From positions 248,001-312,000 of the forward strand of contig JACOST010000030.1 in assembly GCA_016178705.1 (NCBI GenBank): 64,000 bases of DNA, given 5' to 3'. Both the position numbers and the translations under genes were made by a program. The stretch's first letter is position 1. Each line of letters starts with the position of its first letter. A model generated the notes under the pieces. It ran no database searches. It worked only from the letters and a program-made list of their open reading frames with translations, and was not told where the DNA came from. Shown here piece after piece: positions 1-64,000 of the stretch. The stretch comes from Deltaproteobacteria bacterium (lineage in GTDB: Bacteria; Desulfobacterota; Binatia; HRBIN30; JACQVA1).

Positions 1-2036
1 ACCAGCAGCACCGCGGTGCCACGATTACTGGGAGCAATCGGCACCACGTGCGGATCGTCGGGCAGGTCAATCAGGGTGCGCTCCGGGTTGGGCGCGATCA
101 TGCAATCGTTGCTCGCCACTTTCGGCTCCGCCATCACTGCGCCGCCGACCATGTAGAACGTCGCCGGCGTCGGCGTGTCGTCGATCGCGTTACAGATCTC
201 GGTCATGATGTCGCCCCGCTGCAAGTTGGGAAGGTCGACGAAGAAGTTGACCCAGTTTGCGTGCAGCGCCGCAATGAACCACACCAACAGCAACGGAACG
301 CCGATCACATCCGCCCAGCGCGGCGACCACTCGAACAACGCTGCTCGCATGCGGCCGATCGTGAGAGCCGGGATCAGGCACACCACCGGCAGCATGCCGA
401 TCAATCGCGGCTTCCACGGCGGATAGTCGGTGACCATCCCACCGATCACGAGGATGCCGAACAGCCAGATCACGACCACCACGTGGCGTGGGTCGCGCCA
501 GCGCCACGCCATCCACCCGACGCCGAGCAGGAAGAGCACCGCCACGAACCCATCGAGCACCGGCGACATGCTCGGCACGCTGATGAACGACAGCAAGCAG
601 CCGCCGACGTGACTGCCCAAATAACTGCGCACACCGGCGCTGTCGCCGCGCTGGTAGGCATCGACCAGTTGCGCGGTGTCGAAGCGATTCGAGGTGCCGC
701 CGTAAAACTCGCCCCAACGCCGATACATGGTGACCAAGAGCGGACCCGTACACAGCAGAAACGCGAGCGCGCCGACCAGCGCGCCGCCGAGATAGCGCCG
801 CCAGAAGCCGCGCATGCCGATGGCGAACAGCACGGCCGCGATGGCAAGTAAGGCGGGGAACAACTTCGCCGCGTGATAAGTGTGGAAGCCGAGCCCGACG
901 GCGTAGCCGAACCACACCCAATCGAGGGCGCGCCGCGTCCGCAGCAAGCGCGCAAACGCCGCCAACACCAACGCGGCGACCAGCACTTGCTGAATGTTGT
1001 TCAGCGCCACGCGACTGAACGCGAGGTGATCGCGGTTGATCGCCAACAGTGCCACGGCCAGCAGCGCGATCATGTTGCCCCACCAGCGGCGTGCCCAGAA
1101 GAACACCGGCACCAAGCTCAGCACGCCGACCATCGCCGCCGAGAAGCGCAGGCTGGCGTTGCTGGTGCCACGCAATTGCACGCCGCTGTACTCGACCATG
1201 TACGAGAGGTGCGGGAAGACGTTCCACCCCAAACCGAAGGCGTCGGGAAAACCGTCTTTCCAAATTCGTTCCGCCGATCGTCCTTGCCGGCCCTCGTCGG
1301 GGTCGATCGCTGCCGGCGCGTCGTGCAGCGCCATCACGCGCAGCCCCAACGCCAACGTCAGGATGAGGAGCAGCGCCAGCGCCGCCGCACGCGGCGACAG
1401 CTCCGGCCCGCCGGTGCGCCGCCACGTGTTGTCGGTCGCGATCGGTTGCGCCGCGCGGTACCACGTCGCGACGGCCAACAGCGCCAGACTTGCCAGCCAC
1501 AATAGAAACGCCGCCAGGTGCTGCGTCGGGTTGACCGTGATCGCCGCGACGTTCGCTGCAACCGCAACGCCTGCCAGGCTCCATCGCCACGCGCTCCAGC
1601 GCGTCGCCGCGACCGCATCGTCGCCGCTGAGGTTGACCACGTCGTCGTGCGCAAACGGCACCCACCGCGCCACGAAGAACGCTTTCACGGCGACAATCGC
1701 CGCGACCCCCGCTGCGAGCTCGCGACCCGGTTGCGGAAACAACACGATCAATGCGGCGAGGGCCAGCAGCGCCACCGCGCCAGCAGTCCAGCGCAGCAGG
1801 CGTCGCATTGGCGCCTCCGCCGGTGTCGGTGCGTCAGCGAACGCGAACGTCAACGCGACGCAGCCGCCGATCACTTCGGTGAGCCACCGCCACCAGGGCG
1901 ATTGCGGAACGAAGTGATCGCGATAGCCGAGCGTGGCAAGCCCGAGCGCGACCGCGAGCAGCACGAGTCGGAGCACCGCCGTCAGGCGCCTCGCTGGCGA
2001 TTCTGTTTCGCGCGCGCTCGTCACTCCGGTCGCCAT
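1..2036 (-). CDS. GT-C family membrane glycosyltransferase (PMT/ArnT-like), 3' end outside the window
   Basis: I translated this by hand; the frame is open from an ATG at 2036 to the window edge (about 678 residues, no stop reached). The protein is strongly hydrophobic with many predicted membrane segments: pairs near residues 20-50 and 80-125, then a run from about 150 to 560. A DPDEG motif at residues 245-249, in a loop after a hydrophobic helix, is the acidic metal/lipid-phosphate motif of GT39/GT83 (PMT, ArnT) enzymes, which move a sugar from a polyprenyl-phosphate donor to protein or lipid on the outer face of the inner membrane. The C-terminal part turns soluble. It lies divergent to trxA with 104 nt between. 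The acceptor cannot be told from sequence; the family call is fairly safe. Confidence 0.8.
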   Translation of the reverse strand, partial: MATGVTSARETESPARRLTAVLRLVLLAVALGLATLGYRDHFVPQSPWWRWLTEVIGGCVALTFAFADAPTPAEAPMRRLLRWTAGAVALLALAALIVLFPQPGRELAAGVAAIVAVKAFFVARWVPFAHDDVVNLSGDDAVAATRWSAWRWSLAGVAVAANVAAITVNPTQHLAAFLLWLASLALLAVATWYRAAQPIATDNTWRRTGGPELSPRAAALALLLILTLALGLRVMALHDAPAAIDPDEGRQGRSAERIWKDGFPDAFGLGWNVFPHLSYMVEYSGVQLRGTSNASLRFSAAMVGVLSLVPVFFWARRWWGNMIALLAVALLAINRDHLAFSRVALNNIQQVLVAALVLAAFARLLRTRRALDWVWFGYAVGLGFHTYHAAKLFPALLAIAAVLFAIGMRGFWRRYLGGALVGALAFLLCTGPLLVTMYRRWGEFYGGTSNRFDTAQLVDAYQRGDSAGVRSYLGSHVGGCLLSFISVPSMSPVLDGFVAVLFLLGVGWMAWRWRDPRHVVVVIWLFGILVIGGMVTDYPPWKPRLIGMLPVVCLIPALTIGRMRAALFEWSPRWADVIGVPLLLVWFIAALHANWVNFFVDLPNLQRGDIMTEICNAIDDTPTPATFYMVGGAVMAEPKVASNDCMIAPNPERTLIDLPDDPHVVPIAPSNRGTAVLL

Positions 2037-2140
2037 CGCACGGAGCGGTATCTGGGTGCAAGTCGGGCGCATGTGGGGCAGGGTTGAATCGGCGGTGGCT
2101 CATGGTTATGGTCTCAGCCGACAACTGCCAGGAGGATACA

Positions 2141-2467
2141 GTGGCCAACGTACTCGAAATCAGCGACGCAACCTTTGACCAAGAAGTGCTGCAATCGGCG
2201 CAACCGGTGCTGATCGACTTCTGGGCGCCCTGGTGCGGCCCGTGCAAGGCCATTGGACCGGTCGTCGAAGAGCTATCGAACGAGTACGCGGGCAAGCTCA
2301 AGGTCGTCAAGATGAACGTCGACGACAACCCGCAAACCCCCTCGAAGTACGGCGTGCGCGGCATCCCGAACCTCATCGTGTTCAAAGGCGGTAAAGTGCA
2401 CGATCAGATCGTCGGCGCGGTGCCGAAGGCGCACCTGGTCAAAGCGATCGATCGCGCCTTCGCCTAG
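2141..2467 (+). CDS. trxA: Thioredoxin
   Basis: A 108-residue cytosolic thioredoxin, the normal family length, with the classical WCGPC active site (Cys32 and Cys35, E. coli numbering preserved) and the cis-proline loop GIPN near residue 76. It reduces protein disulfides with electrons from thioredoxin reductase; a trxB lies at 51.6 kb in this window. I start it at GTG 2141 because an AGGAGG ribosome site lies at about 2130-2135; the longer frame from 2084 adds residues without homology. A close paralogue follows 14 nt downstream, probably in the same transcript. High confidence. Confidence 0.95.
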   Translation: MANVLEISDATFDQEVLQSAQPVLIDFWAPWCGPCKAIGPVVEELSNEYAGKLKVVKMNVDDNPQTPSKYGVRGIPNLIVFKGGKVHDQIVGAVPKAHLVKAIDRAFA

Positions 2468-2481
2468 GGACGGATGCCGTC

Positions 2482-2808
2482 ATGGCTGAAGTGCGGGCGG
2501 TTACCGACGACGCGTTCGACGCCGAAGTCCTCGACTCGACGCAACCGGTCCTGATCGACTTTTGGGCCCCGCACTGTAGCGCCTGCCGGACGCTCGCGCC
2601 GATCGTCGAGACCCTGGCGCAAGAATACGCCGGTAAGCTCAAGGTGATGACGGTCAACACGGAAGAGAACCCGCGCATCGCCACGCGCTACGCCGTGCGC
2701 GCGATCCCTAATCTGCTGTTCTTCAAAGACGGACGGGTCCACGAGCAAGTGATCGGCGCGGTGCCGAAACTGCGACTCGTGCGCGTGATCGATCAGTTGC
2801 TCTCCTGA
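2482..2808 (+). CDS. Second thioredoxin-like protein with HCSAC active site
   Basis: A 108-residue thioredoxin-fold protein, co-linear with the preceding trxA product (same length, cysteines again at 32 and 35, cis-Pro loop AIPN), so this is a tandem duplication. The active site is changed from WCGPC to HCSAC: the Trp before the first cysteine is His and the GP pair is SA. In thioredoxins the residues between the cysteines tune redox potential, so this copy is expected to have a different potential or partner (inference). Both cysteines remain, so it should be redox active. The ATG start is 14 nt after the trxA stop. Confidence 0.85.
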   Translation: MAEVRAVTDDAFDAEVLDSTQPVLIDFWAPHCSACRTLAPIVETLAQEYAGKLKVMTVNTEENPRIATRYAVRAIPNLLFFKDGRVHEQVIGAVPKLRLVRVIDQLLS

Positions 2809-2817
2809 AGAACCGGC

Positions 2818-4005
2818 TCAGTGCCCGGGAAACAGCCCCTCGCGAAACAGCACCGGCAGATCCTTCGTTCGCCGCGTCAGCGTTAGTAACGCGAGCAGGA
2901 GGTACGCGGCGCAGAAGCCGTAGCGGACGGAAGTGTCGGGGAAGCAGAGCTGGGCCGCGAATAGGGCGAACAGCAGGACGCCTTCGCGCCGCGTCAGTTT
3001 GAGATTGGCGAGCACCGCGACCGCGAACAACGATTGCGACGCGGTCAGCAGGATCTCTTCGATCTGGCGCGGATCGAGATGAATCGCGCTCGGCGTCCCG
3101 GCCGAGATGCTGTAGACCAGCGGCAGCGTGCCGACCAGCAGCGTCCACTGATTCACCTTCGACGACACCATCGCCCCCATGCCCGCCTGCGCGTCGCCGC
3201 GCAGCGTGAGGATGCAGGCGATCGCGACCTCCGGCGCTTCCGACGCCAGCGGTGCCAACCATTGCACCAGCAGGAATTCATCGATGCCGGCGTTCTTGCC
3301 GACATGGATCAGCGCTTCGGCGAATCGTTCCGCCGAGCCGAAGATCACGATGGCGGCAAACACGAAGAAGAGAGCGACAGCAGTGCGGCGCAGCGCCGGA
3401 CGCAGTTCGCCGAGCGCTTGCGCCGGGCCGAGCAGGTCCGGTTCTTCCACTTCGCCCTGCGCGATGCGCCACATGTAGCCGACAAAACAGCCGACCAACA
3501 CCACCATGTCAAACAGCGAGATGGTGCCTTTCAGTGGGATCACAAACGAGTACACGGTGGCGATGGTGAGGAACACCAGCTCGACGCAGCGGCTGCGCGG
3601 CAGCTCCAACTCGCGCCCACTGCCGCGCCACCAGTACAGGCCGATGATCAACGGCCAGGCGATCCCGATCAGCAAGCGATTCGCGCCGGTCATGTTGGCC
3701 GTCGCGTAGGCGGTGTACTCGGGTTGGTGCGCGGCCCGCCAGGCGAAATACAGATCGACGGCGTACTCCGGCAATACGGCGATCAGCGCGAGAAACGCCA
3801 GCGCCAAACCTTGCGAGATGTCGACCTGGGCGACTTCAGCGGCCCAGGTGAGCAAGAACGCGGCGCCGAGAATGGCGACGCCGAATAGCACCGCCTCGAA
3901 CCCGGGCGCTGTATGCAGAGCACCGAAGCGCAGCACCAGCGCCGGCACCGTGAGCAGAGCGGAAGCAAGAATCGGCAGCCATCGCATCATGCGCGGTCGT
4001 TCCAA
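2818..4005 (-). CDS. Sodium/calcium exchanger family (CaCA) membrane antiporter
   Basis: A 395-residue polytopic inner-membrane protein with about ten hydrophobic segments arranged as two halves. The two alpha-repeat signatures of the cation/Ca2+ exchanger superfamily are recognisable: LPEYAVD followed by ANMTGANR in the first half, and LASEAPEVAIA followed by SSKVNQWT in the second. The acidic residues in the PE motifs are the expected ion ligands. It probably expels Ca2+ or another cation against Na+ or H+; the exact ion cannot be read from sequence. It converges on the thioredoxin pair with only 9 nt between stops. Confidence 0.8.
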   Translation of the reverse strand: MERPRMMRWLPILASALLTVPALVLRFGALHTAPGFEAVLFGVAILGAAFLLTWAAEVAQVDISQGLALAFLALIAVLPEYAVDLYFAWRAAHQPEYTAYATANMTGANRLLIGIAWPLIIGLYWWRGSGRELELPRSRCVELVFLTIATVYSFVIPLKGTISLFDMVVLVGCFVGYMWRIAQGEVEEPDLLGPAQALGELRPALRRTAVALFFVFAAIVIFGSAERFAEALIHVGKNAGIDEFLLVQWLAPLASEAPEVAIACILTLRGDAQAGMGAMVSSKVNQWTLLVGTLPLVYSISAGTPSAIHLDPRQIEEILLTASQSLFAVAVLANLKLTRREGVLLFALFAAQLCFPDTSVRYGFCAAYLLLALLTLTRRTKDLPVLFREGLFPGH

Positions 4006-4057
4006 CGGCGCCCCTGCCTACATGCATGGGGCGTTGGGTTCAACCGCGGACGCGCGC

Positions 4058-4762
4058 TTACTTCTTTGATCGGACGGATCCGCCCGATCGGTCCGATCCG
4101 TCCACCTTCTGCGTGCCTTTGCACTCGGGGTAGCCCGAGCAGCCCAGAAATTGCGAACCTGCGCGCTCACCTTTGCGCGCAGTGCGCACGACCATGACCT
4201 TGCCGCAAAGCGGGCAGAGCGGAAGGGGATCCGACCGATCCGGCGGATCGGTCGGATCTCGTCCTCGCCGCTGTTCCAGGCGAGCCGCCGCCAGGCGTTC
4301 GCTGTAGCCGCCCGCTTGAATGAACCCCCGCTCCAGGGCGGCGATCTGCTGATCGAGCAGGTAGTTGGCCTGGTGGATCAGGCAGATCGTCGCATTGGCG
4401 ACTACGCTGGGGTCGACGTGAGTGAGCCAGCGGGCGTATGGCGCGGCATCGGACCGATCGGTCCGATGCCGTCTCCCCACCTCGCGCACCGCGCGCGACT
4501 CCAGATCATCCTTGCCCCATTGCCGCAGGCCGCGCTGGCGCAGGAAATCTTCGTAGTCGAGCAGCAGCTCGTCGAGGCTGGCGCGGGTGACGTTCACCAA
4601 GCGCAGCTCGGTTTGGCTCGAGGTCGCGGAGGCACGGCTGCCCTCGGCGATGTTCTGCCGGCCACTGCGCGCCGCCTGAACCATCTGGTCTGTCGTGCGC
4701 GCTCGCTTGTCGATGAAGCGCTCGCAGAACGCGACCGTGGCATCGTAGATGATTGTCGTCAC
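4058..4762 (-). CDS. Four-helix-bundle protein with suffix domain and topoisomerase-type zinc finger, invaded by palindromic repeats
   Basis: About 234 residues. Residues 1-90 carry the four-helix-bundle (S23/IVS-type) core with the hallmark QAARSG...NIAEGS segment and an ELLLDYEDFLRQ helix. Later come the conserved HQANYLLDQQIAALE helix and a C4 zinc finger (CPLC...CSGYPEC) of the topoisomerase I type, a domain order known for 'four helix bundle suffix' proteins; function unknown. Three palindromes are translated in frame as RTDRSD, PTDPPDRSDP and a GSDRSGG tail. A fourth lies upstream of the GTG at 4762. Homology-like sequence (GGYRTLRSFQ) continues about 10 residues upstream of that GTG without ATG/GTG/TTG before the stop of the JAMM gene, so the original start appears destroyed or is a rare CTG. 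Confidence 0.7.
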   Translation of the reverse strand: MTTIIYDATVAFCERFIDKRARTTDQMVQAARSGRQNIAEGSRASATSSQTELRLVNVTRASLDELLLDYEDFLRQRGLRQWGKDDLESRAVREVGRRHRTDRSDAAPYARWLTHVDPSVVANATICLIHQANYLLDQQIAALERGFIQAGGYSERLAAARLEQRRGRDPTDPPDRSDPLPLCPLCGKVMVVRTARKGERAGSQFLGCSGYPECKGTQKVDGSDRSGGSVRSKK

Positions 4763-4842
4763 CTGAAACGAGCGCAGTGTGCGATAGCCGCCGCTCGGGC
4801 GCAGGCGCTTGCCCCGATCCGATCGGTCCGATCCGACCGATC
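4072..4842. repeat. Four GATCGGTC-type palindromes within 0.8 kb
   Basis: Four copies of a palindrome built on GATCGGTC/GACCGATC. At 4072-4103 the ends are GGACGGATC and GATCCGTCC. At 4228-4258 there are 14-base perfect arms around a 3-base loop. At 4445-4470 there is a perfect 26-bp palindrome. At 4821-4842 there are 8-base arms around a 6-base loop. Three sit inside the four-helix-bundle frame without breaking it and one lies across the end of the JAMM gene. I do not see this family elsewhere in the window. Confidence 0.85.
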
Positions 4843-5299
4843 AGTCGGATACTGTCAGCGGTACCTCGACATAGTCGCGAGCATCCGCGTCCCACGCGAA
4901 CGCCTTCGCCGCTTTCACTTCGCCGTTGCGCACGGAGACCACGATCTGGCCGACATCGGGGTAGCTGGGCTCGTCCCACACCGTGGCTTGTTTGCGGTCC
5001 TCGGCGGAGAAGTAGGCATCGTGATCGGGATGCGAGTGAAAGATCGCGCGGATCACCAGCGCGCCGCGTTCGTGGCCGGTGAGGATCGGCACCGCTTCCG
5101 CTCCCATTGTGTACGCCGTGCGCGCGTCGCGCAGCGTCGGATCAGCGGCGTGGCGCTGGTTCTGGATGTTGCTCACGCACACCACTTCCTCGCGTCCGCT
5201 GCGATCGATGACGAAGCCGCAGGCTTCGTGCGGATAGCAGGCCGCGGCGTGCGCTTCGATAGCGACGCGGCTGGTGGTGGTGACGTGGAGTTCGGTCAC
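4841..5299 (-). CDS. JAMM/MPN-domain metallopeptidase (Mov34/JAB family)
   Basis: A 152-residue protein covering one JAB/MPN domain. The zinc-binding JAMM signature is complete: Glu25 in the PHEACGF strand, then His88-Ser-His90-Pro and Ser98-x-x-Asp101 in a FSAED context. Prokaryotic members cleave isopeptide or C-terminal extensions of ubiquitin-like or sulfur-carrier proteins, or occur with cysteine biosynthesis; no ubiquitin-like partner is encoded next to it. Its start overlaps the stop of the upstream reductase gene by 4 nt (ATGA), so the two are translationally coupled. Its stop TGA lies in one of the GATCGGTC palindromes, and the same reading frame continues directly into the four-helix gene. 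Confidence 0.85.
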   Translation of the reverse strand: MTELHVTTTSRVAIEAHAAACYPHEACGFVIDRSGREEVVCVSNIQNQRHAADPTLRDARTAYTMGAEAVPILTGHERGALVIRAIFHSHPDHDAYFSAEDRKQATVWDEPSYPDVGQIVVSVRNGEVKAAKAFAWDADARDYVEVPLTVSD

Positions 5300-6249
5300 G
5301 GTCGTTGCTCCCGATAGCGGACGAGTCGTGTGAGCGTCTCGTTGGCGGGCGTGACGATACCGTGGGCACGGCCGCGGCGCCAGACTTCGCCGTTGATCGC
5401 CTCGATCTCGGTGCGGCGGCCACGTTCCAGGTCCTGCAACATCGACGAACGATGATCGAACGTGCTCGGCACCAAGCGATCATAGAACAGCGTGCGATAG
5501 TCCGCCGCGCTCGGCCACGGCAGGTGAATGCCCTCGGCGCGGGCGACCGCGAAGGCTTCGTCGATCACCGCATTCATCAGCGCCCGGGTGTCGTCGTGTT
5601 GCGCCAGCAACCCGTACGGCACGCCGAGCAAGGCGCCGAGCGGATTGAGCGCGGCGTTGTAGAAGACTTTGGCCCACAGCGCCGCCTCGATCTCGTCGCT
5701 GTAGGCGGCGGGAATTCCGGCTGCGTCGATGCGCGCCGCCCACTCGCGCGCGCGCTGATCGAGCGCGGGACTCGCTCCGGGTCGCCGCGCGCCGAGCAAG
5801 ACCTTGTCGGCGTATACTGTGACGCGCACGGAGCCGAGCGCGACGATCTCGGCGCCGAAGATCACCCGCGCACCGAGCGTACGCGCCGGCGACACGATGG
5901 CCTCGATGGTTTCGACATTGCCGAGTCCGTTTTGCAGCGAGATCACCACGCCGCCATCTTCGAGATACGGAGCGACCGCGCCGATCATCGCGCTGGTGTC
6001 GTACGACTTGGTGGCGAGCAGCATGGTCGCGAAGCGTCCGCTCAGCGCGTCAGCGCGCTCGCACAACTCGAACCCGTCGGCATGATGCTCGCCCCAGATG
6101 CCACTGATATGCAGGCCGCCGCTACGGATCGCGTCGAGGTGCGGCGCCCGCCCCAGCAACGTCACCGCCGCACCGGCGCGCCGCAAGTAGCCGCCAAACA
6201 CCGAGCCCAACGCACCCGCGCCGGTGATCAGTATGCGATCCGTAGTCAT
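5296..6249 (-). CDS. 2-dehydropantoate 2-reductase family protein (ApbA/PanE-like)
   Basis: 317 residues, the usual length of the ApbA/PanE family. The N-terminal Rossmann fold has the NADPH motif GAGALGSVFG near residues 10-19. The C-terminal helical domain has the conserved lysine segment (EAALWAKVFYNAALNPL) that in PanE contributes to ketopantoate binding. The probable reaction is NADPH-dependent reduction of ketopantoate to pantoate for coenzyme A, but many paralogues act on other 2-keto acids, so I leave the symbol blank. It is followed by the JAMM gene with a 4-nt overlap. Confidence 0.8.
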   Translation of the reverse strand: MTTDRILITGAGALGSVFGGYLRRAGAAVTLLGRAPHLDAIRSGGLHISGIWGEHHADGFELCERADALSGRFATMLLATKSYDTSAMIGAVAPYLEDGGVVISLQNGLGNVETIEAIVSPARTLGARVIFGAEIVALGSVRVTVYADKVLLGARRPGASPALDQRAREWAARIDAAGIPAAYSDEIEAALWAKVFYNAALNPLGALLGVPYGLLAQHDDTRALMNAVIDEAFAVARAEGIHLPWPSAADYRTLFYDRLVPSTFDHRSSMLQDLERGRRTEIEAINGEVWRRGRAHGIVTPANETLTRLVRYREQRP

Positions 6250-6258
6250 GAGGGATCA

Positions 6259-6278
6259 GGGCGAGGCATGCCTCGCCC
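6259..6278. repeat. Perfect 20-bp palindrome
   Basis: GGGCGAGGCATGCCTCGCCC is its own reverse complement. It lies just upstream of the reductase start on the minus strand, followed by CCTAC. The word GCCCCTAC also ends the inverted repeat at 31925-31978, so the two may be one dispersed family. Confidence 0.75.
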
Positions 6279-6364
6279 CTACACGGAGAGCGCTCTCGCG
6301 CTGCCTACGCTTCGCTCGCTGCCCGACGCCTTCGTGGAAATTCCATCGCGGGAACCTCTGACTC

Positions 6365-6637
6365 TCACGCGGCTCGGCGCGTTCTTCCTGTGGACGCGTT
6401 CCGACCACGCCCTTTCGTTGCAAGGTCAACCAGCATCCGGAGCGCGGAGTTGATCGCTTGCGTGCTGCCGAAGTGCTCCCACAAATCCTGGTCGATCACC
6501 ACCGCGCGAACCGCTTCGCCCGTTAGTAGGTGCGCATACTTGCCGCGGCGGCCGCGCTGCAACTGTGAGAAATCTACCTCAGGAAACGCGCGGAGCGACT
6601 CCGCGCTGGGTTGTTGGCGCTTGATCGCCTTCTTCAT
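6365..6637 (-). CDS. brnA: BrnA-like antitoxin of a type II toxin-antitoxin pair
   Basis: 90 residues starting at ATG 6637 (MKKAIKR). The N-terminal half ends in a FPEVDFSQLQRGRRGKY segment and the C-terminal part (GSTQAINSALRMLVD) has the pattern of a ribbon-helix-helix DNA-binding domain, as in BrnA antitoxins. Its start lies inside the 3' end of the toxin gene (59-nt overlap), the usual toxin-first arrangement of brnTA, allowing coupled translation and autorepression. The identification rests mainly on the recognisable BrnT neighbour; the antitoxin itself is divergent. The longer frame to 6718 is not needed. Confidence 0.65.
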   Translation of the reverse strand: MKKAIKRQQPSAESLRAFPEVDFSQLQRGRRGKYAHLLTGEAVRAVVIDQDLWEHFGSTQAINSALRMLVDLATKGRGRNASTGRTRRAA

Positions 6638-6911
6638 ACGCCCTCCGTTCTCGCTGTGTCGCACGTCGCGCGCTGATGATGCGAATGACCTCGCCGCTGC
6701 GTCGCTCGGCAAACACAACCAGAAGAAGGTTCGAACGCAACGACATCCCGATCAAGATCAAACGGTCTTCGTTCATCGCATCTGCGTATGGCACAGCGAG
6801 GTCATCCAGGAAAACAGATGCCGCCTCCTCAAAGGTGACACCGTGCTTGCGAACGTTGGCGGCCGCCTTGGTGGAATCCCATCGGAAATCCCCATATCGC
6901 ACCGTCGGCAC
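6579..6911 (-). CDS. brnT: BrnT family ribonuclease toxin
   Basis: 110 residues with typical BrnT features: the N-terminal FRWDSTKAAANVRKHGVTFE segment, then a VFLDD motif, a central beta-sheet (RLILIGMS...LLVVFAER) and the C-terminal IRIISARRATQRERRAYEE helix. BrnT is a RelE-fold ribonuclease that slows translation until bound by BrnA. The last codons overlap the start of the antitoxin gene. There is a 98-nt spacer to the ppdK stop. The pair lies alone between housekeeping genes, as plasmid- or island-derived modules often do. Confidence 0.85.
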   Translation of the reverse strand: MPTVRYGDFRWDSTKAAANVRKHGVTFEEAASVFLDDLAVPYADAMNEDRLILIGMSLRSNLLLVVFAERRSGEVIRIISARRATQRERRAYEEGDQAPTTQRGVAPRVS

Positions 6912-7009
6912 CGCACGACTGTAGCATGCCCATCACTGGCGGGCGACGGAGTGCCCGGTTCTTACGCCGTCAAAGCGGCAAACTCGGACCGCAGGTGGTA
7001 TCGACCGCG

Positions 7010-9880
7010 TTACGCTTCGCTCTCGCCGCCGGCGCCGAGGGCGGCGTGGGCGGCGGCGAGACGGGCGATCGGGACGCGAAACGGGGAGCACGAGACGTAG
7101 TTCAAACCGATGCGGTGGCAGAACTTCACCGACTCGGGATCGCCGCCGTGCTCGCCGCAAATGCCGAGCTTGATGCCCGGGCGCGCCGCACGCCCCTTGT
7201 CGACGGCGATGCGCATCAGCGCACCCACGCCTTCCTGATCGATCGACTCGAACGGGTCGCGAGCGTAGATCTCGTACTGCTCCACGTACGGGGTGAGGAA
7301 GCGCGCCGCGTCGTCGCGTGACACGCCGAGCGTGGTCTGGGTCAGATCGTTGGTGCCGAAGGAGAAGAATTCCGCCACGCTCGCGATTGCATCGGCCGTC
7401 AGCGCCCCGCGCGGGATCTCGATCATCGTGCCGACCAGGTACTTGAACTTCACGCCGGTCTCCTTCATCACGTCGTCCGCGACGCGCCGGACGATCGCGG
7501 CTTGGAGCTGCAACTCCTTCACGTGCCCGACCAGCGGGATCATCACTTCGGGCTCCACCTTCGTCCCGCCGCGTTGCACGTCGGCGGCCGCCTCGAAAAT
7601 CGCGCGCGCCTGCATCTCGGTGATCTCGGGATAGATGATACCGAGACGGCAGCCACGCAGGCCAAGCATCGGATTGAACTCGTGCAGCGCTTCGACGCGC
7701 GCACGAATGCGTTCGGTTGAAATGCCCATCTGCTCGCCGATCTCGCGCTGCCCGGCCTCGTCGTGCGGCAGAAACTCATGCAACGGCGGATCGATGGTCC
7801 GGATGGTCACAGGCTTGCCGCCCATCTCGCGGAAGATGCCCTCGAAGTCGGCCCGCTGCAGCGGCAGCAACTTCGCCAGCGCCGCGCGGCGTTCGGTTAC
7901 CGATTCGGCGAGAATCATCTCGCGCATCGGTTCGATCTTACCCTCGCCAAAGAACATGTGCTCGGTGCGGCAGAGACCGACGCCTTCGGCGCCGAACGCG
8001 ATCGCGTTGCGGCACTGGTCGGGCTGATCGGCGTTGGTGCGCACCTTCAGCGTCCGCTCGCGATCGGCCCACTGCATGATCCGCGCGTACTGTTGGTAGA
8101 CCGGCGCCTGTGCCGGTGCGAGCGAGCGGTCGACCAATACGCGCACGACTTCGCTTGGTTCGGTGGCTATGTGGCCTTGGAACACTTCGCCCGTCGTGCC
8201 GTCGATCGACAGGGTATCGCCTTCCTTGATCACCACGTCACGCCCCGTAACCCGCATTTCACGCGTGCGATAGTCGATCAGCAGCGGCTCGCAGCCGGCG
8301 ACGCACACCTTGCCCATCTGGCGGGCCACCAGCGCGGCGTGACTGGTCATGCCACCGCGCGCGGTCAGAATGCCCTCCGACGCCGCCATCCCGCGGATAT
8401 CTTCCGGCGAAGTTTCGATGCGAACCAGAACGACCTTCTCACCGCGGGTGGCGGCCGCTTCGGCGTCTTCGGCGTTGAAGTACGCGCGGCCGGCCGCGGC
8501 GCCCGGTCCGGCGTTGAGGCCCTTCGCCAGCAGCCGCTGCTCACGCACGGCGCGTTCCTTCTCGGCGACGAGGAAAGTTGGGCTCAGCAGTTGATTGAGC
8601 TGATCCGGTTCGACGCGCAGCAACGCGTCGCGCGTGGTGATCAGGCGCTCGTCGACCATATCGAGGGCGATCTTGATCGCCGCGCCGCCGGTACGCTTTC
8701 CGACGCGGCACTGCAGCATGTAGAGCGTGCCCTGTTGAATGGTGAACTCGATGTCCATCATCTCGTGGTAGTGCCGTTCGAGCGTACGGCGAATGCCGAT
8801 GAGTTCTTGGTAGACCCGCGCGTTCTCAGCTTCCAGCTGGGCGATGGCGAGCGGCGTGCGCGTGCCGGCCACGACATCTTCGCCCTGCGCGTTCATCAGA
8901 AATTCGCCGTAGAAAATATTCTCGCCGGTGGCCGGATCGCGGGTGAAGGCGACGCCGGTGCCGGAATCGTCGCCCATGTTGCCGAACACCATCGACTGCA
9001 CGTTGACCGCGGTGCCCCAGTCTTCGGGGATGCTGTTGAGCTTGCGGTAGACGATGGCGCGCTCGTTCATCCACGAGCCGAACACCGCGCCCATCGCGCC
9101 CCATAGTTGCTCCTGCGGATCTTCGGGAAAGGCGACGCCCTTGCGAGCGCGGATCGCGTCCTTGAATTCACCGACCAACTCGCGCAGGTCGTCGGCCGTC
9201 AACTCCGTGTCGAGCTTCACGCCGCGCGCGTGCTTCTTGCGCTCGAGAATTTCTTCGAAGGGATCGATCTCGTGTTTCGACGCTGGCTTGAGATCGAGCA
9301 CGACGTCACCGTACATCGACACGAAGCGGCGATACGAATCGTACGCGAAGCGCGGATTGCCGGTCAGCGCAATCACGCCCTTCACGGTCTCGTCGTTGAG
9401 GCCGAGATTGAGGATCGTATCCATCATGCCCGGCATCGACGCCCGGGCACCGGAACGCACGGAGACCAGCAACGGATTGGCTGGATCACCGAAGCGTTTG
9501 CCGACGAGCTGCTCGACGCGCCCGAGCTGTTTGGTCACGTCGTCGCGCAGCGTGCGTGGATAGGTGCGCCGGTTGGCGTAGTAGTAGGTACAGACTTCGG
9601 TTGAGACGGTGAATCCCGGCGGCACCGGCAGACCAAGGCCGGCCATCTCGGCGAGGTTGGCGCCCTTGCCGCCGAGCAGCGCCTTCAACTTCGCGTTGCC
9701 ATCGGCCTTGCCGCCGCCAAAGGCGTAGACGTAGCGCCGCTTCGCGGCGCTGCTGATGGCTGATCGCTTATGGCTGATGGTCGGACCTTTGGGCGCGCCG
9801 CGCCGCACTGACTTCTTCGCGGCGGGCCGAACAGGTTTGCCTTTCGACTTTCGACTTTCGACTTTCGACTTCTTCTTCAT
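7010..9880 (-). CDS. ppdK: Pyruvate, phosphate dikinase
   Basis: 956 residues. It interconverts pyruvate + ATP + Pi and phosphoenolpyruvate + AMP + PPi. Domain order is N-terminal ATP-grasp-like nucleotide domain (from [13 protein letters not shown] and [10 protein letters not shown]), the swivelling phosphohistidine domain with catalytic His514 in [12 protein letters not shown], and the C-terminal PEP/pyruvate TIM barrel ending in GICGEHGGD. About 45 lysine/arginine-rich residues precede the conserved start and are encoded by two heptanucleotide repeat arrays (9753-9783 and 9841-9876); these are probably not functional protein and the true start may be internal. Its ATG overlaps the glyS stop (ATGA), so it is coupled to glycyl-tRNA synthetase, a pairing also known from other bacteria. 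Confidence 0.95.
9753..9876. repeat. Two heptanucleotide arrays in the 5' end of ppdK
   Basis: At 9753-9783 the plus strand reads as degenerate copies of CTGATGG, and at 9841-9871 as four copies of CTTTCGA. Both have a strict period of seven bases. They encode the basic N-terminal extension of the dikinase, so they look like repeats that grew at a gene start rather than protein-driven sequence. Confidence 0.8.
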
Positions 9881-11205
9881 GCCTCAATCCGTCGCCGTAG
9901 TTCGTCGACCAGCCGATCGATGGGAAGGCGCTCCTGCTGCATCGAGTCGCGATCGCGCAACGTGACCGTGTTGTCGGCCATCGTCTGATGATCGACCGTG
10001 ATCCCGAACGGCGTGCCGATTTCGTCTTGCCGCCGATAGCGACGACCGATCGAGCCCGCCTGATCGTACTGCACCACCCAGCGCTGCTTCAGCATCGACA
10101 CAATTTCCTTGGCCTTCTCGGGCTGCCCGTCCTTGCGCAGCAGCGGAAGGACCGCCGCCTTCACCGGCGCCATGCTCGGCTTGAAGCGCAGCACCGCACG
10201 CGTTTCGCCTTCCGCAACGTCTTCGTCGTAGGCGTCGAGCATCAGGATGAGGAGAACACGATCGACACCAACGGCCGGTTCGATCACGTAGGGGACGTAG
10301 CGCTCCTTGGTCTCCTCGTCGTAGAAGCTGAGATCCTTACCGCTGTACTCGGCGTGTTGCTTGAGATCGAAATCGGTGCGGTTGGCGACGCCTTCGAGTT
10401 CGCTCCAACCGAACGGGAACTGATACTCGATGTCCGAGCACGCCTTCGCGTAGTGCGCGAGTTCGTCCGGTCCGTAGTGATGGAGGCGGAGGTTGTCGGC
10501 CTTGATGCCGAGCTCCTTCGTGTACCAATTGAGCCGCTCGCTGCGCCAAAAGTCGAACCACTCGTCGTCGTTGCCGGGCTTGACGAAGAACTCCATCTCC
10601 ATCTGCTCGAACTCGCGGGTGCGGAAGATGAAGTTGCCGGGCGTGATCTCGTTGCGGAACGACTTGCCGATCTGCGCAATGCCGAACGGCGGCTTGAGGC
10701 GACCCGACTGCAGCACGTTGAGGAAGTTGACGAACATGCCCTGCGCGGTCTCGGGACGGAGGAAGGCGACCGACGCGTCTTCCTCGACCGGGCCGACGAA
10801 CGTCTTGAACATCAAATTGAACTGGCGCGACTCGGTCAGCTCACCGCCGCACTCGCCGGGGTGTTTCGACGGTCGCTCGGGGCACTGCGCGGTGGCGACG
10901 TGATCGGCGCGGAAGCGCGACTTGCACTTCTTGCAATCGATCAACGGGTCGGAGAAGCCGGCGATGTGTCCCGAGGCTTCCCACACGCGCGGATGCATCA
11001 GGATCGCGCTCTCGATGCCGACCATGTGGTCGCGCGACGTGACCATGTACCGCCACCACGACTCACGAATGTTGCGCTTGAGTTCGACCCCGAGCGGTCC
11101 GTAATCCCAGGTGCTGGCAAAGCCGCCGTAGATCTCGCTCGACTGAAACACGAACCCACGCCGTTTGGCGAGGTTCACGATCTTCTCCATGGTGACGGTG
11201 GACAT
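9877..11205 (-). CDS. glyS: Glycyl-tRNA synthetase, single-chain (dimeric) type
   Basis: 442 residues from ATG 11205 ([20 protein letters not shown]). It charges tRNA-Gly with glycine. Class II signatures of the homodimeric eukaryote/archaea/Gram-positive form are visible: [19 protein letters not shown], the zinc-binding cysteine cluster ([13 protein letters not shown]...CPERPS), the [10 protein letters not shown] motif 2 region and the C-terminal anticodon-binding domain with [17 protein letters not shown]. The frame extends upstream to 11271, but the extension is arginine-rich and unlike the family. It is co-transcribed with ppdK through a 4-nt overlap. Confidence 0.95.
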
Positions 11206-11306
11206 TCGGCTCCGATCGAAGGCGCACCGTCTAGCACGCGCTCCGCGGAGCGGCAATGCGAGTAGTGACACGCTCGTGGGTCAGTTTAGAGCCCTCATGC
11301 CTGCAG

Positions 11307-11337
11307 TTGACACCGCGCGCTATCGTTCTGGTACAAT
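11307..11337 (+). promoter_or_regulatory. Candidate sigma-70 promoter
   Basis: TTGACA at 11307-11312 and TACAAT at 11332-11337 are near consensus, although the 19-base spacing is long. A transcript from here would have a leader of about 155 nt ahead of the orphan gene at 11499, containing the inverted repeat at 11361-11405. Confidence 0.5.
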
Positions 11338-11360
11338 GCACGCATACTTGACAGCACGGT

Positions 11361-11405
11361 CGGACAACGTCCGAACGTCAATACGCCACGCCTGTACGTT
11401 GTCCG
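11361..11405. repeat. 10-bp inverted repeat in the leader of the orphan gene
   Basis: CGGACAACGT (11361-11370) and ACGTTGTCCG (11396-11405) are perfect reverse complements separated by 25 bases. The pair could fold in the leader RNA or be an operator; nothing distinguishes the two. Confidence 0.6.
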
Positions 11406-11498
11406 AGCAAACGGCGAGTGCGAGCGTGGCCCAGAGCGCCCAACGCAGCGAGCGCACAGCGCAGCGAGCGTGAGTGACGCAGGAAGGGAAGGAACAGA

Positions 11499-11975
11499 AT
11501 GTTCATAGTGCGCATCAGATGCGAACAGCATCAGGACGAGGACAGTCTGGCGTCTGAGATTCTCAATGCGATCGCGGAGGGTGGATCTAATGTCCACATG
11601 CAGCGGGCCGGAACGGCACTGACCTCTATCCTGGGCGATGCCCAGAAAAAGGTCGATGTGTGGACGCGGCCCTTTGAGCGGCGGGAAGACTGGCCAGATC
11701 GCGAGCTCAATAGTTTGGGGGAAGCTGTGGACATTTGTAAAGCGGTGCCGCTGAATGCCCCCGACCGCCAGATCGCCGTCAACCTGATGGAAACCGTCGA
11801 AAGAATATGGACGGCGATGGCGAAGCGAGCAGTCAAAGAAAAAGTGGACTATGACGAGGTGCACTATCTACTCCAGTCGTTTGAGAAATTCCGCGGTGCC
11901 GCCGCGCACCCCGAGCGTATACGGGAACTGGCCCGGCAGTTGTGCCATCACTACCTCCCCGAGAGTGGTTGGTGA
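11499..11975 (+). CDS. Orphan hypothetical protein
   Basis: 158 residues, no family recognised. I believe it is translated because a purine-rich ribosome site (AGGAAGGGAAGGAACAG) precedes the ATG, a plausible promoter lies upstream, and the composition is that of a soluble alpha/beta protein with a long charged helix (AMAKRAVKEKVDYDEVHYLLQ is part of it). No signal peptide or membrane segment. By eye its base composition is lower in GC than that of its neighbours, suggesting transfer. It stands between the glyS promoter region and a GNAT gene, with no partner that hints at function. Confidence 0.6.
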   Translation: MFIVRIRCEQHQDEDSLASEILNAIAEGGSNVHMQRAGTALTSILGDAQKKVDVWTRPFERREDWPDRELNSLGEAVDICKAVPLNAPDRQIAVNLMETVERIWTAMAKRAVKEKVDYDEVHYLLQSFEKFRGAAAHPERIRELARQLCHHYLPESGW

Positions 11976-12083
11976 TGGCGCGGCACTCGGTGCCAATGCG
12001 GGCACAAACTAACCCTACCCATGACACACTCGTGCAGCGCATTGCGCACCGCGAGCCCGATGTACTAGCGTCGCCCGGCTCGC

Positions 12084-13082
12084 ATGGACTCGCCCGCTCC
12101 GACTGATCGCCCACTCACCATCCGCGCCATCACGCGCCACGAGCGCGGAGCGGTGCTGAACCTGCTCGGCGAATGGATCAGCGCCGAGTTCTTCGGTCGC
12201 TATTTCGATCACGATCCCGCGTTTCGCGACGAACTGTGCTTCGTCGCGCTCGACGGCGAGCGCCTGGTGAGCACGCTGCAAGTGTTCGCGAAAGACGTGC
12301 GCGTCGGCGGCGCCACACTCCGCGTCGCCGGCGTGGGCAACGTCTTCACCACCGACGCGTATCGCGAGCGCGGCACCGCGTCGCAAGTACTCACCCATGC
12401 GATCGCGGCGATGGACGCGTACGGTTTCGATCTCTCCCTGTTGTTCGCCGTCCGGCTCGCGTTCTACGGCCGCCACGGCTGGAGCAGTCATCCGCGCCGC
12501 TTCGTTTTCATCGAGCCCGGCGACGCGGCGACATCGGGCCGCTATGCCATCGACCCGTTCGTACCGGCGCGCGACCTCGACTCGGTGATGCAGGTCTACG
12601 ACGCCTACAGCGGAGCGTTGCCCGGCACCACCGTGCGCGATTACCCCTATTGGCTGGGGCAGCTGCGCTACGCGGGCAATCTCGAAGAAGACTTTCTGGT
12701 CGCCCATGCCGGTAGTGAAGTGATCGCCTACGCGCGCGCCACGACGTTGTACGGCTACTATCTGATCATGGAGCACGGCTATCTGCCGGGGCACGAGGAT
12801 GCGCTGGCCGATCTCACGTGCCGCCTCCACACGGTGGAGGGGCGCACGCTACCAGGCACGCTGGCACAGCTCGCTCACGAACCGCGGGTGCAAGCGAGTT
12901 TGCAAACGCGCGGACTCACGTTGCGGGCGGTGGATGACGTCTTCTGGATGTGGCGCGTGATCTCGCCCGAGCGGTTGGCGGCCAAGCTCGGCGTTACGGT
13001 TGCCGAGGTCGAGCGCGAGGACTTCTTCCCAAACCTGTTTCCGCCCGAACGTTCGGTCTTCTGGTTGTCGGATCGATTCTGA
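12084..13082 (+). CDS. GNAT family N-acetyltransferase
   Basis: 332 residues. The N-terminal 160 residues form a GNAT domain: the LRVAGVGNVFTTDAYRERGTAS stretch holds motif A, where the acetyl-CoA phosphate loop lies, followed by an AFYGRHGW segment like that in the Eis/YhbS-type acetyltransferases. The C-terminal half resembles the second, degenerate half of such two-domain enzymes. It transfers an acyl group from CoA to an unknown amine. ATG start; upstream 100 nt show no clear promoter. It converges on the TPR gene over a heptanucleotide inverted repeat. Confidence 0.75.
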   Translation: MDSPAPTDRPLTIRAITRHERGAVLNLLGEWISAEFFGRYFDHDPAFRDELCFVALDGERLVSTLQVFAKDVRVGGATLRVAGVGNVFTTDAYRERGTASQVLTHAIAAMDAYGFDLSLLFAVRLAFYGRHGWSSHPRRFVFIEPGDAATSGRYAIDPFVPARDLDSVMQVYDAYSGALPGTTVRDYPYWLGQLRYAGNLEEDFLVAHAGSEVIAYARATTLYGYYLIMEHGYLPGHEDALADLTCRLHTVEGRTLPGTLAQLAHEPRVQASLQTRGLTLRAVDDVFWMWRVISPERLAAKLGVTVAEVEREDFFPNLFPPERSVFWLSDRF

Positions 13083-13085
13083 TGG

Positions 13086-13177
13086 TCGTGGCTCGTGATT
13101 CGTGCTCGTGACTCGACGGATTGGTTCGACCGCCGGTCCGACGACTCACGAGCACGAGTCACGAACACGATTCACGA
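13086..13177. repeat. Inverted array of CGTGA-type heptanucleotides
   Basis: Left arm (13086-13118) has degenerate copies of CGTGATT/CGTGCTC/CGTGACT; right arm (13138-13177) has the reverse complements (ACTCACG, AGCACGAG, ATTCACG). The arms can pair to a long imperfect hairpin between the converging GNAT and TPR stops, where it could act as a bidirectional terminator. Confidence 0.75.
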
Positions 13178-13516
13178 TTGCGGCTTGCCCGCCTTCAATT
13201 GCTGCTTCCACTCGATGATGCGGCCCTTCGCCGCCCACGACTCAGCGTCGGGCACGTTGCCGGAACGCTGATAGATGCGCGAGAGATTGGTGTACGGGAG
13301 CTGATCGTCGGGGTTGAGATCGACTACACGCTTGGCGGCGGTGATCGCCTCGTCCCACAGTTCCTGGTCGGCGAGCGCCATCGATAGCCCTTCCCAGGCG
13401 TCGGCGAAGTCGGCATTCAACGCCAGCGCTTCGCGGTACTTGGCGATCGCGCCGTCGAGATCGCCGTCCGCCACACAATCCACTGCTTGATCGTAACACT
13501 CGTCGGCAGTCGGCAC
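13172..13516 (-). CDS. Small tetratricopeptide-repeat protein
   Basis: 114 residues from GTG 13516, chosen because GGAGGG lies about 7 nt upstream. Three TPR units can be read: DECYDQAVDCVADGDLDGAI, AWEGLSMALADQELWDEAI and PYTNLSRIYQRSGNVPDAES, each with the alternating small/large pattern of the helix pair. No signal peptide, so it is probably a cytosolic scaffold; partner unknown. Divergent from the HNH gene. Confidence 0.8.
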   Translation of the reverse strand: MPTADECYDQAVDCVADGDLDGAIAKYREALALNADFADAWEGLSMALADQELWDEAITAAKRVVDLNPDDQLPYTNLSRIYQRSGNVPDAESWAAKGRIIEWKQQLKAGKPQS

Positions 13517-13597
13517 GTGAGACCCTCCAGCAAGCGCGACTCTAGCCAATGGCGGGCACGCCCTCAAGGTATTGGAAGAAGAAGTCAGCGATGGGGG

Positions 13598-13626
13598 TTC
13601 AACGCAGACCCACACATCGGTATAGT
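13598..13626 (+). promoter_or_regulatory. Promoter placing the HNH gene start at the transcription start
   Basis: TTCAAC (13598-13603), 17-base spacer, TATAGT (13621-13626). The ATG at 13633 is only 6 nt beyond the -10 box, so the transcript would begin at or next to the start codon and would be leaderless. Confidence 0.55.
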
Positions 13627-13632
13627 GTACTC

Positions 13633-13962
13633 ATGTCCGCGCGCAGCTTCCGGCCGAAACGCCATCGCTCGACGACGCCACCGCCTGACATTGAGGCGAT
13701 CATGCAAGCGGCCAAAACCGCGGTCGCGGCGCGCCAGCAGGGGTATCGCGCCCGTTCACTCGAATTGCACGGCTGGATCTGCGCCAAGTGTGCGCGCGAG
13801 TTCGACGCCGGCAACTTGCACCTGCTCACGGTCCACCACAAGGACGGCAACCACGAGAACAACCCGCCCGACGGCAGCAATTGGGAAAATCTCTGCGTGG
13901 ATTGCCACGAGGACGAGCACAGCCGTGGCCTGCTCGCGGACTACCTTGCCGGCAAAGACTAG
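13633..13962 (+). CDS. HNH nuclease family protein, YajD-like
   Basis: 109 residues. The fold is the small zinc-binding HNH module: CAKC (paired with CVDC later), the catalytic/metal HHKDGNHENN segment and the final CHEDEH, spacing as in YajD. Members are assumed to be DNA nucleases, but the cellular role of YajD is not established. The ATG at 13633 is preferred to the upstream frame from 13549 because the -10 box TATAGT is just before it. The N-terminal 45 residues are basic. Confidence 0.8.
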   Translation: MSARSFRPKRHRSTTPPPDIEAIMQAAKTAVAARQQGYRARSLELHGWICAKCAREFDAGNLHLLTVHHKDGNHENNPPDGSNWENLCVDCHEDEHSRGLLADYLAGKD

Positions 13963-13967
13963 CGCGC

Positions 13968-14100
13968 CCTCGATACGTTCGCTCCGCTCACTACTCGGGC
14001 AAACGGATTTTGGATTCCGTGAAACAAACAACCGCTTCCCCGAGTAGCGGGACTGAGTAGAAGCCGAAGGCTTCGTATCGAAGGCCGGCGTATCGAGGGG
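13968..14100. repeat. Long imperfect inverted repeat (CCCTCGATAC ... GTATCGAGGG)
   Basis: The outer arms CCCTCGATAC (13968-13977) and GTATCGAGGG pair, as do inner CTACTCGGG and CCCCGAGTAG. It fills most of the 166-nt gap between the HNH and mlaC stops. Palindromes of this kind are dispersed repeats in many high-GC bacteria; here it could also end transcription from both sides. Confidence 0.75.
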
Positions 14101-14128
14101 TTCCTTCTGGCTGGCGCAAGCCGCGAAC

Positions 14129-14791
14129 CTACGAGGCCTTAAGGGGTTCGCCCTTGGCGTTTTTCTCGCGCAGCAACTCGATCAGCTTCGGGGTACCGCT
14201 GGTGGTGATGATTTCCTGGAACTGCGAGCGGAAGTTCGCCACCAGACTCACGCCTTCAATAATCACATCGATGATGCGCCACTCGCCGTCGGGGTCTTTA
14301 CGCAAGCGGTAGTCAACCAACACCTCGGCTGCGTTGGGGCGAAGGATCTTCGTCTTCACCGTCCAATCTTCGCGTGCCTCGGCGCGATCGCCGACGACGA
14401 CGGCGCGCTCGTTGTTGTAGCTTTCGACGTTCTTGCCGTAGGTAACGGTGAGGTGGCGCTTGAACTCCTCCATGAACTCTTTTTGCTGGGCGGGCGACAG
14501 GTCGCGCCAGTTGCGCGCCAGCACTAGCTTGGAGATGGTCTCGAAGTTGAACTGGACGTAAGCGATCTCCTCGATGCGTTTGCGTTTCTGCTCTGCGGTC
14601 AACCCTTTCTCCGCCAGCACGGCGGTGACCGAATCGACCAGGTGCTGTACCACTATCGGCGGCGTGTCGGCGGCGCGCGATGCGGCGGTGCACATCACGG
14701 CCGCCAGCATCAGCAGCAGCCCCTGCCGCATGGTGAACGCTGGGTTGAACGCGACGCGGTGGTGTCGTTCGGCTCTTGCTTCGTAGCGCAC
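14129..14791 (-). CDS. mlaC: MlaC-type periplasmic phospholipid-binding protein
   Basis: Up to 220 residues; MlaC shuttles phospholipids across the periplasm between the MlaA outer-membrane complex and the MlaFED(B) ABC transporter. A signal peptide (MRQGLLLMLAAVMC...SRAAD) begins at residue 21, so ATG 14731 may be the true start; ATG 14791 follows the mlaA stop by 3 nt. Body features of the MlaC/Ttg2D family are present: FNFETISKLVLARNW, the AQQKEFMEEFKRHL helix, the DYRLRKDPDGEWRIIDVIIEGVS strand pair (split here: DYRLRKDPDGEW and IIDVIIEGVS) and the final RSQF...I helix. Last gene of the mla operon. Confidence 0.9.
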   Translation of the reverse strand: MRYEARAERHHRVAFNPAFTMRQGLLLMLAAVMCTAASRAADTPPIVVQHLVDSVTAVLAEKGLTAEQKRKRIEEIAYVQFNFETISKLVLARNWRDLSPAQQKEFMEEFKRHLTVTYGKNVESYNNERAVVVGDRAEAREDWTVKTKILRPNAAEVLVDYRLRKDPDGEWRIIDVIIEGVSLVANFRSQFQEIITTSGTPKLIELLREKNAKGEPLKAS

Positions 14792-14794
14792 GGC

Positions 14795-15595
14795 TCAATT
14801 CCCTCCGTTGGTGTCGACGCTGTACAAATCTTCTTGCTCTTGTTGCGACATGCCGGCGCGGTCGTTGATCAGTTCGTCGCGATGCTGGCTGTAGGCGTTG
14901 CGCACCGCCACGTAGTAATCAACCGACGCCTCTCTGACTTCGCTGACTTCCTTCAGCACCTGCGCGCGGCCGTTCACGGTGCTCACCACTCGCGCCCCAC
15001 CGCTGTAGTAGAACGGAATGAACCACGGATAGACCGCGGCGGCCGAATCACCCGCCAACCCGACGGTGTCGCGAATGTTCGACGGACCCCACAACGGCAG
15101 CATGAGAAACGGCCCGGCGGGCACGCCCCAGTAGCCAAGGGTTTGACCGAAGTCCTCATCGTGCTGTTCCAGCCCCCAGTCGCTCGCTGGATCAAAAAAA
15201 CCGGCGAGACCCACCGTCGTGTTGACCGTAAATCGGCCTACGTCAGAAGCGGTGGGCACGAACTTGGCCTGCAGCAAATCATTGACCGCCACGATCGGAA
15301 AGCGCAGGTTCAAAAAGAAGTTCGTCAGGCACTGTTGCACTCGTTTCGGGGTGATCGCGTCGTAGCCTTTCGCCACCGGCTCCAGCACGTACATGTCGAC
15401 GTGATCGTTGAACCAGAAGATTGCGCGATTGAATGGCTCAATTGGATCGTGGTCGGACGGGGCGGCGGCGGCGGACGACGGGTTGGACGCGGCGAACGCG
15501 GCAGGTACGCACACCGTTCCGACCACGAGCGGCATGGCGAACAGGATTCGCAGGATTCGGATGATGGTCTCGAGTGTGCGCATGGGCGGCGTCAT
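14795..15595 (-). CDS. mlaA: MlaA (VacJ) outer-membrane phospholipid-removal protein
   Basis: 266 residues with the VacJ signature order: DPIEPFNRAIFWFND, VQQCLTNFFLNLRFPIVAVND (as two adjoining helices), GRFTVNTTVGLAGFFDPAS, the DFGQTLGYWGVPAGPFLMLP stretch and a C-terminal helix. MlaA takes misplaced phospholipids out of the outer leaflet and passes them to MlaC. The N-terminus has a hydrophobic signal ending near AAFAAS, but no canonical lipobox; the only Cys (VGTVC) has a poor context, so it may be a cleaved rather than lipidated protein. Sits between mlaD and mlaC, not next to a porin gene. Confidence 0.9.
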   Translation of the reverse strand: MTPPMRTLETIIRILRILFAMPLVVGTVCVPAAFAASNPSSAAAAPSDHDPIEPFNRAIFWFNDHVDMYVLEPVAKGYDAITPKRVQQCLTNFFLNLRFPIVAVNDLLQAKFVPTASDVGRFTVNTTVGLAGFFDPASDWGLEQHDEDFGQTLGYWGVPAGPFLMLPLWGPSNIRDTVGLAGDSAAAVYPWFIPFYYSGGARVVSTVNGRAQVLKEVSEVREASVDYYVAVRNAYSQHRDELINDRAGMSQQEQEDLYSVDTNGGN

Positions 15596-15597
15596 CC

Positions 15598-16059
15598 TTA
15601 CTCCGGCTTCTGTACGTCCGTGCTGTGAATCAGTTTGCCGATCAGGCGTTCGAGGATAACCGCCGACTCGGTCATGGTGATCTCGTCACCCGGCTGCAGG
15701 TAGCGCTCTTCCCCGCCGAGTTGCAACGAGATGTAGCGATCGCCCAGCAAGCCCGCGGTGACGATCGAAGCCGACGTGTCGACCGGCAACTTGAGGGTGC
15801 TCTCGAGGTTCAGCTTGGCGCGCGCACGGAAGTTGGTATCGAGCGCAATCGAGTCGACTTGGCCGACGCGGACGCCGGCGATGACGACGGGGGCGCGCGC
15901 CTTGAGGCCGCCGGTCTGATCGAAGGCGGCAAACAACGTCAGCCCGCCGTCACTGCGAAACGTGTAGCCGCCGACGTTCATCGACAGGTACGCGATGGCG
16001 CCGAGGCCAGCGACCACGAACAAACCAACGATGAAATCCCGGGTGGGTGAACGACTCAT
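15598..16059 (-). CDS. mlaD: MlaD MCE-domain protein
   Basis: 153 residues from ATG 16059, which overlaps the mlaE stop as TAATG; the GTG at 16071 is less likely. One N-terminal membrane helix (FIVGLFVVAGLGAIAYLSM) is followed by a single MCE domain with GLKARAPVVIAGVRVGQV and GLLGDRYISLQLGG, as in MlaD, whose hexameric ring sits on the periplasmic face of the MlaFE transporter and receives lipid. The C-terminal tail after the MCE domain is short. Part of the tightly overlapping mlaFED block. Confidence 0.92.
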   Translation of the reverse strand: MSRSPTRDFIVGLFVVAGLGAIAYLSMNVGGYTFRSDGGLTLFAAFDQTGGLKARAPVVIAGVRVGQVDSIALDTNFRARAKLNLESTLKLPVDTSASIVTAGLLGDRYISLQLGGEERYLQPGDEITMTESAVILERLIGKLIHSTDVQKPE

Positions 16060-16835
16060 TACACTCCCCACAACGCCGTGATGAAGTAGTCGAAGATCAG
16101 CACCGACACCGATCCGATCACCACGGTCGACGTCGTCGCCGAGCTGACCCCGGCCGAAGTCGGCGCGCAGGTGTAGCCGCGATACGTGGCGATCAATCCC
16201 ACCAACACACCGAACACCAGCGCCTTGAGCAGACTGCCGGCGACGTCATCGTAGTAGTCGACCGCCGACTGCAAGCTCGCGATGTAGGTGCCACCATCTA
16301 CTCCCATCAGGTTCACGCCGACGAAATACCCGCCTGCCAGCCCGAACACAATGAATAGCGCCGACAGCAGCGGCATCACGCAGATCATCGCCATCGTTTT
16401 CGGCATCACCACCAGGTGGATCGGGTTGACCGACATCATACGCAAGCCATCGAGTTGTTCTGTGGCCACCATGGTACCGATCTCGGCGGTGGTGGCCGAG
16501 CCGGCGCGACCGGTGGTCAACAAGGCGGTGAGCACCGGGCCAAGCTCGCGAATCAGACTCAATCCGACCACTGCGCCGAGTGAGTTCTCCGCGCCGAACC
16601 GGACCAGGGTATTGTAGCCTTGCAGCCCGAGCACCATGCCGACGGCCAGCCCGCACACGCAGATGATCACCAGCGACAGGACTCCGAGGTTGAACAACTC
16701 CGCTACGAACACCCGCACGCGGACCGGTGGCGTGACCAGCGCGCGCACGATTTGGCCAGTGAAGATAGTGAGCTTGCCGAGGTGGTCGATGAAGTGCAGC
16801 ACCGCGTAGCCGAGGTCGCGCACGAAGCCGATCAT
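16059..16835 (-). CDS. mlaE: MlaE ABC transporter permease
   Basis: 258 residues, inner-membrane permease of the Mla lipid transporter. It has the MlaE-type amphipathic N-terminal helix (IDHLGKLTIFTGQIVRAL), five or so membrane segments and the conserved ELGPVLTALLTTGRAGSATTAEIGTM loop (shown only in part: ELGPVLTALL and AGSATTAEIGTM) that contacts the ATPase. The ATG overlaps the mlaF stop by 4 nt and its own stop overlaps mlaD, so all three are translationally coupled. Confidence 0.93.
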   Translation of the reverse strand: MIGFVRDLGYAVLHFIDHLGKLTIFTGQIVRALVTPPVRVRVFVAELFNLGVLSLVIICVCGLAVGMVLGLQGYNTLVRFGAENSLGAVVGLSLIRELGPVLTALLTTGRAGSATTAEIGTMVATEQLDGLRMMSVNPIHLVVMPKTMAMICVMPLLSALFIVFGLAGGYFVGVNLMGVDGGTYIASLQSAVDYYDDVAGSLLKALVFGVLVGLIATYRGYTCAPTSAGVSSATTSTVVIGSVSVLIFDYFITALWGV

Positions 16836-17635
16836 GGAGCGGCTCCCTCGTGTATTGCGCCCGGCGTTTCCGGCCGCGGCTCTTCTTCGCGCTCTTCGTT
16901 GAGAAAGCCGGCGACGCGCGGGTCGGCGCTGCGCTGCAGTTCGGCGGGCGAGCCGGCCACCGGTCCCTCGGGCAGCAGCAGCACCACTTGATCGGCCATC
17001 CGCATCGTCGAAGGGATGTGATGCGAAGACACCAACATCGTGATGTGCCGCTCGCGGTTGATGCGATACAGCAGGGCCTCGATGCGTTTCACCGAAATCG
17101 GGTCAAGGCCGGAGAACGGCTCGTCGACCAGCAGGATTTCGGGATGGGTGATAATGGCGCGCGCCAACGCCGCGCGCTTGATCATGCCGCCGGAGAGTTG
17201 TCCGGGCAGAAGGTCGTCGACGCCCGACAACCCGACGGCGGCGAGGTTGGCGTGAACTTCCGCCACGATCTCCGCTTCGCCCATACGCGTATGCTCGCGC
17301 AACGGAAAGGCCAGGTTATCGAAGATCGTGAGCGAGTCGAGCAACGCGCCGCCCTGGAACATCATGCCGAGCTTGGCGCGCACGACGTACATCTGGGTTT
17401 CGGAGAGCTGACTGATGTCATGGCCCGCCACCACGATGCTCCCGCGCTGCGGATGCACGAGACCGCCGATCAGCCGCAGTACCGTGGTCTTGCCCGAACC
17501 GCTGCCGCCAAGGATCACCGAGATCTGGCCGCGCGGAAAGCGGCACGACAGGCCGCGTAGCACCGGCCGATCGTCGAACGCCATGTCGACGCCGGTGAAG
17601 GTGACGTGGGCGTCGTCTTTAGCGCTGCGATTCAT
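16832..17635 (-). CDS. mlaF: MlaF ABC transporter ATPase
   Basis: 267 residues. A complete nucleotide-binding domain: Walker A GGSGSGKTT near residues 43-51, Q-loop MMFQGGALLDSLT, signature LSGGMIKRAALARAI, Walker B ILLVDEP with SGLDP, and the switch histidine in SSHHI. It powers lipid movement through MlaE/MlaD. The last 25 residues are acidic and poorly conserved. First gene of the operon mlaF-mlaE-mlaD-mlaA-mlaC; no mlaB (STAS) gene is present in the window. Confidence 0.95.
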   Translation of the reverse strand: MNRSAKDDAHVTFTGVDMAFDDRPVLRGLSCRFPRGQISVILGGSGSGKTTVLRLIGGLVHPQRGSIVVAGHDISQLSETQMYVVRAKLGMMFQGGALLDSLTIFDNLAFPLREHTRMGEAEIVAEVHANLAAVGLSGVDDLLPGQLSGGMIKRAALARAIITHPEILLVDEPFSGLDPISVKRIEALLYRINRERHITMLVSSHHIPSTMRMADQVVLLLPEGPVAGSPAELQRSADPRVAGFLNEEREEEPRPETPGAIHEGAAP

Positions 17636-17700
17636 GAGATCGGAGGATTCATCAGGTCAACGACCGTCACCCTCTCCCTCTGGGCGTGTCGATAAATCGC

Positions 17701-17829
17701 GAGCAGGGCTTCGAGACGGCCCCTGAGAAGACGGGGCCTCCTCAGCCCGAACGGTATTCGTCTTGATCTGAATGGCATTTTCCGTTCGCCCTGAGGAGCC
17801 GCCTTCTTCTGGCGGCGTCTCGAAGGGCG
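17701..17829. repeat. Long imperfect inverted repeat in the mlaF-usp gap
   Basis: Arms of about 50 bases face each other: the left starts GGGCTTCGAGACGGCCCCTG and the right ends GGCGTCTCGAAGGGC, both with a CCTCCTCAG/CTGAGGAG core next to the loop. The element takes up almost half of the 292-nt gap. No gene is seen in the gap. Confidence 0.7.
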
Positions 17830-17915
17830 TGTTCGCATGAAAATCGACAGCCCCCATAGGGAGAGGCAACCTTCGCTGCTCCGCGCCTCATCCTTGTCTG
17901 GGGTGCGAACGTTTT

Positions 17916-17930
17916 CGAGACACAACACTA
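17916..17930. repeat. Repeat end supplying the stop codon of the usp gene
   Basis: On the minus strand the stop codon begins the sequence TAGTGTTGTGTCTCG. The same 15-mer, with one or two changes, forms both ends of the element at 23210-23469. No matching second end was found near 17.6 kb, so this is a solo end. Confidence 0.5.
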
Positions 17931-18410
17931 GCGCCGCCCACCTCGGCGAGAGCGCACTTTCTTGTTGGCTCCACGCACGGTCAACACCGGACACGCGGCG
18001 CTGCGCACGACGCGCTCGGCGACGCTGCCGAGCAGCACGTGCGACAGGCCGCTGCGCCCGTGCGTCGCCATCACGATCAGATCCGCCTTCAGACGCTTGG
18101 CGGTGTCGACAATGATTTGGTACGCCGTGCCAGTCTGCAGGATCGTGCGAGCCACGATCCGACGCTTCTTCAAATCGGCAGCCAGGCGCGTCAACTGTTC
18201 GCGGCCAATGCGGCGCTGCTCGTCGATCAGCACGTTCAAGCCCGCCACCGGCCCGTAGAGGTCGGCTGGCGTCGCGTAGTAGACCGGCTCGACGACGAAG
18301 ACCACGATGAACTCGGCCTTGAACGGCTTGCCAAATTCGATGGCATAGTCGAGCGCTTGCAGCGACGTGTCGGAAAAGTCCACCGGCACCAGAATGCGTT
18401 TGAGCGTCAT
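17928..18410 (-). CDS. Universal stress protein
   Basis: 160 residues from ATG 18410 (MTLKRILVPVDFSDTSLQAL). Single UspA domain: N-terminal VPVDFS strand-loop, central IVDTAKRLKADLIVMATHG and the ATP-binding signature GRSGLSHVLLGSVAERVVR followed by CPVLTVR. Such ATP-binding Usp proteins are made under starvation or stress. The upstream frame to 18536 is shared with the divergent phosphotransferase promoter region and is not used. The TAG stop coincides with a repeat end (17916-17930). Confidence 0.88.
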   Translation of the reverse strand: MTLKRILVPVDFSDTSLQALDYAIEFGKPFKAEFIVVFVVEPVYYATPADLYGPVAGLNVLIDEQRRIGREQLTRLAADLKKRRIVARTILQTGTAYQIIVDTAKRLKADLIVMATHGRSGLSHVLLGSVAERVVRSAACPVLTVRGANKKVRSRRGGRR

Positions 18411-18534
18411 AGGCAGCGCCTCCACAAAGTGTGCGGCAGATACACCGAGGTGCCCGACGGCGCAAGCGAGTCCGTGCTCACGCCTTTGACTTTTCCCGCT
18501 CGATTCTCTCTTGTGCGCGCGGCGGGATGTTTCC

Positions 18535-19602
18535 ATGGCGATCGGTGATCAACGAGACTTCGAGCACACGCGCACGCAACTGACCGCGTGGCTGGCGCGC
18601 CAGTTACCGGCGGCACGTGACCTGGCGGTCTCGGACTTGCACGCACCGGGGATGGGCTTTTCGAACGAGACGCTGTTGTTCGATCTCACCTATCGCGACG
18701 GCAGCGCCGAGCGCCGCGAGCCGTTGGTGGTGCGCTTCAAGCCGGCGACGCAGATCTTTCCGGAATACGATCTTGGCTTGCAGTATCGCGTCATGCAGTT
18801 GCTGGCGCCGACCAACGTGCCGGTGCCCCGCATGCGTTGGCAGGAGCCCGACCCGGCTGTGCTCGGCAGCAGTTTCTACGTGATGGACCGCATCGCCGGC
18901 ATCGTGCCGCCGGATCAACCGAGCTACCACGCGGCCGATGTCTGTACCGAGCTCACCCCCGCGCAGCGCGCGACGCTGTGGTGGGACGGCCTCGAAGTCA
19001 TGACCCGCATCCACCAGCTCGACTGGCGCGCCGCCGGCTTCGGCTTCCTCGACGCGCCGCGGTGGGGCCGCACGCCGCTCGCGCAGCAACTCGGCTACTA
19101 TGACCACTACCTCAACTGGGCGACCAATGGCGCCGCCCATCCCACCTGTGATCCCGCGCTCGCCTGGCTCCGCGACCATCAGCCCAGCAACGAGCCGGTG
19201 AGCCTGTGTTGGGGCGACTCGCGCATCGGCAACATGCTGTTCGACAACTGCCGCTGCGTCGCCGTCCTCGATTGGGAGATGGTGACCCTCGGCAATCCCG
19301 AACAAGACCTGGCGTGGTGGCTCTTCCTCGATTGGCACCACAGCGCCGGCCTCGGCATCGAGCGCCTGGAAGGATTTCCGACCCGCGAGGAAACCATCGC
19401 ACGCTACGAGGCGCTGATGCAGCGCCCCGTCGAGCACGCGTCCTACTACGAAGTGTTCGCGGCATTCCGTTTCGCCGTGATCATGATCCGCGTCGCGCAT
19501 CTGACCGCGGCCGCGGGATTGTCGACCGATCCGAACTTCGCCGTCAACAACATCCCGAGCTGTCGCTTGGCCCACTTGCTCGGGCTGCCCATCCCCGCGT
19601 GA
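18535..19602 (+). CDS. Phosphotransferase family protein (APH/ACAD10-like kinase fold)
   Basis: 355 residues from ATG 18535. Aminoglycoside-phosphotransferase fold: N-terminal lobe with VVRFKPATQIFPEYDLGLQY, an LCWGDSRIGNMLF catalytic loop (D in WGD, N in GN) and CVAVLDWEMVTLGNPEQDLAWW carrying the metal-binding Asp (quoted in part as AVLDWEMVTLGNPEQDL). This subfamily often accompanies acyl-CoA dehydrogenases and P450s in lipid or terpenoid catabolism and its substrate is not established. The usp gene is divergent. The next gene starts 9 nt downstream and is probably co-transcribed. Confidence 0.8.
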   Translation: MAIGDQRDFEHTRTQLTAWLARQLPAARDLAVSDLHAPGMGFSNETLLFDLTYRDGSAERREPLVVRFKPATQIFPEYDLGLQYRVMQLLAPTNVPVPRMRWQEPDPAVLGSSFYVMDRIAGIVPPDQPSYHAADVCTELTPAQRATLWWDGLEVMTRIHQLDWRAAGFGFLDAPRWGRTPLAQQLGYYDHYLNWATNGAAHPTCDPALAWLRDHQPSNEPVSLCWGDSRIGNMLFDNCRCVAVLDWEMVTLGNPEQDLAWWLFLDWHHSAGLGIERLEGFPTREETIARYEALMQRPVEHASYYEVFAAFRFAVIMIRVAHLTAAAGLSTDPNFAVNNIPSCRLAHLLGLPIPA

Positions 19603-19611
19603 GGTCTCGCC

Positions 19612-20349
19612 GTGCAACGCGTCATCGAGCTCGAGGGCTGCCTCAACTTTCGCGATCTGGGCGGCTACCCGACGGTAGATGGTCGCACCGTTCGCTGGCG
19701 TCAATTGTTTCGCAGCGATGCGTTGCACCTGCTCAGCGCGGCCGACATCGCGCGCGTGCGCGACGAGCTGCGCATCGGCGACGTGATCGATCTGCGCTCG
19801 AGTGCGGAAATCCGCAGCGATGGCCGCGGGCCATTGGGCAGCGAGCCGATCCGCTTCCATCACCTGCCGCTGTTCGACGGCGACACCCGCCGCGGCGGCG
19901 AAGAGTCCGCCGCATACACGTTGGCCGATCGCTATGTCCTCCTCGCCGAGTTCGCCAAGGACGCCATCGCGCGCGTGCTCACCACGCTGGCCGAGACCGA
20001 CGCGCCTGCGGTCTATCACTGCGCCGCGGGCAAGGACCGCACCGGCGTAATTTCGGCCGTGCTGCTCGGCGTGCTCGGGGTCAAAGACGAGATCATCGTC
20101 GCCGACTACGCCGCGACGCAGGAGAACCTCGACGCCATCATCGAGCGCTTGATGGCGAGCGAAGGCTATCAAACCATGCTCAGCGCCCTGCCGCCCGATA
20201 CCCTACACGCGCAACCCGAAACCATGATCACCCTGCTCGCACGCGTGCGCGAGCGCTACGGTTCAATGCGCGACTACGCCCGCGCCGCCGGCGTGAGCGA
20301 CGCGAGCATCCACCGTCTCGAAGCGCGGCTGCTTGGCGATCAGGGATAA
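19612..20349 (+). CDS. Tyrosine/serine protein phosphatase (DSP-like, Y_phosphatase3)
   Basis: 245 residues from GTG 19612. N-terminal NFRDLGGYPTVDGRTVRWRQ and LFRSDAL elements and the P-loop HCAAGKDRTGV (Cys nucleophile and Arg of the CX5R motif) define the MptpB/IphP-like family, which removes phosphate from protein or lipid substrates. The C-terminal helices after residue 170 match the family. The last 10 bases overlap the convergent P450 gene on the other strand. Coupled to the phosphotransferase gene upstream; a shared pathway is possible but not shown. Confidence 0.85.
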   Translation: MQRVIELEGCLNFRDLGGYPTVDGRTVRWRQLFRSDALHLLSAADIARVRDELRIGDVIDLRSSAEIRSDGRGPLGSEPIRFHHLPLFDGDTRRGGEESAAYTLADRYVLLAEFAKDAIARVLTTLAETDAPAVYHCAAGKDRTGVISAVLLGVLGVKDEIIVADYAATQENLDAIIERLMASEGYQTMLSALPPDTLHAQPETMITLLARVRERYGSMRDYARAAGVSDASIHRLEARLLGDQG

Positions 20350-21563
20350 AGGCGCAGTGGCAACTTCGTCACCGCGCGGAAGACGATGCTGGGATGCAGC
20401 GGCAGCAGCTCGCTCGTCGTGCGCTCGAAGCTGCGCGTGCGTTTGAGCAGCGTGCCGATGGCGACTTGGGCTTCGAGGCGGGCGAGGTTGGCGCCCAGGC
20501 AGTAGTGGGTGCCGAAGCCAAACGCGAGGTGGCGATTCTCTTCGCGCGCGATGTCGAAGCGTTCGCCGTTGGCGAACATCTCTTCGTCGCGATTGGCGGA
20601 GCCGAGCCAGCTGACGACGAACCGACCCGGTTCGATGGTGTGGCCGTGGAGCTCGACGCGGCGCGTGGCGACCCGTGGATCCATCTGCACCGGTGACGAG
20701 TAGCGCAAGACTTCCTCGATCGCCGACGGCAGCAGATCGGGCTCCGCGCGCAGGCGCGCCAGCGCCTCCGGGTGTTCGATCAACGTCAGCGCGGCGTTGC
20801 CGATCAGCGTCGTCGTGGTCTCGTTGCCGGCCACGAGAAGCAGTACCAGCATCTGCAGCATCTCCTCGTGCGTCAGCTTGGAGCCCTCGACTTCGGCCTG
20901 CACGAGACCCGTCAGCAGATCTTCACGCGGCTGGCGCCGCCGTTCCTCGGCCAGCGTGATGAAGTAGCCGCGCATCTGATCGAAGCGCCGGCGAAACTCG
21001 ACCATCTGTTCGGGGGCGGGCGGAACGAACAGCAAATTGCCCAAGTTCTCCACCGCGGCGTCCGACCATTGTTTGAACTGCTCGCGGTCTTCCGCCGGTA
21101 CGCCGATGATCTCGGCGATCACCGTGACGGGTAACGGATAGGTGAGCGCCTGAATCAAGTCGACTTCGCCCTGCTCGAGCGCGCGATCGAGTAACTCGTT
21201 GGCGATCTCGTGCATGCGCGACTCGAGTCGGCGAATGATGCGCGGCGTGAACGCCTGGTTGACCAAGCCGCGCAATCGCGTGTGCTGCGGCGGATCCTGT
21301 CCGAGCATGCTCGGTTCGGGGAACATCGTCGGGTCGATGCCGGGCGGGGGCGGAAACTTGTTCGACCAGGTCACCGGATCCTTCAAGATCGCCTGGATGT
21401 CGGCGTAGCGAAACACCGACACGATCGGAAACTCCGTGTGCGCATACACCGGCTGCTCGCGTCGCGCTCGCGCGTAGAGCGGAAACGGATCGCGCCGCGT
21501 GGCTTCATCGAACGGGTTGAAACTGAAGTCGGGTGGAATCTCTTGGGTTGAATCTGCGTGCAT
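20340..21563 (-). CDS. Cytochrome P450
   Basis: 407 residues, soluble bacterial class I type. I-helix oxygen-activation motif AGNETT, the K-helix EEVLR (ExxR), and the heme loop FGFGTHYCLG with Cys355 as thiolate ligand. Typical substrates are steroids, terpenoids or fatty acids; none can be chosen here. It needs a ferredoxin and a reductase that are not encoded nearby. ATG start; the next gene upstream on the same strand is the selenoprotein-like redoxin 58 nt away with a strong hairpin between, so it is probably transcribed separately. Confidence 0.93.
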   Translation of the reverse strand: MHADSTQEIPPDFSFNPFDEATRRDPFPLYARARREQPVYAHTEFPIVSVFRYADIQAILKDPVTWSNKFPPPPGIDPTMFPEPSMLGQDPPQHTRLRGLVNQAFTPRIIRRLESRMHEIANELLDRALEQGEVDLIQALTYPLPVTVIAEIIGVPAEDREQFKQWSDAAVENLGNLLFVPPAPEQMVEFRRRFDQMRGYFITLAEERRRQPREDLLTGLVQAEVEGSKLTHEEMLQMLVLLLVAGNETTTTLIGNAALTLIEHPEALARLRAEPDLLPSAIEEVLRYSSPVQMDPRVATRRVELHGHTIEPGRFVVSWLGSANRDEEMFANGERFDIAREENRHLAFGFGTHYCLGANLARLEAQVAIGTLLKRTRSFERTTSELLPLHPSIVFRAVTKLPLRLYP

Positions 21564-21581
21564 GACTTGCCCTCACCCTGA

Positions 21582-21602
21582 CCCTCTCCCAGAGGGAGAG
21601 GG
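21582..21602 (-). terminator. Hairpin between redoxin gene and P450
   Basis: CCCTCTCCC and GGGAGAGGG form a perfect 9-bp stem around AGA. There is no T-run, so it may be a repeat unit (CCCTCTCCC words recur at 17665 and 23271) that also ends transcription of the redoxin gene. Confidence 0.5.
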
Positions 21603-21621
21603 ACTTCAATCGCGTCCGCTC

Positions 21622-22662
21622 CTACTTCAGCGGCACGTAGTACGGTCGCCCGGCTTGCTGCCACTCCATGTAGAGCTCGGCGAAGGGCGCGCCCATCGGG
21701 TCGAGGCCGCGGATCGGCATCGAGCCGCGGCGGATGGTGAAGTCGTGCGGTGCCAGCTCGCCGGCGCGCACGAAGTGGCGCTCGGCCGCGTCGGTCTTGC
21801 CCGCTTGATGCAAGTGCCACGCGAGGGTGAATTCGGCACGCGCCAATTGTACCTCGTTGGTCGGCAACATCTGCCGCTCGCGCGCTTGCTCGGGGGTGAA
21901 CGGGATCTTGTTCCGCGTCACCCACGCGCGCAACGCGGCATGATGCGGCGCCGATTCGATCCCGTGGAGATCTTTGAACTGATCGCTGCCGAACGCCACG
22001 TCGTTGGGCCGCACGATGCGTCCCTGCTCGTCGATCCACACTACCGTCGGCACGTTGACGAAGTCGTAGAGGTCGGCCACCACGTGGTCAGTGTCGATCA
22101 AGCTTGGATGCGTCGGTGCCGCCGTCTCGATGAACGGGCGCGCATCGTCCGCGGTCTTGTCGAGCGCCACCGTGATCACCACAAAGCCGTGACCCTTCAG
22201 TTCTTCGTACAGACCTTGCCAGACCGGCAAGTCATAGCGGCAGCCTCACCACGAGGCATAGGCGACGAGCAAAACTTTCTTGCCGCGATAGTCGGACAGC
22301 GAGTGCGGTGTGCCGTTGAGATCGGGCAGCGTGAAGTCAGGCGCGGTGAGCGAGGCGAGTTGCGCCGAGCGATCGCTGGCGGACACACCGAGACAGGCGA
22401 CGCGCTCGTCGAGATCCATCGCTAACGGACGTCGCACGGCGTTCGCGAAGCCCGCGAGGTCGACACCGTCGTTGCTGACGAGCCCGACCTGGCCACTGGT
22501 CGGCACGCAGATGTCATCCTTGCACAAGCCTTGTGGTTTGAGTTCCCAGCCGAGCGCAGACTGCAACGCCACCGGCGCAATGCGCACCTGCGCGTCACTG
22601 AGCGTACCCGGCACCTGCACTGCACGGGTTTCATCGAGGAGCGTAAAGTTGGCGGTCGCCAT
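21622..22662 (-). CDS. Probable selenocysteine-containing thioredoxin-fold (redoxin) protein, UGA at codon 139
   Basis: Read with one UGA as selenocysteine, this is a 346-residue protein. Residues 1-105 are an uncharacterised N-terminal domain. From APDFTLPDLNGTPHSLSDYR a ResA/TlpA/AhpC-type fold begins; the first strand ends LLVAYASW, then the UGA (22246-22248, codon 139), then GCRYDLPVWQGLYEEL, so the UGA stands exactly where the redox Cys of WCxxC proteins lies, with Cys141 as partner. The fold is completed after the UGA, including the cis-Pro segment NVPTVVW, and a helical C-terminal region follows. 14 nt after the UGA is a hairpin with a GGUCU loop. An ordinary annotation would split this into two fragments. 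Function: thiol/selenol oxidoreductase or peroxidase; substrate unknown. Confidence 0.8.
22215..22231 (-). promoter_or_regulatory. Bacterial SECIS-like hairpin downstream of the UGA codon
   Basis: On the minus strand CTTGCC (22231-22226) and GGCAAG (22220-22215) form a perfect 6-bp stem around the loop GGTCT. The stem starts 14 nt after the UGA, placing the loop GG at nt 21-22 beyond it. The E. coli fdhF SECIS has the same GGUCU apical loop at nearly the same distance; SelB recognises that loop. Sequence is seen directly; the function is inferred. Confidence 0.75.
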
Positions 22663-22747
22663 GTTGATCTCCCTCGCTGGCCACTGGGCTAGGTTGAATC
22701 CAGCGCTTTGTCAACGCTATGAGGAGCCACGAGCGAAGGAGAGTGTG

Positions 22748-23212
22748 ATGCCGAGCCCGAGCGATGCCGTCGTGCAAGAATTACTCGACCGCGCCCACAT
22801 CCGCGATGTGATCCTGCGCTACGCGCGCGGCATCGACCGGCGCGAGTGGGAACTGGTCGCCGCCTGCTTCGTGCCGGGGGCGATGACAGACTACCTGTTC
22901 GTGCCGCCGGCACCGATCGAGCAAGTGATCCCCGCCATCCGCGACGCCCTCACGCGCTTCGCCAGCACGATGCACACGATGGGCAACCAACTCATCGACC
23001 TGACGGGCGACTGCGCTCGCAGTGAGACCTACGCCATCTGCTACCACCGCATCGACGGCGCCCCCGAACCGCAACTGTTCACGGTCGGCATGAAGTATTT
23101 CGACGAACTGGCGCGCGATGCCAATCGCTGGCGCATCAGCAAGCGGGCAGTGACCTTCGAGTGGCAAACCACGGCGCCGCTCGGGGCGCCACCGCGCACG
23201 GTGGCGCGCTAG
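22748..23212 (+). CDS. SnoaL-like / NTF2-fold protein
   Basis: 154 residues from ATG 22748, preceded by GAAGGAGAGTG. The sequence follows the bacterial SnoaL_4 type: an N-terminal helix with the IRDVILRYARGIDRREWELV segment, FVPGAMTDY, then strands with MHTMGNQLIDL and RWRISKRAVTFEWQ. These small alpha+beta barrels act as isomerases, dehydratases or hydroxylation partners in steroid and polyketide breakdown, or just bind ligands. Divergent from the redoxin gene; the TAG stop is contained in the end of the repeat element 23210-23469. Confidence 0.75.
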   Translation: MPSPSDAVVQELLDRAHIRDVILRYARGIDRREWELVAACFVPGAMTDYLFVPPAPIEQVIPAIRDALTRFASTMHTMGNQLIDLTGDCARSETYAICYHRIDGAPEPQLFTVGMKYFDELARDANRWRISKRAVTFEWQTTAPLGAPPRTVAR

Positions 23213-23469
23213 CGTCGTGTCCCGAATCTGTCCGCACCGCAGACAAGAATGAAGCGCGGGGCAGCGAAGGTGCCCTCTCCCTCTGAGACGGTCGACAAAA
23301 CGGGGAACGACAGTGAAGCCGGGGAATGAATTTCCGGGCTCAGTCGATCAAAGTCGGCTGAAGCCGACTGGAAACGCCTTGCCGGAGTCCCCCGGGGACT
23401 TTGCTTCGACTCAGCCGGGGAATTCATTCCCCGGTGTCGAGATCGATCGACTTGCGAGACACGACACTA
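23210..23469. mobile_element. MITE-like 260-bp element with 15-bp terminal inverted repeats
   Basis: The left end TAGCGTCGTGTCCCG (23210-23224) and the reverse complement of the right end, TAGTGTCGTGTCTCG (23455-23469), agree at 13 of 15 positions. Inside are nested palindromes: AGCCGGGGAATGAATTTCC facing CCGGGGAATTCATTCCCCGG, and AGTCGGCT/AGCCGACT at 23352-23369. It fills the whole gap between the SnoaL-like and SDR stops and contains no gene, so it looks like a non-autonomous repeat element. Confidence 0.6.
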
Positions 23470-23472
23470 ACT

Positions 23473-24234
23473 TCACGCCAACGTACCACCGTCGGCGAGC
23501 AAGGCGACGCCGTTGATCATGCCCGCCTCGTCGGAGGCCAGGAAGGCGATCACTTGCGCGACCTGCTCGGGCTCGAACAACTGCCGCGGCACCGGCGTGC
23601 GGATGTAGTTGATGAGCTGCGGCTCGAAATCGTCGCGCGGGATGAAGTGCTGAATGATCGCGGTGCGCACCGAGCCGGGGCAGACGCAGTTGGCGCGCAT
23701 GCCGCGGGTGGCGAACTCCAGCGCGATCGAGCGCGTGAAGTTGAGCAGGGCGGCCTTCGACGCCGCGTAGTGCGAGGCGTACGCTTGGCCGCGCATCGCG
23801 GCGGTCGAGGCGACGTTGACGATCACCGGCCGCGGGTGCGCGAGAAGGTGTGGCAGTGCCGACTTGGTAGTGTGGAATGCGCCGTTGAGATTCACGCCGA
23901 TGACCCGCTGCCACTCGGCTTCGTCGATCTCTTCGAGCCGCAGTGCGCGACCGACACCCGCGGCGTTGATAAGAGTGTCCACGCCACCGAACGCGCGCAC
24001 CGCATCGTCAATCGATACGCGTACCGATTCCATCGAAGCAACGTCACACACGCTACTCGCCGCGTTACCGCCGGCTTGTTTGATAGCCGCCCGCGTCTCG
24101 GCCAGACCCGCCTCGTTCACGTCGACGGCAAACACCTTGGCGCCGGCCGCGGCAAACGCCTGCGCAGTGGCGCGACCGATGCCGGAGGCGGCGCCGGTGA
24201 CGTAGGCGATGCGATCGGTGAAACGAGGAGTCAT
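23473..24234 (-). CDS. Short-chain dehydrogenase/reductase
   Basis: 253 residues, classical SDR. Cofactor motif TGAASGIG near residues 14-21 with a following Asp (VDVNE) suggesting NAD(H) preference, NAG-equivalent NAAGVG, catalytic Ser in VNVASTAA, Tyr-x-x-x-Lys as YAASK, and the C-terminal GVALLADGGTLA. It oxidises or reduces an alcohol/ketone, possibly in hydroxy-fatty-acid or steroid metabolism; the residue pattern RQLFEPEQVAQVIAFLASDE is common to 3-hydroxybutyrate and glucose dehydrogenase-like members. It is followed upstream by a DUF971 gene 13 nt away, likely one transcript. Confidence 0.9.
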   Translation of the reverse strand: MTPRFTDRIAYVTGAASGIGRATAQAFAAAGAKVFAVDVNEAGLAETRAAIKQAGGNAASSVCDVASMESVRVSIDDAVRAFGGVDTLINAAGVGRALRLEEIDEAEWQRVIGVNLNGAFHTTKSALPHLLAHPRPVIVNVASTAAMRGQAYASHYAASKAALLNFTRSIALEFATRGMRANCVCPGSVRTAIIQHFIPRDDFEPQLINYIRTPVPRQLFEPEQVAQVIAFLASDEAGMINGVALLADGGTLA

Positions 24235-24247
24235 CGGGAACCAGGAG

Positions 24248-24601
24248 TCAGGAGTCGTGAGCCGGAGTGAGTGGGCGTGCGGCGATACATTCCGCGCAGG
24301 GACACAACTTGCGTAGGTACGCGTACGAATAGATGCCCGTGTCGTGCCCGCCCGCCCAGGTGAAGCTCAGCGCGTAATTGCCTACGGCTTGGATACCCGT
24401 GAGCACGGCGTCGGGGACACTCAAGAAATGTTGATCGTTGCCGTGCCCCTGGCATCCCGCACAGGGGCACCATCCGCGCAGAAAGGCGTACGGATACTCG
24501 CCGACGTGGCCATCGCTCCAGGTGATGCGCACGAGGGCCCGCTCGTGCACATGACGGATCTCGGTAGGCCGCGTACGACCGGGAAGGCTGGGTGCAGGCA
24601 T
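24248..24601 (-). CDS. DUF971 (GBBH-like N-terminal domain) protein
   Basis: 117 residues. The DUF971/gamma-butyrobetaine-hydroxylase-like N-terminal fold is clear: LVRITWSDGHVGEYPYAFLR, then WCPCAGCQGH, then NYALSFTWAGGHDTGIYSYA and a second CPCAEC. The four cysteines are arranged as in zinc- or iron-sulfur-binding members of this family, which have been linked to Fe-S cluster handling; the role here is unproven. First gene of a short operon with the SDR. Confidence 0.85.
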   Translation of the reverse strand: MPAPSLPGRTRPTEIRHVHERALVRITWSDGHVGEYPYAFLRGWCPCAGCQGHGNDQHFLSVPDAVLTGIQAVGNYALSFTWAGGHDTGIYSYAYLRKLCPCAECIAARPLTPAHDS

Positions 24602-24718
24602 CGGTGACTCCGGGCGTGACCATCTACGGGTCGCGCGCTCACGTCAAGTGACTCGGGTCTCGTCATTCGTTGCCGAGCGGGCTCGACCTGTCGCGCCGTA
24701 GCCGCTACTACGTGGGCA

Positions 24719-25264
24719 GTGCCCACACCGACCTACAGCATTGTGTGCCACGAGTTACACGCCGCGCGGCAGCACCTGTACGACTTGGTCCGGCCGCTTT
24801 CGCAAGACGAGTTATGGTGGCTGCCGCCGCGAGCCGACGGCGTGTGCGTCAGCTATCACTTCGGCCACATCGCGCTGGTGGAAGATGAACACGTCGCGCC
24901 GGCCGCAGAGAAGCCTCCCCTCGCGCCGGCTGAGTTTCGCGACCTCTTCGGTGCCCACAACGCGAACAACAGCCATATCCGCCTCCCGTCGGGAGCGGAG
25001 ATCGTTGCCTACATGCAGACGGTGCGGGAACGCACGCTACTGGTGTTGGCGCTGCGCTTCCGCGCCATTCACGATGACGATGAAGCGATCGCGGCTTCAG
25101 AATTGTTCCGCGGGCTGATCAACCACGAGTACTCGCACACCAAGTACATCCGCCGCATCTGCGCCGAAATGCACCAGCCACCGGTCGAAGCGCCGGCGTC
25201 AGAGTTGGTGGTCGCGGACGAGTCGGCGGTCGCATCGCCGCAGTACCGCATCGGACATTGGTAG
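24719..25264 (+). CDS. DinB-family four-helix metal-binding protein
   Basis: 181 residues from GTG 24719. The pattern matches DinB/YfiT-like proteins: an N-terminal DELWWLPP motif after the first helix, His residues in SYHFGHIALVEDEH, and a later NHEYSHTKYIRRI helix; the three histidines are placed to bind one divalent metal. Such proteins are thiol transferases or unknown enzymes. No obvious ribosome site precedes the GTG, so the start is uncertain. Divergent from the DUF971 gene. Confidence 0.75.
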   Translation: MPTPTYSIVCHELHAARQHLYDLVRPLSQDELWWLPPRADGVCVSYHFGHIALVEDEHVAPAAEKPPLAPAEFRDLFGAHNANNSHIRLPSGAEIVAYMQTVRERTLLVLALRFRAIHDDDEAIAASELFRGLINHEYSHTKYIRRICAEMHQPPVEAPASELVVADESAVASPQYRIGHW

Positions 25265-25280
25265 GATCGGTAAGCTGAGA

Positions 25281-25670
25281 TCAGTTGATCGCGTGCGGTT
25301 CGCCGAGGCCGAACGGCGCGATCTCGACATCGAAACCGGTGCCGGTCGGCGTGACCATCTGGTAGGTCCCGTGCATCGTACCGAACGGCGTCGTCAGCGG
25401 ACACGCCGAGGTGTACTCGAACGCTTCGCCTGGCCGCAGCAGCGGCTGTTTGCCGACGACGCCGGGCCCCTTCACTTCTTCCACGGAGCCGTTGGCGTCG
25501 GTGATGATCCAGTGCCGACTCATTAGTTGCGCGGTTTCACCGCCCACGTTGGTGATCTGCACGGTGTAGATGAAGAACCACTGTTGCTGCTCGGGACTGG
25601 ATCGCTCGGGGACGTATTGCGACTGCACGGCAATGCGAATCCCGCGGGTTGTCGTTTCGGACGCGAACAC
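25281..25670 (-). CDS. apaG: ApaG domain protein
   Basis: About 129 residues from GTG 25670. It aligns over its length with ApaG: FFIYTVQITNVGGETAQLMS, RHWIITDANG, the GPGVVGKQPLLRPGEAFEYTS turn (quoted partly as GVVGKQPLLRPGEAFEYTS) and LTTPFGTMHGTYQM. ApaG is a fibronectin-type fold protein associated with Co2+/Mg2+ resistance in Salmonella; its molecular role is unsettled. A TTG start at 25706 is possible but gives a non-conserved extension. Follows the nitronate monooxygenase gene by about 50 nt. Confidence 0.88.
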   Translation of the reverse strand: MFASETTTRGIRIAVQSQYVPERSSPEQQQWFFIYTVQITNVGGETAQLMSRHWIITDANGSVEEVKGPGVVGKQPLLRPGEAFEYTSACPLTTPFGTMHGTYQMVTPTGTGFDVEIAPFGLGEPHAIN

Positions 25671-25719
25671 GAGCAGCCATGTACGCTGCGCAACGCGCGG
25701 GGTCAACGGCGCGCGCCGG

Positions 25720-26658
25720 TCACTCGCTCACGGCGCTCAGCCGCGCGATGGTCGCGTGAAAACCGGCGACGGTCTCGTCGACGATCTGTTGCACCGGTTT
25801 GATCGCATCGATGCGCCCGACTACTTGGCCGGCGAGGGCGATCGATGCCTCCATGTCGCCACCGAAGTACAGATCCATCGCGCGTCCGAACACGTCCATG
25901 CCGACGTGGTCGGCGCGCTCCAACTCCGTCGTCTTGTTGGTGCGCAGCGCCCGAAGCCCGGGGCGGCTGAAGCGGTTGAGGAAGACCGTATCGGTTTCGA
26001 CCGCCGACAGAATCGCCTGCTTCCAGTTCTCGTGCACCGGCGACTCGGCCGCCGACACCATGCGCGAGCCCATCTGCACCCCTTCGGCGCCGAGCGCGAA
26101 CGCTGCGGCCATGCTCGGTCCGTCGCAAATGCCGCCGGCCGCAATCACCGGCACGCTCACTTTGGAACAGACCAGCGGGAGCAGCACCATCGTCGCCACA
26201 TCGCGGGGATTCTTGAAGCCGCCGCCTTCGCCGCCTTCGACGACGAGGCCATCGACACCCGCGGCGAGCGCTTTCAACGCGGTGCTCAACGACGGTACGA
26301 CATGGAACACCGTCAGCCCCGCCGCCTTCAACTTCGCCGTGTACTGACGCGGGTCGCCGGCCGAGGTGGTGACGAAGCGCACGCCCTGCTCGACCACGAA
26401 CTCGACAATGCTGGGATCGCGCACGAACAGTTGCGCGATATTCACGCCGAAGGGCTGATCGGTGAGGTCGCGCATTTTGCGAATCTCGCCGCGGACGGCA
26501 TCGAGCTCGCCCGACGAGGTCTCGATGATGCCGAGCCCGCCGGCGTTGGAAACCGCTGACGCTAACTGCGCGCGGGCGATCCATCCCATCGGCGCTTGGA
26601 TGATCGGGTAGCGAACGCCGAGCAGACGCGTGACTCGATTGTCGATGCGATCCATCAT
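25720..26658 (-). CDS. Nitronate monooxygenase / FabK-like FMN oxidoreductase
   Basis: 312 residues, an FMN TIM barrel of the NPD (2-nitropropane dioxygenase) family. Recognisable pieces: YPIIQAPMGWIA at the N-terminus, GVNIAQ, the phosphate-binding VIAAGGICDG and the GAEGVQMGSRM strand. Members either oxidise alkyl nitronates with O2 or act as enoyl-ACP reductase II; the sequence does not decide between them, though the absence of nearby fab genes favours a nitronate or other flavin enzyme. ATG start at 26658. Confidence 0.85.
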   Translation of the reverse strand: MMDRIDNRVTRLLGVRYPIIQAPMGWIARAQLASAVSNAGGLGIIETSSGELDAVRGEIRKMRDLTDQPFGVNIAQLFVRDPSIVEFVVEQGVRFVTTSAGDPRQYTAKLKAAGLTVFHVVPSLSTALKALAAGVDGLVVEGGEGGGFKNPRDVATMVLLPLVCSKVSVPVIAAGGICDGPSMAAAFALGAEGVQMGSRMVSAAESPVHENWKQAILSAVETDTVFLNRFSRPGLRALRTNKTTELERADHVGMDVFGRAMDLYFGGDMEASIALAGQVVGRIDAIKPVQQIVDETVAGFHATIARLSAVSE

Positions 26659-26753
26659 GCCGGTTCTTTCACATCGTGCGCGGCCGGGCGCAAGCGGTGG
26701 CCTTGTCTCATTGCGCGCACATGCTAGGACTCCGCGCGCGAGGAGGATGGCGT

Positions 26754-27218
26754 ATGCTTGCGGTTGGTAACAAAGCGCCCGCGTTCAACTTGCCGGATCA
26801 GGACGGCAAGACGGTTTCGTTGAAGTCGCTGCTCAGCACCGGCGCCGTAGTGTTGTACTTCTATCCCAAAGACGACACTCCCGGTTGCACCAAAGAGGCG
26901 TGCAGCTTCCGCGATGACTTCAGTGCGTTCAAGAAGGCCGGTGCGCAAATCGTCGGCGTGTCGAAAGACAGCGCCGCTGCGCACACCAAGTTTCGCGCGA
27001 AGTACAAGCTGCCGTTCGCTCTGCTCGCCGATGAAGACACGCACGTCGTGCAAGCCTACGGCGTGTGGAAGGACAAGGTGCTCTACGGCCGCAAGTTCAA
27101 GGGCGTCGAGCGCACCACGGTGGTGATCGACAAGAAGGGCGTGATCCGCGCGATCTTTCCGAAGGTGAAGGTTGACGGTCACAGCGACGCGGTGCTGGCC
27201 GCGGTGAAGGCGTTGTAG
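26754..27218 (+). CDS. bcp: Thioredoxin-dependent peroxiredoxin (BCP/PrxQ)
   Basis: 154 residues from ATG 26754 with AGGAGG at 26741. PrxQ type: peroxidatic Cys45 in DDTPGCTKEACSF and resolving Cys50 five residues on, the arrangement of alpha-helical two-Cys PrxQ enzymes. It reduces hydroperoxides using thioredoxin, for which this window encodes two candidates and a reductase. The catalytic residue is an ordinary TGC/TGT codon, in contrast to the redoxin at 22 kb. Confidence 0.95.
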   Translation: MLAVGNKAPAFNLPDQDGKTVSLKSLLSTGAVVLYFYPKDDTPGCTKEACSFRDDFSAFKKAGAQIVGVSKDSAAAHTKFRAKYKLPFALLADEDTHVVQAYGVWKDKVLYGRKFKGVERTTVVIDKKGVIRAIFPKVKVDGHSDAVLAAVKAL

Positions 27219-27225
27219 CTCGGGC

Positions 27226-30200
27226 TCACGCGTCGGCGAGCAGATAGGTCAGGTCGTCGCGCGTGAGCGAGCGCGCAAATCCATCTTCGCCGAGCAGATC
27301 GCGCGCCAGCGCCGCCTTGCGCTGCTGCAACTCCCAGATTTTCTCCTCGATCGTCCCCTGCGTCAGCATGCGGTAGGCGATCACCGTGCGGTCCTGCCCA
27401 ATGCGATGCGTGCGATCGATCGCTTGCGCTTCCACCGCCGGGTTCCACCACGGATCGAACAGCACGACGTAACTCGCCGCGGTGAGGTTGAGGCCGGTAC
27501 CGCCGGCCTTGAGTGAGATCAGGAACACGCACGGATCGGGATCGTTCTGAAACGCCGCTACGATCTGCTCGCGCTTCACTGACTGACCGGTGAGCATATG
27601 GTGCGCGATCGCGCGCCCCCGCATCTCGGTACTGAGCAGCTTGAGGCATTGCACGAACTGCGAGAACAGCAGCACCTTGTGTCCCTCGGCGAGCAATGGT
27701 TCGAGCAACTCGAATAACGCATCGAACTTTCCCGACCCGAGATCGGCCTTGCCGCGCGCCAGCACCGGATGGCAGCAGATCTGCCTCAGCCGCGTCAGCG
27801 CCGCGAGTATGGCGATCTTGTTCTGCTTGACGCCGCCGGGCGCCTCGCTGAGTTCGTCGACCAACGCGCGGCTGCGCCGGAGTTCGGCGAGATAGAGCTG
27901 GCGCTGACCCGGGGTCAGCTCGCAATCGCGGCGCTCCTCGATGCGCTCCGGGAGATCGGTGGCGACCTCGCGCTTCATGCGCCGGAGCAACACCGGACGC
28001 AGCTTGGCCGCCAGCAGCGTGCGCGTGTGCCCAGGTGCATCGAGGCGATCGAAGCGGCTGCCGAACTGCCCGCGACTGCCGAGATAGCCGGGGTTGACGA
28101 AGTGCATGATGCTCCACAGATCGAGCGCGCGATTCTCCAGCGGCGTGCCGGTGAGCGCCAGCCGATGGCGCGCGCGCAACTCAAGCGCGGCCTTGGTGCC
28201 CACCGCATCCGGGTTCTTGATGTTCTGCGCTTCATCGAGAATCGCCGCGCGCAGTTCGATCTCGCGCCACGCCGCGATGTCGCGCCGCAGCAGCGCGTAG
28301 TTGGTGATGATCAGATCGTGCTGCGGAATCTCGCGCCGCAGCGCGTGCCGGGTTTCGCCGCTGCTCAGCAAGAGCACGCGCAGACCCGGAACGAAGCGCT
28401 CCGCCTCGCGCACCCAGTTGTGCATCACCGACGCCGGACAGACGACGAGGCTCGGCCCGCCGTCGGGCTCGGTCACGCGCAGATGTTCCAGCCAGGCCAA
28501 CGCTTGCACGGTCTTGCCGAGCCCCATGTCGTCGGCAAGCACCGCGCCGATTCCGAGCGACGACGTGTAGGCCAGAAAGTCGAGGCCCTGTTGCTGATAC
28601 GGGCGCAGCTCCGCGGTCAGACCCGCGGGCGGCGCGATGGATGGCAACCCGTCGAAGCGCGCGACTCGTTCGCGCAAGTCGGCGATCGCCCGCATGGCTT
28701 GCGCATCGGCGCCGAGGCGTTGCAACGCCTCCAGGCTCGCGTCCTTTGCACTCGCCAACTGCCACAGCGACAGCCGCTGCTCGCCCTGCCCGGCTTCGAT
28801 GCCGAGATCGGCGAGCACTTGCAGCGTCTCTTCATGCACCGCCGCCACGTCACGCCGCACCCAGCCCGACGGCAACTTCACGAAGCGGCTGGTCGCGTTA
28901 TGCAACTTTGCCAGGTCGGCGTCGGACAACTGCAAGCTCTCGCTCTCCCACTGCGCCGACACCGCGAACCAATCGATGCCGCTGGTCGTCACCTGGATGC
29001 GCGGCGTTACGCGTTCCTGTCCGCTCAGCAAACGGCGCAGGCGATCGGTGCCGAAGAACGTTATTCCGTCGGGTCGCGCGTCCCAGCAGTCCGCGAACGC
29101 CTCCATGCGGCGCGCGCTGAGGAGGAGCCACCAGCCAACGCCGCGGTCGTCCCACGATACCGGTGCGCGGCCGCCCGGGCCGCGTTTGGTGCCGGGCTCA
29201 GCCGTCGTGCTGGCGAGCCACACGATCGCGGGTTCAACGGCCTCGGGGTCGGGTGCCTCGATCCAGATGTTCACCGGGGCCATGATCGCGGGAGTTGGCC
29301 GCGCGTCGAGTGCGGCACCCGGCGGTGCTTCAGCATCCGAGCTTTCAGCGATGGCCTGATATGCGGCGAGTACCGGCGCGGCCCCGATCTCCGCCGCACG
29401 TAGTCGCACCCAGCCATCGGTCGGCGTGTATTCGAACCGCACCGTATCGGCCGCAGCCGGCTGTCCGGGGCGCCACTCGGGTTCGTTGTGCGCGAACAAG
29501 CGGATTTGCAGCCAGTCGTCGTCGCGCAGATCGAGCGCGATCGCCGGACGAACCACGTGCACGTGGGTGTGCGGTGCGAGCGCTTCGCGCAAATGCGGAA
29601 AGTGCGTCGCGAGCGTGGTCAGCACCGGTCGGCGGTGCGATTCGGGAAGCGGCAGGCCACCAGCCGCCCGATACTGAGCCAGCAGCGCGCGCGGCGGCTC
29701 TTCGCTCACGAGGGAGAACTCACCGTCGGCCAGCACCAGACTCGGATGGTGCCGCGCCCACTCTGTCGGACCGCCGAGGTAGACCACGTCGTCGAGCCGA
29801 CGTTGACGGCCGTCGGGCCACAGCACGGCGAAGTCGACCCACGCTTGGTCGTCGCGTGCCTCACACACCGGCAGCACACGTGCCGTGGCGTTGCTGAGCC
29901 GTACCGGGGAACCGGTCGACACGCCGCCACGCGCGGCGAGCGCTGGATCGAGATCAGCGGCCCACGTCGCCAACGTCGAGCCCGACACTCGCGTCACCAG
30001 AGCCTTAAGCGCGCTGCCGCTCAGTTCGCGGCCGATGCCGTAGGCGACGCGATCGTAAGAATTCACCGAGCCGACGCCGGCGTCGACCAGCCATTCGAGC
30101 AACGCAGCTTCGTCGGGTGCGAGCAGTTCCGGCGAGCCGCGCAACTCGTTGCGCAGTTGCTGGAGCTGCTGCTGCGTGCGCGGTTGGTCAGTCAAACGCA

Positions 30201-31047
30201 AGGTGGTTAGCAGCCCGGTGGCGGTCACTGTTGGTTCACCGTCGGCGGTGGTCGCGAGCGACAGGGCCAAGCGCAGGTGGCGCTGCGCCACAGTGCGCCG
30301 CCGTTCGGCCCAGCCGACTAACTCGCGCAAGAGCGTGGCGCGCGCCCGCTCCGCCGTGCGAGCGGCCAAGTCACGTCGATCGCGATAGGGCTCCAGTTCG
30401 CGCGGCAGCCAACCATTGGCATAGCGCGCGATCTCTTGCGCCAACCGCCAGCAACGCAGATCCGGATCCTCTTCGCGCACGCTCTCCGCCAGCGGCGGAA
30501 GATAGGGGCCGAGCCCAGCCACGGGAGCACGGACCAACAACTGCTGCAGCGCGTACTCGCGTTCCCAAATCTGCGGCGCGCGCCGCAGCTTCTCCAACGC
30601 AGCCGAACGGACGGCTTGGACCTTTCGAGCCGGCGCCGCGTCCGCGATCGACACTCGGGGCGGCGCGAGCGACCGCGCTGGCAGCAGTCGCGCCAATCGC
30701 GGATCGGCAAACCCACCCTGCCCCTGCCCGGCGTTCAGCACGCTGCAGGCGACTGCGTAGGCATGTTTGCAATACGGCCCGACCGGGCAAGAACACTCCG
30801 GCATCCAGCCGTCGCCATCGTCCCATTCCCAACCGGTGACGTAGAGGTCGCTGCCGCGCACGGTCGCACTGAGATGGTCGCCGCGGATGGTGAGTGCGCC
30901 GACGCGCCCGATCGCGGCGTAGTCGCGCCCGCGCTGTTGCACCGGACGGGCGAACTGTTCGAGTTCGCTCATGAGCGCCGTCAGTAGAGGCGCCGAAAGC
31001 AACTCGGTTGTCCGCCCGGACACGCTTGATCCTCTCACTTCTTCCAC
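27226..31047 (-). CDS. SNF2/Rad54-type helicase with N-terminal SWIM zinc finger
   Basis: 1273 residues. An N-terminal SWIM finger (Cys85, Cys87, Cys93, His95 in CSCPVGPYCKH) is followed by about 600 residues without assigned domain, then the SNF2 ATPase core from about residue 820: motif I DDMGLGKT (Lys845), motif II LDEAQ near 938, and the C-terminal helicase lobe with LFSQFVQCLKLL, SLKAGGTGLNLT and RTHRIGQDRTV. This is the bacterial SWIM-SNF2 architecture (HepA-like group), presumed to move proteins along DNA or RNA polymerase. Motif II is DEAQ instead of DEAH. No methylase or nuclease partner lies next to it, so I see no reason to call it a defence gene. Confidence 0.9.
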   Translation of the reverse strand: MEEVRGSSVSGRTTELLSAPLLTALMSELEQFARPVQQRGRDYAAIGRVGALTIRGDHLSATVRGSDLYVTGWEWDDGDGWMPECSCPVGPYCKHAYAVACSVLNAGQGQGGFADPRLARLLPARSLAPPRVSIADAAPARKVQAVRSAALEKLRRAPQIWEREYALQQLLVRAPVAGLGPYLPPLAESVREEDPDLRCWRLAQEIARYANGWLPRELEPYRDRRDLAARTAERARATLLRELVGWAERRRTVAQRHLRLALSLATTADGEPTVTATGLLTTLRLTDQPRTQQQLQQLRNELRGSPELLAPDEAALLEWLVDAGVGSVNSYDRVAYGIGRELSGSALKALVTRVSGSTLATWAADLDPALAARGGVSTGSPVRLSNATARVLPVCEARDDQAWVDFAVLWPDGRQRRLDDVVYLGGPTEWARHHPSLVLADGEFSLVSEEPPRALLAQYRAAGGLPLPESHRRPVLTTLATHFPHLREALAPHTHVHVVRPAIALDLRDDDWLQIRLFAHNEPEWRPGQPAAADTVRFEYTPTDGWVRLRAAEIGAAPVLAAYQAIAESSDAEAPPGAALDARPTPAIMAPVNIWIEAPDPEAVEPAIVWLASTTAEPGTKRGPGGRAPVSWDDRGVGWWLLLSARRMEAFADCWDARPDGITFFGTDRLRRLLSGQERVTPRIQVTTSGIDWFAVSAQWESESLQLSDADLAKLHNATSRFVKLPSGWVRRDVAAVHEETLQVLADLGIEAGQGEQRLSLWQLASAKDASLEALQRLGADAQAMRAIADLRERVARFDGLPSIAPPAGLTAELRPYQQQGLDFLAYTSSLGIGAVLADDMGLGKTVQALAWLEHLRVTEPDGGPSLVVCPASVMHNWVREAERFVPGLRVLLLSSGETRHALRREIPQHDLIITNYALLRRDIAAWREIELRAAILDEAQNIKNPDAVGTKAALELRARHRLALTGTPLENRALDLWSIMHFVNPGYLGSRGQFGSRFDRLDAPGHTRTLLAAKLRPVLLRRMKREVATDLPERIEERRDCELTPGQRQLYLAELRRSRALVDELSEAPGGVKQNKIAILAALTRLRQICCHPVLARGKADLGSGKFDALFELLEPLLAEGHKVLLFSQFVQCLKLLSTEMRGRAIAHHMLTGQSVKREQIVAAFQNDPDPCVFLISLKAGGTGLNLTAASYVVLFDPWWNPAVEAQAIDRTHRIGQDRTVIAYRMLTQGTIEEKIWELQQRKAALARDLLGEDGFARSLTRDDLTYLLADA

Positions 31048-31083
31048 TTACAACCGGCGCCACGCGCGAAGGGACATCCATCC

Positions 31084-31764
31084 ATGCCGAAGATGCACGA
31101 GCGTGTCCAGCGTTTGCACGAGATCGAGGCGGTTATCTTCGATCTCGATGGCGTGCTGGTGGATTCCGAGCCGATTCATTTTCGCGCCGCGAATCGCGTG
31201 CTGGCGCGCTACGGCACCGCCATCAGCGACGCCGACTATCGGACCTACATCGGCCTCGGTGAGGGGCCGACGTGGACGGACTGGCGACGACGCTTTGGGT
31301 TGCGGCCCTCCCTCCACTCGCTGCTGGAGCACCACACTGCGGCGCGCCTGCAAGAGATTGCCGCGGGTGTGCCGGCGATTGCCGATGCGGTCGATCTCGC
31401 GCGGCGCCTGCGCGACGACGCCGTTCCGCTCGCCATCGCGTCGTCATCGACGCCGGCGGTGATCGACGCGCTATTGACCGCGCTCGGTCTTGCCGATGTC
31501 TTTTCACTCCGCGTCTCCGGCGAAGATCCCGAGGTCCATGCCGGCAAGCCGGCTCCCGACATCTATCAATGCGCCGCGGCGCGACTCGGCGTGGCGCCGA
31601 CCGCGTGTGTGGCGATCGAAGACTCCGGCCCTGGCGTGCTTGCGGCGACGCGTGCCGGCATGTTCTGCATCGCCGTGCCGACTCGTTGGACCGCCGATCA
31701 GGACTTCAGCGCCGCCGACGTCGTGATGGAAAGCCTGCGCTACTTCCCGTTGCTGGTAGGGTGA
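31084..31764 (+). CDS. HAD-superfamily hydrolase (beta-phosphoglucomutase-like)
   Basis: 226 residues. Motif I FDLDGVLVDSEP with nucleophile Asp20 and acid Asp22, helical cap, motif II serine in IASSS, motif III lysine in HAGKPAPDIY, and motif IV IEDSGPGV. The order and cap match the phosphoglucomutase/phosphatase (GS-type) subgroup. Probable sugar-phosphate phosphatase or mutase; substrate not readable. The gene is divergent from the SNF2 gene with a 36-nt gap, so promoters overlap. Confidence 0.88.
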   Translation: MPKMHERVQRLHEIEAVIFDLDGVLVDSEPIHFRAANRVLARYGTAISDADYRTYIGLGEGPTWTDWRRRFGLRPSLHSLLEHHTAARLQEIAAGVPAIADAVDLARRLRDDAVPLAIASSSTPAVIDALLTALGLADVFSLRVSGEDPEVHAGKPAPDIYQCAAARLGVAPTACVAIEDSGPGVLAATRAGMFCIAVPTRWTADQDFSAADVVMESLRYFPLLVG

Positions 31765-32155
31765 AGGTTCGCTCGAACCTGAGGCCGACAGAAAACTCAC
31801 CGCCGAGAACGCCGAGCACGCAGAGAGAGGGCGCCACAAGAGTATCCGAGAATTTCGTTCCCTTCATTGACACTGAATTTCGTTTGGCTCCTCCTTCGAA
31901 AATTGTCGCTGGGGGCAGGGAGCCGTAGGGGCCGCGCTTGCTCGGCCCGGCGGGGGGCGCAGCAAGCAGCGCCCCTACGACAATCCTATTTCATCGCCTT
32001 CGGGCGACCGCCGGTCATGGAGACTTCGTGGTTTCGGGCTCTATGGCTCGGCGCCCTCGGCGCGCTCTGCAGTGAGTTTGTTTGTGTCACATCAGGATTG
32101 ACTGGCCAACGCGCCGGCGTACCCTGCCAGGCATTCCAACTCAGGAGGTGTCATC
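31765..32155. repeat. Non-coding gap with a GTAGGGGC/GCCCCTAC inverted repeat
   Basis: The 391-nt gap between the HAD and GST genes shows no believable gene. GTAGGGGC (31925-31932) and GCCCCTAC (31971-31978) face each other around GC-rich filler. The earlier part has GCCGAGAACGCCGAG words typical of dispersed filler repeats. The GST promoter must lie in the last 100 nt but I cannot point to it. Confidence 0.6.
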
Positions 32156-32764
32156 ATGAAGTTGTACGATTTCGCCGGCGCGCCGAACCCAAAGAAGGTG
32201 CGCGTCTATCTCGCCGAGAAGGGCATCAAGGTGCCGATCGAGGCGGTCGACATCATCAGCCAGCAGAACCGCACGCCGGAATTTCTGAAGAAGAATCCGC
32301 TCGGCGGCCTGCCGGTGCTCGAACTCGACGACGGCTCCCACCTCACCGAGTCGTTGGCAATCATCGAGTACTTCGAAGAGCTGCATCCGAACCCGCCGAT
32401 GATCGGCAGCACGCCGTTGGAACGCGCGCGCGTGCGCGCGCTCGAACGCATCGCCGAGTTGGGTGTGCTCTCCAACGTGGCGACGGTCTTCCAGAACACC
32501 AGTCCATTCATGGCTGGGCGGCTGAAGCAGTCGGCCGACGCGGCAGAGAACGCGCGGACGCGCTTGGCGGGGAATCTCAAAGCTCTCGACAACGCGATCG
32601 GGTCGCGGCCATTCGTCGCCGGGGAACGTCCGACCATCGCCGATTGCACGCTGTGCGCCGCCCTCGGCTTCGCTGAGTTTGCCGGCGTGCCGTTGGATGC
32701 GTCATTCAAGAACCTGACGCGTTGGTACGAGGCGTACAAGCAACGGCCGGCCGCCGGCGCGTAG
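32156..32764 (+). CDS. Glutathione S-transferase family protein
   Basis: 202 residues, ATG 32156 preceded by AGGAGGTG. N-terminal thioredoxin-like domain (KLYDFAGAPNPKKVRVYLAE, NPLGGLPVLELDDG with the cis-Pro, and LTESLAIIEYFEE for glutathione gamma-glutamyl binding) and an all-helical C-terminal domain ending in FVAGERPTIADCTLCAALGF with the N-capping motif. The catalytic Ser/Tyr is not obvious at the N-terminus (APNPKK). Conjugates or isomerises electrophiles. The next gene downstream lies in the inverted-repeat-bounded cassette, which begins 18 nt after the stop. Confidence 0.88.
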   Translation: MKLYDFAGAPNPKKVRVYLAEKGIKVPIEAVDIISQQNRTPEFLKKNPLGGLPVLELDDGSHLTESLAIIEYFEELHPNPPMIGSTPLERARVRALERIAELGVLSNVATVFQNTSPFMAGRLKQSADAAENARTRLAGNLKALDNAIGSRPFVAGERPTIADCTLCAALGFAEFAGVPLDASFKNLTRWYEAYKQRPAAGA

Positions 32765-32831
32765 AGCGGTGTGGGCTGCCGCTCAGAGTCTGTGAGGAAA
32801 TCGCGCGCGCGGCGGTTCCGAGCGCGGCGGA

Positions 32832-32854
32832 AGGGCGGAGCATCGCTCCGCCCT
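32832..32854. terminator. Perfect 10-bp hairpin downstream of the GST gene
   Basis: AGGGCGGAGC and GCTCCGCCCT pair perfectly around ATC. No T-run follows. It lies inside the left part of the cassette and could stop transcription entering from the GST gene. About 45 nt on, TGTCC-6-GGACA (32894-32909) followed by GGGACACTACC resembles an insertion-sequence end; no transposase gene is present. Confidence 0.5.
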
Positions 32855-33267
32855 CAGGGGTGTGGTGGGACCTGGCTTGGCTTGGACCAGTACTGTCCGA
32901 ACTAGGACACTCGGGGCGGGAAATTGGGACACTACCGGAGATTTTCAACTGACCCACTACCAGACTCTTGCGTGCACCAGCCGAAGCGACTACAAAGAGA
33001 GCCTCCACTTTATTCAGCTCCCCGAGCGCCGGGCGGAGGGCGAGGGTGAGCTGCGGACTAGCGCCGGATCAATTGGGTTGGGTTGTACCACCGCTACGCG
33101 TCGTCGGGATGAGCGGCGTACCGCTGGGGTACAAACGGCGATGTCCACGGTCGTATAGGGCTAGCTTCGTCTGCTTGACAGCCCTGAACCCAACGGGCAC
33201 AAGAAACGCGCGGCATGGTCAGTCGGGACTGGACCGTGCCTCGACGTGGACAACGGACCGCAGCAGC

Positions 33268-34272
33268 ATGCAACCGGACTCAGCGGGGGAGCAGTCGGTT
33301 TCGCTCTTGATGGATGATCTGGTGGACGATCCATGGCGGGTGACGCACGGATTCACACCGGAGGTTCAACGGTGCAGCGATAAGCTGTTTTGTGCCGCAT
33401 CTGACGAACGGCGCGGCGATATTCTTTCTGAATGGCTGGCCCAGCATCAGCCCTGCATCTTTGGCAAGATGGCGGCCAGAAAGGGTGGAGTGGAGTTCTG
33501 TTTTCTGACGGACGATGATCTTCTCGGTTCAGACCTTCCCGTTCAGCGGAAGATTCTGAGTTGTCGGCGAGCGTGGCGCGAAACGGCACTGCGGGGCGAG
33601 AGAAGTGCCTTTGTAATTGTCGCCCTATCCGAGAGGATCACGGTTGCGCTTCCGAACCTGGCAGCGAAGCGGCTGGCCCTCAAGCTTGCAAGCCTATACC
33701 TGTGCGCACAAGTTCAGCCCGACGAGGTCAAGCAGGACGCTCTTTTCCTTGAGGCCGCTGGCTTCCGCAGGCGCTGGCGCGTTGGCGTGAACTACTTTTC
33801 ATCCCATGGCGACGGGAGGTGGTGGAAGGATCATCGCATCCCCGGCGGAATGGCGTTTTCAATGAACTCAGTCGGGCACATGGCGCTGTGCCAGCGAGCG
33901 ATCAAGAAGTACGACGACTCCGACCCTCGGGGGCTTCTATGGGCACTCCAGGTCGCGATGCAGCTCATTGACGACACTACGCCTGGCATTTCGGGCCGGA
34001 ATACAAGACTGTTCGAACTCAGTGAGGTTGCTGCAACTTTGCGGTGTCCGTTTTCACCGCCACCGCGCAATCTTCAAACGAAAAACTTCTGCGTGTACGA
34101 AGGGCAATACCACACCGATGTGACCGTGCCCTCAGAATACTTCGACCCCTGCATAGAACGGCCCGCATCTCTTGGGTTGAGAACCGACCTGGATCTCACG
34201 TACCTCCACAACGATGCGCCAGACAACCCCGACTACCGCGAGATCGGCGCGGGCGTCGATACCGAGAATTGA
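33268..34272 (+). CDS. Hypothetical protein, first gene of the cassette
   Basis: 334 residues from ATG 33268; the frame is open to 32968, but the extra 100 residues are arginine-rich and do not look like protein. No family recognised with confidence. Soluble, no signal peptide or membrane helix. A PCIFGKMAARKGGVEFCFL segment recalls weakly the PCxFxxxA motif of YqcI/YcgG-type proteins, and a later NYFSSHGDGRWWKDHRIPGG stretch is rich in aromatics, Gly and His and could be a binding site. Several Cys residues (CIFGK, LYLCAQ, CPFSPP) without a clear zinc pattern. Codon use and GC differ from flanks. The second gene follows after 13 nt, so the two form an operon. Confidence 0.6.
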   Translation: MQPDSAGEQSVSLLMDDLVDDPWRVTHGFTPEVQRCSDKLFCAASDERRGDILSEWLAQHQPCIFGKMAARKGGVEFCFLTDDDLLGSDLPVQRKILSCRRAWRETALRGERSAFVIVALSERITVALPNLAAKRLALKLASLYLCAQVQPDEVKQDALFLEAAGFRRRWRVGVNYFSSHGDGRWWKDHRIPGGMAFSMNSVGHMALCQRAIKKYDDSDPRGLLWALQVAMQLIDDTTPGISGRNTRLFELSEVAATLRCPFSPPPRNLQTKNFCVYEGQYHTDVTVPSEYFDPCIERPASLGLRTDLDLTYLHNDAPDNPDYREIGAGVDTEN

Positions 34273-34285
34273 GGAGGGAGCCACC

Positions 34286-35533
34286 ATGCGAAGTGAGCCA
34301 CGACGCGAACTGCTGGAGCAGTTGCGCTCGTTCCTACCAGCAGACCGACCAATGCAGTTGTCCGACGCGCGAAGGGTCTATGAGAGCGATCCGGAGTTGT
34401 TTTACTCAGTCGCTCCTCTTGAGCTGGCCCAAGAGGACATTGCGATTCGCGCCTTGCAGAAGATCGTCAGGACGTTGGCCGTCATGATTCGTGACGGATT
34501 CACGATAGATAGTAAGGCTCGCACTCCCCTTGCCCTTGGATTGGAGGGCGGCGCCTTGCCACTGGACGATCTTGACAGTGATCGCGGGTTTCTTGAGAAG
34601 CTCTTTGCCGGTACTGCTCAAGATAAGTCGCTTGCCGGGCACTCCGTCTCGCGTGCTTGCGTTGCATTCCATTTGGATCGATTCCCTTGGGAAGACGAAA
34701 TTCGCAAGGGCAGGATTTTACGAATTGCTCCCGAAGATGCCAGAGATGTCATGGCAGGGCTCGTTCCTCGCCATCACTACTATGAACTGATTGATTGCGC
34801 CCGCGAGGTAGTGCGAGCACCTACCGGCGTCTGGGAGGGGATCAGGCACGAGAACGACAAAACTCCCTGGGGGCATGCATACTGTGGGAAACCGTCGCGC
34901 AGTTGGAATGAGAGTGGGGCGGCAGGGACAGTACCGGACAGATATGTGTACATGGTCTATGCTGATCCTGACGGCTACGTGTTTGATTGGGATTGGGTTG
35001 AAGCAGATCCCGACGATCCGCGATTGCCCGTCAGACATGAGACGAGATTTTTCAAGAGATCCGAGATCACGTCGGACGAACTGCTGGTTGGCAATTTGGG
35101 GGCGCTTTCTGGATCGTTTCGTTCGGCCGGCGCGTATTCAGCGAAGGGAGACTGCGTGTTCTTCTATATTGATGAACGGAAATCGTATGCGCGTCGCATC
35201 GATGAGTACGTTACGCTGTTCTTCCCACTCGACAGTTCGTCCGGCACCGCAAGCATTGGCTTCAAGATCAAGTACGTCGGCCGTCTGCTCGATGCCTTGC
35301 GACGGTACAAAAGGGGCGACCAAGACAAGATCTCCCTGACGTACCAGCCTGACCAACCCGACCGGCACGACTATGTCGGGATTGACGTGCTCTTTTTGAT
35401 GCGTGCATGGCTTGCAGAGGGCTGGCCGAAGATCAAGAGCGTCGCGGAAGCCATGCAATTGCTGAAGGAACTCGAATCACTAGGCACGCGCGAGGTGATG
35501 GTTCCACGCGAACTCGTTGAACAAGCTGCCTAA
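34286..35533 (+). CDS. Hypothetical protein, second gene of the cassette
   Basis: 415 residues from ATG 34286, with GAGGAGGGA 8-16 nt upstream, so well translated. No family recognised. Residues 1-130 are helical and charged. The middle has a striking aromatic block: GVWEGIRHENDKTPWGHAYC, then VYMVYADPDGYVFDWDWVEA with an acidic DPDDP following, which suggests a compact beta domain. The C-terminal third (FFYIDERKSYARRIDEYVTL, FLMRAWLAEGWP) is mixed. No signal peptide or membrane segment. Because it is co-transcribed with the first gene and both sit inside matching inverted repeats, they probably act together, but I cannot name the function. Confidence 0.65.
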   Translation: MRSEPRRELLEQLRSFLPADRPMQLSDARRVYESDPELFYSVAPLELAQEDIAIRALQKIVRTLAVMIRDGFTIDSKARTPLALGLEGGALPLDDLDSDRGFLEKLFAGTAQDKSLAGHSVSRACVAFHLDRFPWEDEIRKGRILRIAPEDARDVMAGLVPRHHYYELIDCAREVVRAPTGVWEGIRHENDKTPWGHAYCGKPSRSWNESGAAGTVPDRYVYMVYADPDGYVFDWDWVEADPDDPRLPVRHETRFFKRSEITSDELLVGNLGALSGSFRSAGAYSAKGDCVFFYIDERKSYARRIDEYVTLFFPLDSSSGTASIGFKIKYVGRLLDALRRYKRGDQDKISLTYQPDQPDRHDYVGIDVLFLMRAWLAEGWPKIKSVAEAMQLLKELESLGTREVMVPRELVEQAA

Positions 35534-35606
35534 AGGAACCGGAACTTGTTAGTTCGACCGCCCAGCCGACCGCCCGAATCCACTCTGGAGATATCCTCAC
35601 AGACTC

Positions 35607-36092
35607 TCAGTCGCGGAAATTGACGAACTGCAGCGGCTGCCCGAAGTCCTGTCCCTTCAGTAGCGTGATGACCGCCTGCAGGTCATCACGCTTTTTGCCG
35701 GTCACGCGCACCTGATCGGCTTGAATCTGCGCTTGCACTTTGAGCTTCGCGTCCTTGATGCGCTTGACGATGTCACGCGCCTTCTCGGTCGAGATGCCCT
35801 GTTGCACGGTGATCGTCTGCTTGGCGCGGCCGCCGCCGGCGGGTTCGATGGTGCCGTAGACCAGACACTTGAGCGGCACCTGTCGCCGCGCTAGCTTCTC
35901 CTGCAGCACTTCGACCGTCGCCTTTACCTTGAAGTCGTCGGTCGAGTTGATGCGCAGCTCGTCCTCCTCCCACTCAATCGTCGTGTTGGTGTCCTTGAAA
36001 TCATAGCGCTGACTGATTTCTTTGCGCGCCTGGTTGAGCGCGTTCTCGATCTCCTGGCGATTGACCTGCGACACGGCATCAAATGAAGGCAT
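35607..36092 (-). CDS. yajQ: YajQ family nucleotide-binding protein
   Basis: 161 residues, full-length YajQ: MPSFDAVSQVNRQEIENALN, SQRYDFKDTN, the GISTEKARDIVKRIKDAKLKVQ stretch (quoted partly: EKARDIVKRIKDAKLKVQ) and VRVTGKKRDDLQAVI, ending in the canonical QFVNFRD. YajQ proteins bind cyclic di-GMP in Xanthomonas and act as transcription co-regulators; they also bind RNA/tRNA in some hosts. The last codon and stop coincide with the right end of the neighbouring cassette but the C-terminus is intact. Confidence 0.95.
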   Translation of the reverse strand: MPSFDAVSQVNRQEIENALNQARKEISQRYDFKDTNTTIEWEEDELRINSTDDFKVKATVEVLQEKLARRQVPLKCLVYGTIEPAGGGRAKQTITVQQGISTEKARDIVKRIKDAKLKVQAQIQADQVRVTGKKRDDLQAVITLLKGQDFGQPLQFVNFRD

Positions 36093-36101
36093 GTGAGTTC
36101 C

Positions 36102-36226
36102 TCGTGAGTCGTGAAGCGTGAATCGTGAAGCGTGGTTCGTGATTTGTGTTCATCATCAGCGCTGACCAAGTGGATGTCTCCATGAATACCATTCACGCTT
36201 CACGACTCACGCGTCACGACTCACGA
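36102..36226. repeat. Heptanucleotide inverted array upstream of yajQ
   Basis: Left arm 36102-36148 has repeats of CGTGAGT, CGTGAAG and CGTGATT; right arm 36191-36226 has CACGCTT, CACGACT and CACGCGT. The arms are complementary over most of their length. They fill the yajQ-lolA gap, so the yajQ promoter must lie in the loop or inside the array. Confidence 0.75.
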
Positions 36227-36229
36227 TTT

Positions 36230-36925
36230 TCAAAACCCGATCGGCGCCGCCACCACATCGACACCCTCGGGCACCTGAAAATGAAACAGGTTGTCGGCCA
36301 AGCCAACGCCACGCTTGAGGTTGGTGAAACGCAGGCTGGTGACGTTGCCGAGCTGATCGTGAATCTCAGCGGCAGCGATGTCGAACGTCTTGGGGGCCAC
36401 ACCCAAGCGTAGCCAGCCGAGCGTTCCGTCACCTTGACGCGGGATCAGCTTCAACCACGTCAACTCCGTCGGCGGCGCCGCACTCTCGTCGAGCGAGGCG
36501 TCGAAGTCATCGGAGATGCGGCCGACGCCGAGCAGGAATGAAATCGGCGTCGACGCCTTGAACGCCGACTGAAACGGTGCCTTGAGCACTTGCTTCTCCG
36601 CGGGTTGGTACAGCCACAACGTGTCGCCATCGGCGACGATCTCCTGACCGTTCCCATCACCAAGCTGCCAGCGCAGCTTGCCCGGACGCTTGTAAGATAG
36701 TGTGCCGTGTGCGGTGAGGGTCTTGCCGAGACTCGCCACCGTCATCTCCTGCGTCACATCGGCTGTGAAGTCCGTCGTTGCATCGTAGCGCTGCTGCACC
36801 TTCTGAACGAGCCCGGCGACGGGCGCCTCGGCTCGTGACTCAGCTCGTGATTCGTGCTCGTGGCTCGTGCTCGTCAAGAGGAGCACCATTCCGAACACGA
36901 TCCACGAACCTCGAGCACGAACCAC
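36230..36925 (-). CDS. lolA: LolA outer-membrane lipoprotein carrier
   Basis: 231 residues from GTG 36925, chosen because GAGGAG of the ftsK 3' end lies about 7 nt upstream. Signal sequence VFGMVLLLTS, then mature LolA: LVQKVQQRYDATTDFTADVTQ, SYKRPGKLRWQ, VADGDTLWLYQPAEKQV, and LRFTNLKRGVGLADNLFHF. It carries lipoproteins across the periplasm to the outer membrane. The region just after the signal (SHEHESRAESRAEAP) is coded by CGTGA-type heptanucleotides, so repeat DNA has become part of the protein start. Third gene of rnj-ftsK-lolA. Confidence 0.9.
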   Translation of the reverse strand: MVRARGSWIVFGMVLLLTSTSHEHESRAESRAEAPVAGLVQKVQQRYDATTDFTADVTQEMTVASLGKTLTAHGTLSYKRPGKLRWQLGDGNGQEIVADGDTLWLYQPAEKQVLKAPFQSAFKASTPISFLLGVGRISDDFDASLDESAAPPTELTWLKLIPRQGDGTLGWLRLGVAPKTFDIAAAEIHDQLGNVTSLRFTNLKRGVGLADNLFHFQVPEGVDVVAAPIGF

Positions 36926-36927
36926 GA
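36831..36927. repeat. Heptanucleotide array inside the 5' end of lolA
   Basis: GCTCGTGACTCAGCTCGTGA and onward copies (36831-36874) face the complementary CCACGAACCTCGAGCACGAA block (36893-36927). The array overlaps the lolA start codon and the region just after its signal sequence. Confidence 0.7.
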
Positions 36928-36929
36928 TG

Positions 36930-39326
36930 TCACTCCTCGATGCGGCGGGCGAGCACTTCGCGCGGTCGGCCGCCTTCGGTCGCGGTGATGACACCCTCGC
37001 GCTCCATGCGTTCGATCATACGCGCAGCGCGGTTGTATCCCACGCGCAGCCGGCGCTGCACCCACGAGATCGACGCTTGCCGGCTTTCGGTCACCAACCG
37101 CACCGCCTGATCGTACAGTGCGTCGTCGAGTTCGTCATCCACTTGCGATTCGCCGTCTTCCTCCTCGTCGCTTTCGAGCAAGCCAAAGGCATACAGCGGC
37201 GAGCCTTGCTTCTTGATGAAGTCGACCACCTTGGTGATCTCGGTCTCGGACACGTAGGCACCGTGCAGTCGCTGCACGCGCGCGGTGCCGGGCGGCAAGT
37301 AGAGCATGTCGCCGCCGCCGAGCAGGCGCTCGGCGCCGATGTGATCGAGGATGGTGCGCGAGTCGACCCGTGCCGTCACTTGAAACGACACGCGAGCGGG
37401 AAAATTCGCCTTGATCAAGCCGGTGATCACATCGACCGACGGCCGCTGCGTCGCTAAGATCAAATGCATCCCGGCGGCGCGCGCCTTCTGCGCCAGCCGC
37501 GTGATCGGCTCCTCGACGTTGCGCCCCATCGTCATCATCAAGTCGGCGAGCTCGTCGATGATGATCACGATCTTGGGCAAGTGCTCACGCACCGGCACTT
37601 TGGGAGCTGCCGCCGTCGCAGCGTCGTCCTCGTCCGCTTCCACCAGTTCTTCCAACTCGATCACGCCGGCTTGCCGCTCCTGCTCTTCGCGATCGACGAC
37701 GCGGTTGTAGCCGTCGATGTTGCGCACGCCGAATCCCTTCATCATTCGGTAGCGCTCGTCCATTTGCTCGACCAGATTCTTGAGCACGACCACCGCCTTC
37801 TTCGGATCGGTGACGACGGGAACGAGCAGATGAGGAATGTCTTCGTACACCGACAGCTCGAGCATCTTGAGATCGATCATCACGAAGCGCACGTCGCGGG
37901 GATTCGCCTTGTGCAAGATGCTCATGATCATCGCGTTGAGCGAGACCGATTTGCCCGTGCCGGTGGCGCCGGCGACGAGGAGATGCGGCATGCGTGCCAG
38001 ATCGGCGACCACGGGTGTGCCTGCCGTGTCCTTACCGAACGCCAGCGTCAGCGGCGAGGTGGCGGCTTCGTACGCCTCGCTTTCGATGATGTCCTTCAGC
38101 GCGATCTGCTCGCGGCGTGCGTTGGCGACCTCGATGCCGACCACTGCGGTGCCGGGAACTGGAGCCAGAATGCGCACGCCGACGGCGCGCAGCGCCATCG
38201 CCAAGTCGTCGGCGAGCGTGACGATGCGATTCACCTTCACCCCCGGCGCCGGCTCGATTTCGAACGTGGTGATGACCGGCCCCGGGCGCACGGCGGTGAC
38301 TTTGCCCTGAATGCCGAAGTCGGCGAGCTTGGTCTCGAGAATCTGCGAACTTCTGCGCAATGCTTCTTCATCGACGCGCACGCCGCTGCGTTGCGGCGCA
38401 TCGAGGAACATGGCCGACGGGACCTGATAACGACCGTCTGCGGCGAAATGAAACTTTTCTTGCACCACCGCGCGACTCGGTTTCTCCGCCGCCTTCGGCG
38501 CCGCGGGTGGCGAAGGCAGCACGACCGAGATCGCCGGCGTGGATGATTCCGGTTCCGGCTCGGGATCAATTTCGTCCTTGAGAAGAATTATCGGCGTGTC
38601 GCGCGGCGGCGTGGCGTCACGCTTGACGTTCGTCCGCGGCAACGCCGCCGGCGCCATGGCGCGACGTTCGGCGCGCCGCGCCCATGCGGCGCCGATGCGC
38701 GTCCAGCCACCAATCGCAGCGCGGCGCGTGGCGGTGGCGGCGGTGCGCAGCGAGATTCCGGTCGTGAACACCAGTGAGACCAGGAGCAGCGAACCGGTCA
38801 GCACCAACGCGCCCGCGGTGCCGAGGGTCTCGTGCAGCAGCGTCGCAACAAATCCGCCGAGCCAGCCGCCGGCGGTCGCAACGTCGCGGTCCGGTCGCAA
38901 CACGCCGCCGGCGATCGCCACCACCAACACCAGCGCCAAGCCGCCACCGGCGCGGGCGATCGACAGATCTTGCGTCGCTTGGCGGAAGAGAGTGGCGGCG
39001 ACGGCGAGGAGGAGGAGCGGCACGAGGTACGCCGCCAGCCCCAACATCTGCAACATCGTGCTGGCGAGACCGTAGCCCACCGGGCCGCCCAAGTTTCCGG
39101 TCGTCGCGCCGCGTTGATACGAAAGGAAGCTCACCAGCGCGAAGATCGCCGCCGCCAGCACCACGACCGCGACGACCTCGTCGAGCACGCGCGCCGCCAA
39201 CGGCTCGTTGGTCTCCGCCGACTTCCGTTTGCGTGGCGAGCGAGCGACCGGTGCGTCCGGCTCTTCGCTATCGCGCCCCGCCGTCACCATCACCGGCGGG
39301 CGTGCCCCGACTCGTTCCCGCGCCAT
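36930..39326 (-). CDS. ftsK: DNA translocase FtsK
   Basis: 798 residues. Four or five N-terminal membrane segments (about residues 45-210), a proline-rich linker of roughly 80 residues, then the alpha/beta motor with Walker A GATGTGKS (Lys459), Walker B IVIIIDELADLMM and LATQRPSVDVITGLIKAN (in part), and the gamma winged helix at the C-terminus (LVTESRQASISWVQRRLRVG in part, ending EGVITATEGGRPREVL) that reads KOPS sites. It pumps chromosome ends apart at division. The start ATG follows the rnj stop by one nucleotide gap region, and the stop overlaps the lolA ribosome site. The linker is short compared with E. coli. Confidence 0.96.
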   Translation of the reverse strand: MARERVGARPPVMVTAGRDSEEPDAPVARSPRKRKSAETNEPLAARVLDEVVAVVVLAAAIFALVSFLSYQRGATTGNLGGPVGYGLASTMLQMLGLAAYLVPLLLLAVAATLFRQATQDLSIARAGGGLALVLVVAIAGGVLRPDRDVATAGGWLGGFVATLLHETLGTAGALVLTGSLLLVSLVFTTGISLRTAATATRRAAIGGWTRIGAAWARRAERRAMAPAALPRTNVKRDATPPRDTPIILLKDEIDPEPEPESSTPAISVVLPSPPAAPKAAEKPSRAVVQEKFHFAADGRYQVPSAMFLDAPQRSGVRVDEEALRRSSQILETKLADFGIQGKVTAVRPGPVITTFEIEPAPGVKVNRIVTLADDLAMALRAVGVRILAPVPGTAVVGIEVANARREQIALKDIIESEAYEAATSPLTLAFGKDTAGTPVVADLARMPHLLVAGATGTGKSVSLNAMIMSILHKANPRDVRFVMIDLKMLELSVYEDIPHLLVPVVTDPKKAVVVLKNLVEQMDERYRMMKGFGVRNIDGYNRVVDREEQERQAGVIELEELVEADEDDAATAAAPKVPVREHLPKIVIIIDELADLMMTMGRNVEEPITRLAQKARAAGMHLILATQRPSVDVITGLIKANFPARVSFQVTARVDSRTILDHIGAERLLGGGDMLYLPPGTARVQRLHGAYVSETEITKVVDFIKKQGSPLYAFGLLESDEEEDGESQVDDELDDALYDQAVRLVTESRQASISWVQRRLRVGYNRAARMIERMEREGVITATEGGRPREVLARRIEE

Positions 39327-39327
39327 T

Positions 39328-40998
39328 TCACATCTCCATTATGAACGGCAAGATCACCGGCCGCCGGTCGAGGGTGCGCGCGAAGTAGCGCTTGAGGGCT
39401 TTGCGGACCTCTTCCTTCACTTCGAGTGAATCAGTGCGCGACTCGCGGGTGATCTGCGCCAGGGCGTCCTTGACCACCGTCTTGGCCTTGTCGAGATAGG
39501 CTTCGCTGTCGTCCTCGAAGATGAAGCCGCGCGTGATCAGATCGGGTCCGCTAATCAATTCGCCGGAATGTTGATCGAGCGCGAGCACCGCGAGCACCAG
39601 CCCGTCTTGCGACAGATGGCGGCGGTCGCGCAGGACGATGTCGCTGACATCACCGATGCCTTTGCCGTCGACGAACACGCGACCGGCGGTGATCGGATCG
39701 CGCATCTGCGCCCCGGCGGCGTCGATTTCGAGCACATCGCCGTCTTCGAGCAGGAAGGTGTGCTCGGGCGGCACGCCCATCGACTGCGCCAAGCCGCGAT
39801 GGTGCGCGAGATGGCGATACTCGCCGTGCGCCGGCACGAAGTATGTGGGACGCGTCAGCGCCACCATCAGCTTCAACTCCTCCTGACTCGCATGCCCTGA
39901 CACGTGGACCTCGGCACTGTGCGAATGATGCACCGCCGCGCCGCGACGAATCATGTGATTGATGAGATTGCTGATGGTGCGCTCGTTCCCTGGAATGATG
40001 CGCGACGACAACACCACCGCGTCGCCCGGTCCCATCTTCACCTGCGCGTGATCGTCCATCGCGATGCGCACCAGCGCCGACAGTGCTTCGCCTTGGCTGC
40101 CGGTGGTGAGCACCAGCGCCTGTTCGGGCGGGATCGACGCCAGCGCGCTGGCTTCGTGGATCAGACTCGGCGGATAGTGCAGATGCCCAAGCTCGGTGGC
40201 GATCTGAATGCTGTTGGTCAGGCTGCGGCCGACCACGACGACGCGCCGGCCGTTGACCTGCGCCAGTTCCAACACCTGTTGCAAGCGGTGCACGTGCGAC
40301 GAAAAGGTCGAGAAGAAAATTTTCCCCGGGGTTTCGCGAACGATGCGATCGATCGCGCCGCGCACCGATTGCTCTGACGGCGTGGTGCCTTCACGTTCGA
40401 CGTTGGTCGAGTCGGAGAGCAGCAACAGCACGCCCTCGGCGCCGTACTCGGCGAGGCGCGGTAAGTCGCTGCGGTGGCCGTCGAGCGGGGTCTGATCGAG
40501 TTTGAAGTCACCGGTATGAATGACAGTGCCGAGAGGAGTACGAACCGCGAGCGCGACCGCGTCGACGATCGAGTGGGTCACGTGCATCGCCTCGATGGTG
40601 AATGGCCCCATCTGCCATGGCCGGCGGTTCTGCACGACGTTGAGATCGACCTTGCCGTCGAGCTTGTGCTCGCGCAGCTTCTCGCGCACCAAACCGGCCG
40701 CCATCGGCGGCGCGTAAACCGGGACGTTGAGGTCGCGCAGCGCGTAGGGCAGCGCCCCGATGTGGTCCTCGTGCCCGTGGGTGATGACGAAGCCGAGGAA
40801 GCGCTCGCCGAGTTGGCGGACGTAGTCGAAGTCGGGAATGACCAGATCGATCCCGAGCATGTGCATCTCGGGAAACATCAGCCCGCAATCGATCGCGATG
40901 GCGGCCTGCCCGCATTCGAGCACCAAGCAATTGAGCCCGATCTCGCCGAGGCCGCCGAGCGGCACAACGCGCAACGGCCCGGAGCCGTCGGCCATCAT
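39328..40998 (-). CDS. rnj: Ribonuclease J
   Basis: 556 residues. Metallo-beta-lactamase/beta-CASP ribonuclease: N-terminal VVPLGGLGEIGLNC, zinc motif HGHEDH at residues 74-79, HSIVDA, the HTGDFKLD segment, beta-CASP LLLSDSTNVEREG and SSHVHRLQQ, and the motif C region VHVSGHASQEEL with FVPAHGEYRHL. It degrades and matures RNA by endo- and 5' exonuclease action. First gene of the operon with ftsK and lolA. RNase J rather than RNase E dominates in many non-gamma proteobacterial lineages. Confidence 0.95.
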   Translation of the reverse strand: MMADGSGPLRVVPLGGLGEIGLNCLVLECGQAAIAIDCGLMFPEMHMLGIDLVIPDFDYVRQLGERFLGFVITHGHEDHIGALPYALRDLNVPVYAPPMAAGLVREKLREHKLDGKVDLNVVQNRRPWQMGPFTIEAMHVTHSIVDAVALAVRTPLGTVIHTGDFKLDQTPLDGHRSDLPRLAEYGAEGVLLLLSDSTNVEREGTTPSEQSVRGAIDRIVRETPGKIFFSTFSSHVHRLQQVLELAQVNGRRVVVVGRSLTNSIQIATELGHLHYPPSLIHEASALASIPPEQALVLTTGSQGEALSALVRIAMDDHAQVKMGPGDAVVLSSRIIPGNERTISNLINHMIRRGAAVHHSHSAEVHVSGHASQEELKLMVALTRPTYFVPAHGEYRHLAHHRGLAQSMGVPPEHTFLLEDGDVLEIDAAGAQMRDPITAGRVFVDGKGIGDVSDIVLRDRRHLSQDGLVLAVLALDQHSGELISGPDLITRGFIFEDDSEAYLDKAKTVVKDALAQITRESRTDSLEVKEEVRKALKRYFARTLDRRPVILPFIMEM

Positions 40999-41448
40999 GG
41001 CGGGCCCTCGGATGCGCTACTCAGAAAATGGATATCGTCGGTTAGAAGGGTTGGTTGAAACAAGCGTTACACCTCATCCGCCTCAGCGCCGCCACGTGAG
41101 CTGATGATAGACGGCGGAGGTTGATGAAGTCAACGAAACGAAATCAGCGATACTGCATTAATTCAGACACTCGCAGCTCTCCGGCAACGACCCGCGCGCC
41201 AAACTCCGCGGCCTTGAGAAACTCGGTCGCTTTGTGATAGGCCTGCACCATTAACGTCATCCTACCGTCCAACTAGGGCGGACCTCGCTATCGGTTTTAT
41301 TAGTTGGTTGATCTCGGGAGGGCCAGCACCTCTTCGGGGGCTGGTATCTTCGCTCGGCAATCTGTGCCGAGCGAGGTTCGCACTGCGCAACGCGGACAGG
41401 CTTGGCGCGGTGCCTTGACGGCGGCACACGCCAGAGGAGATTGTGCAA
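40999..41448. other. 450-nt non-coding gap with two adjacent hairpins
   Basis: No convincing gene. Two hairpins stand next to each other before the orphan ORF: CCAGCACC...GGGGCTGG (about 41321-41343) and a perfect 9-bp stem CGCTCGGCA/TGCCGAGCG around ATCTG at 41351-41373. A possible minus-strand peptide of about 40 codons (around 41132-41260) has no ribosome site I trust. The tandem hairpins could be a leader RNA structure or terminators. Confidence 0.5.
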
Positions 41449-41724
41449 ATGAAGAAGTGGCACGTAAGCATGAGCATGTCCCTGAACGGCGATAGCGCGG
41501 CGGCCTCGCCCATTCGCAACCGCGTAACTCGCGCCTTCGACCTGAACGGCATAGGCAAGGTTGGTAAGGCGACCGCGAGTTATGAAGGCGAAACGATTGC
41601 GTCTATGGCTGCTGAAACTCTTGCGGAAATCATCCGTGACCTGGGAACTGCCTCAGCCGAAGCACATGCGGATACAGACGTTCGCTTGGATCATCTTTGG
41701 ATACATATTCAAGCCCGCGATTGA
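41449..41724 (+). CDS. Orphan small hypothetical protein
   Basis: 91 residues from ATG 41449, with AGAGGAGA 8 nt or so upstream. No family recognised. Soluble, mixed alpha/beta, with a helix SMAAETLAEIIRDLGTASAE and a C-terminal LDHLWIHIQARD. GC content is lower than the flanks. It lies on its own in the accessory patch that also contains the hicB remnant system. Confidence 0.5.
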   Translation: MKKWHVSMSMSLNGDSAAASPIRNRVTRAFDLNGIGKVGKATASYEGETIASMAAETLAEIIRDLGTASAEAHADTDVRLDHLWIHIQARD

Positions 41725-41822
41725 ACATCCCTACTTCAGGGTCGCTTTGCTACCCCCTGAATCACGCGCAGCTTGAACGGTCGCCGGTCCGCCAGCAAGC
41801 CCTGTCGCGTGGCAACGTCGGC

Positions 41823-42047
41823 TCCGGTGTGCGCCTCGGCGCCATGGGCGCAGGCGGCGTGACTGGCGCCTCAGAGGTGTCGGCATCTCCGAATCGATCA
41901 ACTCGCCGATTGTCCAGACATGCACTGTCACTCCGAGTGCCATTGCCGGAGTGGTGCGGAGCGTCTCAATGAGTCCGGAAAAGCCGGCGCGGATGAGCGC
42001 GCACGCCGAACCTGTAACCCGGAGAGCCCTCGCGGAAGTTTGCTCAC
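41823..42047 (-). pseudogene. hicA: Decayed hicA toxin gene
   Basis: A GTG at 42047 overlaps the hicB stop (GTGA) and reads SKLPRGLSGLQVRRA, matching the start of HicA (SKLPRxSGxxxxxAL). The frame then loses homology, but the next frame continues RALIRAGF and later VTVHVWTIGEL, like the RALxRAGF and VPVHxxxEL parts of HicA. The glycine-histidine active region (RGSHH) cannot be found. So this is a frameshifted, inactive toxin. The end is approximate. Confidence 0.5.
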
Positions 42048-42265
42048 CGCGCGGCGACCGTGAGTTCCACGGCTTCACGACCGACTTCGGTCGGGATGGG
42101 CAAGCCGTCGTCGAGCAACGCTTCCACGTAGACCTCGATCGCTTCACGGATGTTCTTGAGGGTGTCCTTGCGCGTTCGGCCTTGCGACACACAGCCCGGC
42201 AGTACCCGGCACTTCGCAACGAATCCCGACTCGCGACCTTTCTCTACAATCACCGTATAGCGCAT
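42044..42265 (-). CDS. hicB: HicB-type antitoxin
   Basis: 73 residues: MRYTVIVEKGRESGFVAKCR, LPGCVSQGRTRKDTLKNIRE and AIEVYVEALLDDGLPIP, the partial RNase H-like HicB fold without the C-terminal DNA-binding domain. It would mask a HicA ribonuclease, but the partner downstream is broken. It may persist as an orphan antitoxin protecting against related HicA toxins (inference). Confidence 0.85.
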   Translation of the reverse strand: MRYTVIVEKGRESGFVAKCRVLPGCVSQGRTRKDTLKNIREAIEVYVEALLDDGLPIPTEVGREAVELTVAAR

Positions 42266-42370
42266 CGTCCGATCCCTCCGTGCCCACGCAGCGTATGGAC
42301 GGCAAAGCAGCCTGTCAACGCGCGGCCACGTTCGACGAGAGATCTACTCGGTGGAACCCCTCACCTTCGT

Positions 42371-42398
42371 CCTCTCCCCGCAGTGAGGCGGGGAGAGG
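42371..42398. terminator. Perfect 11-bp hairpin between PQQ dehydrogenase and hicB
   Basis: CCTCTCCCCGC pairs with GCGGGGAGAGG around AGTGAG. No T-run. It lies downstream of the dehydrogenase stop on the minus strand and just upstream of hicB; the words recur in other gaps, so it may be a dispersed repeat. Confidence 0.5.
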
Positions 42399-42448
42399 AT
42401 TCCTTGGGCCTCGGATGGGAAGCGGCGCAACGCTCGTCGCGCAGAACA

Positions 42449-44551
42449 CTAACGCCCCGCCACCTCGTCCGCTGCGCGCTTGCGGAGGTATGCCAGGATT
42501 ACTTGCGCGTCGGACTCGGTGAGCCACTTGCCGAAGGCGGGCATGCCTTTACCTTTCAGCGCGCCGTCGAGGACGATGGTGGAGAAGCCGGCTTGCACTT
42601 CGGGGCTGAGGTGGCGCAGGTCGGGGAGCACACCACCGCCGACTGCGCCGGCGCCGTGACAGGTCATGCAATTGCGGCTGAAGAGCGCTTCGCCCTTCTT
42701 GATCGTCTTCGCCGATGCGTGTACCGGCAGCGGCGCCGCCATCGCCCTCGCTTCGACTGCCGGCGGTGGTGGTGGCGGCAATGTCGCCGTACCACCGAGC
42801 GCGAAGGTCAACACGCGGCCGACGTTCCGCACGCCCGTCGCCGCGGCGGCATCGCCACCGTAGAGCCCGAAAATTCCACCCCATCCGGCCATCACTGAAA
42901 CGTACTGCTTGCCATCGATGGTGTATGTGATCGGTCCCGCCACCACACCGGTGCCCGCCGGCGCTTCCCACAGCTTGGCGCCGGTGTCGGCCTTGTAGGC
43001 GACCATGCGTCCGTCCGCCGTGCCTTGGAAGACCAGATCGCCGGCGGTGGTGAGCGTGCCGCCATTCCACGGTCCGTTGTAGGGCACGCGCCACGCCTCG
43101 CGCTGCTTCACCGGATCCCAGGCGAGCAGATAGCCGATCGCGAGGCTGCGCGGGAACTCCTTCGTCAGGGTGAAATCGATACCGGTGTTCCAGCGGCCGG
43201 GCTCGTACTTCCACTGCTTGTCGAGCGCGAACACCGCCGGGATGTCTTGCGCCGGAATGTAGACGAGGCCGGTCTTCGGATTGAACGACATCGGGTGCCA
43301 GTTGTGGGCGCCGAGTTGCGACGGCTTCACCGTGGTGGTCTTGGTGCGGTAGTTGGTGATCGTGCTCTCCACCGGCCGGCCGGTCTTCATATCGATGCGA
43401 TCGGCCCAGGTCGCTTCGACGAATTTCTCCGCCGACAGCAGCTTCCCGTTCTCGCGATCGATGACGTAGAAGAAGCCGTTCTTCGGCGCATGCAAGATCA
43501 CCTTGCGCATTGTTCCATCGACCGGAATTTCGGCGAGAATGATGTGCTGGGTGGCGGTGTAGTCCCAGGTGTCGCCCGGCGTCTCTTGATAGTACCAAGC
43601 CAGTTCGCCGGTGTCGGGACGCAACGCGATGATCGACGAGAGGTACAGGTTGTCGCCGCCGCCGGGACTGCGCACGTAACGGCTCCACGGTGAGCCGTTG
43701 CCGGTGCCGACGTAGAGCAGCTTCAGCTCCGGATCGTACGCCATCGAATCCCAGCACGTGCCACCGCCGCCGACCTTCCACCATTCGCCGCCCTTCCAGG
43801 TTTTGGCCGCCTGCTCCAGCGCGGGCGATTCGAACGGTTGCGATGGATCGCCCGGTACGGTGTAGAAACGCCACGCGAGCGCGCCGGTCGCCGCGTCGTA
43901 CGCCGACACGTAGCCGCGCACGCCCAATTCAGCACCGCCGTTGCCGATGATCACCTTGCCTTCGACGACGCGCGGCGCGCCGGTGATGGTGTACGGCCGC
44001 GTCTGATCGACGGTCACGACTTCCCAGACCAGCGCGCCCGTTGCCGCGTCGAGCGCAACGAGCCGGCCGTCGAGTGTGCCGACGAAGACCTTGCCCTTGT
44101 AAACCGCAACGCCGCGGTTGACGACGTCGCAGCAGGCCTTCGGCCCGGTCTCGCGCGGAACCTTGGGATCGTACGTCCAGATCTCTTTGCCGGTGCGCGC
44201 GTCGATGGCGAAGACGACGCTCCACGCGCCGGTGGTGTAGAGCACGCCGTCGACGACCAGCGGCGTGGCTTCGAGGCCGCGGTCGGTGTGGGTGTCGTAG
44301 CTCCACAGGAGGCCGAGCGTGGACACGTTCGCCGCGTTGATCTGATCGAGCGGGCTGAAGCGCTGCTCGGCATACGTGCCGCCATGGGTGAGCCAGTTCT
44401 GCGGCTCGCTGGCGGCGGCGCGCAGGCGCGCGTCGTCAACTGTTTGTGTGGTGGCGTGAATGCGTTCAGCCGGCGACAACACGGGCGCGGTCGAACTAGT
44501 CCGATGGCAACCCGCGGTGGCGATCACGAGCGCCAGAGCGCTCCAGGTCAT
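42449..44551 (-). CDS. Quinohemoprotein alcohol dehydrogenase (PQQ beta-propeller fused to cytochrome c), lipoprotein
   Basis: 700 residues from ATG 44551. Signal peptide [15 protein letters not shown] ends in a lipobox, so the mature protein is membrane-anchored in the periplasm. The eight-bladed PQQ propeller has the vicinal disulfide Cys140-Cys141 (KACCDVV) and Asp330 in TWDYT, the likely catalytic base. Residue 332 is Thr, not the Asp found in lanthanide-dependent XoxF enzymes, so calcium is the likely metal (inference). After a proline-rich linker a C-terminal cytochrome c carries CMTCH at 628-632 and a Met ligand in KGMPAF. It oxidises alcohols and passes electrons to the respiratory chain. 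No pqq genes are in the window. The frame to 44710 runs into a repeat. Confidence 0.93.
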
Positions 44552-44670
44552 CGACTTCGTGCGCGCCTCCTTCAGTGAACCGTTCCGCAATACTCGCGCC
44601 CGGTCGGCGAAGTCAACGCGCGAGTTGGATAGTGCTTCATCCCTGGCGATTTTGGGGCGGTGTTCCCGCT

Positions 44671-44747
44671 CGTCATACCGGCGCAAGCCGGAATCCAGGA
44701 TCACCCGCACACGCCCCGCCTGGATACCGGCTTGCGCCGGTATGACG
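44671..44747. repeat. REP-like palindrome, GTCATACCGGCG family, copy 1
   Basis: CGTCATACCGGCGCAAGCCG (44671) faces CGGCTTGCGCCGGTATGACG (ending 44747) with GGAATCCAGG and CCTGGATACC inside. It lies in the 318-nt gap between the dehydrogenase and cyclase starts, so it sits between two divergent promoters. Nothing else is visible in that gap. Two more copies are at 60278 and 63521. Confidence 0.85.
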
Positions 44748-44869
44748 AATTTCCCTGTGGGGCCTTTGACGACGGCCGGCCGGGTCTTAGGCCTTGGCGG
44801 GGCGGCGCGATTGTGCGACGGGGATGGAGAGACTACAGTTCCTCACCAAATGACCGCCCCGGTCGCATC

Positions 44870-48121
<3,252 letters not shown>

Positions 48122-48162
48122 CCTTGACACGCGTGCGCCGCCGCTGTTACGGTCCGCGCACT

Positions 48163-48585
48163 GTGGTCAACAAAGTCATCATTGTCGGAAATCTCGGACG
48201 CGATCCGGAAGTGCGGTTTACGCCGAGCGGGCGCGCGATGTGCAAGTTCTCGGTCGCCACCACTGAGAAGTGGACCGATCAGCAGGGCCAGAAGCAAGAG
48301 CGCACCGAGTGGCACAACATCGTGGTCTGGGGCAAGCAGGCGGAGACCTGCGGGCAGTATCTCGCCAAGGGCCGTCAGGTGTTCGTCGAAGGATCGATCC
48401 ACACACGCAACTACGACGACAAGGACGGCAACAAGAAGTACATCACCGAGATCACCGCACGCGACGTCCGCTTCCTCGGCGGCGGTGGCGGCACCCGCAC
48501 CACCACCGCCACGCACGATAACTTCAGCGCTCCCGCGGGAGAAGATGCCGCGCCAGCGCCTGAAGACGACGATATTCCGTTCTGA
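48163..48585 (+). CDS. ssb: Single-stranded DNA-binding protein
   Basis: 140 residues from GTG 48163. OB-fold [59 protein letters not shown], followed by a low-complexity linker with glycine and threonine and the acidic tail EDDDIPF that binds repair and replication partners. Full-length. TTGACA at 48124 and a weak TTACGG box 17 bases on precede it, giving a very short leader. The stop is followed at once by the heptanucleotide repeat that brackets the next gene. Confidence 0.96.
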
Positions 48586-48586
48586 T

Positions 48587-49030
48587 CGTGAAGCGTGAGT
48601 CGTGAGTCGTGACGCGTGAGTCGGCTAGAGGCTTTGGGTGAGGCGCGTTAGCATCTGACACACTCGCTCGCATTCGCGGCGCAGGTCATCATAGTCCGGC
48701 TGCGAGATGTATCCGAGATCACAGCCAAGTCGCAGATAGTAACCCACCTCCACCGCCGAGCCGCGCGCAATCCCGACGAAGCGGCGGTACTCCGCACGAT
48801 TCAGTCGGCCTGCACCTTCGGCGATGTTCGCCGGTACGGAGGAGGCGGCGCGCCGCAGTTGTGAAACCAACCCGAAGATTTCCTCGCGCGGGAACGATCG
48901 CGTTGTCTGGTAGATTCGCAGCACCAACTGATGCGCGAGCTTGAAGACATCGAGATCTCCGTGCGTTGTGATACCGACCGCTTTCATACCAACCACTCAC
49001 GTCTCACGACTCACGATTCACGTCTCACGT
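48587..49030. repeat. Inverted CGTGA heptanucleotide arrays bracketing a four-helix-bundle gene
   Basis: Left array 48587-48623 (CGTGAAG, CGTGAGT, CGTGAGT, CGTGACG, CGTGAGT) and right array 48994-49030 (ACTCACG, TCTCACG, ACTCACG, ATTCACG, TCTCACG) are in opposite orientation and touch the gene on both sides. The unit of about 440 bp resembles the intervening sequences of some 23S rRNAs, in which the same protein family is coded inside a stem formed by flanking inverted repeats. Confidence 0.7.
48625..48987 (-). CDS. Four-helix-bundle (S23/IVS-type) protein
   Basis: 120 residues from ATG 48987; the GTG at 48996 is part of the repeat. Features: DLDVFKLAHQLVLRIYQTTR, FPREEIFGLVSQLRRAASSV, PANIAEGAGRLNRAEYRRF and the final helix YDDLRRECERVCQMLTRLTQ, the standard four-helix bundle of the family first seen as ORFs in 23S rRNA intervening sequences. 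Biochemical role unknown; related Avd proteins bind nucleic acid in diversity-generating retroelements, but no reverse transcriptase is near. The gene is enclosed by inverted repeats. Confidence 0.85.
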   Translation of the reverse strand: MKAVGITTHGDLDVFKLAHQLVLRIYQTTRSFPREEIFGLVSQLRRAASSVPANIAEGAGRLNRAEYRRFVGIARGSAVEVGYYLRLGCDLGYISQPDYDDLRRECERVCQMLTRLTQSL

Positions 49031-49031
49031 C

Positions 49032-49715
49032 CTACCAATACCCATCATCGACGAAACTCACGTAGCGTCCGTTACCGATCACAATGTGATCGAGAACGCG
49101 GACGCCGACCAGGTCACCGACTTCGCGCAGGCGGCGGGTGATGTCGATGTCCTCTTTGCTCGGGGTTGGATCGCCGCTCGGGTGATTGTGCACGAAGATT
49201 ACAGCCGCGGCGGACTCGCGCACCACCGGTGCGAACACGTCGCGCGGGTGCACGATGCTCGCCGTCAACGAGCCTTGCGAGACGGCGACGTCTTTGATCT
49301 TGCGGTGCTTGTTGTCGAGCAGCACGGCGTAGAAGTGTTCGCGGCGCTCGGAGGCGAGCCGTTCGCGGAAGTGCACGTAGATGTCGTGACTGCCGCGCAG
49401 CGACTCACCCGGCTTGAACTCGTGTTCACCGAAGCGCTTGGCGATCTCCACGGCGGCGAGGGTCTGCGCGATCTTGGCCGTGCCGAAGCCGGGCTTCCTG
49501 AGATCACCGGGTCCGAGCGTGGCGAGCCGCCGCCAATCGTCGCCGCACAGCTCCATCAACTCGCGCGCCTGATCGAGCGCGCTGCGCCCGCGCGCGCCGG
49601 TGCGCAGCAGGATCGCCAACAGCTCGGCGTTCGACAACGCGCCGGCGCCGCGTTCGAGTAATTTTTCGCGCGGCCGATCACCGCGCGGCCAGTGCTTGAT
49701 GGTGGTGTTCGTCAT
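49032..49715 (-). CDS. radC: RadC/MPN-domain protein
   Basis: 227 residues. N-terminal helix-hairpin-helix region (RPREKLLERGAGALSNAELL, LRTG) and C-terminal MPN/JAMM domain with HPRDVFAPVVRESAAAVIFV, the metal site HNHPSGDPTPSKED and LDHIVIGNG. Historically called a DNA-repair protein, which is not supported by newer work in E. coli; a DNA-related role is still assumed. Its stop overlaps the right edge of the repeat-bracketed four-helix unit. Confidence 0.93.
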   Translation of the reverse strand: MTNTTIKHWPRGDRPREKLLERGAGALSNAELLAILLRTGARGRSALDQARELMELCGDDWRRLATLGPGDLRKPGFGTAKIAQTLAAVEIAKRFGEHEFKPGESLRGSHDIYVHFRERLASERREHFYAVLLDNKHRKIKDVAVSQGSLTASIVHPRDVFAPVVRESAAAVIFVHNHPSGDPTPSKEDIDITRRLREVGDLVGVRVLDHIVIGNGRYVSFVDDGYW

Positions 49716-49815
49716 CGCTGGCGTATACCGCCGCGGCGCACCGGCCGTCGAGAAGCAGTATCGGATGGATGAACGCCGCTGGACGCTGGATGCGGAAACC
49801 GGGGTTGGTTCCGAT

Positions 49816-49868
49816 CACTCACGACTCACGGCTCACCACTCACGATTCACGACTCACGAACTCACGAC
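49816..49868. repeat. Single CACGACT heptanucleotide array
   Basis: Seven or so units (ACTCACG, ACTCACG, GCTCACC, ACTCACG, ATTCACG, ACTCACG, AACTCACG) run into the end of the rlmI-like gene. Only one orientation is present here. Confidence 0.7.
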
Positions 49869-51079
49869 ACCTGCAGCAACAACCCCGTCAGATACTCACC
49901 CTCGATCTGCGCGACACTGGTCGGATGATCGGCGCCGGAGCCGAGGTGGCGCAGCACGCGAACCGCACGACGAGCGTCGGCGGCGGCGCCGGTGACGATC
50001 TGGCGGAACAGCACGGCGTCGACATGCGTCGAACAACTGAACGAGAACACCAGCGCGCCGGGCGCGGCGCGGCGGAAGGTTTGCAAGTGCAGGTCCTTGT
50101 ACGCACGCGCGCCGCGGGCAACGTCTTTGCGCTGCTTCACCAACGCCGGCGGGTCGAGGATGAGCAGATCGAACGGCTCGCCAGGCTCGCGCAGGTATCG
50201 AAAGACATCAGCTTCAACGAAGGCGGCGCGTTTGTTCGGCAGATCATTGAGCGCCCAATTCTCACGCGCGAGTGTGAGCGCGCGGGCTGAGCTTTCTACC
50301 GAGACGACTTCCCGAGCGCCGCCCGCGCCGGCATACACACCAAAGCCGCCGGTGTAGGCGAACGCGTTAAGCACGCGGCGATCGTGAGTGAGCTGGCGCG
50401 CGAGCGCGCGGTTGTCACGTTGATCAAGAAACAGCCCCGTCTTCTGTCCGTGGTGGACATCGACAAGAAATTGAAATCCGTGTTCGCGCACCCGCAAGCG
50501 ATCGGCTGGAGGATCGCCGTGCAGCACGCGCTCGACGTCGGGCAGACCTTCTTCGCGCCGCACCGCTCCCGCGCTGCGTTCGTAGATCGAGCGCGGCTGC
50601 GCTAGGTCGACCAGCGCGGCGATCAGCGGCGACTGCAACGCGGCCGCGCCGGCGGTGAGGCACTGCAGCACCAGCACGTCACCGTAGCGATCAACCACGA
50701 CGCCGGGCAGGAAGTCTCCCTCGCCATTGATCACACGATACGTGTCGGTGTCAGTCGGGATCACACTGCGCCGCAGATCGAGCGCGGCGGCAACGCGACG
50801 ATGCACGAAGGCGGCATCGATCGCTTCATCGATGCGAGTGAGCAGCCGCACCGCGATTGTGCAGCGCGGATTCGCAGCGCCGATGCCAAGAAACTCGCCG
50901 CTGGCAGATTCCAGCCGAACCAGCGTTCCCGGCACGGTCGCGGGATCGAGATTCGCGATCGCCCCCGCAAACACCCACGGATGCCCGAGCCGCACCGGCC
51001 GCTCTTTGCCGGAGCGCAGGCGGAGCGTCGTGTAGTCGTGTTCGTGATTCGTGTTCGTACTCCTTCCGATCACGAGCAC
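49862..51079 (-). CDS. rlmI: Class I rRNA methyltransferase, RlmI-like
   Basis: About 405 residues. PUA-like N-terminal domain (RPVRLGHPWVFAGAIANLDP), then the EEHB and Rossmann methyltransferase parts: FLDQRDNRALARQL, LNAFAYTGGFGVYAGAGGA for SAM binding, VSVESSARALTLARENWALN, and the catalytic LILDPPAL with FSCSTHV. RlmI makes m5C at 23S rRNA position 1962; this is the nearest family. The start is unclear because a heptanucleotide array (51035-51101) occupies the 5' end: GTG 51079 is used here, but an internal GTG before RLGHPWV is possible. The stop runs into another array. Confidence 0.85.
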   Translation of the reverse strand: MLVIGRSTNTNHEHDYTTLRLRSGKERPVRLGHPWVFAGAIANLDPATVPGTLVRLESASGEFLGIGAANPRCTIAVRLLTRIDEAIDAAFVHRRVAAALDLRRSVIPTDTDTYRVINGEGDFLPGVVVDRYGDVLVLQCLTAGAAALQSPLIAALVDLAQPRSIYERSAGAVRREEGLPDVERVLHGDPPADRLRVREHGFQFLVDVHHGQKTGLFLDQRDNRALARQLTHDRRVLNAFAYTGGFGVYAGAGGAREVVSVESSARALTLARENWALNDLPNKRAAFVEADVFRYLREPGEPFDLLILDPPALVKQRKDVARGARAYKDLHLQTFRRAAPGALVFSFSCSTHVDAVLFRQIVTGAAADARRAVRVLRHLGSGADHPTSVAQIEGEYLTGLLLQVS

Positions 51080-51101
51080 GAACCACGAACCCGATTCACG
51101 A
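51035..51101. repeat. Heptanucleotide inverted array at the moaC-rlmI junction
   Basis: GTCGTGTTCGTGATTCGTGT (51035) faces CACGAGCACGAACCACGAAC and CGATTCACGA (to 51101), a hairpin with arms of about 25-30 bases. It spans the moaC stop (51096-51098) and the start region of the rRNA methyltransferase. Confidence 0.7.
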
Positions 51102-51602
51102 TCTCCTCCGATACGTCCCGCTGCGGCCGCCGCTTTTTTCGAGTAGGCACACATCGGTGATCATCATCGCGCGATCGACCGCCTTGCACATGTCGTAGAT
51201 CGTCAGCGCGGCGACGGCGACCGCGGTGAGCGCTTCCATCTCGACGCCGGTTCGGCCGGCGACCTTGACGCGCGCTTCGATGACCAGCGCGTTGCGGCCG
51301 CGCGGTGCGAAGTCGACCGTGACGACTTGAATCGCCAGCGGATGACAGAGCGGAATGAGATCCGCCGTGCGCTTGGCCGCCATGATTCCCGCCACGCGCG
51401 CGGCAGCGAGCGCATCGCCTTTGGCGACGCGCCGGCTGGTGATCAACCGCAACGTCGCCGGCTGCATGCGCACGGTCGCGCCGGCGACGGCCTCACGTTC
51501 GGTGATCGGCTTCGCGCCCACGTCGACCATCCGCACCCGTCCGCGCGCGTCGACGTGCGAGAGGCGCTTCACGCTTGTCTTGCCTGTCCGTCGCGTCGCC
51601 AC
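51096..51602 (-). CDS. moaC: Cyclic pyranopterin monophosphate synthase MoaC
   Basis: 168 residues from GTG 51602; AGAGGAGAG lies 8 nt or so upstream and the family starts here ([16 protein letters not shown] at about residue 25). Conserved MoaC pieces: [60 protein letters not shown] (in part) and the active-site [22 protein letters not shown] region. It converts the cyclic nucleotide intermediate to cPMP in molybdenum cofactor synthesis. The gene is divergent from trxB with 15 nt between start codons. The frame extending to 51824 is not family-like. Confidence 0.93.
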
Positions 51603-51608
51603 TATAGA
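51580..51608 (+). promoter_or_regulatory. trxB promoter within the moaC 5' end
   Basis: TTGCCT (51580-51585), 17 bases, TATAGA (51603-51608). The trxB ATG is at 51618, 9 nt past the -10 box, so the predicted transcript has little or no leader, in keeping with the lack of an AGGAGG before trxB. The box overlaps the moaC ribosome site on the other strand. Confidence 0.6.
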
Positions 51609-51617
51609 CTCTCCTCT

Positions 51618-52553
51618 ATGCCACACCACAAATTGATCATCATTGGATCCGGTCCCGCCGGCTTCACCGCTGCGCTCTACGCCGCGCGCGCCAACCTCGC
51701 GCCCGTGGTCTTCGAGGGCTCGCAGCCGGGCGGGCAACTTACTATCACGACCGATGTCGAAAACTATCCCGGCTTTCCCACCGGCATCATGGGGCCGGAA
51801 CTCATGGAGCAGTTCAAGCAGCAAGCCGAGCGCTTCGGTACCACCTGCTTGTTCGACGACGTGACCAAGGTTGATCTGTCACGCCGCCCCTTCACGTTGA
51901 ACGCGGGCAAGCAGCCCTACACGTGCGATGCGCTGATCATCGCCACCGGCGCGTCGGCGAAGCTGCTCGGCATCGAGTCGGAGACGCGCTTGATGGGTCA
52001 CGGCGTGTCGGCGTGCGCCACGTGCGACGGCTTTTTCTTCAAAGGCAAGGATCTCGTCGTCGTGGGCGGCGGCGACACCGCGGTGGAAGAAGCAACGTTC
52101 CTGACCAAGTTCGCAACCAAGGTGACGATCGTCCACCGCCGCGATCAGTTGCGCGCCTCGAAAATCATGCAAGACCGTGCGCGGCGCAACGAGAAAGTCG
52201 CGTTCCTGTGGGACTCGGTGGTCGACGAGATCTACGGCACCGCGGACGCGGGCGGCGTCACCGGCGTGCGCATGAAGAACGTCAAGACCGGCGCTGGCAG
52301 CGACTTCAAGTGCGACGGCGTGTTCATGGCCATCGGCCATCAGCCGAACACGCAGTTGTTCGCGGGTCAACTCGAAATGGACGCGAACGGCTACCTCATC
52401 ACGCAAAAGGCATCGACCTACACCACCGTGCCCGGCGTGTTCGCCTGCGGCGACGTGCAGGATCACATCTACCGCCAAGCCGTCACAGCAGCCGGCACCG
52501 GCTGCATGGCCGCCATCGACGCCGAGCGCTGGCTCGAGGCACAGCACGGGTGA
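51618..52553 (+). CDS. trxB: Thioredoxin-disulfide reductase
   Basis: 311 residues. FAD motif [15 protein letters not shown] near residue 10, redox-active CATC (Cys133, Cys136), NADPH motif [13 protein letters not shown], and C-terminal [19 protein letters not shown] for FAD. It passes electrons from NADPH to thioredoxin; trxA and its HCSAC paralogue are at 2.1-2.8 kb. Start at ATG 51618 matches the family N-terminus and the upstream promoter; the frame upstream to 51327 is antisense to moaC. Confidence 0.97.
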
Positions 52554-52565
52554 GTCGGCACGTCC

Positions 52566-52594
52566 TTGTTGGCGGCGGACGCACCAGCTATAGG
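52566..52594 (+). promoter_or_regulatory. Promoter candidate for the radical SAM gene
   Basis: TTGTTG (52566-52571), 17 bases, TATAGG (52589-52594). Transcription would start near 52601, and GGAG at 52604-52607 would then lie about 10 nt before an in-frame CTG (52618). Confidence 0.45.
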
Positions 52595-52701
52595 TTGGGT
52601 CACGGAGTAACTCGCACCTGTCCACTTGGCAGCTCGAAGAACGGGCGCGTGCGCGGCACGCGCGCGAAACCATCCTCTTTCCGAAGAAGACCGACGCCGC
52701 G

Positions 52702-54369
52702 GTGCGCGTGTGTCTGGTTTATCCGAACCGCTACGCGGTGGCGATGGGCAACCTTGGGTTCCAAGCGGTCTATGAGATCTGCGATCAGTTTCCCGGCGTC
52801 GTCTGCGAGCGTGCCTTCCTGCCTGACGACGACGATGCCCCGTTGCTGAATGGCCACGGGTTGTGCTCGCTGGAGTCGTCGCGGCCGGTGGCAGACTTCG
52901 ACATCATTGCCTTCTCGATCTCGTTCGAAACCGACTACTGGCATGTCGTGCGCATGCTGTCGCTGGCACGGATTGCGCCGCGCCGTGCGCAGCGCGACGG
53001 CCGGCCGCTGGTGATCGCGGGCGGACCGGCGACGTTTCTCAACCCCGAACCCATCGCCGATTTCGTCGATCTGTTTCTCATCGGCGAAGCGGAAGAGATG
53101 TTGCCCGAGTTTCTCCAGCTCTACTGCGCGACGCGGACGACGGGCGGCGCGCACGAAGACTTCCTGTTGCAAGCGGCCGAGCAGGTCGCGGGCGTCTACG
53201 TGCCCGCGCTCTACGAGCCCCACTTCGATGGACCCACCACCGTGGGCGTCGACTATCGCGGGCCGGGCGCGGCCACGGTCGAGCGGCGCTTGATCTGGGA
53301 CCTGAATCAGTTCGCCACCACCACGCGCGTGCTGAGCGACGATGCGGTGTTCGGCGACATGGTGATGGTTGAAGCCAGTCGCGGCTGCCAATGGGGGTGC
53401 CGGTTCTGCGCGGCGGGATACATGTACCGTCCGATTCGCACGCGCGGCGTCGAGCAACTCACCGCGAGTGTGACCGACGGGCTCGATCATCGGCGGACTA
53501 TCGGACTGGTCGGTGCCGAGATGGCGAGCGTGCCTGGTGTCGAAGCGCTCGCGCAGTTGACCGCGGCCGCCGGCGGCCGCCTGTCGCCGTCGTCGCTGAA
53601 GGCCGATTGCGTCACGCCGCGCTTGGCCGCCGCGCTCGTGGGCAACAAGAACCGCAGCGTCACCATCGCCCCCGAAGCCGGCTCGGAGCGCATGCGCCGC
53701 GTGATCAACAAGAACCTCACCGAGGCTGACATCCTGCGCGCGGCCGATCTGCTCGTCGGCGAAGGCGTCCGCGACCTGAAAATCTATTCGATGTTCGGGT
53801 TGCCGACGGAGGAGACCGACGATGTGCTCGCGATCGCCGAGCTGACCACCAAGCTGCGTGATCGGCTGTGCGCGGCGGGGCGAATGCGCGGCCGCGTCGG
53901 ACAGGTCATCGTCTCGCTCAATCCGTTCGTGCCCAAGCCGTGGACGCCGTTTCAGTGGGACGCGATGGAGACGATCCCAAGCCTCAAGAGCAAGATCAAA
54001 CTCCTGCGCGGCGCCCTCGCCAAGGTGCCGAACGTCAAGCTCGACATCGAGTCGCCGCGCGAAGCGTATTTCCAAACGTTGCTCTCTCGCGGCGATCGCC
54101 GCATCGGCGTGGTGCTGGAAGCGATTCACGCCGCCGACGGCGACTGGTGGAACGTGATCCGCCGCTGGCAACGCGGCGACTTCCCCGGCCTGCCGCATCC
54201 CGATGGGTTCGTCCATCGCTGCTACGGCGACAACGAGCTGATGCCGTGGGACTTCATCGATCATCGCATCGCCAAGAGTTATCTCTGGGTTGAGCGCCGC
54301 AAGGCGTTCGCCGCCCGCCAAACCCCGCCGTGCGACACGACGACGTGCACGTCGTGCGCGGCGTGTTGA
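52702..54369 (+). CDS. B12-binding-type radical SAM protein
   Basis: 555 residues from GTG 52702. N-terminal B12-like Rossmann region (VCLVYPNRYAVAMGNLGFQ, FSISFETDYWHVVRML, VIAGGPATFLNPEP), then the radical SAM barrel with the 4Fe-4S cysteines Cys229, Cys233 and Cys236 in GCQWGCRFC, and a C-terminal domain ending in a Cys-rich TCTSCAAC. Related to the TIGR03960-type group whose reaction is unknown. In that group about 28 residues precede the VYPN strand; here an in-frame block (EERARARHARETILF) is present upstream without ATG, GTG or TTG, but with a CTG at 52618 behind GGAG. The gene may therefore start at CTG 52618. Confidence 0.85.
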   Translation: MRVCLVYPNRYAVAMGNLGFQAVYEICDQFPGVVCERAFLPDDDDAPLLNGHGLCSLESSRPVADFDIIAFSISFETDYWHVVRMLSLARIAPRRAQRDGRPLVIAGGPATFLNPEPIADFVDLFLIGEAEEMLPEFLQLYCATRTTGGAHEDFLLQAAEQVAGVYVPALYEPHFDGPTTVGVDYRGPGAATVERRLIWDLNQFATTTRVLSDDAVFGDMVMVEASRGCQWGCRFCAAGYMYRPIRTRGVEQLTASVTDGLDHRRTIGLVGAEMASVPGVEALAQLTAAAGGRLSPSSLKADCVTPRLAAALVGNKNRSVTIAPEAGSERMRRVINKNLTEADILRAADLLVGEGVRDLKIYSMFGLPTEETDDVLAIAELTTKLRDRLCAAGRMRGRVGQVIVSLNPFVPKPWTPFQWDAMETIPSLKSKIKLLRGALAKVPNVKLDIESPREAYFQTLLSRGDRRIGVVLEAIHAADGDWWNVIRRWQRGDFPGLPHPDGFVHRCYGDNELMPWDFIDHRIAKSYLWVERRKAFAARQTPPCDTTTCTSCAAC

Positions 54370-54371
54370 AT

Positions 54372-54460
54372 GCGTGAGTCGTGAGCCGTGAGTCGTGAGT
54401 CGCCGGAAAAAAGTGAAGCCCCCGCTCACGTGTCACGACTCACGAATCACGCGTCACGAC
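54372..54460. repeat. Heptanucleotide inverted array between radical SAM and acpS genes
   Basis: GCGTGAGTCGTGAGCCGTGA and following units (54372-54402) face CTCACGTGTCACGACTCACG and onward (54425-54460). The hairpin ends directly at the acpS ATG (54462), so acpS translation must cope with it or uses a start inside the loop side. Confidence 0.75.
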
Positions 54461-54461
54461 C

Positions 54462-54845
54462 ATGATAATCGGCATCGGCGTTGACCTCATCGAAGTCCCG
54501 CGCATCGCGGCGGCGTTGAGCCATCCACGCACCGGCAAGCGCTTCGAAGCGAAGGTGTTCACCGCTGGGGAGATCGTCTACTGCCGGCGGCGGCGGTCGT
54601 TTGTGGAGAGCTTTGCGGCCCGCTTCGCGGCCAAGGAAGCGGTGATGAAAGCGCTCGGCCGCGGCTATCTCGGCGGCGGCATCGGCTGGCTGCAAATCGA
54701 GGTCGTGCGCGACCGCGGCCGTCCGACGGTCGTGCTCAGCGGCCGCGCGCAGCAGCAAGCCGAGAAACTCGGCATCGCGCGCTTCCACCTATCGCTGACG
54801 CACACTGCGGCGCTTGCGGTAGCTTACGTGATCGCAGAGTCGTAA
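54462..54845 (+). CDS. acpS: Holo-[acyl-carrier-protein] synthase
   Basis: 127 residues, full AcpS: IIGIGVDLIEVPRI with the Mg-binding Asp, RFAAKEAVMKALG with the catalytic Glu/Lys, and FHLSLTHTAALAVAYVIAE. It attaches 4'-phosphopantetheine from coenzyme A to acyl carrier protein. No ribosome site is visible between the heptanucleotide array and the ATG. Confidence 0.95.
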   Translation: MIIGIGVDLIEVPRIAAALSHPRTGKRFEAKVFTAGEIVYCRRRRSFVESFAARFAAKEAVMKALGRGYLGGGIGWLQIEVVRDRGRPTVVLSGRAQQQAEKLGIARFHLSLTHTAALAVAYVIAES

Positions 54846-54861
54846 ACCGTCCGACGACTCA

Positions 54862-54912
54862 CCCTTCGACAAGCTCAGGGCAGGCTCAACACGAGTCACG
54901 AGCACGAGTCAT
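54862..54912. repeat. CCCTTCGACAAGCTCAGGG unit followed by heptanucleotides
   Basis: The 19-mer at 54862-54880 is a word common to dispersed palindromes of many bacterial genomes; here only one half is present. It is followed by ACGAGTCACGAGCACGAGTC, the CGTGA family in reverse orientation. Confidence 0.55.
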
Positions 54913-55142
54913 GATTGCCGCTTCGGCAACACCATCAGGATCGCCACCGCCCAGATGCCGAAGACGAAGCCGAGCCCCGTCCCCCAGTTTTTGTTGTAGC
55001 CGTTGTTGTACGCCAGCAGACGCGCCATGCAGGCGTTGCAGATGTTGATCACCAGCAGCGTCATCACTACCGACACCCCATCGGTCTGCGGCGCGATCCA
55101 CTGCAGCCCATAGAAATAACTCACCGCTTCAAACCAGTGCAT
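54909..55142 (-). CDS. Small membrane protein
   Basis: 77 residues with two hydrophobic segments (VVMTLLVINICNACMARLLA region and GLGFVFGIWAVAILMVL), so an inner-membrane hairpin with N-terminal WFEAVSYFYGLQW. No family recognised. ATG at 55142 faces the phasin-like gene across a 39-nt divergent gap, so the two may share control. Confidence 0.65.
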   Translation of the reverse strand: MHWFEAVSYFYGLQWIAPQTDGVSVVMTLLVINICNACMARLLAYNNGYNKNWGTGLGFVFGIWAVAILMVLPKRQS

Positions 55143-55143
55143 G

Positions 55144-55173
55144 TTGACGCCCTGTGCGCCGCGTCACTATAGA
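55144..55173 (+). promoter_or_regulatory. Promoter giving a leaderless phasin-like transcript
   Basis: TTGACG (55144-55149), 18 bases, TATAGA (55168-55173). The ATG at 55182 begins 8 nt after the -10 box, so the message would start at or next to the start codon. No AGGAGG lies before the ATG. Confidence 0.6.
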
Positions 55174-55181
55174 GTAAAACC

Positions 55182-55538
55182 ATGTCAGCCAAAACCTCGC
55201 ACGAACCGACCGGTATCCTACAATGGCTGCTCGAACGCGGCGAAGAGACTGCCGGGCAAATCCTCGAAGAACTCTTCCGCAACCGCGCCGTCAGCGACGG
55301 GGTCGCCAAGACCATCCGGCGCGCGGCGCAAACCAAGGGGCAGATCGATCGCAACATGCAAACCTTCCTCGCCCTGCTGAACCTCCCATCGCGCGCCGAC
55401 TACGGCAAGCTGTTGACCAAGATCGAGATGTTGCAGGGCAGCCTGGTGAATCTCAACATGAAACTCGATCGCCTGCTGGCGGCCAGTGCACCGAAGAAGG
55501 TCCAACGGCCAAGGTCCAAAGTCCAAAGTCGAACCTAG
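55182..55538 (+). CDS. Phasin-like / PHA-granule-associated family protein
   Basis: 118 residues, helical. GILQWLLERGEETAGQILEE, VAKTIRRAAQTKGQIDRNMQ and LALLNLPSRADYGKLLTKIE form the pattern of small phasin-like proteins (two amphipathic helices around a LNLPS turn and a C-terminal coiled coil IEMLQGSLVNLNMKLDRLL). They coat polyhydroxyalkanoate granules or act as helper proteins. No pha synthase is near. The last 15 residues (KVQRPRSKVQSRT) are coded by AAAGTCC/AAAGTCG heptanucleotides and are probably not part of the ancestral protein. Confidence 0.65.
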   Translation: MSAKTSHEPTGILQWLLERGEETAGQILEELFRNRAVSDGVAKTIRRAAQTKGQIDRNMQTFLALLNLPSRADYGKLLTKIEMLQGSLVNLNMKLDRLLAASAPKKVQRPRSKVQSRT

Positions 55539-55647
55539 CCTTGATGTGACAGAATACGAGCGCTGGGGTCACGACTTGTCCGCACCAGTTACGCGGTCAG
55601 GAAGGGGCTCAACGTGCCCTTCCCAACGTCATGGACAATGAGGTTTC

Positions 55648-55719
55648 GGGAGGGCGAGGCTTCCGCCGAGCCGCCGCACCATCACCGCGCCGGCGGCTCG
55701 CCGGAAGGCTCGCCCTCCC
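55648..55719. repeat. 72-nt near-perfect inverted repeat
   Basis: Arms of 28 bases (starting GGGAGGGCGAGGCTTCCG and ending CGGAAGGCTCGCCCTCCC) match at 26 positions around a 16-base loop. It lies directly downstream of the truncated four-helix-bundle stub. Confidence 0.85.
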
Positions 55720-55735
55720 AGATTCGTCCACCAAT

Positions 55736-55810
55736 CTATTGTCGCATCGGGGCTAACTCGCGAGCATTGCGCCATGCTTCGAGATCTTCGAATCGCTCGG
55801 TCTTCGACAT
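55736..55810 (-). pseudogene. Truncated four-helix-bundle gene (first 24 codons)
   Basis: From ATG 55810, with GGAGGAC about 9 nt upstream, the frame reads MSKTERFEDLEAWRNARELA and stops at 55736. ERFEDLEAW...AREL is the typical N-terminus of four-helix-bundle proteins of the S23/IVS type. The start signals are intact but the rest of the gene is gone; the 72-nt inverted repeat begins 16 nt beyond. So a third gene of this family in the window has been cut at a repeat. Confidence 0.6.
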
Positions 55811-55856
55811 TGGTTTGTCCTCCAATGTGAGACGTTGGACCTCGGACCTTGATCAG

Positions 55857-56963
55857 TCACCCCTCCGGCGCCAGATACGCCGCGAAACGCTGCAACGCCG
55901 CGAGCGAGTTGGGCGACTCGCTCAGCATCGGCACGGCGGCCAACAACGGCAAGCCGGTCGCGTTGTGCAATTCCGCCAGTGTACCGCGATCGCGGCGCGA
56001 CAGGGTGTGGAGATCGGCGTAGTTCGCGAGCAGCTTGGTGCGCAAAGCCGGCGCCCAGGGACCATCTGCGCTCGCCGCGGCATCGAGACGCGGGAAGGCG
56101 AGGACGCGATTCGCCACCACACCCGCTACATGAAAGTGCGCCGCGCACAGCTCGCGATAGAACTCGATTGTGGTCGCGATCGCATCCGGCTCGGGCGTAG
56201 TCACGAGCACAAAGGCGGTCGACGGTGCGCGCAGCCAGCGTTCGACTTCCGCCGCGCGAGTTTGAAACCCGGCGAGCATGGTCTCGAACCCGTCGATGAA
56301 CTCCGCGAGATCCGCCAGCAGATGCATTCCAGTCCAGCGTTCGAGCACTTTGAGCAGCGCCCCCATCGCCAATCGGGCCGCGCTCGAACCGGTGGCCCCG
56401 AGCAGCGCGCCGGGCGATTTGAGAAACGTGACCGCGCGCGACGCCAGCAATTCACCCAGCCGCGTCGGTGCCGCCAGTAGATCGCGCGCATGCGCGCTCG
56501 GCGGCGTATCGACGACGACGAGCTGGTAGTGCGCCTGCTGCATCAGCGCGTGCAACGTCTCCATCGCCATGTATTCGGCCGATCCGCCGAGTTCGTCGGA
56601 GAGTTGCTGGTAGAGCCGATTGGCGAGAATCCGCTCGGCGGTCTCGGGCGACGGTGCGAAGCGACGCACCACGGCATCGAAGGTGCGTTTGGTATCGAGC
56701 GCCATGGCATCGAGCGGCGCGCTGTCCGCGTCGAGCGGGACGCGATGCGGTTCAGTGGAGAGGCGCGGCAACGCCAGCGCGTCCTTGAGCCGGCGCGCCG
56801 GATCAAAGGTGATGACCGCGCTGCGCCGTTGATGGAGCGCGGCCGCAACGCCGAGCGCCGCCGCCACCGTCGTCTTGCCCACACCGCCGGAGCCCACGCA
56901 CACCAGCAGCCGTTTGCGCAGGAGGTTCGGCGCCCGCGTCCGTGAGTCGTGGGGTTCACGCAT
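55857..56963 (-). CDS. ArsA/Get3-type ATPase (first of a pair)
   Basis: 368 residues. Deviant Walker A GSGGVGKTT at residues 24-32, then TFDPARRLKDAL (switch I with the P-loop partner Asp), VVVDTPPSAHARDLL (switch II) and a C-terminal A-loop. No CxC or CxxC zinc motif of Get3 is seen. The neighbour upstream is a second ArsA-type protein 21 nt away, so the two are likely a heterodimer, in contrast to the fused two-domain ArsA. No arsB or arsenic regulator is near, so arsenite export is unlikely; targeting or sporulation/motility-type roles have been proposed for such pairs. Confidence 0.85.
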   Translation of the reverse strand: MREPHDSRTRAPNLLRKRLLVCVGSGGVGKTTVAAALGVAAALHQRRSAVITFDPARRLKDALALPRLSTEPHRVPLDADSAPLDAMALDTKRTFDAVVRRFAPSPETAERILANRLYQQLSDELGGSAEYMAMETLHALMQQAHYQLVVVDTPPSAHARDLLAAPTRLGELLASRAVTFLKSPGALLGATGSSAARLAMGALLKVLERWTGMHLLADLAEFIDGFETMLAGFQTRAAEVERWLRAPSTAFVLVTTPEPDAIATTIEFYRELCAAHFHVAGVVANRVLAFPRLDAAASADGPWAPALRTKLLANYADLHTLSRRDRGTLAELHNATGLPLLAAVPMLSESPNSLAALQRFAAYLAPEG

Positions 56964-56984
56964 CGCCAGTCTTCCAGTCGGTGC

Positions 56985-57911
56985 TCACGACGACAGCAGC
57001 ACGTTGCACAATCGCCGCGCCGGTAGATCGAGCTGTGGAGCGGCAAGCGTGGCGGTACAGATCTGCGGCAGCACAATCGGGGTGGCGCCAAGCGCGCGGC
57101 GCAGCCGACCGGCATGGCGCTCGGCATCGCGGCGGGCGGCGATGCGGAACCGCGCGGCGGCCAGCAGTGGACCCTCACCGGCGGTTGCGTCGTCTGGCGT
57201 TGCGGACAAGGTCACGACATCGGCGCGCGAGAAGCCGCGGGGAAAAACGCGATTGAGCACTGGCCGTTCAACCCGCAGGGCGAGATCGCCCACCAGCACC
57301 GCGTGCGCTTCGAGGGTTTCGTTGATCGCCAACTCTTCCGGAATGGTCACCAGCACCACGCGCGTCCGCGCGCCGTCGCCCAGCAACGCCAGCAGCCGGC
57401 GCGCGGTGGTGCCGATCGGGCCGCCGGGTACCATGCTCGCCAAGTTGCGCGGGGTGCGCAGCAACGCCAGCGCGTGCCCGGTCGCAGGGCCGTCGACGAT
57501 CACTACGTCGTAGGCGCGGCGCGCCAACAATCCGCTCGGTTCCACCCAGCCGAGCAAACGTTCGAGGATGAGAAACTCGGTCACGCCTGGCGCCGCTGCC
57601 GTGAGCGCGTTGAACGACGTGCTCGCCAACAGCCGGCGCGCCAGCAGCGGCACGCGCAACAGACGCGTGAAGTACGCTTCGACTAGTTGCCGCGAATCGA
57701 TGCGCACGGCCGCGATACGCGTCGCCAGCCGCTGCGGTTCACTCCCGAGTCCGTCAACCCCGAAGAGCGCCGCGAGCCGCCCGTCGCTTGCCGTCTCCAC
57801 GACCAGCACCCGACCCCCGCGCTGCGCTGCACCGCGCGCCAGCGCCGCCGCCACCGTGGTCTTGCCGACCCCACCCTTTCCGATGACAAACAGCAACTGC
57901 GTGGCAGGCAT
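56985..57911 (-). CDS. ArsA/Get3-type ATPase (second of a pair)
   Basis: 308 residues, ATG 57911. Walker A GKGGVGKTT at about residues 11-19, VVETASDGRLAALF after it, VVIVDGPATGHALALLRTP (switch II) and a helical membrane-facing stretch. It is shorter than its partner downstream and has a GPATGH instead of the usual TAPTGH sequence. Both are of the deviant Walker ATPase class that dimerises on ATP. Co-transcribed with the 55857 gene. Confidence 0.85.
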   Translation of the reverse strand: MPATQLLFVIGKGGVGKTTVAAALARGAAQRGGRVLVVETASDGRLAALFGVDGLGSEPQRLATRIAAVRIDSRQLVEAYFTRLLRVPLLARRLLASTSFNALTAAAPGVTEFLILERLLGWVEPSGLLARRAYDVVIVDGPATGHALALLRTPRNLASMVPGGPIGTTARRLLALLGDGARTRVVLVTIPEELAINETLEAHAVLVGDLALRVERPVLNRVFPRGFSRADVVTLSATPDDATAGEGPLLAAARFRIAARRDAERHAGRLRRALGATPIVLPQICTATLAAPQLDLPARRLCNVLLSS

Positions 57912-58238
57912 GGCGGAACTCGTGACGGTGACTCGTGCGGAGGCGGACTGTGACCACGCATAACAAAGCGCGTTCGCAAAGCGAAGGGCCAGGTTGAACC
58001 GAGGGGAGGCGGGCGTCCCGCCCGCGTTCGCGAAGCGAAGGGCGAAGGGGTGAGGGTGGCCCGTGAGTCGCCCCGACTTGACCAGCCATCGGGTGGTGGT
58101 TAGACAGATGCGCCGAGTCGGCGGACACCGCGCTCGTTACGATTGGCCCGATTCGAATGGCCTTGAAGCGTCGTCGTCGAAAGCAGCGCAAGACGGATCG
58201 CCCTCGACACGAATCACGAATACGACCACGGGGAGTGT
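57912..58238. other. 327-nt non-coding gap upstream of moxR
   Basis: No gene I can support. It contains a GAGGCGGGCGTCCCGCCCGC palindrome near 58002-58023, GCGTTCGCGAAGCGAAGGGC repeats and a few CACGAATCACGAATACGA heptanucleotides close to the moxR start. GGGGAGTG is the moxR ribosome site. The promoter for the Bat operon must lie here but I cannot place it. Confidence 0.5.
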
Positions 58239-59228
58239 ATGGACACAGGCATTGCAACCATCAACGACCAAGTGAAGGACGGCTCGGCCTTCACCTACCG
58301 GCTGCGCGAAGAGATCGGCGGCGTCATCGTCGGGCAACGCTACCTCATCGATCGGCTGTTGATCGGCCTGCTCGCCAACGGCCACGTGTTGCTCGAAGGC
58401 GTGCCGGGCTTGGCGAAAACGCTCTCCGTCAAAACTCTCGCGCAGGCGATCAACGCACACTTCCGGCGCATTCAGTTCACCCCCGACCTGCTGCCGGCCG
58501 ACGTGATCGGCACGATGATCTACAATCCGCGCGACGGCGTTTTCACCACCAAGAAGGGCCCGATCTTCGCCGAGATCATTCTCGCCGACGAGATCAATCG
58601 CGCCCCGGCTAAGGTACAGAGCGCGTTGCTCGAAGCCATGCAGGAACATCAGGTGACGATTGGGGATGAGACCCACCCGTTGCCAGACCCGTTCCTCGTG
58701 CTCGCCACGCAGAACCCGATCGAACAGGAAGGCACCTACCCGCTGCCCGAAGCGCAGATCGACCGCTTCATGCTGAAGCTGCGCATCGGCTACCCGACGC
58801 GTGAAGAAGAGCGCCAGATCCTCGATCGCATGGCGACAACGCGCATCAATCATACCGTCACCCCGGTCATCGGCACCGCCGAGATCCTGCAAGCGCGCGC
58901 TCTGGTGGATCAGATCTACATCGACGACAAGATCAAAGAGTACATCGTCAACATCGTGTTCGCGACGCGGGAACCGGCGGCCTACAACCTCGACCTCAAG
59001 CCGTTGATCGAATACGGCGCCTCGCCGCGCGCCACCCTCTACCTCACGCTCGCCGCCAAGGCGCACGCGTTTCTGCAAGGGCGCGGCTACGTCACGCCGC
59101 AAGACGTGAAGTCGATCGGCCCCGACGTGCTGCGCCATCGCATCATCGTCACCTACGAAGCCGAAGCCGAAGACATCGACGCCGACGAAGTCGTCAAGCG
59201 CGTCTTCGACGGGGTGCCTGTGCCGTGA
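58239..59228 (+). CDS. moxR: MoxR family AAA ATPase
   Basis: 329 residues, ATG 58239 after GGGGAGTGT. AAA+ core with Walker A GVPGLAKT, Walker B IILADEINRAPAKVQSALLE (in part), sensor 1 LATQNPIEQEGTYPLPEAQ and the arginine finger DRF, then the lid domain. MoxR ATPases act as chaperones that load metal or assemble complexes with VWA partners, here encoded downstream (DUF58, BatA, BatB). First gene of the operon. Confidence 0.95.
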   Translation: MDTGIATINDQVKDGSAFTYRLREEIGGVIVGQRYLIDRLLIGLLANGHVLLEGVPGLAKTLSVKTLAQAINAHFRRIQFTPDLLPADVIGTMIYNPRDGVFTTKKGPIFAEIILADEINRAPAKVQSALLEAMQEHQVTIGDETHPLPDPFLVLATQNPIEQEGTYPLPEAQIDRFMLKLRIGYPTREEERQILDRMATTRINHTVTPVIGTAEILQARALVDQIYIDDKIKEYIVNIVFATREPAAYNLDLKPLIEYGASPRATLYLTLAAKAHAFLQGRGYVTPQDVKSIGPDVLRHRIIVTYEAEAEDIDADEVVKRVFDGVPVP

Positions 59229-59230
59229 GG

Positions 59231-59265
59231 ATCGTGACTCGTGCTCGTGAGTCGTGATTCGTGAG
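59231..59265. repeat. CGTGACT heptanucleotide array before the DUF58 gene
   Basis: CGTGACTCGTGCTCGTGAGT and CGTGATTCGTGAGG follow the moxR stop within 2 nt and end just before the DUF58 ribosome site GAGGAAGG, which the repeat may help to form. Confidence 0.65.
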
Positions 59266-59275
59266 GAAGGAATCG

Positions 59276-60202
59276 ATGACCGTAAAGGAACGTGAGCCAC
59301 GCTCCGCGGCGCACGATCCGCGCACGCGCCTCACGACGGAGCAGCTCAAGGCGGTGCGCAAGATTCAGATCCGTACCAGCCACCTGGTCACGGATCTGTT
59401 TGCTGGCCAGTACCACAGCGTCTTCAAAGGCCGCGGCATGGAGTTCGCCGAGGTGCGGCTCTACCAGCCCGGCGACGAAGTGCGCACGATCGACTGGAAC
59501 GTCACCGCGCGCACCGGCGTGCCGCACGTCAAGCGCTACAACGAGGAACGTGAACTGACGGTGATGCTGTTGGTCGACGCCAGCGCTTCGCAATACTTCG
59601 GCAGCGGGCGCCAGCTCAAGAGCGCGCTCGCCACCGAGTTGGCGGCGCTCTTCGCGTTCTCGGCGATCACCAACAACGACAAGGTCGGTCTCGTCATCTT
59701 CACCGATCGCATCGAGTTGGCGCTGCCGCCGCGCAAGGGGACGCATCACGTGTTGCGCGTCATTCGCGAAGTGCTGTCTCTCAAGCCCACCGGCGGTGGC
59801 ACCGACATCGCCGGCGCGTTGGAACATCTCAACCACGTCACCAGCCGCCGCTGCGTGGTGTTTGTGGTCTCCGACTTCCTCGATCCACATTGTCGCAACG
59901 CGCTCAAAATCGCCGCCCGGCGCCACGATCTGATCGCCGTCGTTCTCAACGACCCGCGCGAAGCCGCGTTGCCCAACGTCGGCCTCGTCGAGTTGGAAGA
60001 AGCGGAGACCGGCGCGCGCTACGTCGTCGACACCGGCGACGCGCGCGTTCGCGACACCTTTGCCAAGCAGGCCGGCGCCGCGCGCAACGAGCGCGACCGC
60101 ATGCTGCGCGCGTGCGATGTCGACGCCATTGTCGTCGACACCAACCGACCCTACACGGAAGCGCTGCTGCGCTTCTTCCGCATGCGCGAACGGAGACAGT
60201 AG
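59276..60202 (+). CDS. DUF58 domain protein
   Basis: 308 residues from ATG 59276 with GAGGAAGGA in front. Typical DUF58: RKIQIRTSHLVTDLFAGQYH, SVFKGRGMEFAEVRLYQPGD (both conserved), RTIDWNVTARTGVPHVKRYN, followed by a VWA-like LMLLVDASASQYFGSGR. Partner of MoxR in a conserved operon; the molecular task is unknown, possibly assembly of metal-containing complexes or envelope maintenance. Confidence 0.92.
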   Translation: MTVKEREPRSAAHDPRTRLTTEQLKAVRKIQIRTSHLVTDLFAGQYHSVFKGRGMEFAEVRLYQPGDEVRTIDWNVTARTGVPHVKRYNEERELTVMLLVDASASQYFGSGRQLKSALATELAALFAFSAITNNDKVGLVIFTDRIELALPPRKGTHHVLRVIREVLSLKPTGGGTDIAGALEHLNHVTSRRCVVFVVSDFLDPHCRNALKIAARRHDLIAVVLNDPREAALPNVGLVELEEAETGARYVVDTGDARVRDTFAKQAGAARNERDRMLRACDVDAIVVDTNRPYTEALLRFFRMRERRQ

Positions 60203-60207
60203 GCGTG

Positions 60208-61443
60208 ATGCCACGAACACGATTCGGCTCTCGCTTCTACTGGGGGCCTTGGACAAAAATGGAGGGGCTTCCCCACTCGTCATTCCGGCGAATGCCGGAA
60301 TCCACGCTCAAGCCCCACACCCCCGCCTGGATACCGGCTTTCGCCGGTATGACGGATCCACTGCCGCGCGTTCCTGTGCAAAGCCCCCTCTGGGAGACGG
60401 TTGTCCGTGTAGGGTCCGCTGTGCGGACCATCCGCTCGCACCGCTTCGGGCAAGGACGGTCCGCGCAGCAGATCCTACTCGTCGTCTTGTTCTGCGTCCT
60501 TACGAGTGCGTTCGCCGGCCGCGCCGATGACACCACCCCCACTCCCGAAGAGTCGCCCGTCAGCATTCACGCCAATACCGAGCCCGCGTTGATCACCATC
60601 GGCACGCGCTTCAGGTACACGATCGAAGTGACGACAACGCCGGATGTCGAGGTGGTGCTAACGCAGCCGGCGGCGAAGATCGGCGACTTCGATATCGTCG
60701 ACTTCGGCGATGCACCGCCGGCGCAACGGGACGGCAAGACCACCATCACGCGCTGGTTGACCTTGGTGGGCTACAGTCCGGGCGACCATCTGTTGAAGTC
60801 GCCGCCCGTGTACTACCGGCGCGCCGGTGAAGAGCTGAAAGAAGCGCCGACCAACGAACTCGCGGTATCGATCGAGAGTCTGCTGGCGAAAGCCGGCAAC
60901 GTCACCGAACTCCGCGACATCAAAGGGCCCGAGGACTTCCCGATCGATTGGCGGCCGTACTACTTCGTTGGTGGCGCGCTGGCGGCCGTGCTCGCGCTCG
61001 GCTTCATTCTCTACCGTGTGTTGAATCGCTCGCGCCGTGGCGCGCTCGCACCGCCGCCGAAGCCGCCGCACGAGATCGCCTTCGACGAGTTGCAGCGCTT
61101 GCGCCGCCGAGGACTCATCGACCAAGGCGCCTTCAAAGAATTCTACTCGGCGCTGTCGGACATCGTGCGCACCTACGTCGAGCATCGCTTCGGTGTCCGC
61201 GCGCCTGAAATGACCACCGAAGAATTTCTGTTCAGCAGCGCGCGCGGAGATCGATTGCAGAGCGCGCACCGCTCGCTGCTCGCCGACTTTCTCACCGAAT
61301 CGGACTTGGTAAAATTCGCGCGTCACGTGCCCACCATCGCCGACAGCGAGCGGGCGTTCGCCGCGGCCAAGCGTTTCGTCGACGAGACCGCGCCGGGATT
61401 GATGTCACCTCCGGAGGAGGAAAAGATCCGTGCAGTTGGGTAG
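60208..61443 (+). CDS. batD: BatD-like periplasmic/membrane protein
   Basis: 411 residues if started at ATG 60208. The true protein begins with a signal segment ILLVVLFCVLTSAFAGRADD near residue 90. An immunoglobulin-like BatD region follows (TIGTRFRYTIEVTTTPDVEV, PPVYYRRAGEELKEAPTNEL), then a membrane helix YYFVGGALAAVLALGFILYR and a cytosolic helical tail. The first 90 residues are read from two repeat units (60278-60354 and 60408-60479), so a GTG start after them, for example near 60402, is more likely. Overlaps the batA start by 14 nt. Confidence 0.8.
   Translation: MPRTRFGSRFYWGPWTKMEGLPHSSFRRMPESTLKPHTPAWIPAFAGMTDPLPRVPVQSPLWETVVRVGSAVRTIRSHRFGQGRSAQQILLVVLFCVLTSAFAGRADDTTPTPEESPVSIHANTEPALITIGTRFRYTIEVTTTPDVEVVLTQPAAKIGDFDIVDFGDAPPAQRDGKTTITRWLTLVGYSPGDHLLKSPPVYYRRAGEELKEAPTNELAVSIESLLAKAGNVTELRDIKGPEDFPIDWRPYYFVGGALAAVLALGFILYRVLNRSRRGALAPPPKPPHEIAFDELQRLRRRGLIDQGAFKEFYSALSDIVRTYVEHRFGVRAPEMTTEEFLFSSARGDRLQSAHRSLLADFLTESDLVKFARHVPTIADSERAFAAAKRFVDETAPGLMSPPEEEKIRAVG
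60278..60479. repeat. Two adjacent palindromic repeats inside the 5' end of batD
   Basis: The first (60278-60354) is copy 2 of the GTCATACCGGCG family: CGTCATTCCGGCGAATGCCG against CGGCTTTCGCCGGTATGACG. The second (60408-60479) is a GTAGGGTCCGC...GGATCTAC-like repeat with GGTCCGC TGT GCGGACC near its start and GGTCCGCGCAG near its end. Both read through in the batD frame without stop. Confidence 0.75.
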
Positions 61444-62425
61444 CCCCTGGTTCCTGCTCTTGCTCGGATTGCTGCCGCTGCTGTTGCCGCGCGGCAAGCG
61501 ATCCGACCGCGAGGCAGCGGTGCGCTATCCGACGCTGGCGGTGCTGCGCGCCGTCGCGCCCGCGGGCGCCTCGCGGCGCCGCGCCGTGCTCGGCCTGCTG
61601 CGCGCCGCCGCGCTGGGGCTCCTCGCTGTCGCCCTGGCGCGGCCGCAACTCGGCTCGGCCGAGACGCGCGTGCATCGCGAAGGCGTCGACATCGTGCTCG
61701 CCGTCGACATCTCCGGCAGCATGCTGGCGGAAGACTTCACGCTCGACAGCGGCCGCGCCAGCCGCGTCGATGTGGTCAAATCCGTCGTCAAGGAGTTCAT
61801 CGCGGCGCGTCCCGAAGATCGCATCGGGCTGGTGCTGTTCTCGGCCCGCCCGTACACGCAGTGCCCGCTCACACTCGATCACGGCTGGCTGAATCAGAAC
61901 CTCGAACGCGCCAAGGTCGGCATGATCGAAGACGGCACCGCGATCGGCTCCGCATTGGCAACCGCGGTGAATCGGCTGCGCGCCTCGACGGCCAAAACCA
62001 AGTTCGTCGTCTTGCTCACCGACGGGCAGAGCAACGCCGGCCGCATCACCCCGCAAACCGCCGCCGAAGCCGCCGCCGCGCTGGGTGTAAAGGTGTACAC
62101 CGTCGGCGCCGGCACTCGCGGCGTCGCGCCGTATCCCGATCACGATCTCTTCGGCAACAAGGTCTACCGGCCGATGCAGGTCGACATCGACGAGGAGACG
62201 CTCAAGAAGATCGCCGCGACCACCAGCGGCCGCTACTTCCGCGCCACCGACACCAAGAGCTTGCGCGACGTGTACGAAGAGATCGATCGCAGCGAGAAGA
62301 CCGAGTTCGAAGCGCCGCAGTTCCTCGATTTCCGCGAGCTCTACGCATGGTTTGCGTGGCCCGCGCTCGGTCTGCTCCTGCTCGAAATCGGTCTCGGCGA
62401 GACGGTGTTGAGGAAGTTGCCATGA
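61430..62425 (+). CDS. batA: BatA VWA-domain membrane protein
   Basis: 331 residues from GTG 61430 with GGAGGAGGAAAAG in front. Two N-terminal membrane segments, then a von Willebrand A domain with MIDAS DISGSM, and a C-terminal membrane helix (WPALGLLLLEIGLGETVL). BatA and BatB act with MoxR and BatC-E in oxygen and stress tolerance in Bacteroides and other bacteria. The stop overlaps the batB start (ATGA). Confidence 0.9.
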   Translation: MQLGSPWFLLLLGLLPLLLPRGKRSDREAAVRYPTLAVLRAVAPAGASRRRAVLGLLRAAALGLLAVALARPQLGSAETRVHREGVDIVLAVDISGSMLAEDFTLDSGRASRVDVVKSVVKEFIAARPEDRIGLVLFSARPYTQCPLTLDHGWLNQNLERAKVGMIEDGTAIGSALATAVNRLRASTAKTKFVVLLTDGQSNAGRITPQTAAEAAAALGVKVYTVGAGTRGVAPYPDHDLFGNKVYRPMQVDIDEETLKKIAATTSGRYFRATDTKSLRDVYEEIDRSEKTEFEAPQFLDFRELYAWFAWPALGLLLLEIGLGETVLRKLP

Positions 62426-63465
62426 TCCTCTGGCGCGACACGCTCAATCTGATCGCGCTGGTGCTGGTGCCCGCGCTGGTCGTGTTTTTCGTGCGCGCGC
62501 GGCGGCAGCGGCAGCGTGCGTTGGAGACCTTCATCGCCGCCGGATTGCTGCCCACAATCGCGCCCGACGTCGATGCGCGCCGGCGCAGCGTGCGCATGGC
62601 GCTGCTGACGCTGGCGCTGCTCTGCTTGGTGGTGGCGCTCGGCGGACCGATGTGGGGCTTCCGCTGGCAGGAGGTTCACCGCGAAGGCATCGACCTAATC
62701 GTCGCCATCGACACCTCGCGCAGCATGTTGGCCGTCGACGTGAAACCAAACCGCCTCGCCCGCGCCAAGCTGGCGGTGCAAGATCTGCTCGCGCAACTCA
62801 ACGGCGATCGCATCGGCTTGGTCGCCTTCGCCGGCAGCGCGTTCGTGCAGTGTCCCCTCACGCTCGACTACGGCGCTTTCGCGCAGAGCCTCGACGCTGT
62901 CGAGGTCGGCATCATTCCAAAGGGTGGCACCGCGCTCGCGGACGCGATCGACACCAGCCTCGAAGCCTTCGAAGGCCGGCAGGGGAGTCATCAAGCGTTG
63001 GTGCTGATCACCGACGGCGAGGATCACGAAGGCAAAGTGAAGGACGCCGCCAAGCGCGCCAGCGAGCGCGGGGTGAAAATCTACACCGTCGGCATCGGCA
63101 CGCCCGACGGTGAGTTGATCCCGGGCGAGTCGGGCGGATTTCTGAAAGACCGCAGCGGCCAGGTGGTGAAGTCGCGCCTCGACGAAGAGTCGCTGAAGGA
63201 CATCGCTGTGGAAACCGGCGGCGTCTACCTCCACGCCGTCGGCGCGTCGTTCGGTCTGACCGAACTCTACCGCGATTACATCGCGAAGATGGAAAAGCGC
63301 GAGTTGGCGAGCACGCTCGAACGCCGCTTCGAGCATCGCTTCCAGATTCCGTTGGCGCTGGCGTTTGTGCTGTTGCTGATCGAGCCGCTGGTCGGCGAAC
63401 GGCGAAGCGTGCGTCGCTCGTTGCGTGCGCGACGGTGGTGGCGCCGCGCGAAGGAGCCGGCATGA
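62422..63465 (+). CDS. batB: BatB VWA-domain membrane protein
   Basis: 347 residues from ATG 62422. Two N-terminal hydrophobic segments, VWA domain with a divergent MIDAS DTSRSM (BatA has DISGSM), LVLITDGEDHEGKVKDAAKR and a C-terminal helix LALAFVLLLIEPLV. BatA and BatB are paralogues encoded in tandem. The stop overlaps the ATG of the TPR gene (ATGA). Confidence 0.9.
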   Translation: MILWRDTLNLIALVLVPALVVFFVRARRQRQRALETFIAAGLLPTIAPDVDARRRSVRMALLTLALLCLVVALGGPMWGFRWQEVHREGIDLIVAIDTSRSMLAVDVKPNRLARAKLAVQDLLAQLNGDRIGLVAFAGSAFVQCPLTLDYGAFAQSLDAVEVGIIPKGGTALADAIDTSLEAFEGRQGSHQALVLITDGEDHEGKVKDAAKRASERGVKIYTVGIGTPDGELIPGESGGFLKDRSGQVVKSRLDEESLKDIAVETGGVYLHAVGASFGLTELYRDYIAKMEKRELASTLERRFEHRFQIPLALAFVLLLIEPLVGERRSVRRSLRARRWWRRAKEPA

Positions 63466-64000
63466 GTCGGGGCCGGCGAGCTGGTTCGTTTTTCCGAGAG
63501 GGAACTCCCGTCCGAGGGTCCGTCATACCGGCGAAAGCCGGTATCCAGGCGGGGTCGTGGGGCTTGAGCCTGGATTCCGGCTTCCGCCGGAATGACGAGA
63601 GGGGAGCCCACCCCATTCATGCGGAGAGCCCCCGGCTGCTGGGAAGGCGGTCCACTGTGATCGCTGTGCTCGCGCTCGGCTGCATCGCCTGGCTCGATCC
63701 GTATGCCACGGCGCGCGAAGGCAATCGGCTGCTGGCCGCGGGCAAGTATGAAGAGGCAACGGCGAAGTACAACGAAGCGCTCGTCGATCAACCCGACTCG
63801 CCGCAGCTCCACTTCAATCAAGGTGTGGCCGCGTACAAGCAGGGCAAGTACGACGACGCGTTGAAAGCGTTCCAGCAGGTCCCGACCAGCGACGACGATC
63901 TGGCGCGTACCGCACGCGTCGCCTTCAGCATGGGCAACACCAAGGCGAAGTTGGCCGAGGCCGCCGAGTCGTCCGATCCGAAGGCCGCGCTGAGCAACTA
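63462..64000 (+). CDS. batC: BatC-like TPR protein, 3' end outside the window
   Basis: Open from ATG 63462 (ATGA overlap with batB) to the window edge, at least 179 residues. After about 65 residues derived partly from a repeat (63521-63597) comes a membrane segment VIAVLALGCIAWLDPYA and TPR units AREGNRLLAAGKYEEATAKY and LHFNQGVAAYKQGKYDDALK. The TPR part is that of BatC/BatE partners in the Bat complex. A GTG start at 63657, directly before the membrane segment, is an alternative. Confidence 0.75.
   Translation, partial: MSRGRRAGSFFREGTPVRGSVIPAKAGIQAGSWGLSLDSGFRRNDERGAHPIHAESPRLLGRRSTVIAVLALGCIAWLDPYATAREGNRLLAAGKYEEATAKYNEALVDQPDSPQLHFNQGVAAYKQGKYDDALKAFQQVPTSDDDLARTARVAFSMGNTKAKLAEAAESSDPKAALSN
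63521..63597. repeat. GTCATACCGGCG family, copy 3, inside the 5' end of batC
   Basis: CGTCATACCGGCGAAAGCCG (63521) faces CGGCTTCCGCCGGAATGACG (ending 63597). It reads in the batC frame as SVIPAKAGIQAG and LDSGFRRND without stop. Confidence 0.85.

Follow-up and report, generated by a model that had tools for sequence, protein, structure and literature searches.

The window, by which we mean the whole 64,000-nucleotide stretch of DNA analysed, contains on its minus strand a putative selenoprotein gene (21622..22662) that, with TGA translated as selenocysteine (Sec, U), is predicted to encode 346 residues including U139, and that ends in a TAG stop codon at 21622-21624. The frame contains a single TGA, codon 139 (22246..22248, minus strand), embedded in the motif A-S-W-U-G-C-R-Y-D-L-P, and stays open for a further 207 codons beyond it. 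A standard ORF listing gives two ORFs instead, 22246..22662 (138 aa) and 21622..22230 (202 aa). A SECIS-like hairpin is present at 22215..22231 on the same strand, consisting of a 6-bp stem (CUUGCC/GGCAAG) and the loop GGUCU, the stem starting 14 nt and the loop 20 nt after the UGA. An earlier note on this DNA, which gave no strand, had described the TGA at codon 139, the 207 open codons and the hairpin CTTGCC-GGTCT-GGCAAG 14 nt downstream, all of which are exact, and had expected a standard pipeline to split the gene, as the 138 and 202 aa ORFs bear out.

The gene is flanked downstream by a cytochrome P450 gene (PF00067; 20340-21563, minus strand) and upstream by a gene for a SnoaL-like protein (PF13577; 22748-23212, plus strand). 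Between the selenoprotein and P450 genes lies a perfect 9-bp inverted repeat (21582-21602), CCCTCTCCC AGA GGGAGAGGG, possibly a terminator or an element of the REP-like kind; with this repeat between the genes, a joint transcript with the P450 gene is not obvious. We compared the ORFs in about 1.5 to 5 kb of flanking sequence around the gene in the window, at 20 loci of clade A and at 15 of clade B (some being the same place fetched twice; the clades are described below), and the P450 and SnoaL-like flanks are both common to only one compared locus (L092, in genome G078 of the same family). An operon with a partner enzyme was considered and rejected, as no partner is widely common among the compared loci; leaving aside the family gene itself and antisense ORFs, the widest common ORF group is found at four loci (L067, L068, L087 and L096). 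Elsewhere in the window we note, by eye, an ORF resembling PrxQ/BCP-like peroxiredoxins a few kb away (26676-27218, plus strand), which lacks an in-frame stop, and ORFs at 14129-17635 (minus strand) that resemble a lipid-asymmetry (Mla) transport operon.

An AlphaFold model of the protein, computed with Cys in place of Sec and from 13 aligned sequences, is confident, with an overall pLDDT of 90.9, and three parts can be distinguished. First, residues 101-252 (21907..22362, minus strand) form a ResA/TlpA-type thioredoxin-fold domain, with W-U-G-C at 138-141 and a PF00578 match of 68.2 bits (cut-off 26). This domain superimposes on ResA (2f9s) over 137 residues with a Z-score of 18.1 and an rmsd of 2.3, and on 3gl3 with a Z-score of 19.3, and it has the same fold as ResA/TlpA thiol-disulfide oxidoreductases generally (PDB 2f9s, 1st9, 3gl3 and 4txo; Z 15-19). 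In the alignment with ResA the predicted Sec falls at the first Cys of CxxC, which agrees with the previously suggested thioredoxin fold with Sec at the first redox-Cys position; however, the C-x-x-C of ResA/TlpA is replaced by U-G-C, with one residue fewer between the redox residues. Secondly, residues 1-100 (22363..22662, minus strand) form an N-terminal domain of mixed alpha/beta structure with no assigned family (pLDDT 91.1 for residues 1-105), which contains a C47-x4-C52 pair (22507..22524, minus strand). Both of these cysteines are invariant, in 29/29 members of clade A and in 49/49 of clade B (L112 excepted). Thirdly, residues 253-346 (21625..21906, minus strand) form a C-terminal region that is helical in the model, with TPR matches below the cut-off. 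Neither the N- nor the C-terminal domain has a counterpart in ResA/TlpA proteins, which are extracytoplasmic and carry a signal peptide or anchor. A crude hydropathy scan covering the 44 N-terminal residues of the window protein revealed neither a signal peptide nor a membrane anchor (best 15-residue mean 0.89, from residue 24); it points away from a signal peptide, and the protein would probably be cytosolic.

The N-terminal domain gave nothing above the cut-off against Pfam in 10/10 members (a single DUF4424 match, E 0.1, is at chance level), no Foldseek match at E<=0.001, and a sole match at E 1.6 in a profile search of PDB sequences. By VIA-align, its best folds are those of 5h3k, a Synechocystis protein (Z 7.3), and of the N-terminal domains of pilus ushers (Z <=6.0), scores at a level common for models without a clear match. 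A likeness to copper-amine-oxidase-N-like domains was also considered, but Pfam searches of 10 members lent it no support even with E values of up to 10 allowed.

The window protein aligns over its full length with the homologues L022 and L023, and over most of its length with others. Homologues spanning residue 139, for which a search had been proposed, were found in both Sec and Cys forms: among 79 non-identical genes, the window gene included, 73 have TGA at the site and the other 6 encode Cys there, and Gly-Cys follows in all 79. Duplicates were collapsed by identical gene sequence (e.g. L022 with G075, and L028 with G019), and a fragment lacking the site (G660) is left out of these Sec/Cys counts. 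A scan of genome contigs found 11 relatives, eight with TGA and three with a Cys codon. In the class to which the window belongs, 50 of 148 genomes match at E<=1e-40; in 49 of these a matching gene contains an in-frame TGA, and the remaining genome, G064, carries a Cys codon instead; four fragments among the 60 match rows were left out (G020:C468, G053:C421, G061:C473 and G020:C137). In an even sample of 395 genomes of the window's phylum seven match, the window's own and six others of its class, while an even sample of 396 genomes of Actinomycetota, the phylum of Catenulispora, contains 20 that match, 16 with an in-frame TGA (23 rows, eight of which were left out of the site check). A plasmid collection yielded one partial Streptomyces match. 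The homologue L112 (G774:C1) has two in-frame TAG codons besides the TGA, and a second match in that genome also shows TAG; these could reflect a pseudogene, a sequence error or another recoding, and L112 was omitted from the clade B alignment (A5) because of them.

A tree of the 79 genes, obtained by a quick search with SH-aLRT as its sole support measure, falls into two well-supported halves: clade A, comprising 29 genes (23 Sec and 6 Cys), and clade B, with 50 genes, all of the Sec form and none with Cys. The genome that contains the window carries one gene of each, the window gene in clade A and a paralogue in clade B. The relevant family model is NCBIfam NF041054 (WAxxUGC_long, 'ResA-like WAxxUGC motif-containing protein', an equivalog), against which the window protein scores 265 bits with a cut-off of 300, the best single stretch covering residues 27-227. 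The window protein resembles the model in length (354 profile positions), in the N-terminal CxxxxC domain, in the ResA-like U-G-C domain and in the helical C-terminus, but departs from the W-A-x-x-U-G-C motif, having Y-A-S-W-U-G-C with Tyr for the first Trp; in other clade A members this position is Y, F, H or W. The C-terminal signatures also differ, with TIRRGSMPIRG in the window gene and SW-x-Y-x-RQ in the clade B consensus. In these sequence comparisons the clade of the window gene is the sister group of the NF041054 subfamily, and it is unnamed by the current model because its members score below the cut-off.

The earlier note had regarded the selenoprotein as undescribed, and whether clade A represents a wholly undescribed family deserves consideration. 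At about 300 bits (a level set by an interpolated E-value) NF041054 matches 0/29 clade A genes, compared with 42/49 of clade B, and among the papers searched none was found that names the WAxxUGC motif or NF041054. Against this, all 29 clade A genes match NF041054 at E<=1e-5, and a comparison of the clade A and clade B profiles aligns 345 columns at 42% identity with a probability of 100. Moreover, UGC-motif selenoproteins are already in print: the GOS survey includes 'Prx-like (UGC-containing)' selenoproteins, of which its ocean-survey samples contain 46 sequences with Sec and 855 with Cys, as a group more abundant in nonmarine samples (PMC2398784, Table 2 for the listing), and Table 1 of PMC13188914 has an entry 'UGC-containing TlpA disulfide reductase family protein'. 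As they are described there, these groups share with the window protein a PF00578/TlpA-like domain with U-G-C (139-141 here), and with its clade the occurrence of both Sec and Cys forms; the likeness to clades A and B (listed accession MDE0950781.1) is one of description. Given NF041054 and these published lists, the selenoprotein family is already known, and a wholly new family is improbable, so that 'undescribed' does not hold at the family level. The N-terminal domain had likewise been called unrecognised, which stands for the Pfam and PDB searches but not for NF041054, whose profile includes it.

The openness of the frame beyond the UGA is in itself weak evidence for translation, since a run of 207 open codons has a chance of 0.005 at the base composition of the window and the opposite strand also has a long ORF (21499..22425). 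Relative to L022, the frequencies of change at the three codon positions are 0.27/0.28/0.57 upstream of the UGA and 0.18/0.16/0.44 downstream, and in comparisons with three close homologues the third position is the most variable on both sides, as expected of protein-coding constraint. The decisive evidence for the predicted recoding is homology, 73 of the 79 genes having TGA at this position of the alignment. That these genes come from separate assemblies and several phyla, and that the third-position bias persists beyond the UGA, also makes it very hard to credit that a pseudogene, or a sequencing or assembly error, has placed a stop in an ordinary redoxin, even though the assembly (98% complete) is in 33 contigs and a point error would leave just such a lone in-frame stop.

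The hairpin provides a second line of evidence for Sec insertion. All six pairs are complete in 70 of the 73 Sec genes, those of the Actinomycetota included, and the other three have one broken pair each. Among the first 61 Sec genes the stem is complete in 59, compared with 19 on average and never more than 30 over 2000 draws from a synonymous-codon null, in which the protein is fixed and codons are drawn at family usage; when positions -330 to +499 are scanned allowing loops of 3-8 nt, the highest count away from this hairpin is 20/61. The outer pair is of several types across the family (CG, UA, UG, GC and AU). At the second pair the window gene is alone in having U-A, C-G being found in the remaining 60 rows; two synonymous codon changes (Leu UUG and Gln CAA) account for this and preserve the pairing. 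The covariation score of 0.152 (0.063 in shuffles) and the proportion of paired cells (99.4%) both exceed 500/500 shuffles, while two of the five measures are less strong, in that the double-change pair count and the pair-type count are reached by 7/500 and 11/500 shuffles; shared ancestry inflates such covariation counts. When the stem is slid to other positions the score falls to 0.006-0.060. Of the first four Cys genes three have a broken stem and the fourth (G064) keeps the whole stem but with the loop CGCCU; two Cys genes added later retain five and three pairs.

The earlier note had also pointed to a loop shared with E. coli fdhF at nearly the same distance, and in the fetched K-12 sequence the same apical GGUCU lies 18 nt after the UGA, compared with 20 nt in the window gene. 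The window stem is a continuous 6 bp and lacks the bulged U of the E. coli fdhF SECIS, a nucleotide with a known role there. The hairpin is part of the minimum free energy (MFE) fold of a 60-nt stretch in only 43 of the 73 Sec genes, which counts against it. It is absent from that fold in the window gene, in which the central pair probability is 0.71. Folded alone, the window hairpin has an energy of -8.1 kcal/mol (20 nt) or -7.6 kcal/mol (the bare 17-nt hairpin); across the 73 genes, five hairpins taken in isolation do not reach -7.5 kcal/mol. According to Fig. 2 of PMC13188914, bacterial SECIS elements have a loop of 3-9 nt, a stem of 4-16 bp, a UGA-to-loop distance of 16-37 nt, a G in the first two loop positions and an MFE <= -7.5, and the isolated window hairpin falls within these published limits, with a loop of 5 nt, a stem of 6 bp, G first, a distance of 20 nt and -8.1 kcal/mol.

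The hairpin also bears on the proposal that two separate genes are present, one for a 138-residue N-terminal protein and one for a 202-residue downstream protein, which are exactly the two products of the ORF listing. The first start codon of the second ORF (TTG at 22230) sits within the hairpin, the split would fall just ahead of the active-site helix (H140-158) of the modelled thioredoxin fold, and the Cys homologues L024 (from Catenulispora), L025, L026 and L065 are uninterrupted single ORFs. We consider this arrangement extremely improbable.

The genome has the machinery with which UGA could be read as Sec. Genes for selA (596.9 bits) and selB (389 bits) are adjacent and lie on the window's own contig, a tRNA-Sec with anticodon tca was found, and selD (406.9 bits) is present with one in-frame TGA (L063, G000:C14:751984-752913), such that the selenophosphate synthetase is probably itself a selenoprotein; simple pattern searches for a hairpin element following the selD TGA did not find its site. 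The set of genes for which a search had been suggested, selA, selB, selD and tRNA-Sec, is thus complete, and neither of the two findings named in the earlier note as refuting its reading was obtained. The clade B paralogue is 46% identical to the window protein and has TGA at the same site; it also terminates with TGA, so UGA serves as a stop codon too, a point against a reassigned code. Read-through of UGA is found in nature, and recoding of a kind other than Sec insertion, by a reassigned code or by general read-through giving Trp, Cys or Gly, might be entertained on that ground. With TGA both inside and at the end of the paralogue, the full Sec machinery in the genome, a hairpin under selection, and Cys as the sole sense alternative at the site (6/79), such recoding has next to no probability. 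That residue 139 is Sec, in a protein belonging to the sister clade of the NF041054 subfamily, is a prediction that we hold with very high confidence.

The distribution of SelB among the genomes is consistent with Sec insertion at this site. Of 71 genomes with the Sec form, 62 have a SelB scoring above the family cut-off, compared with one of six with the Cys form (Fisher p 5e-4, for genomes that are related and not independent); by sample, it is found in 44/49 Sec genomes of the window's class, 13/16 of the Actinomycetota and 5/6 elsewhere. The 71 include five genomes in which the TGA position is unchecked (G061, G562, G573, G601 and G850). SelB was not detected in nine of the 71, and among the six of these tested for tRNA-Sec (three Actinomycetota were left out) it is present in G063, G020 and G010 and was not found in G055, G059 and G158; assembly gaps would be a likely explanation for such absences. 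In the genome of G064, which has the Cys form and is 100% complete, neither selB nor tRNA-Sec was found, the Rfam match being a tRNA-Ser according to ARAGORN. The neighbour of the G064 gene in the tree is the Sec gene of G058 (support 92-93), whose genome has selB. G152 has the Cys form despite the presence of selB and tRNA-Sec in its genome.

These observations suggest how the protein may be made and how it may act. SelB with Sec-tRNA(Sec) would read UGA139 as selenocysteine, directed by the downstream hairpin. In the ResA/TlpA-type domain, in which C-x-x-C is shortened to U-G-C, Sec would replace the nucleophilic first Cys; the selenol of U139 would attack a disulfide or hydroperoxide, C141 would resolve the product as a selenenylsulfide, and the invariant C47/C52 pair could pass electrons to the selenenylsulfide bond. 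A cytosolic role as a thiol-disulfide oxidoreductase or peroxidase is reasonably likely on this reading, and the C47/C52 electron relay is a more speculative element, which we put forward tentatively from the conservation of the two residues.

The predicted selenoprotein gene is real, ordinary in kind and well supported by sequence, and several points of wider interest arise from it. First, standard gene calling splits it, and its clade, a coherent set of proteins in Sec and Cys forms, is left unnamed by the NCBIfam model. Secondly, it contains a SECIS-like element with measurable covariation inside the coding sequence. Thirdly, a selenol would share its chain with a domain of no assigned family in which two cysteines are invariant. 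We speculate, with a good deal of reserve, that the clade A and clade B proteins are a cytosolic selenoenzyme with a built-in CxxxxC relay that recharges the UxC site, a self-contained seleno-reductase or peroxidase in which Sec would be kept in many possibly aerobic bacteria (the window carries a cytochrome P450, from which aerobic life is suggested) and would give way to Cys upon loss of selB. Clade A offers a natural setting in which to compare a single enzyme in its Sec and Cys forms across related genomes, five of the six Cys genomes having no SelB over the cut-off.
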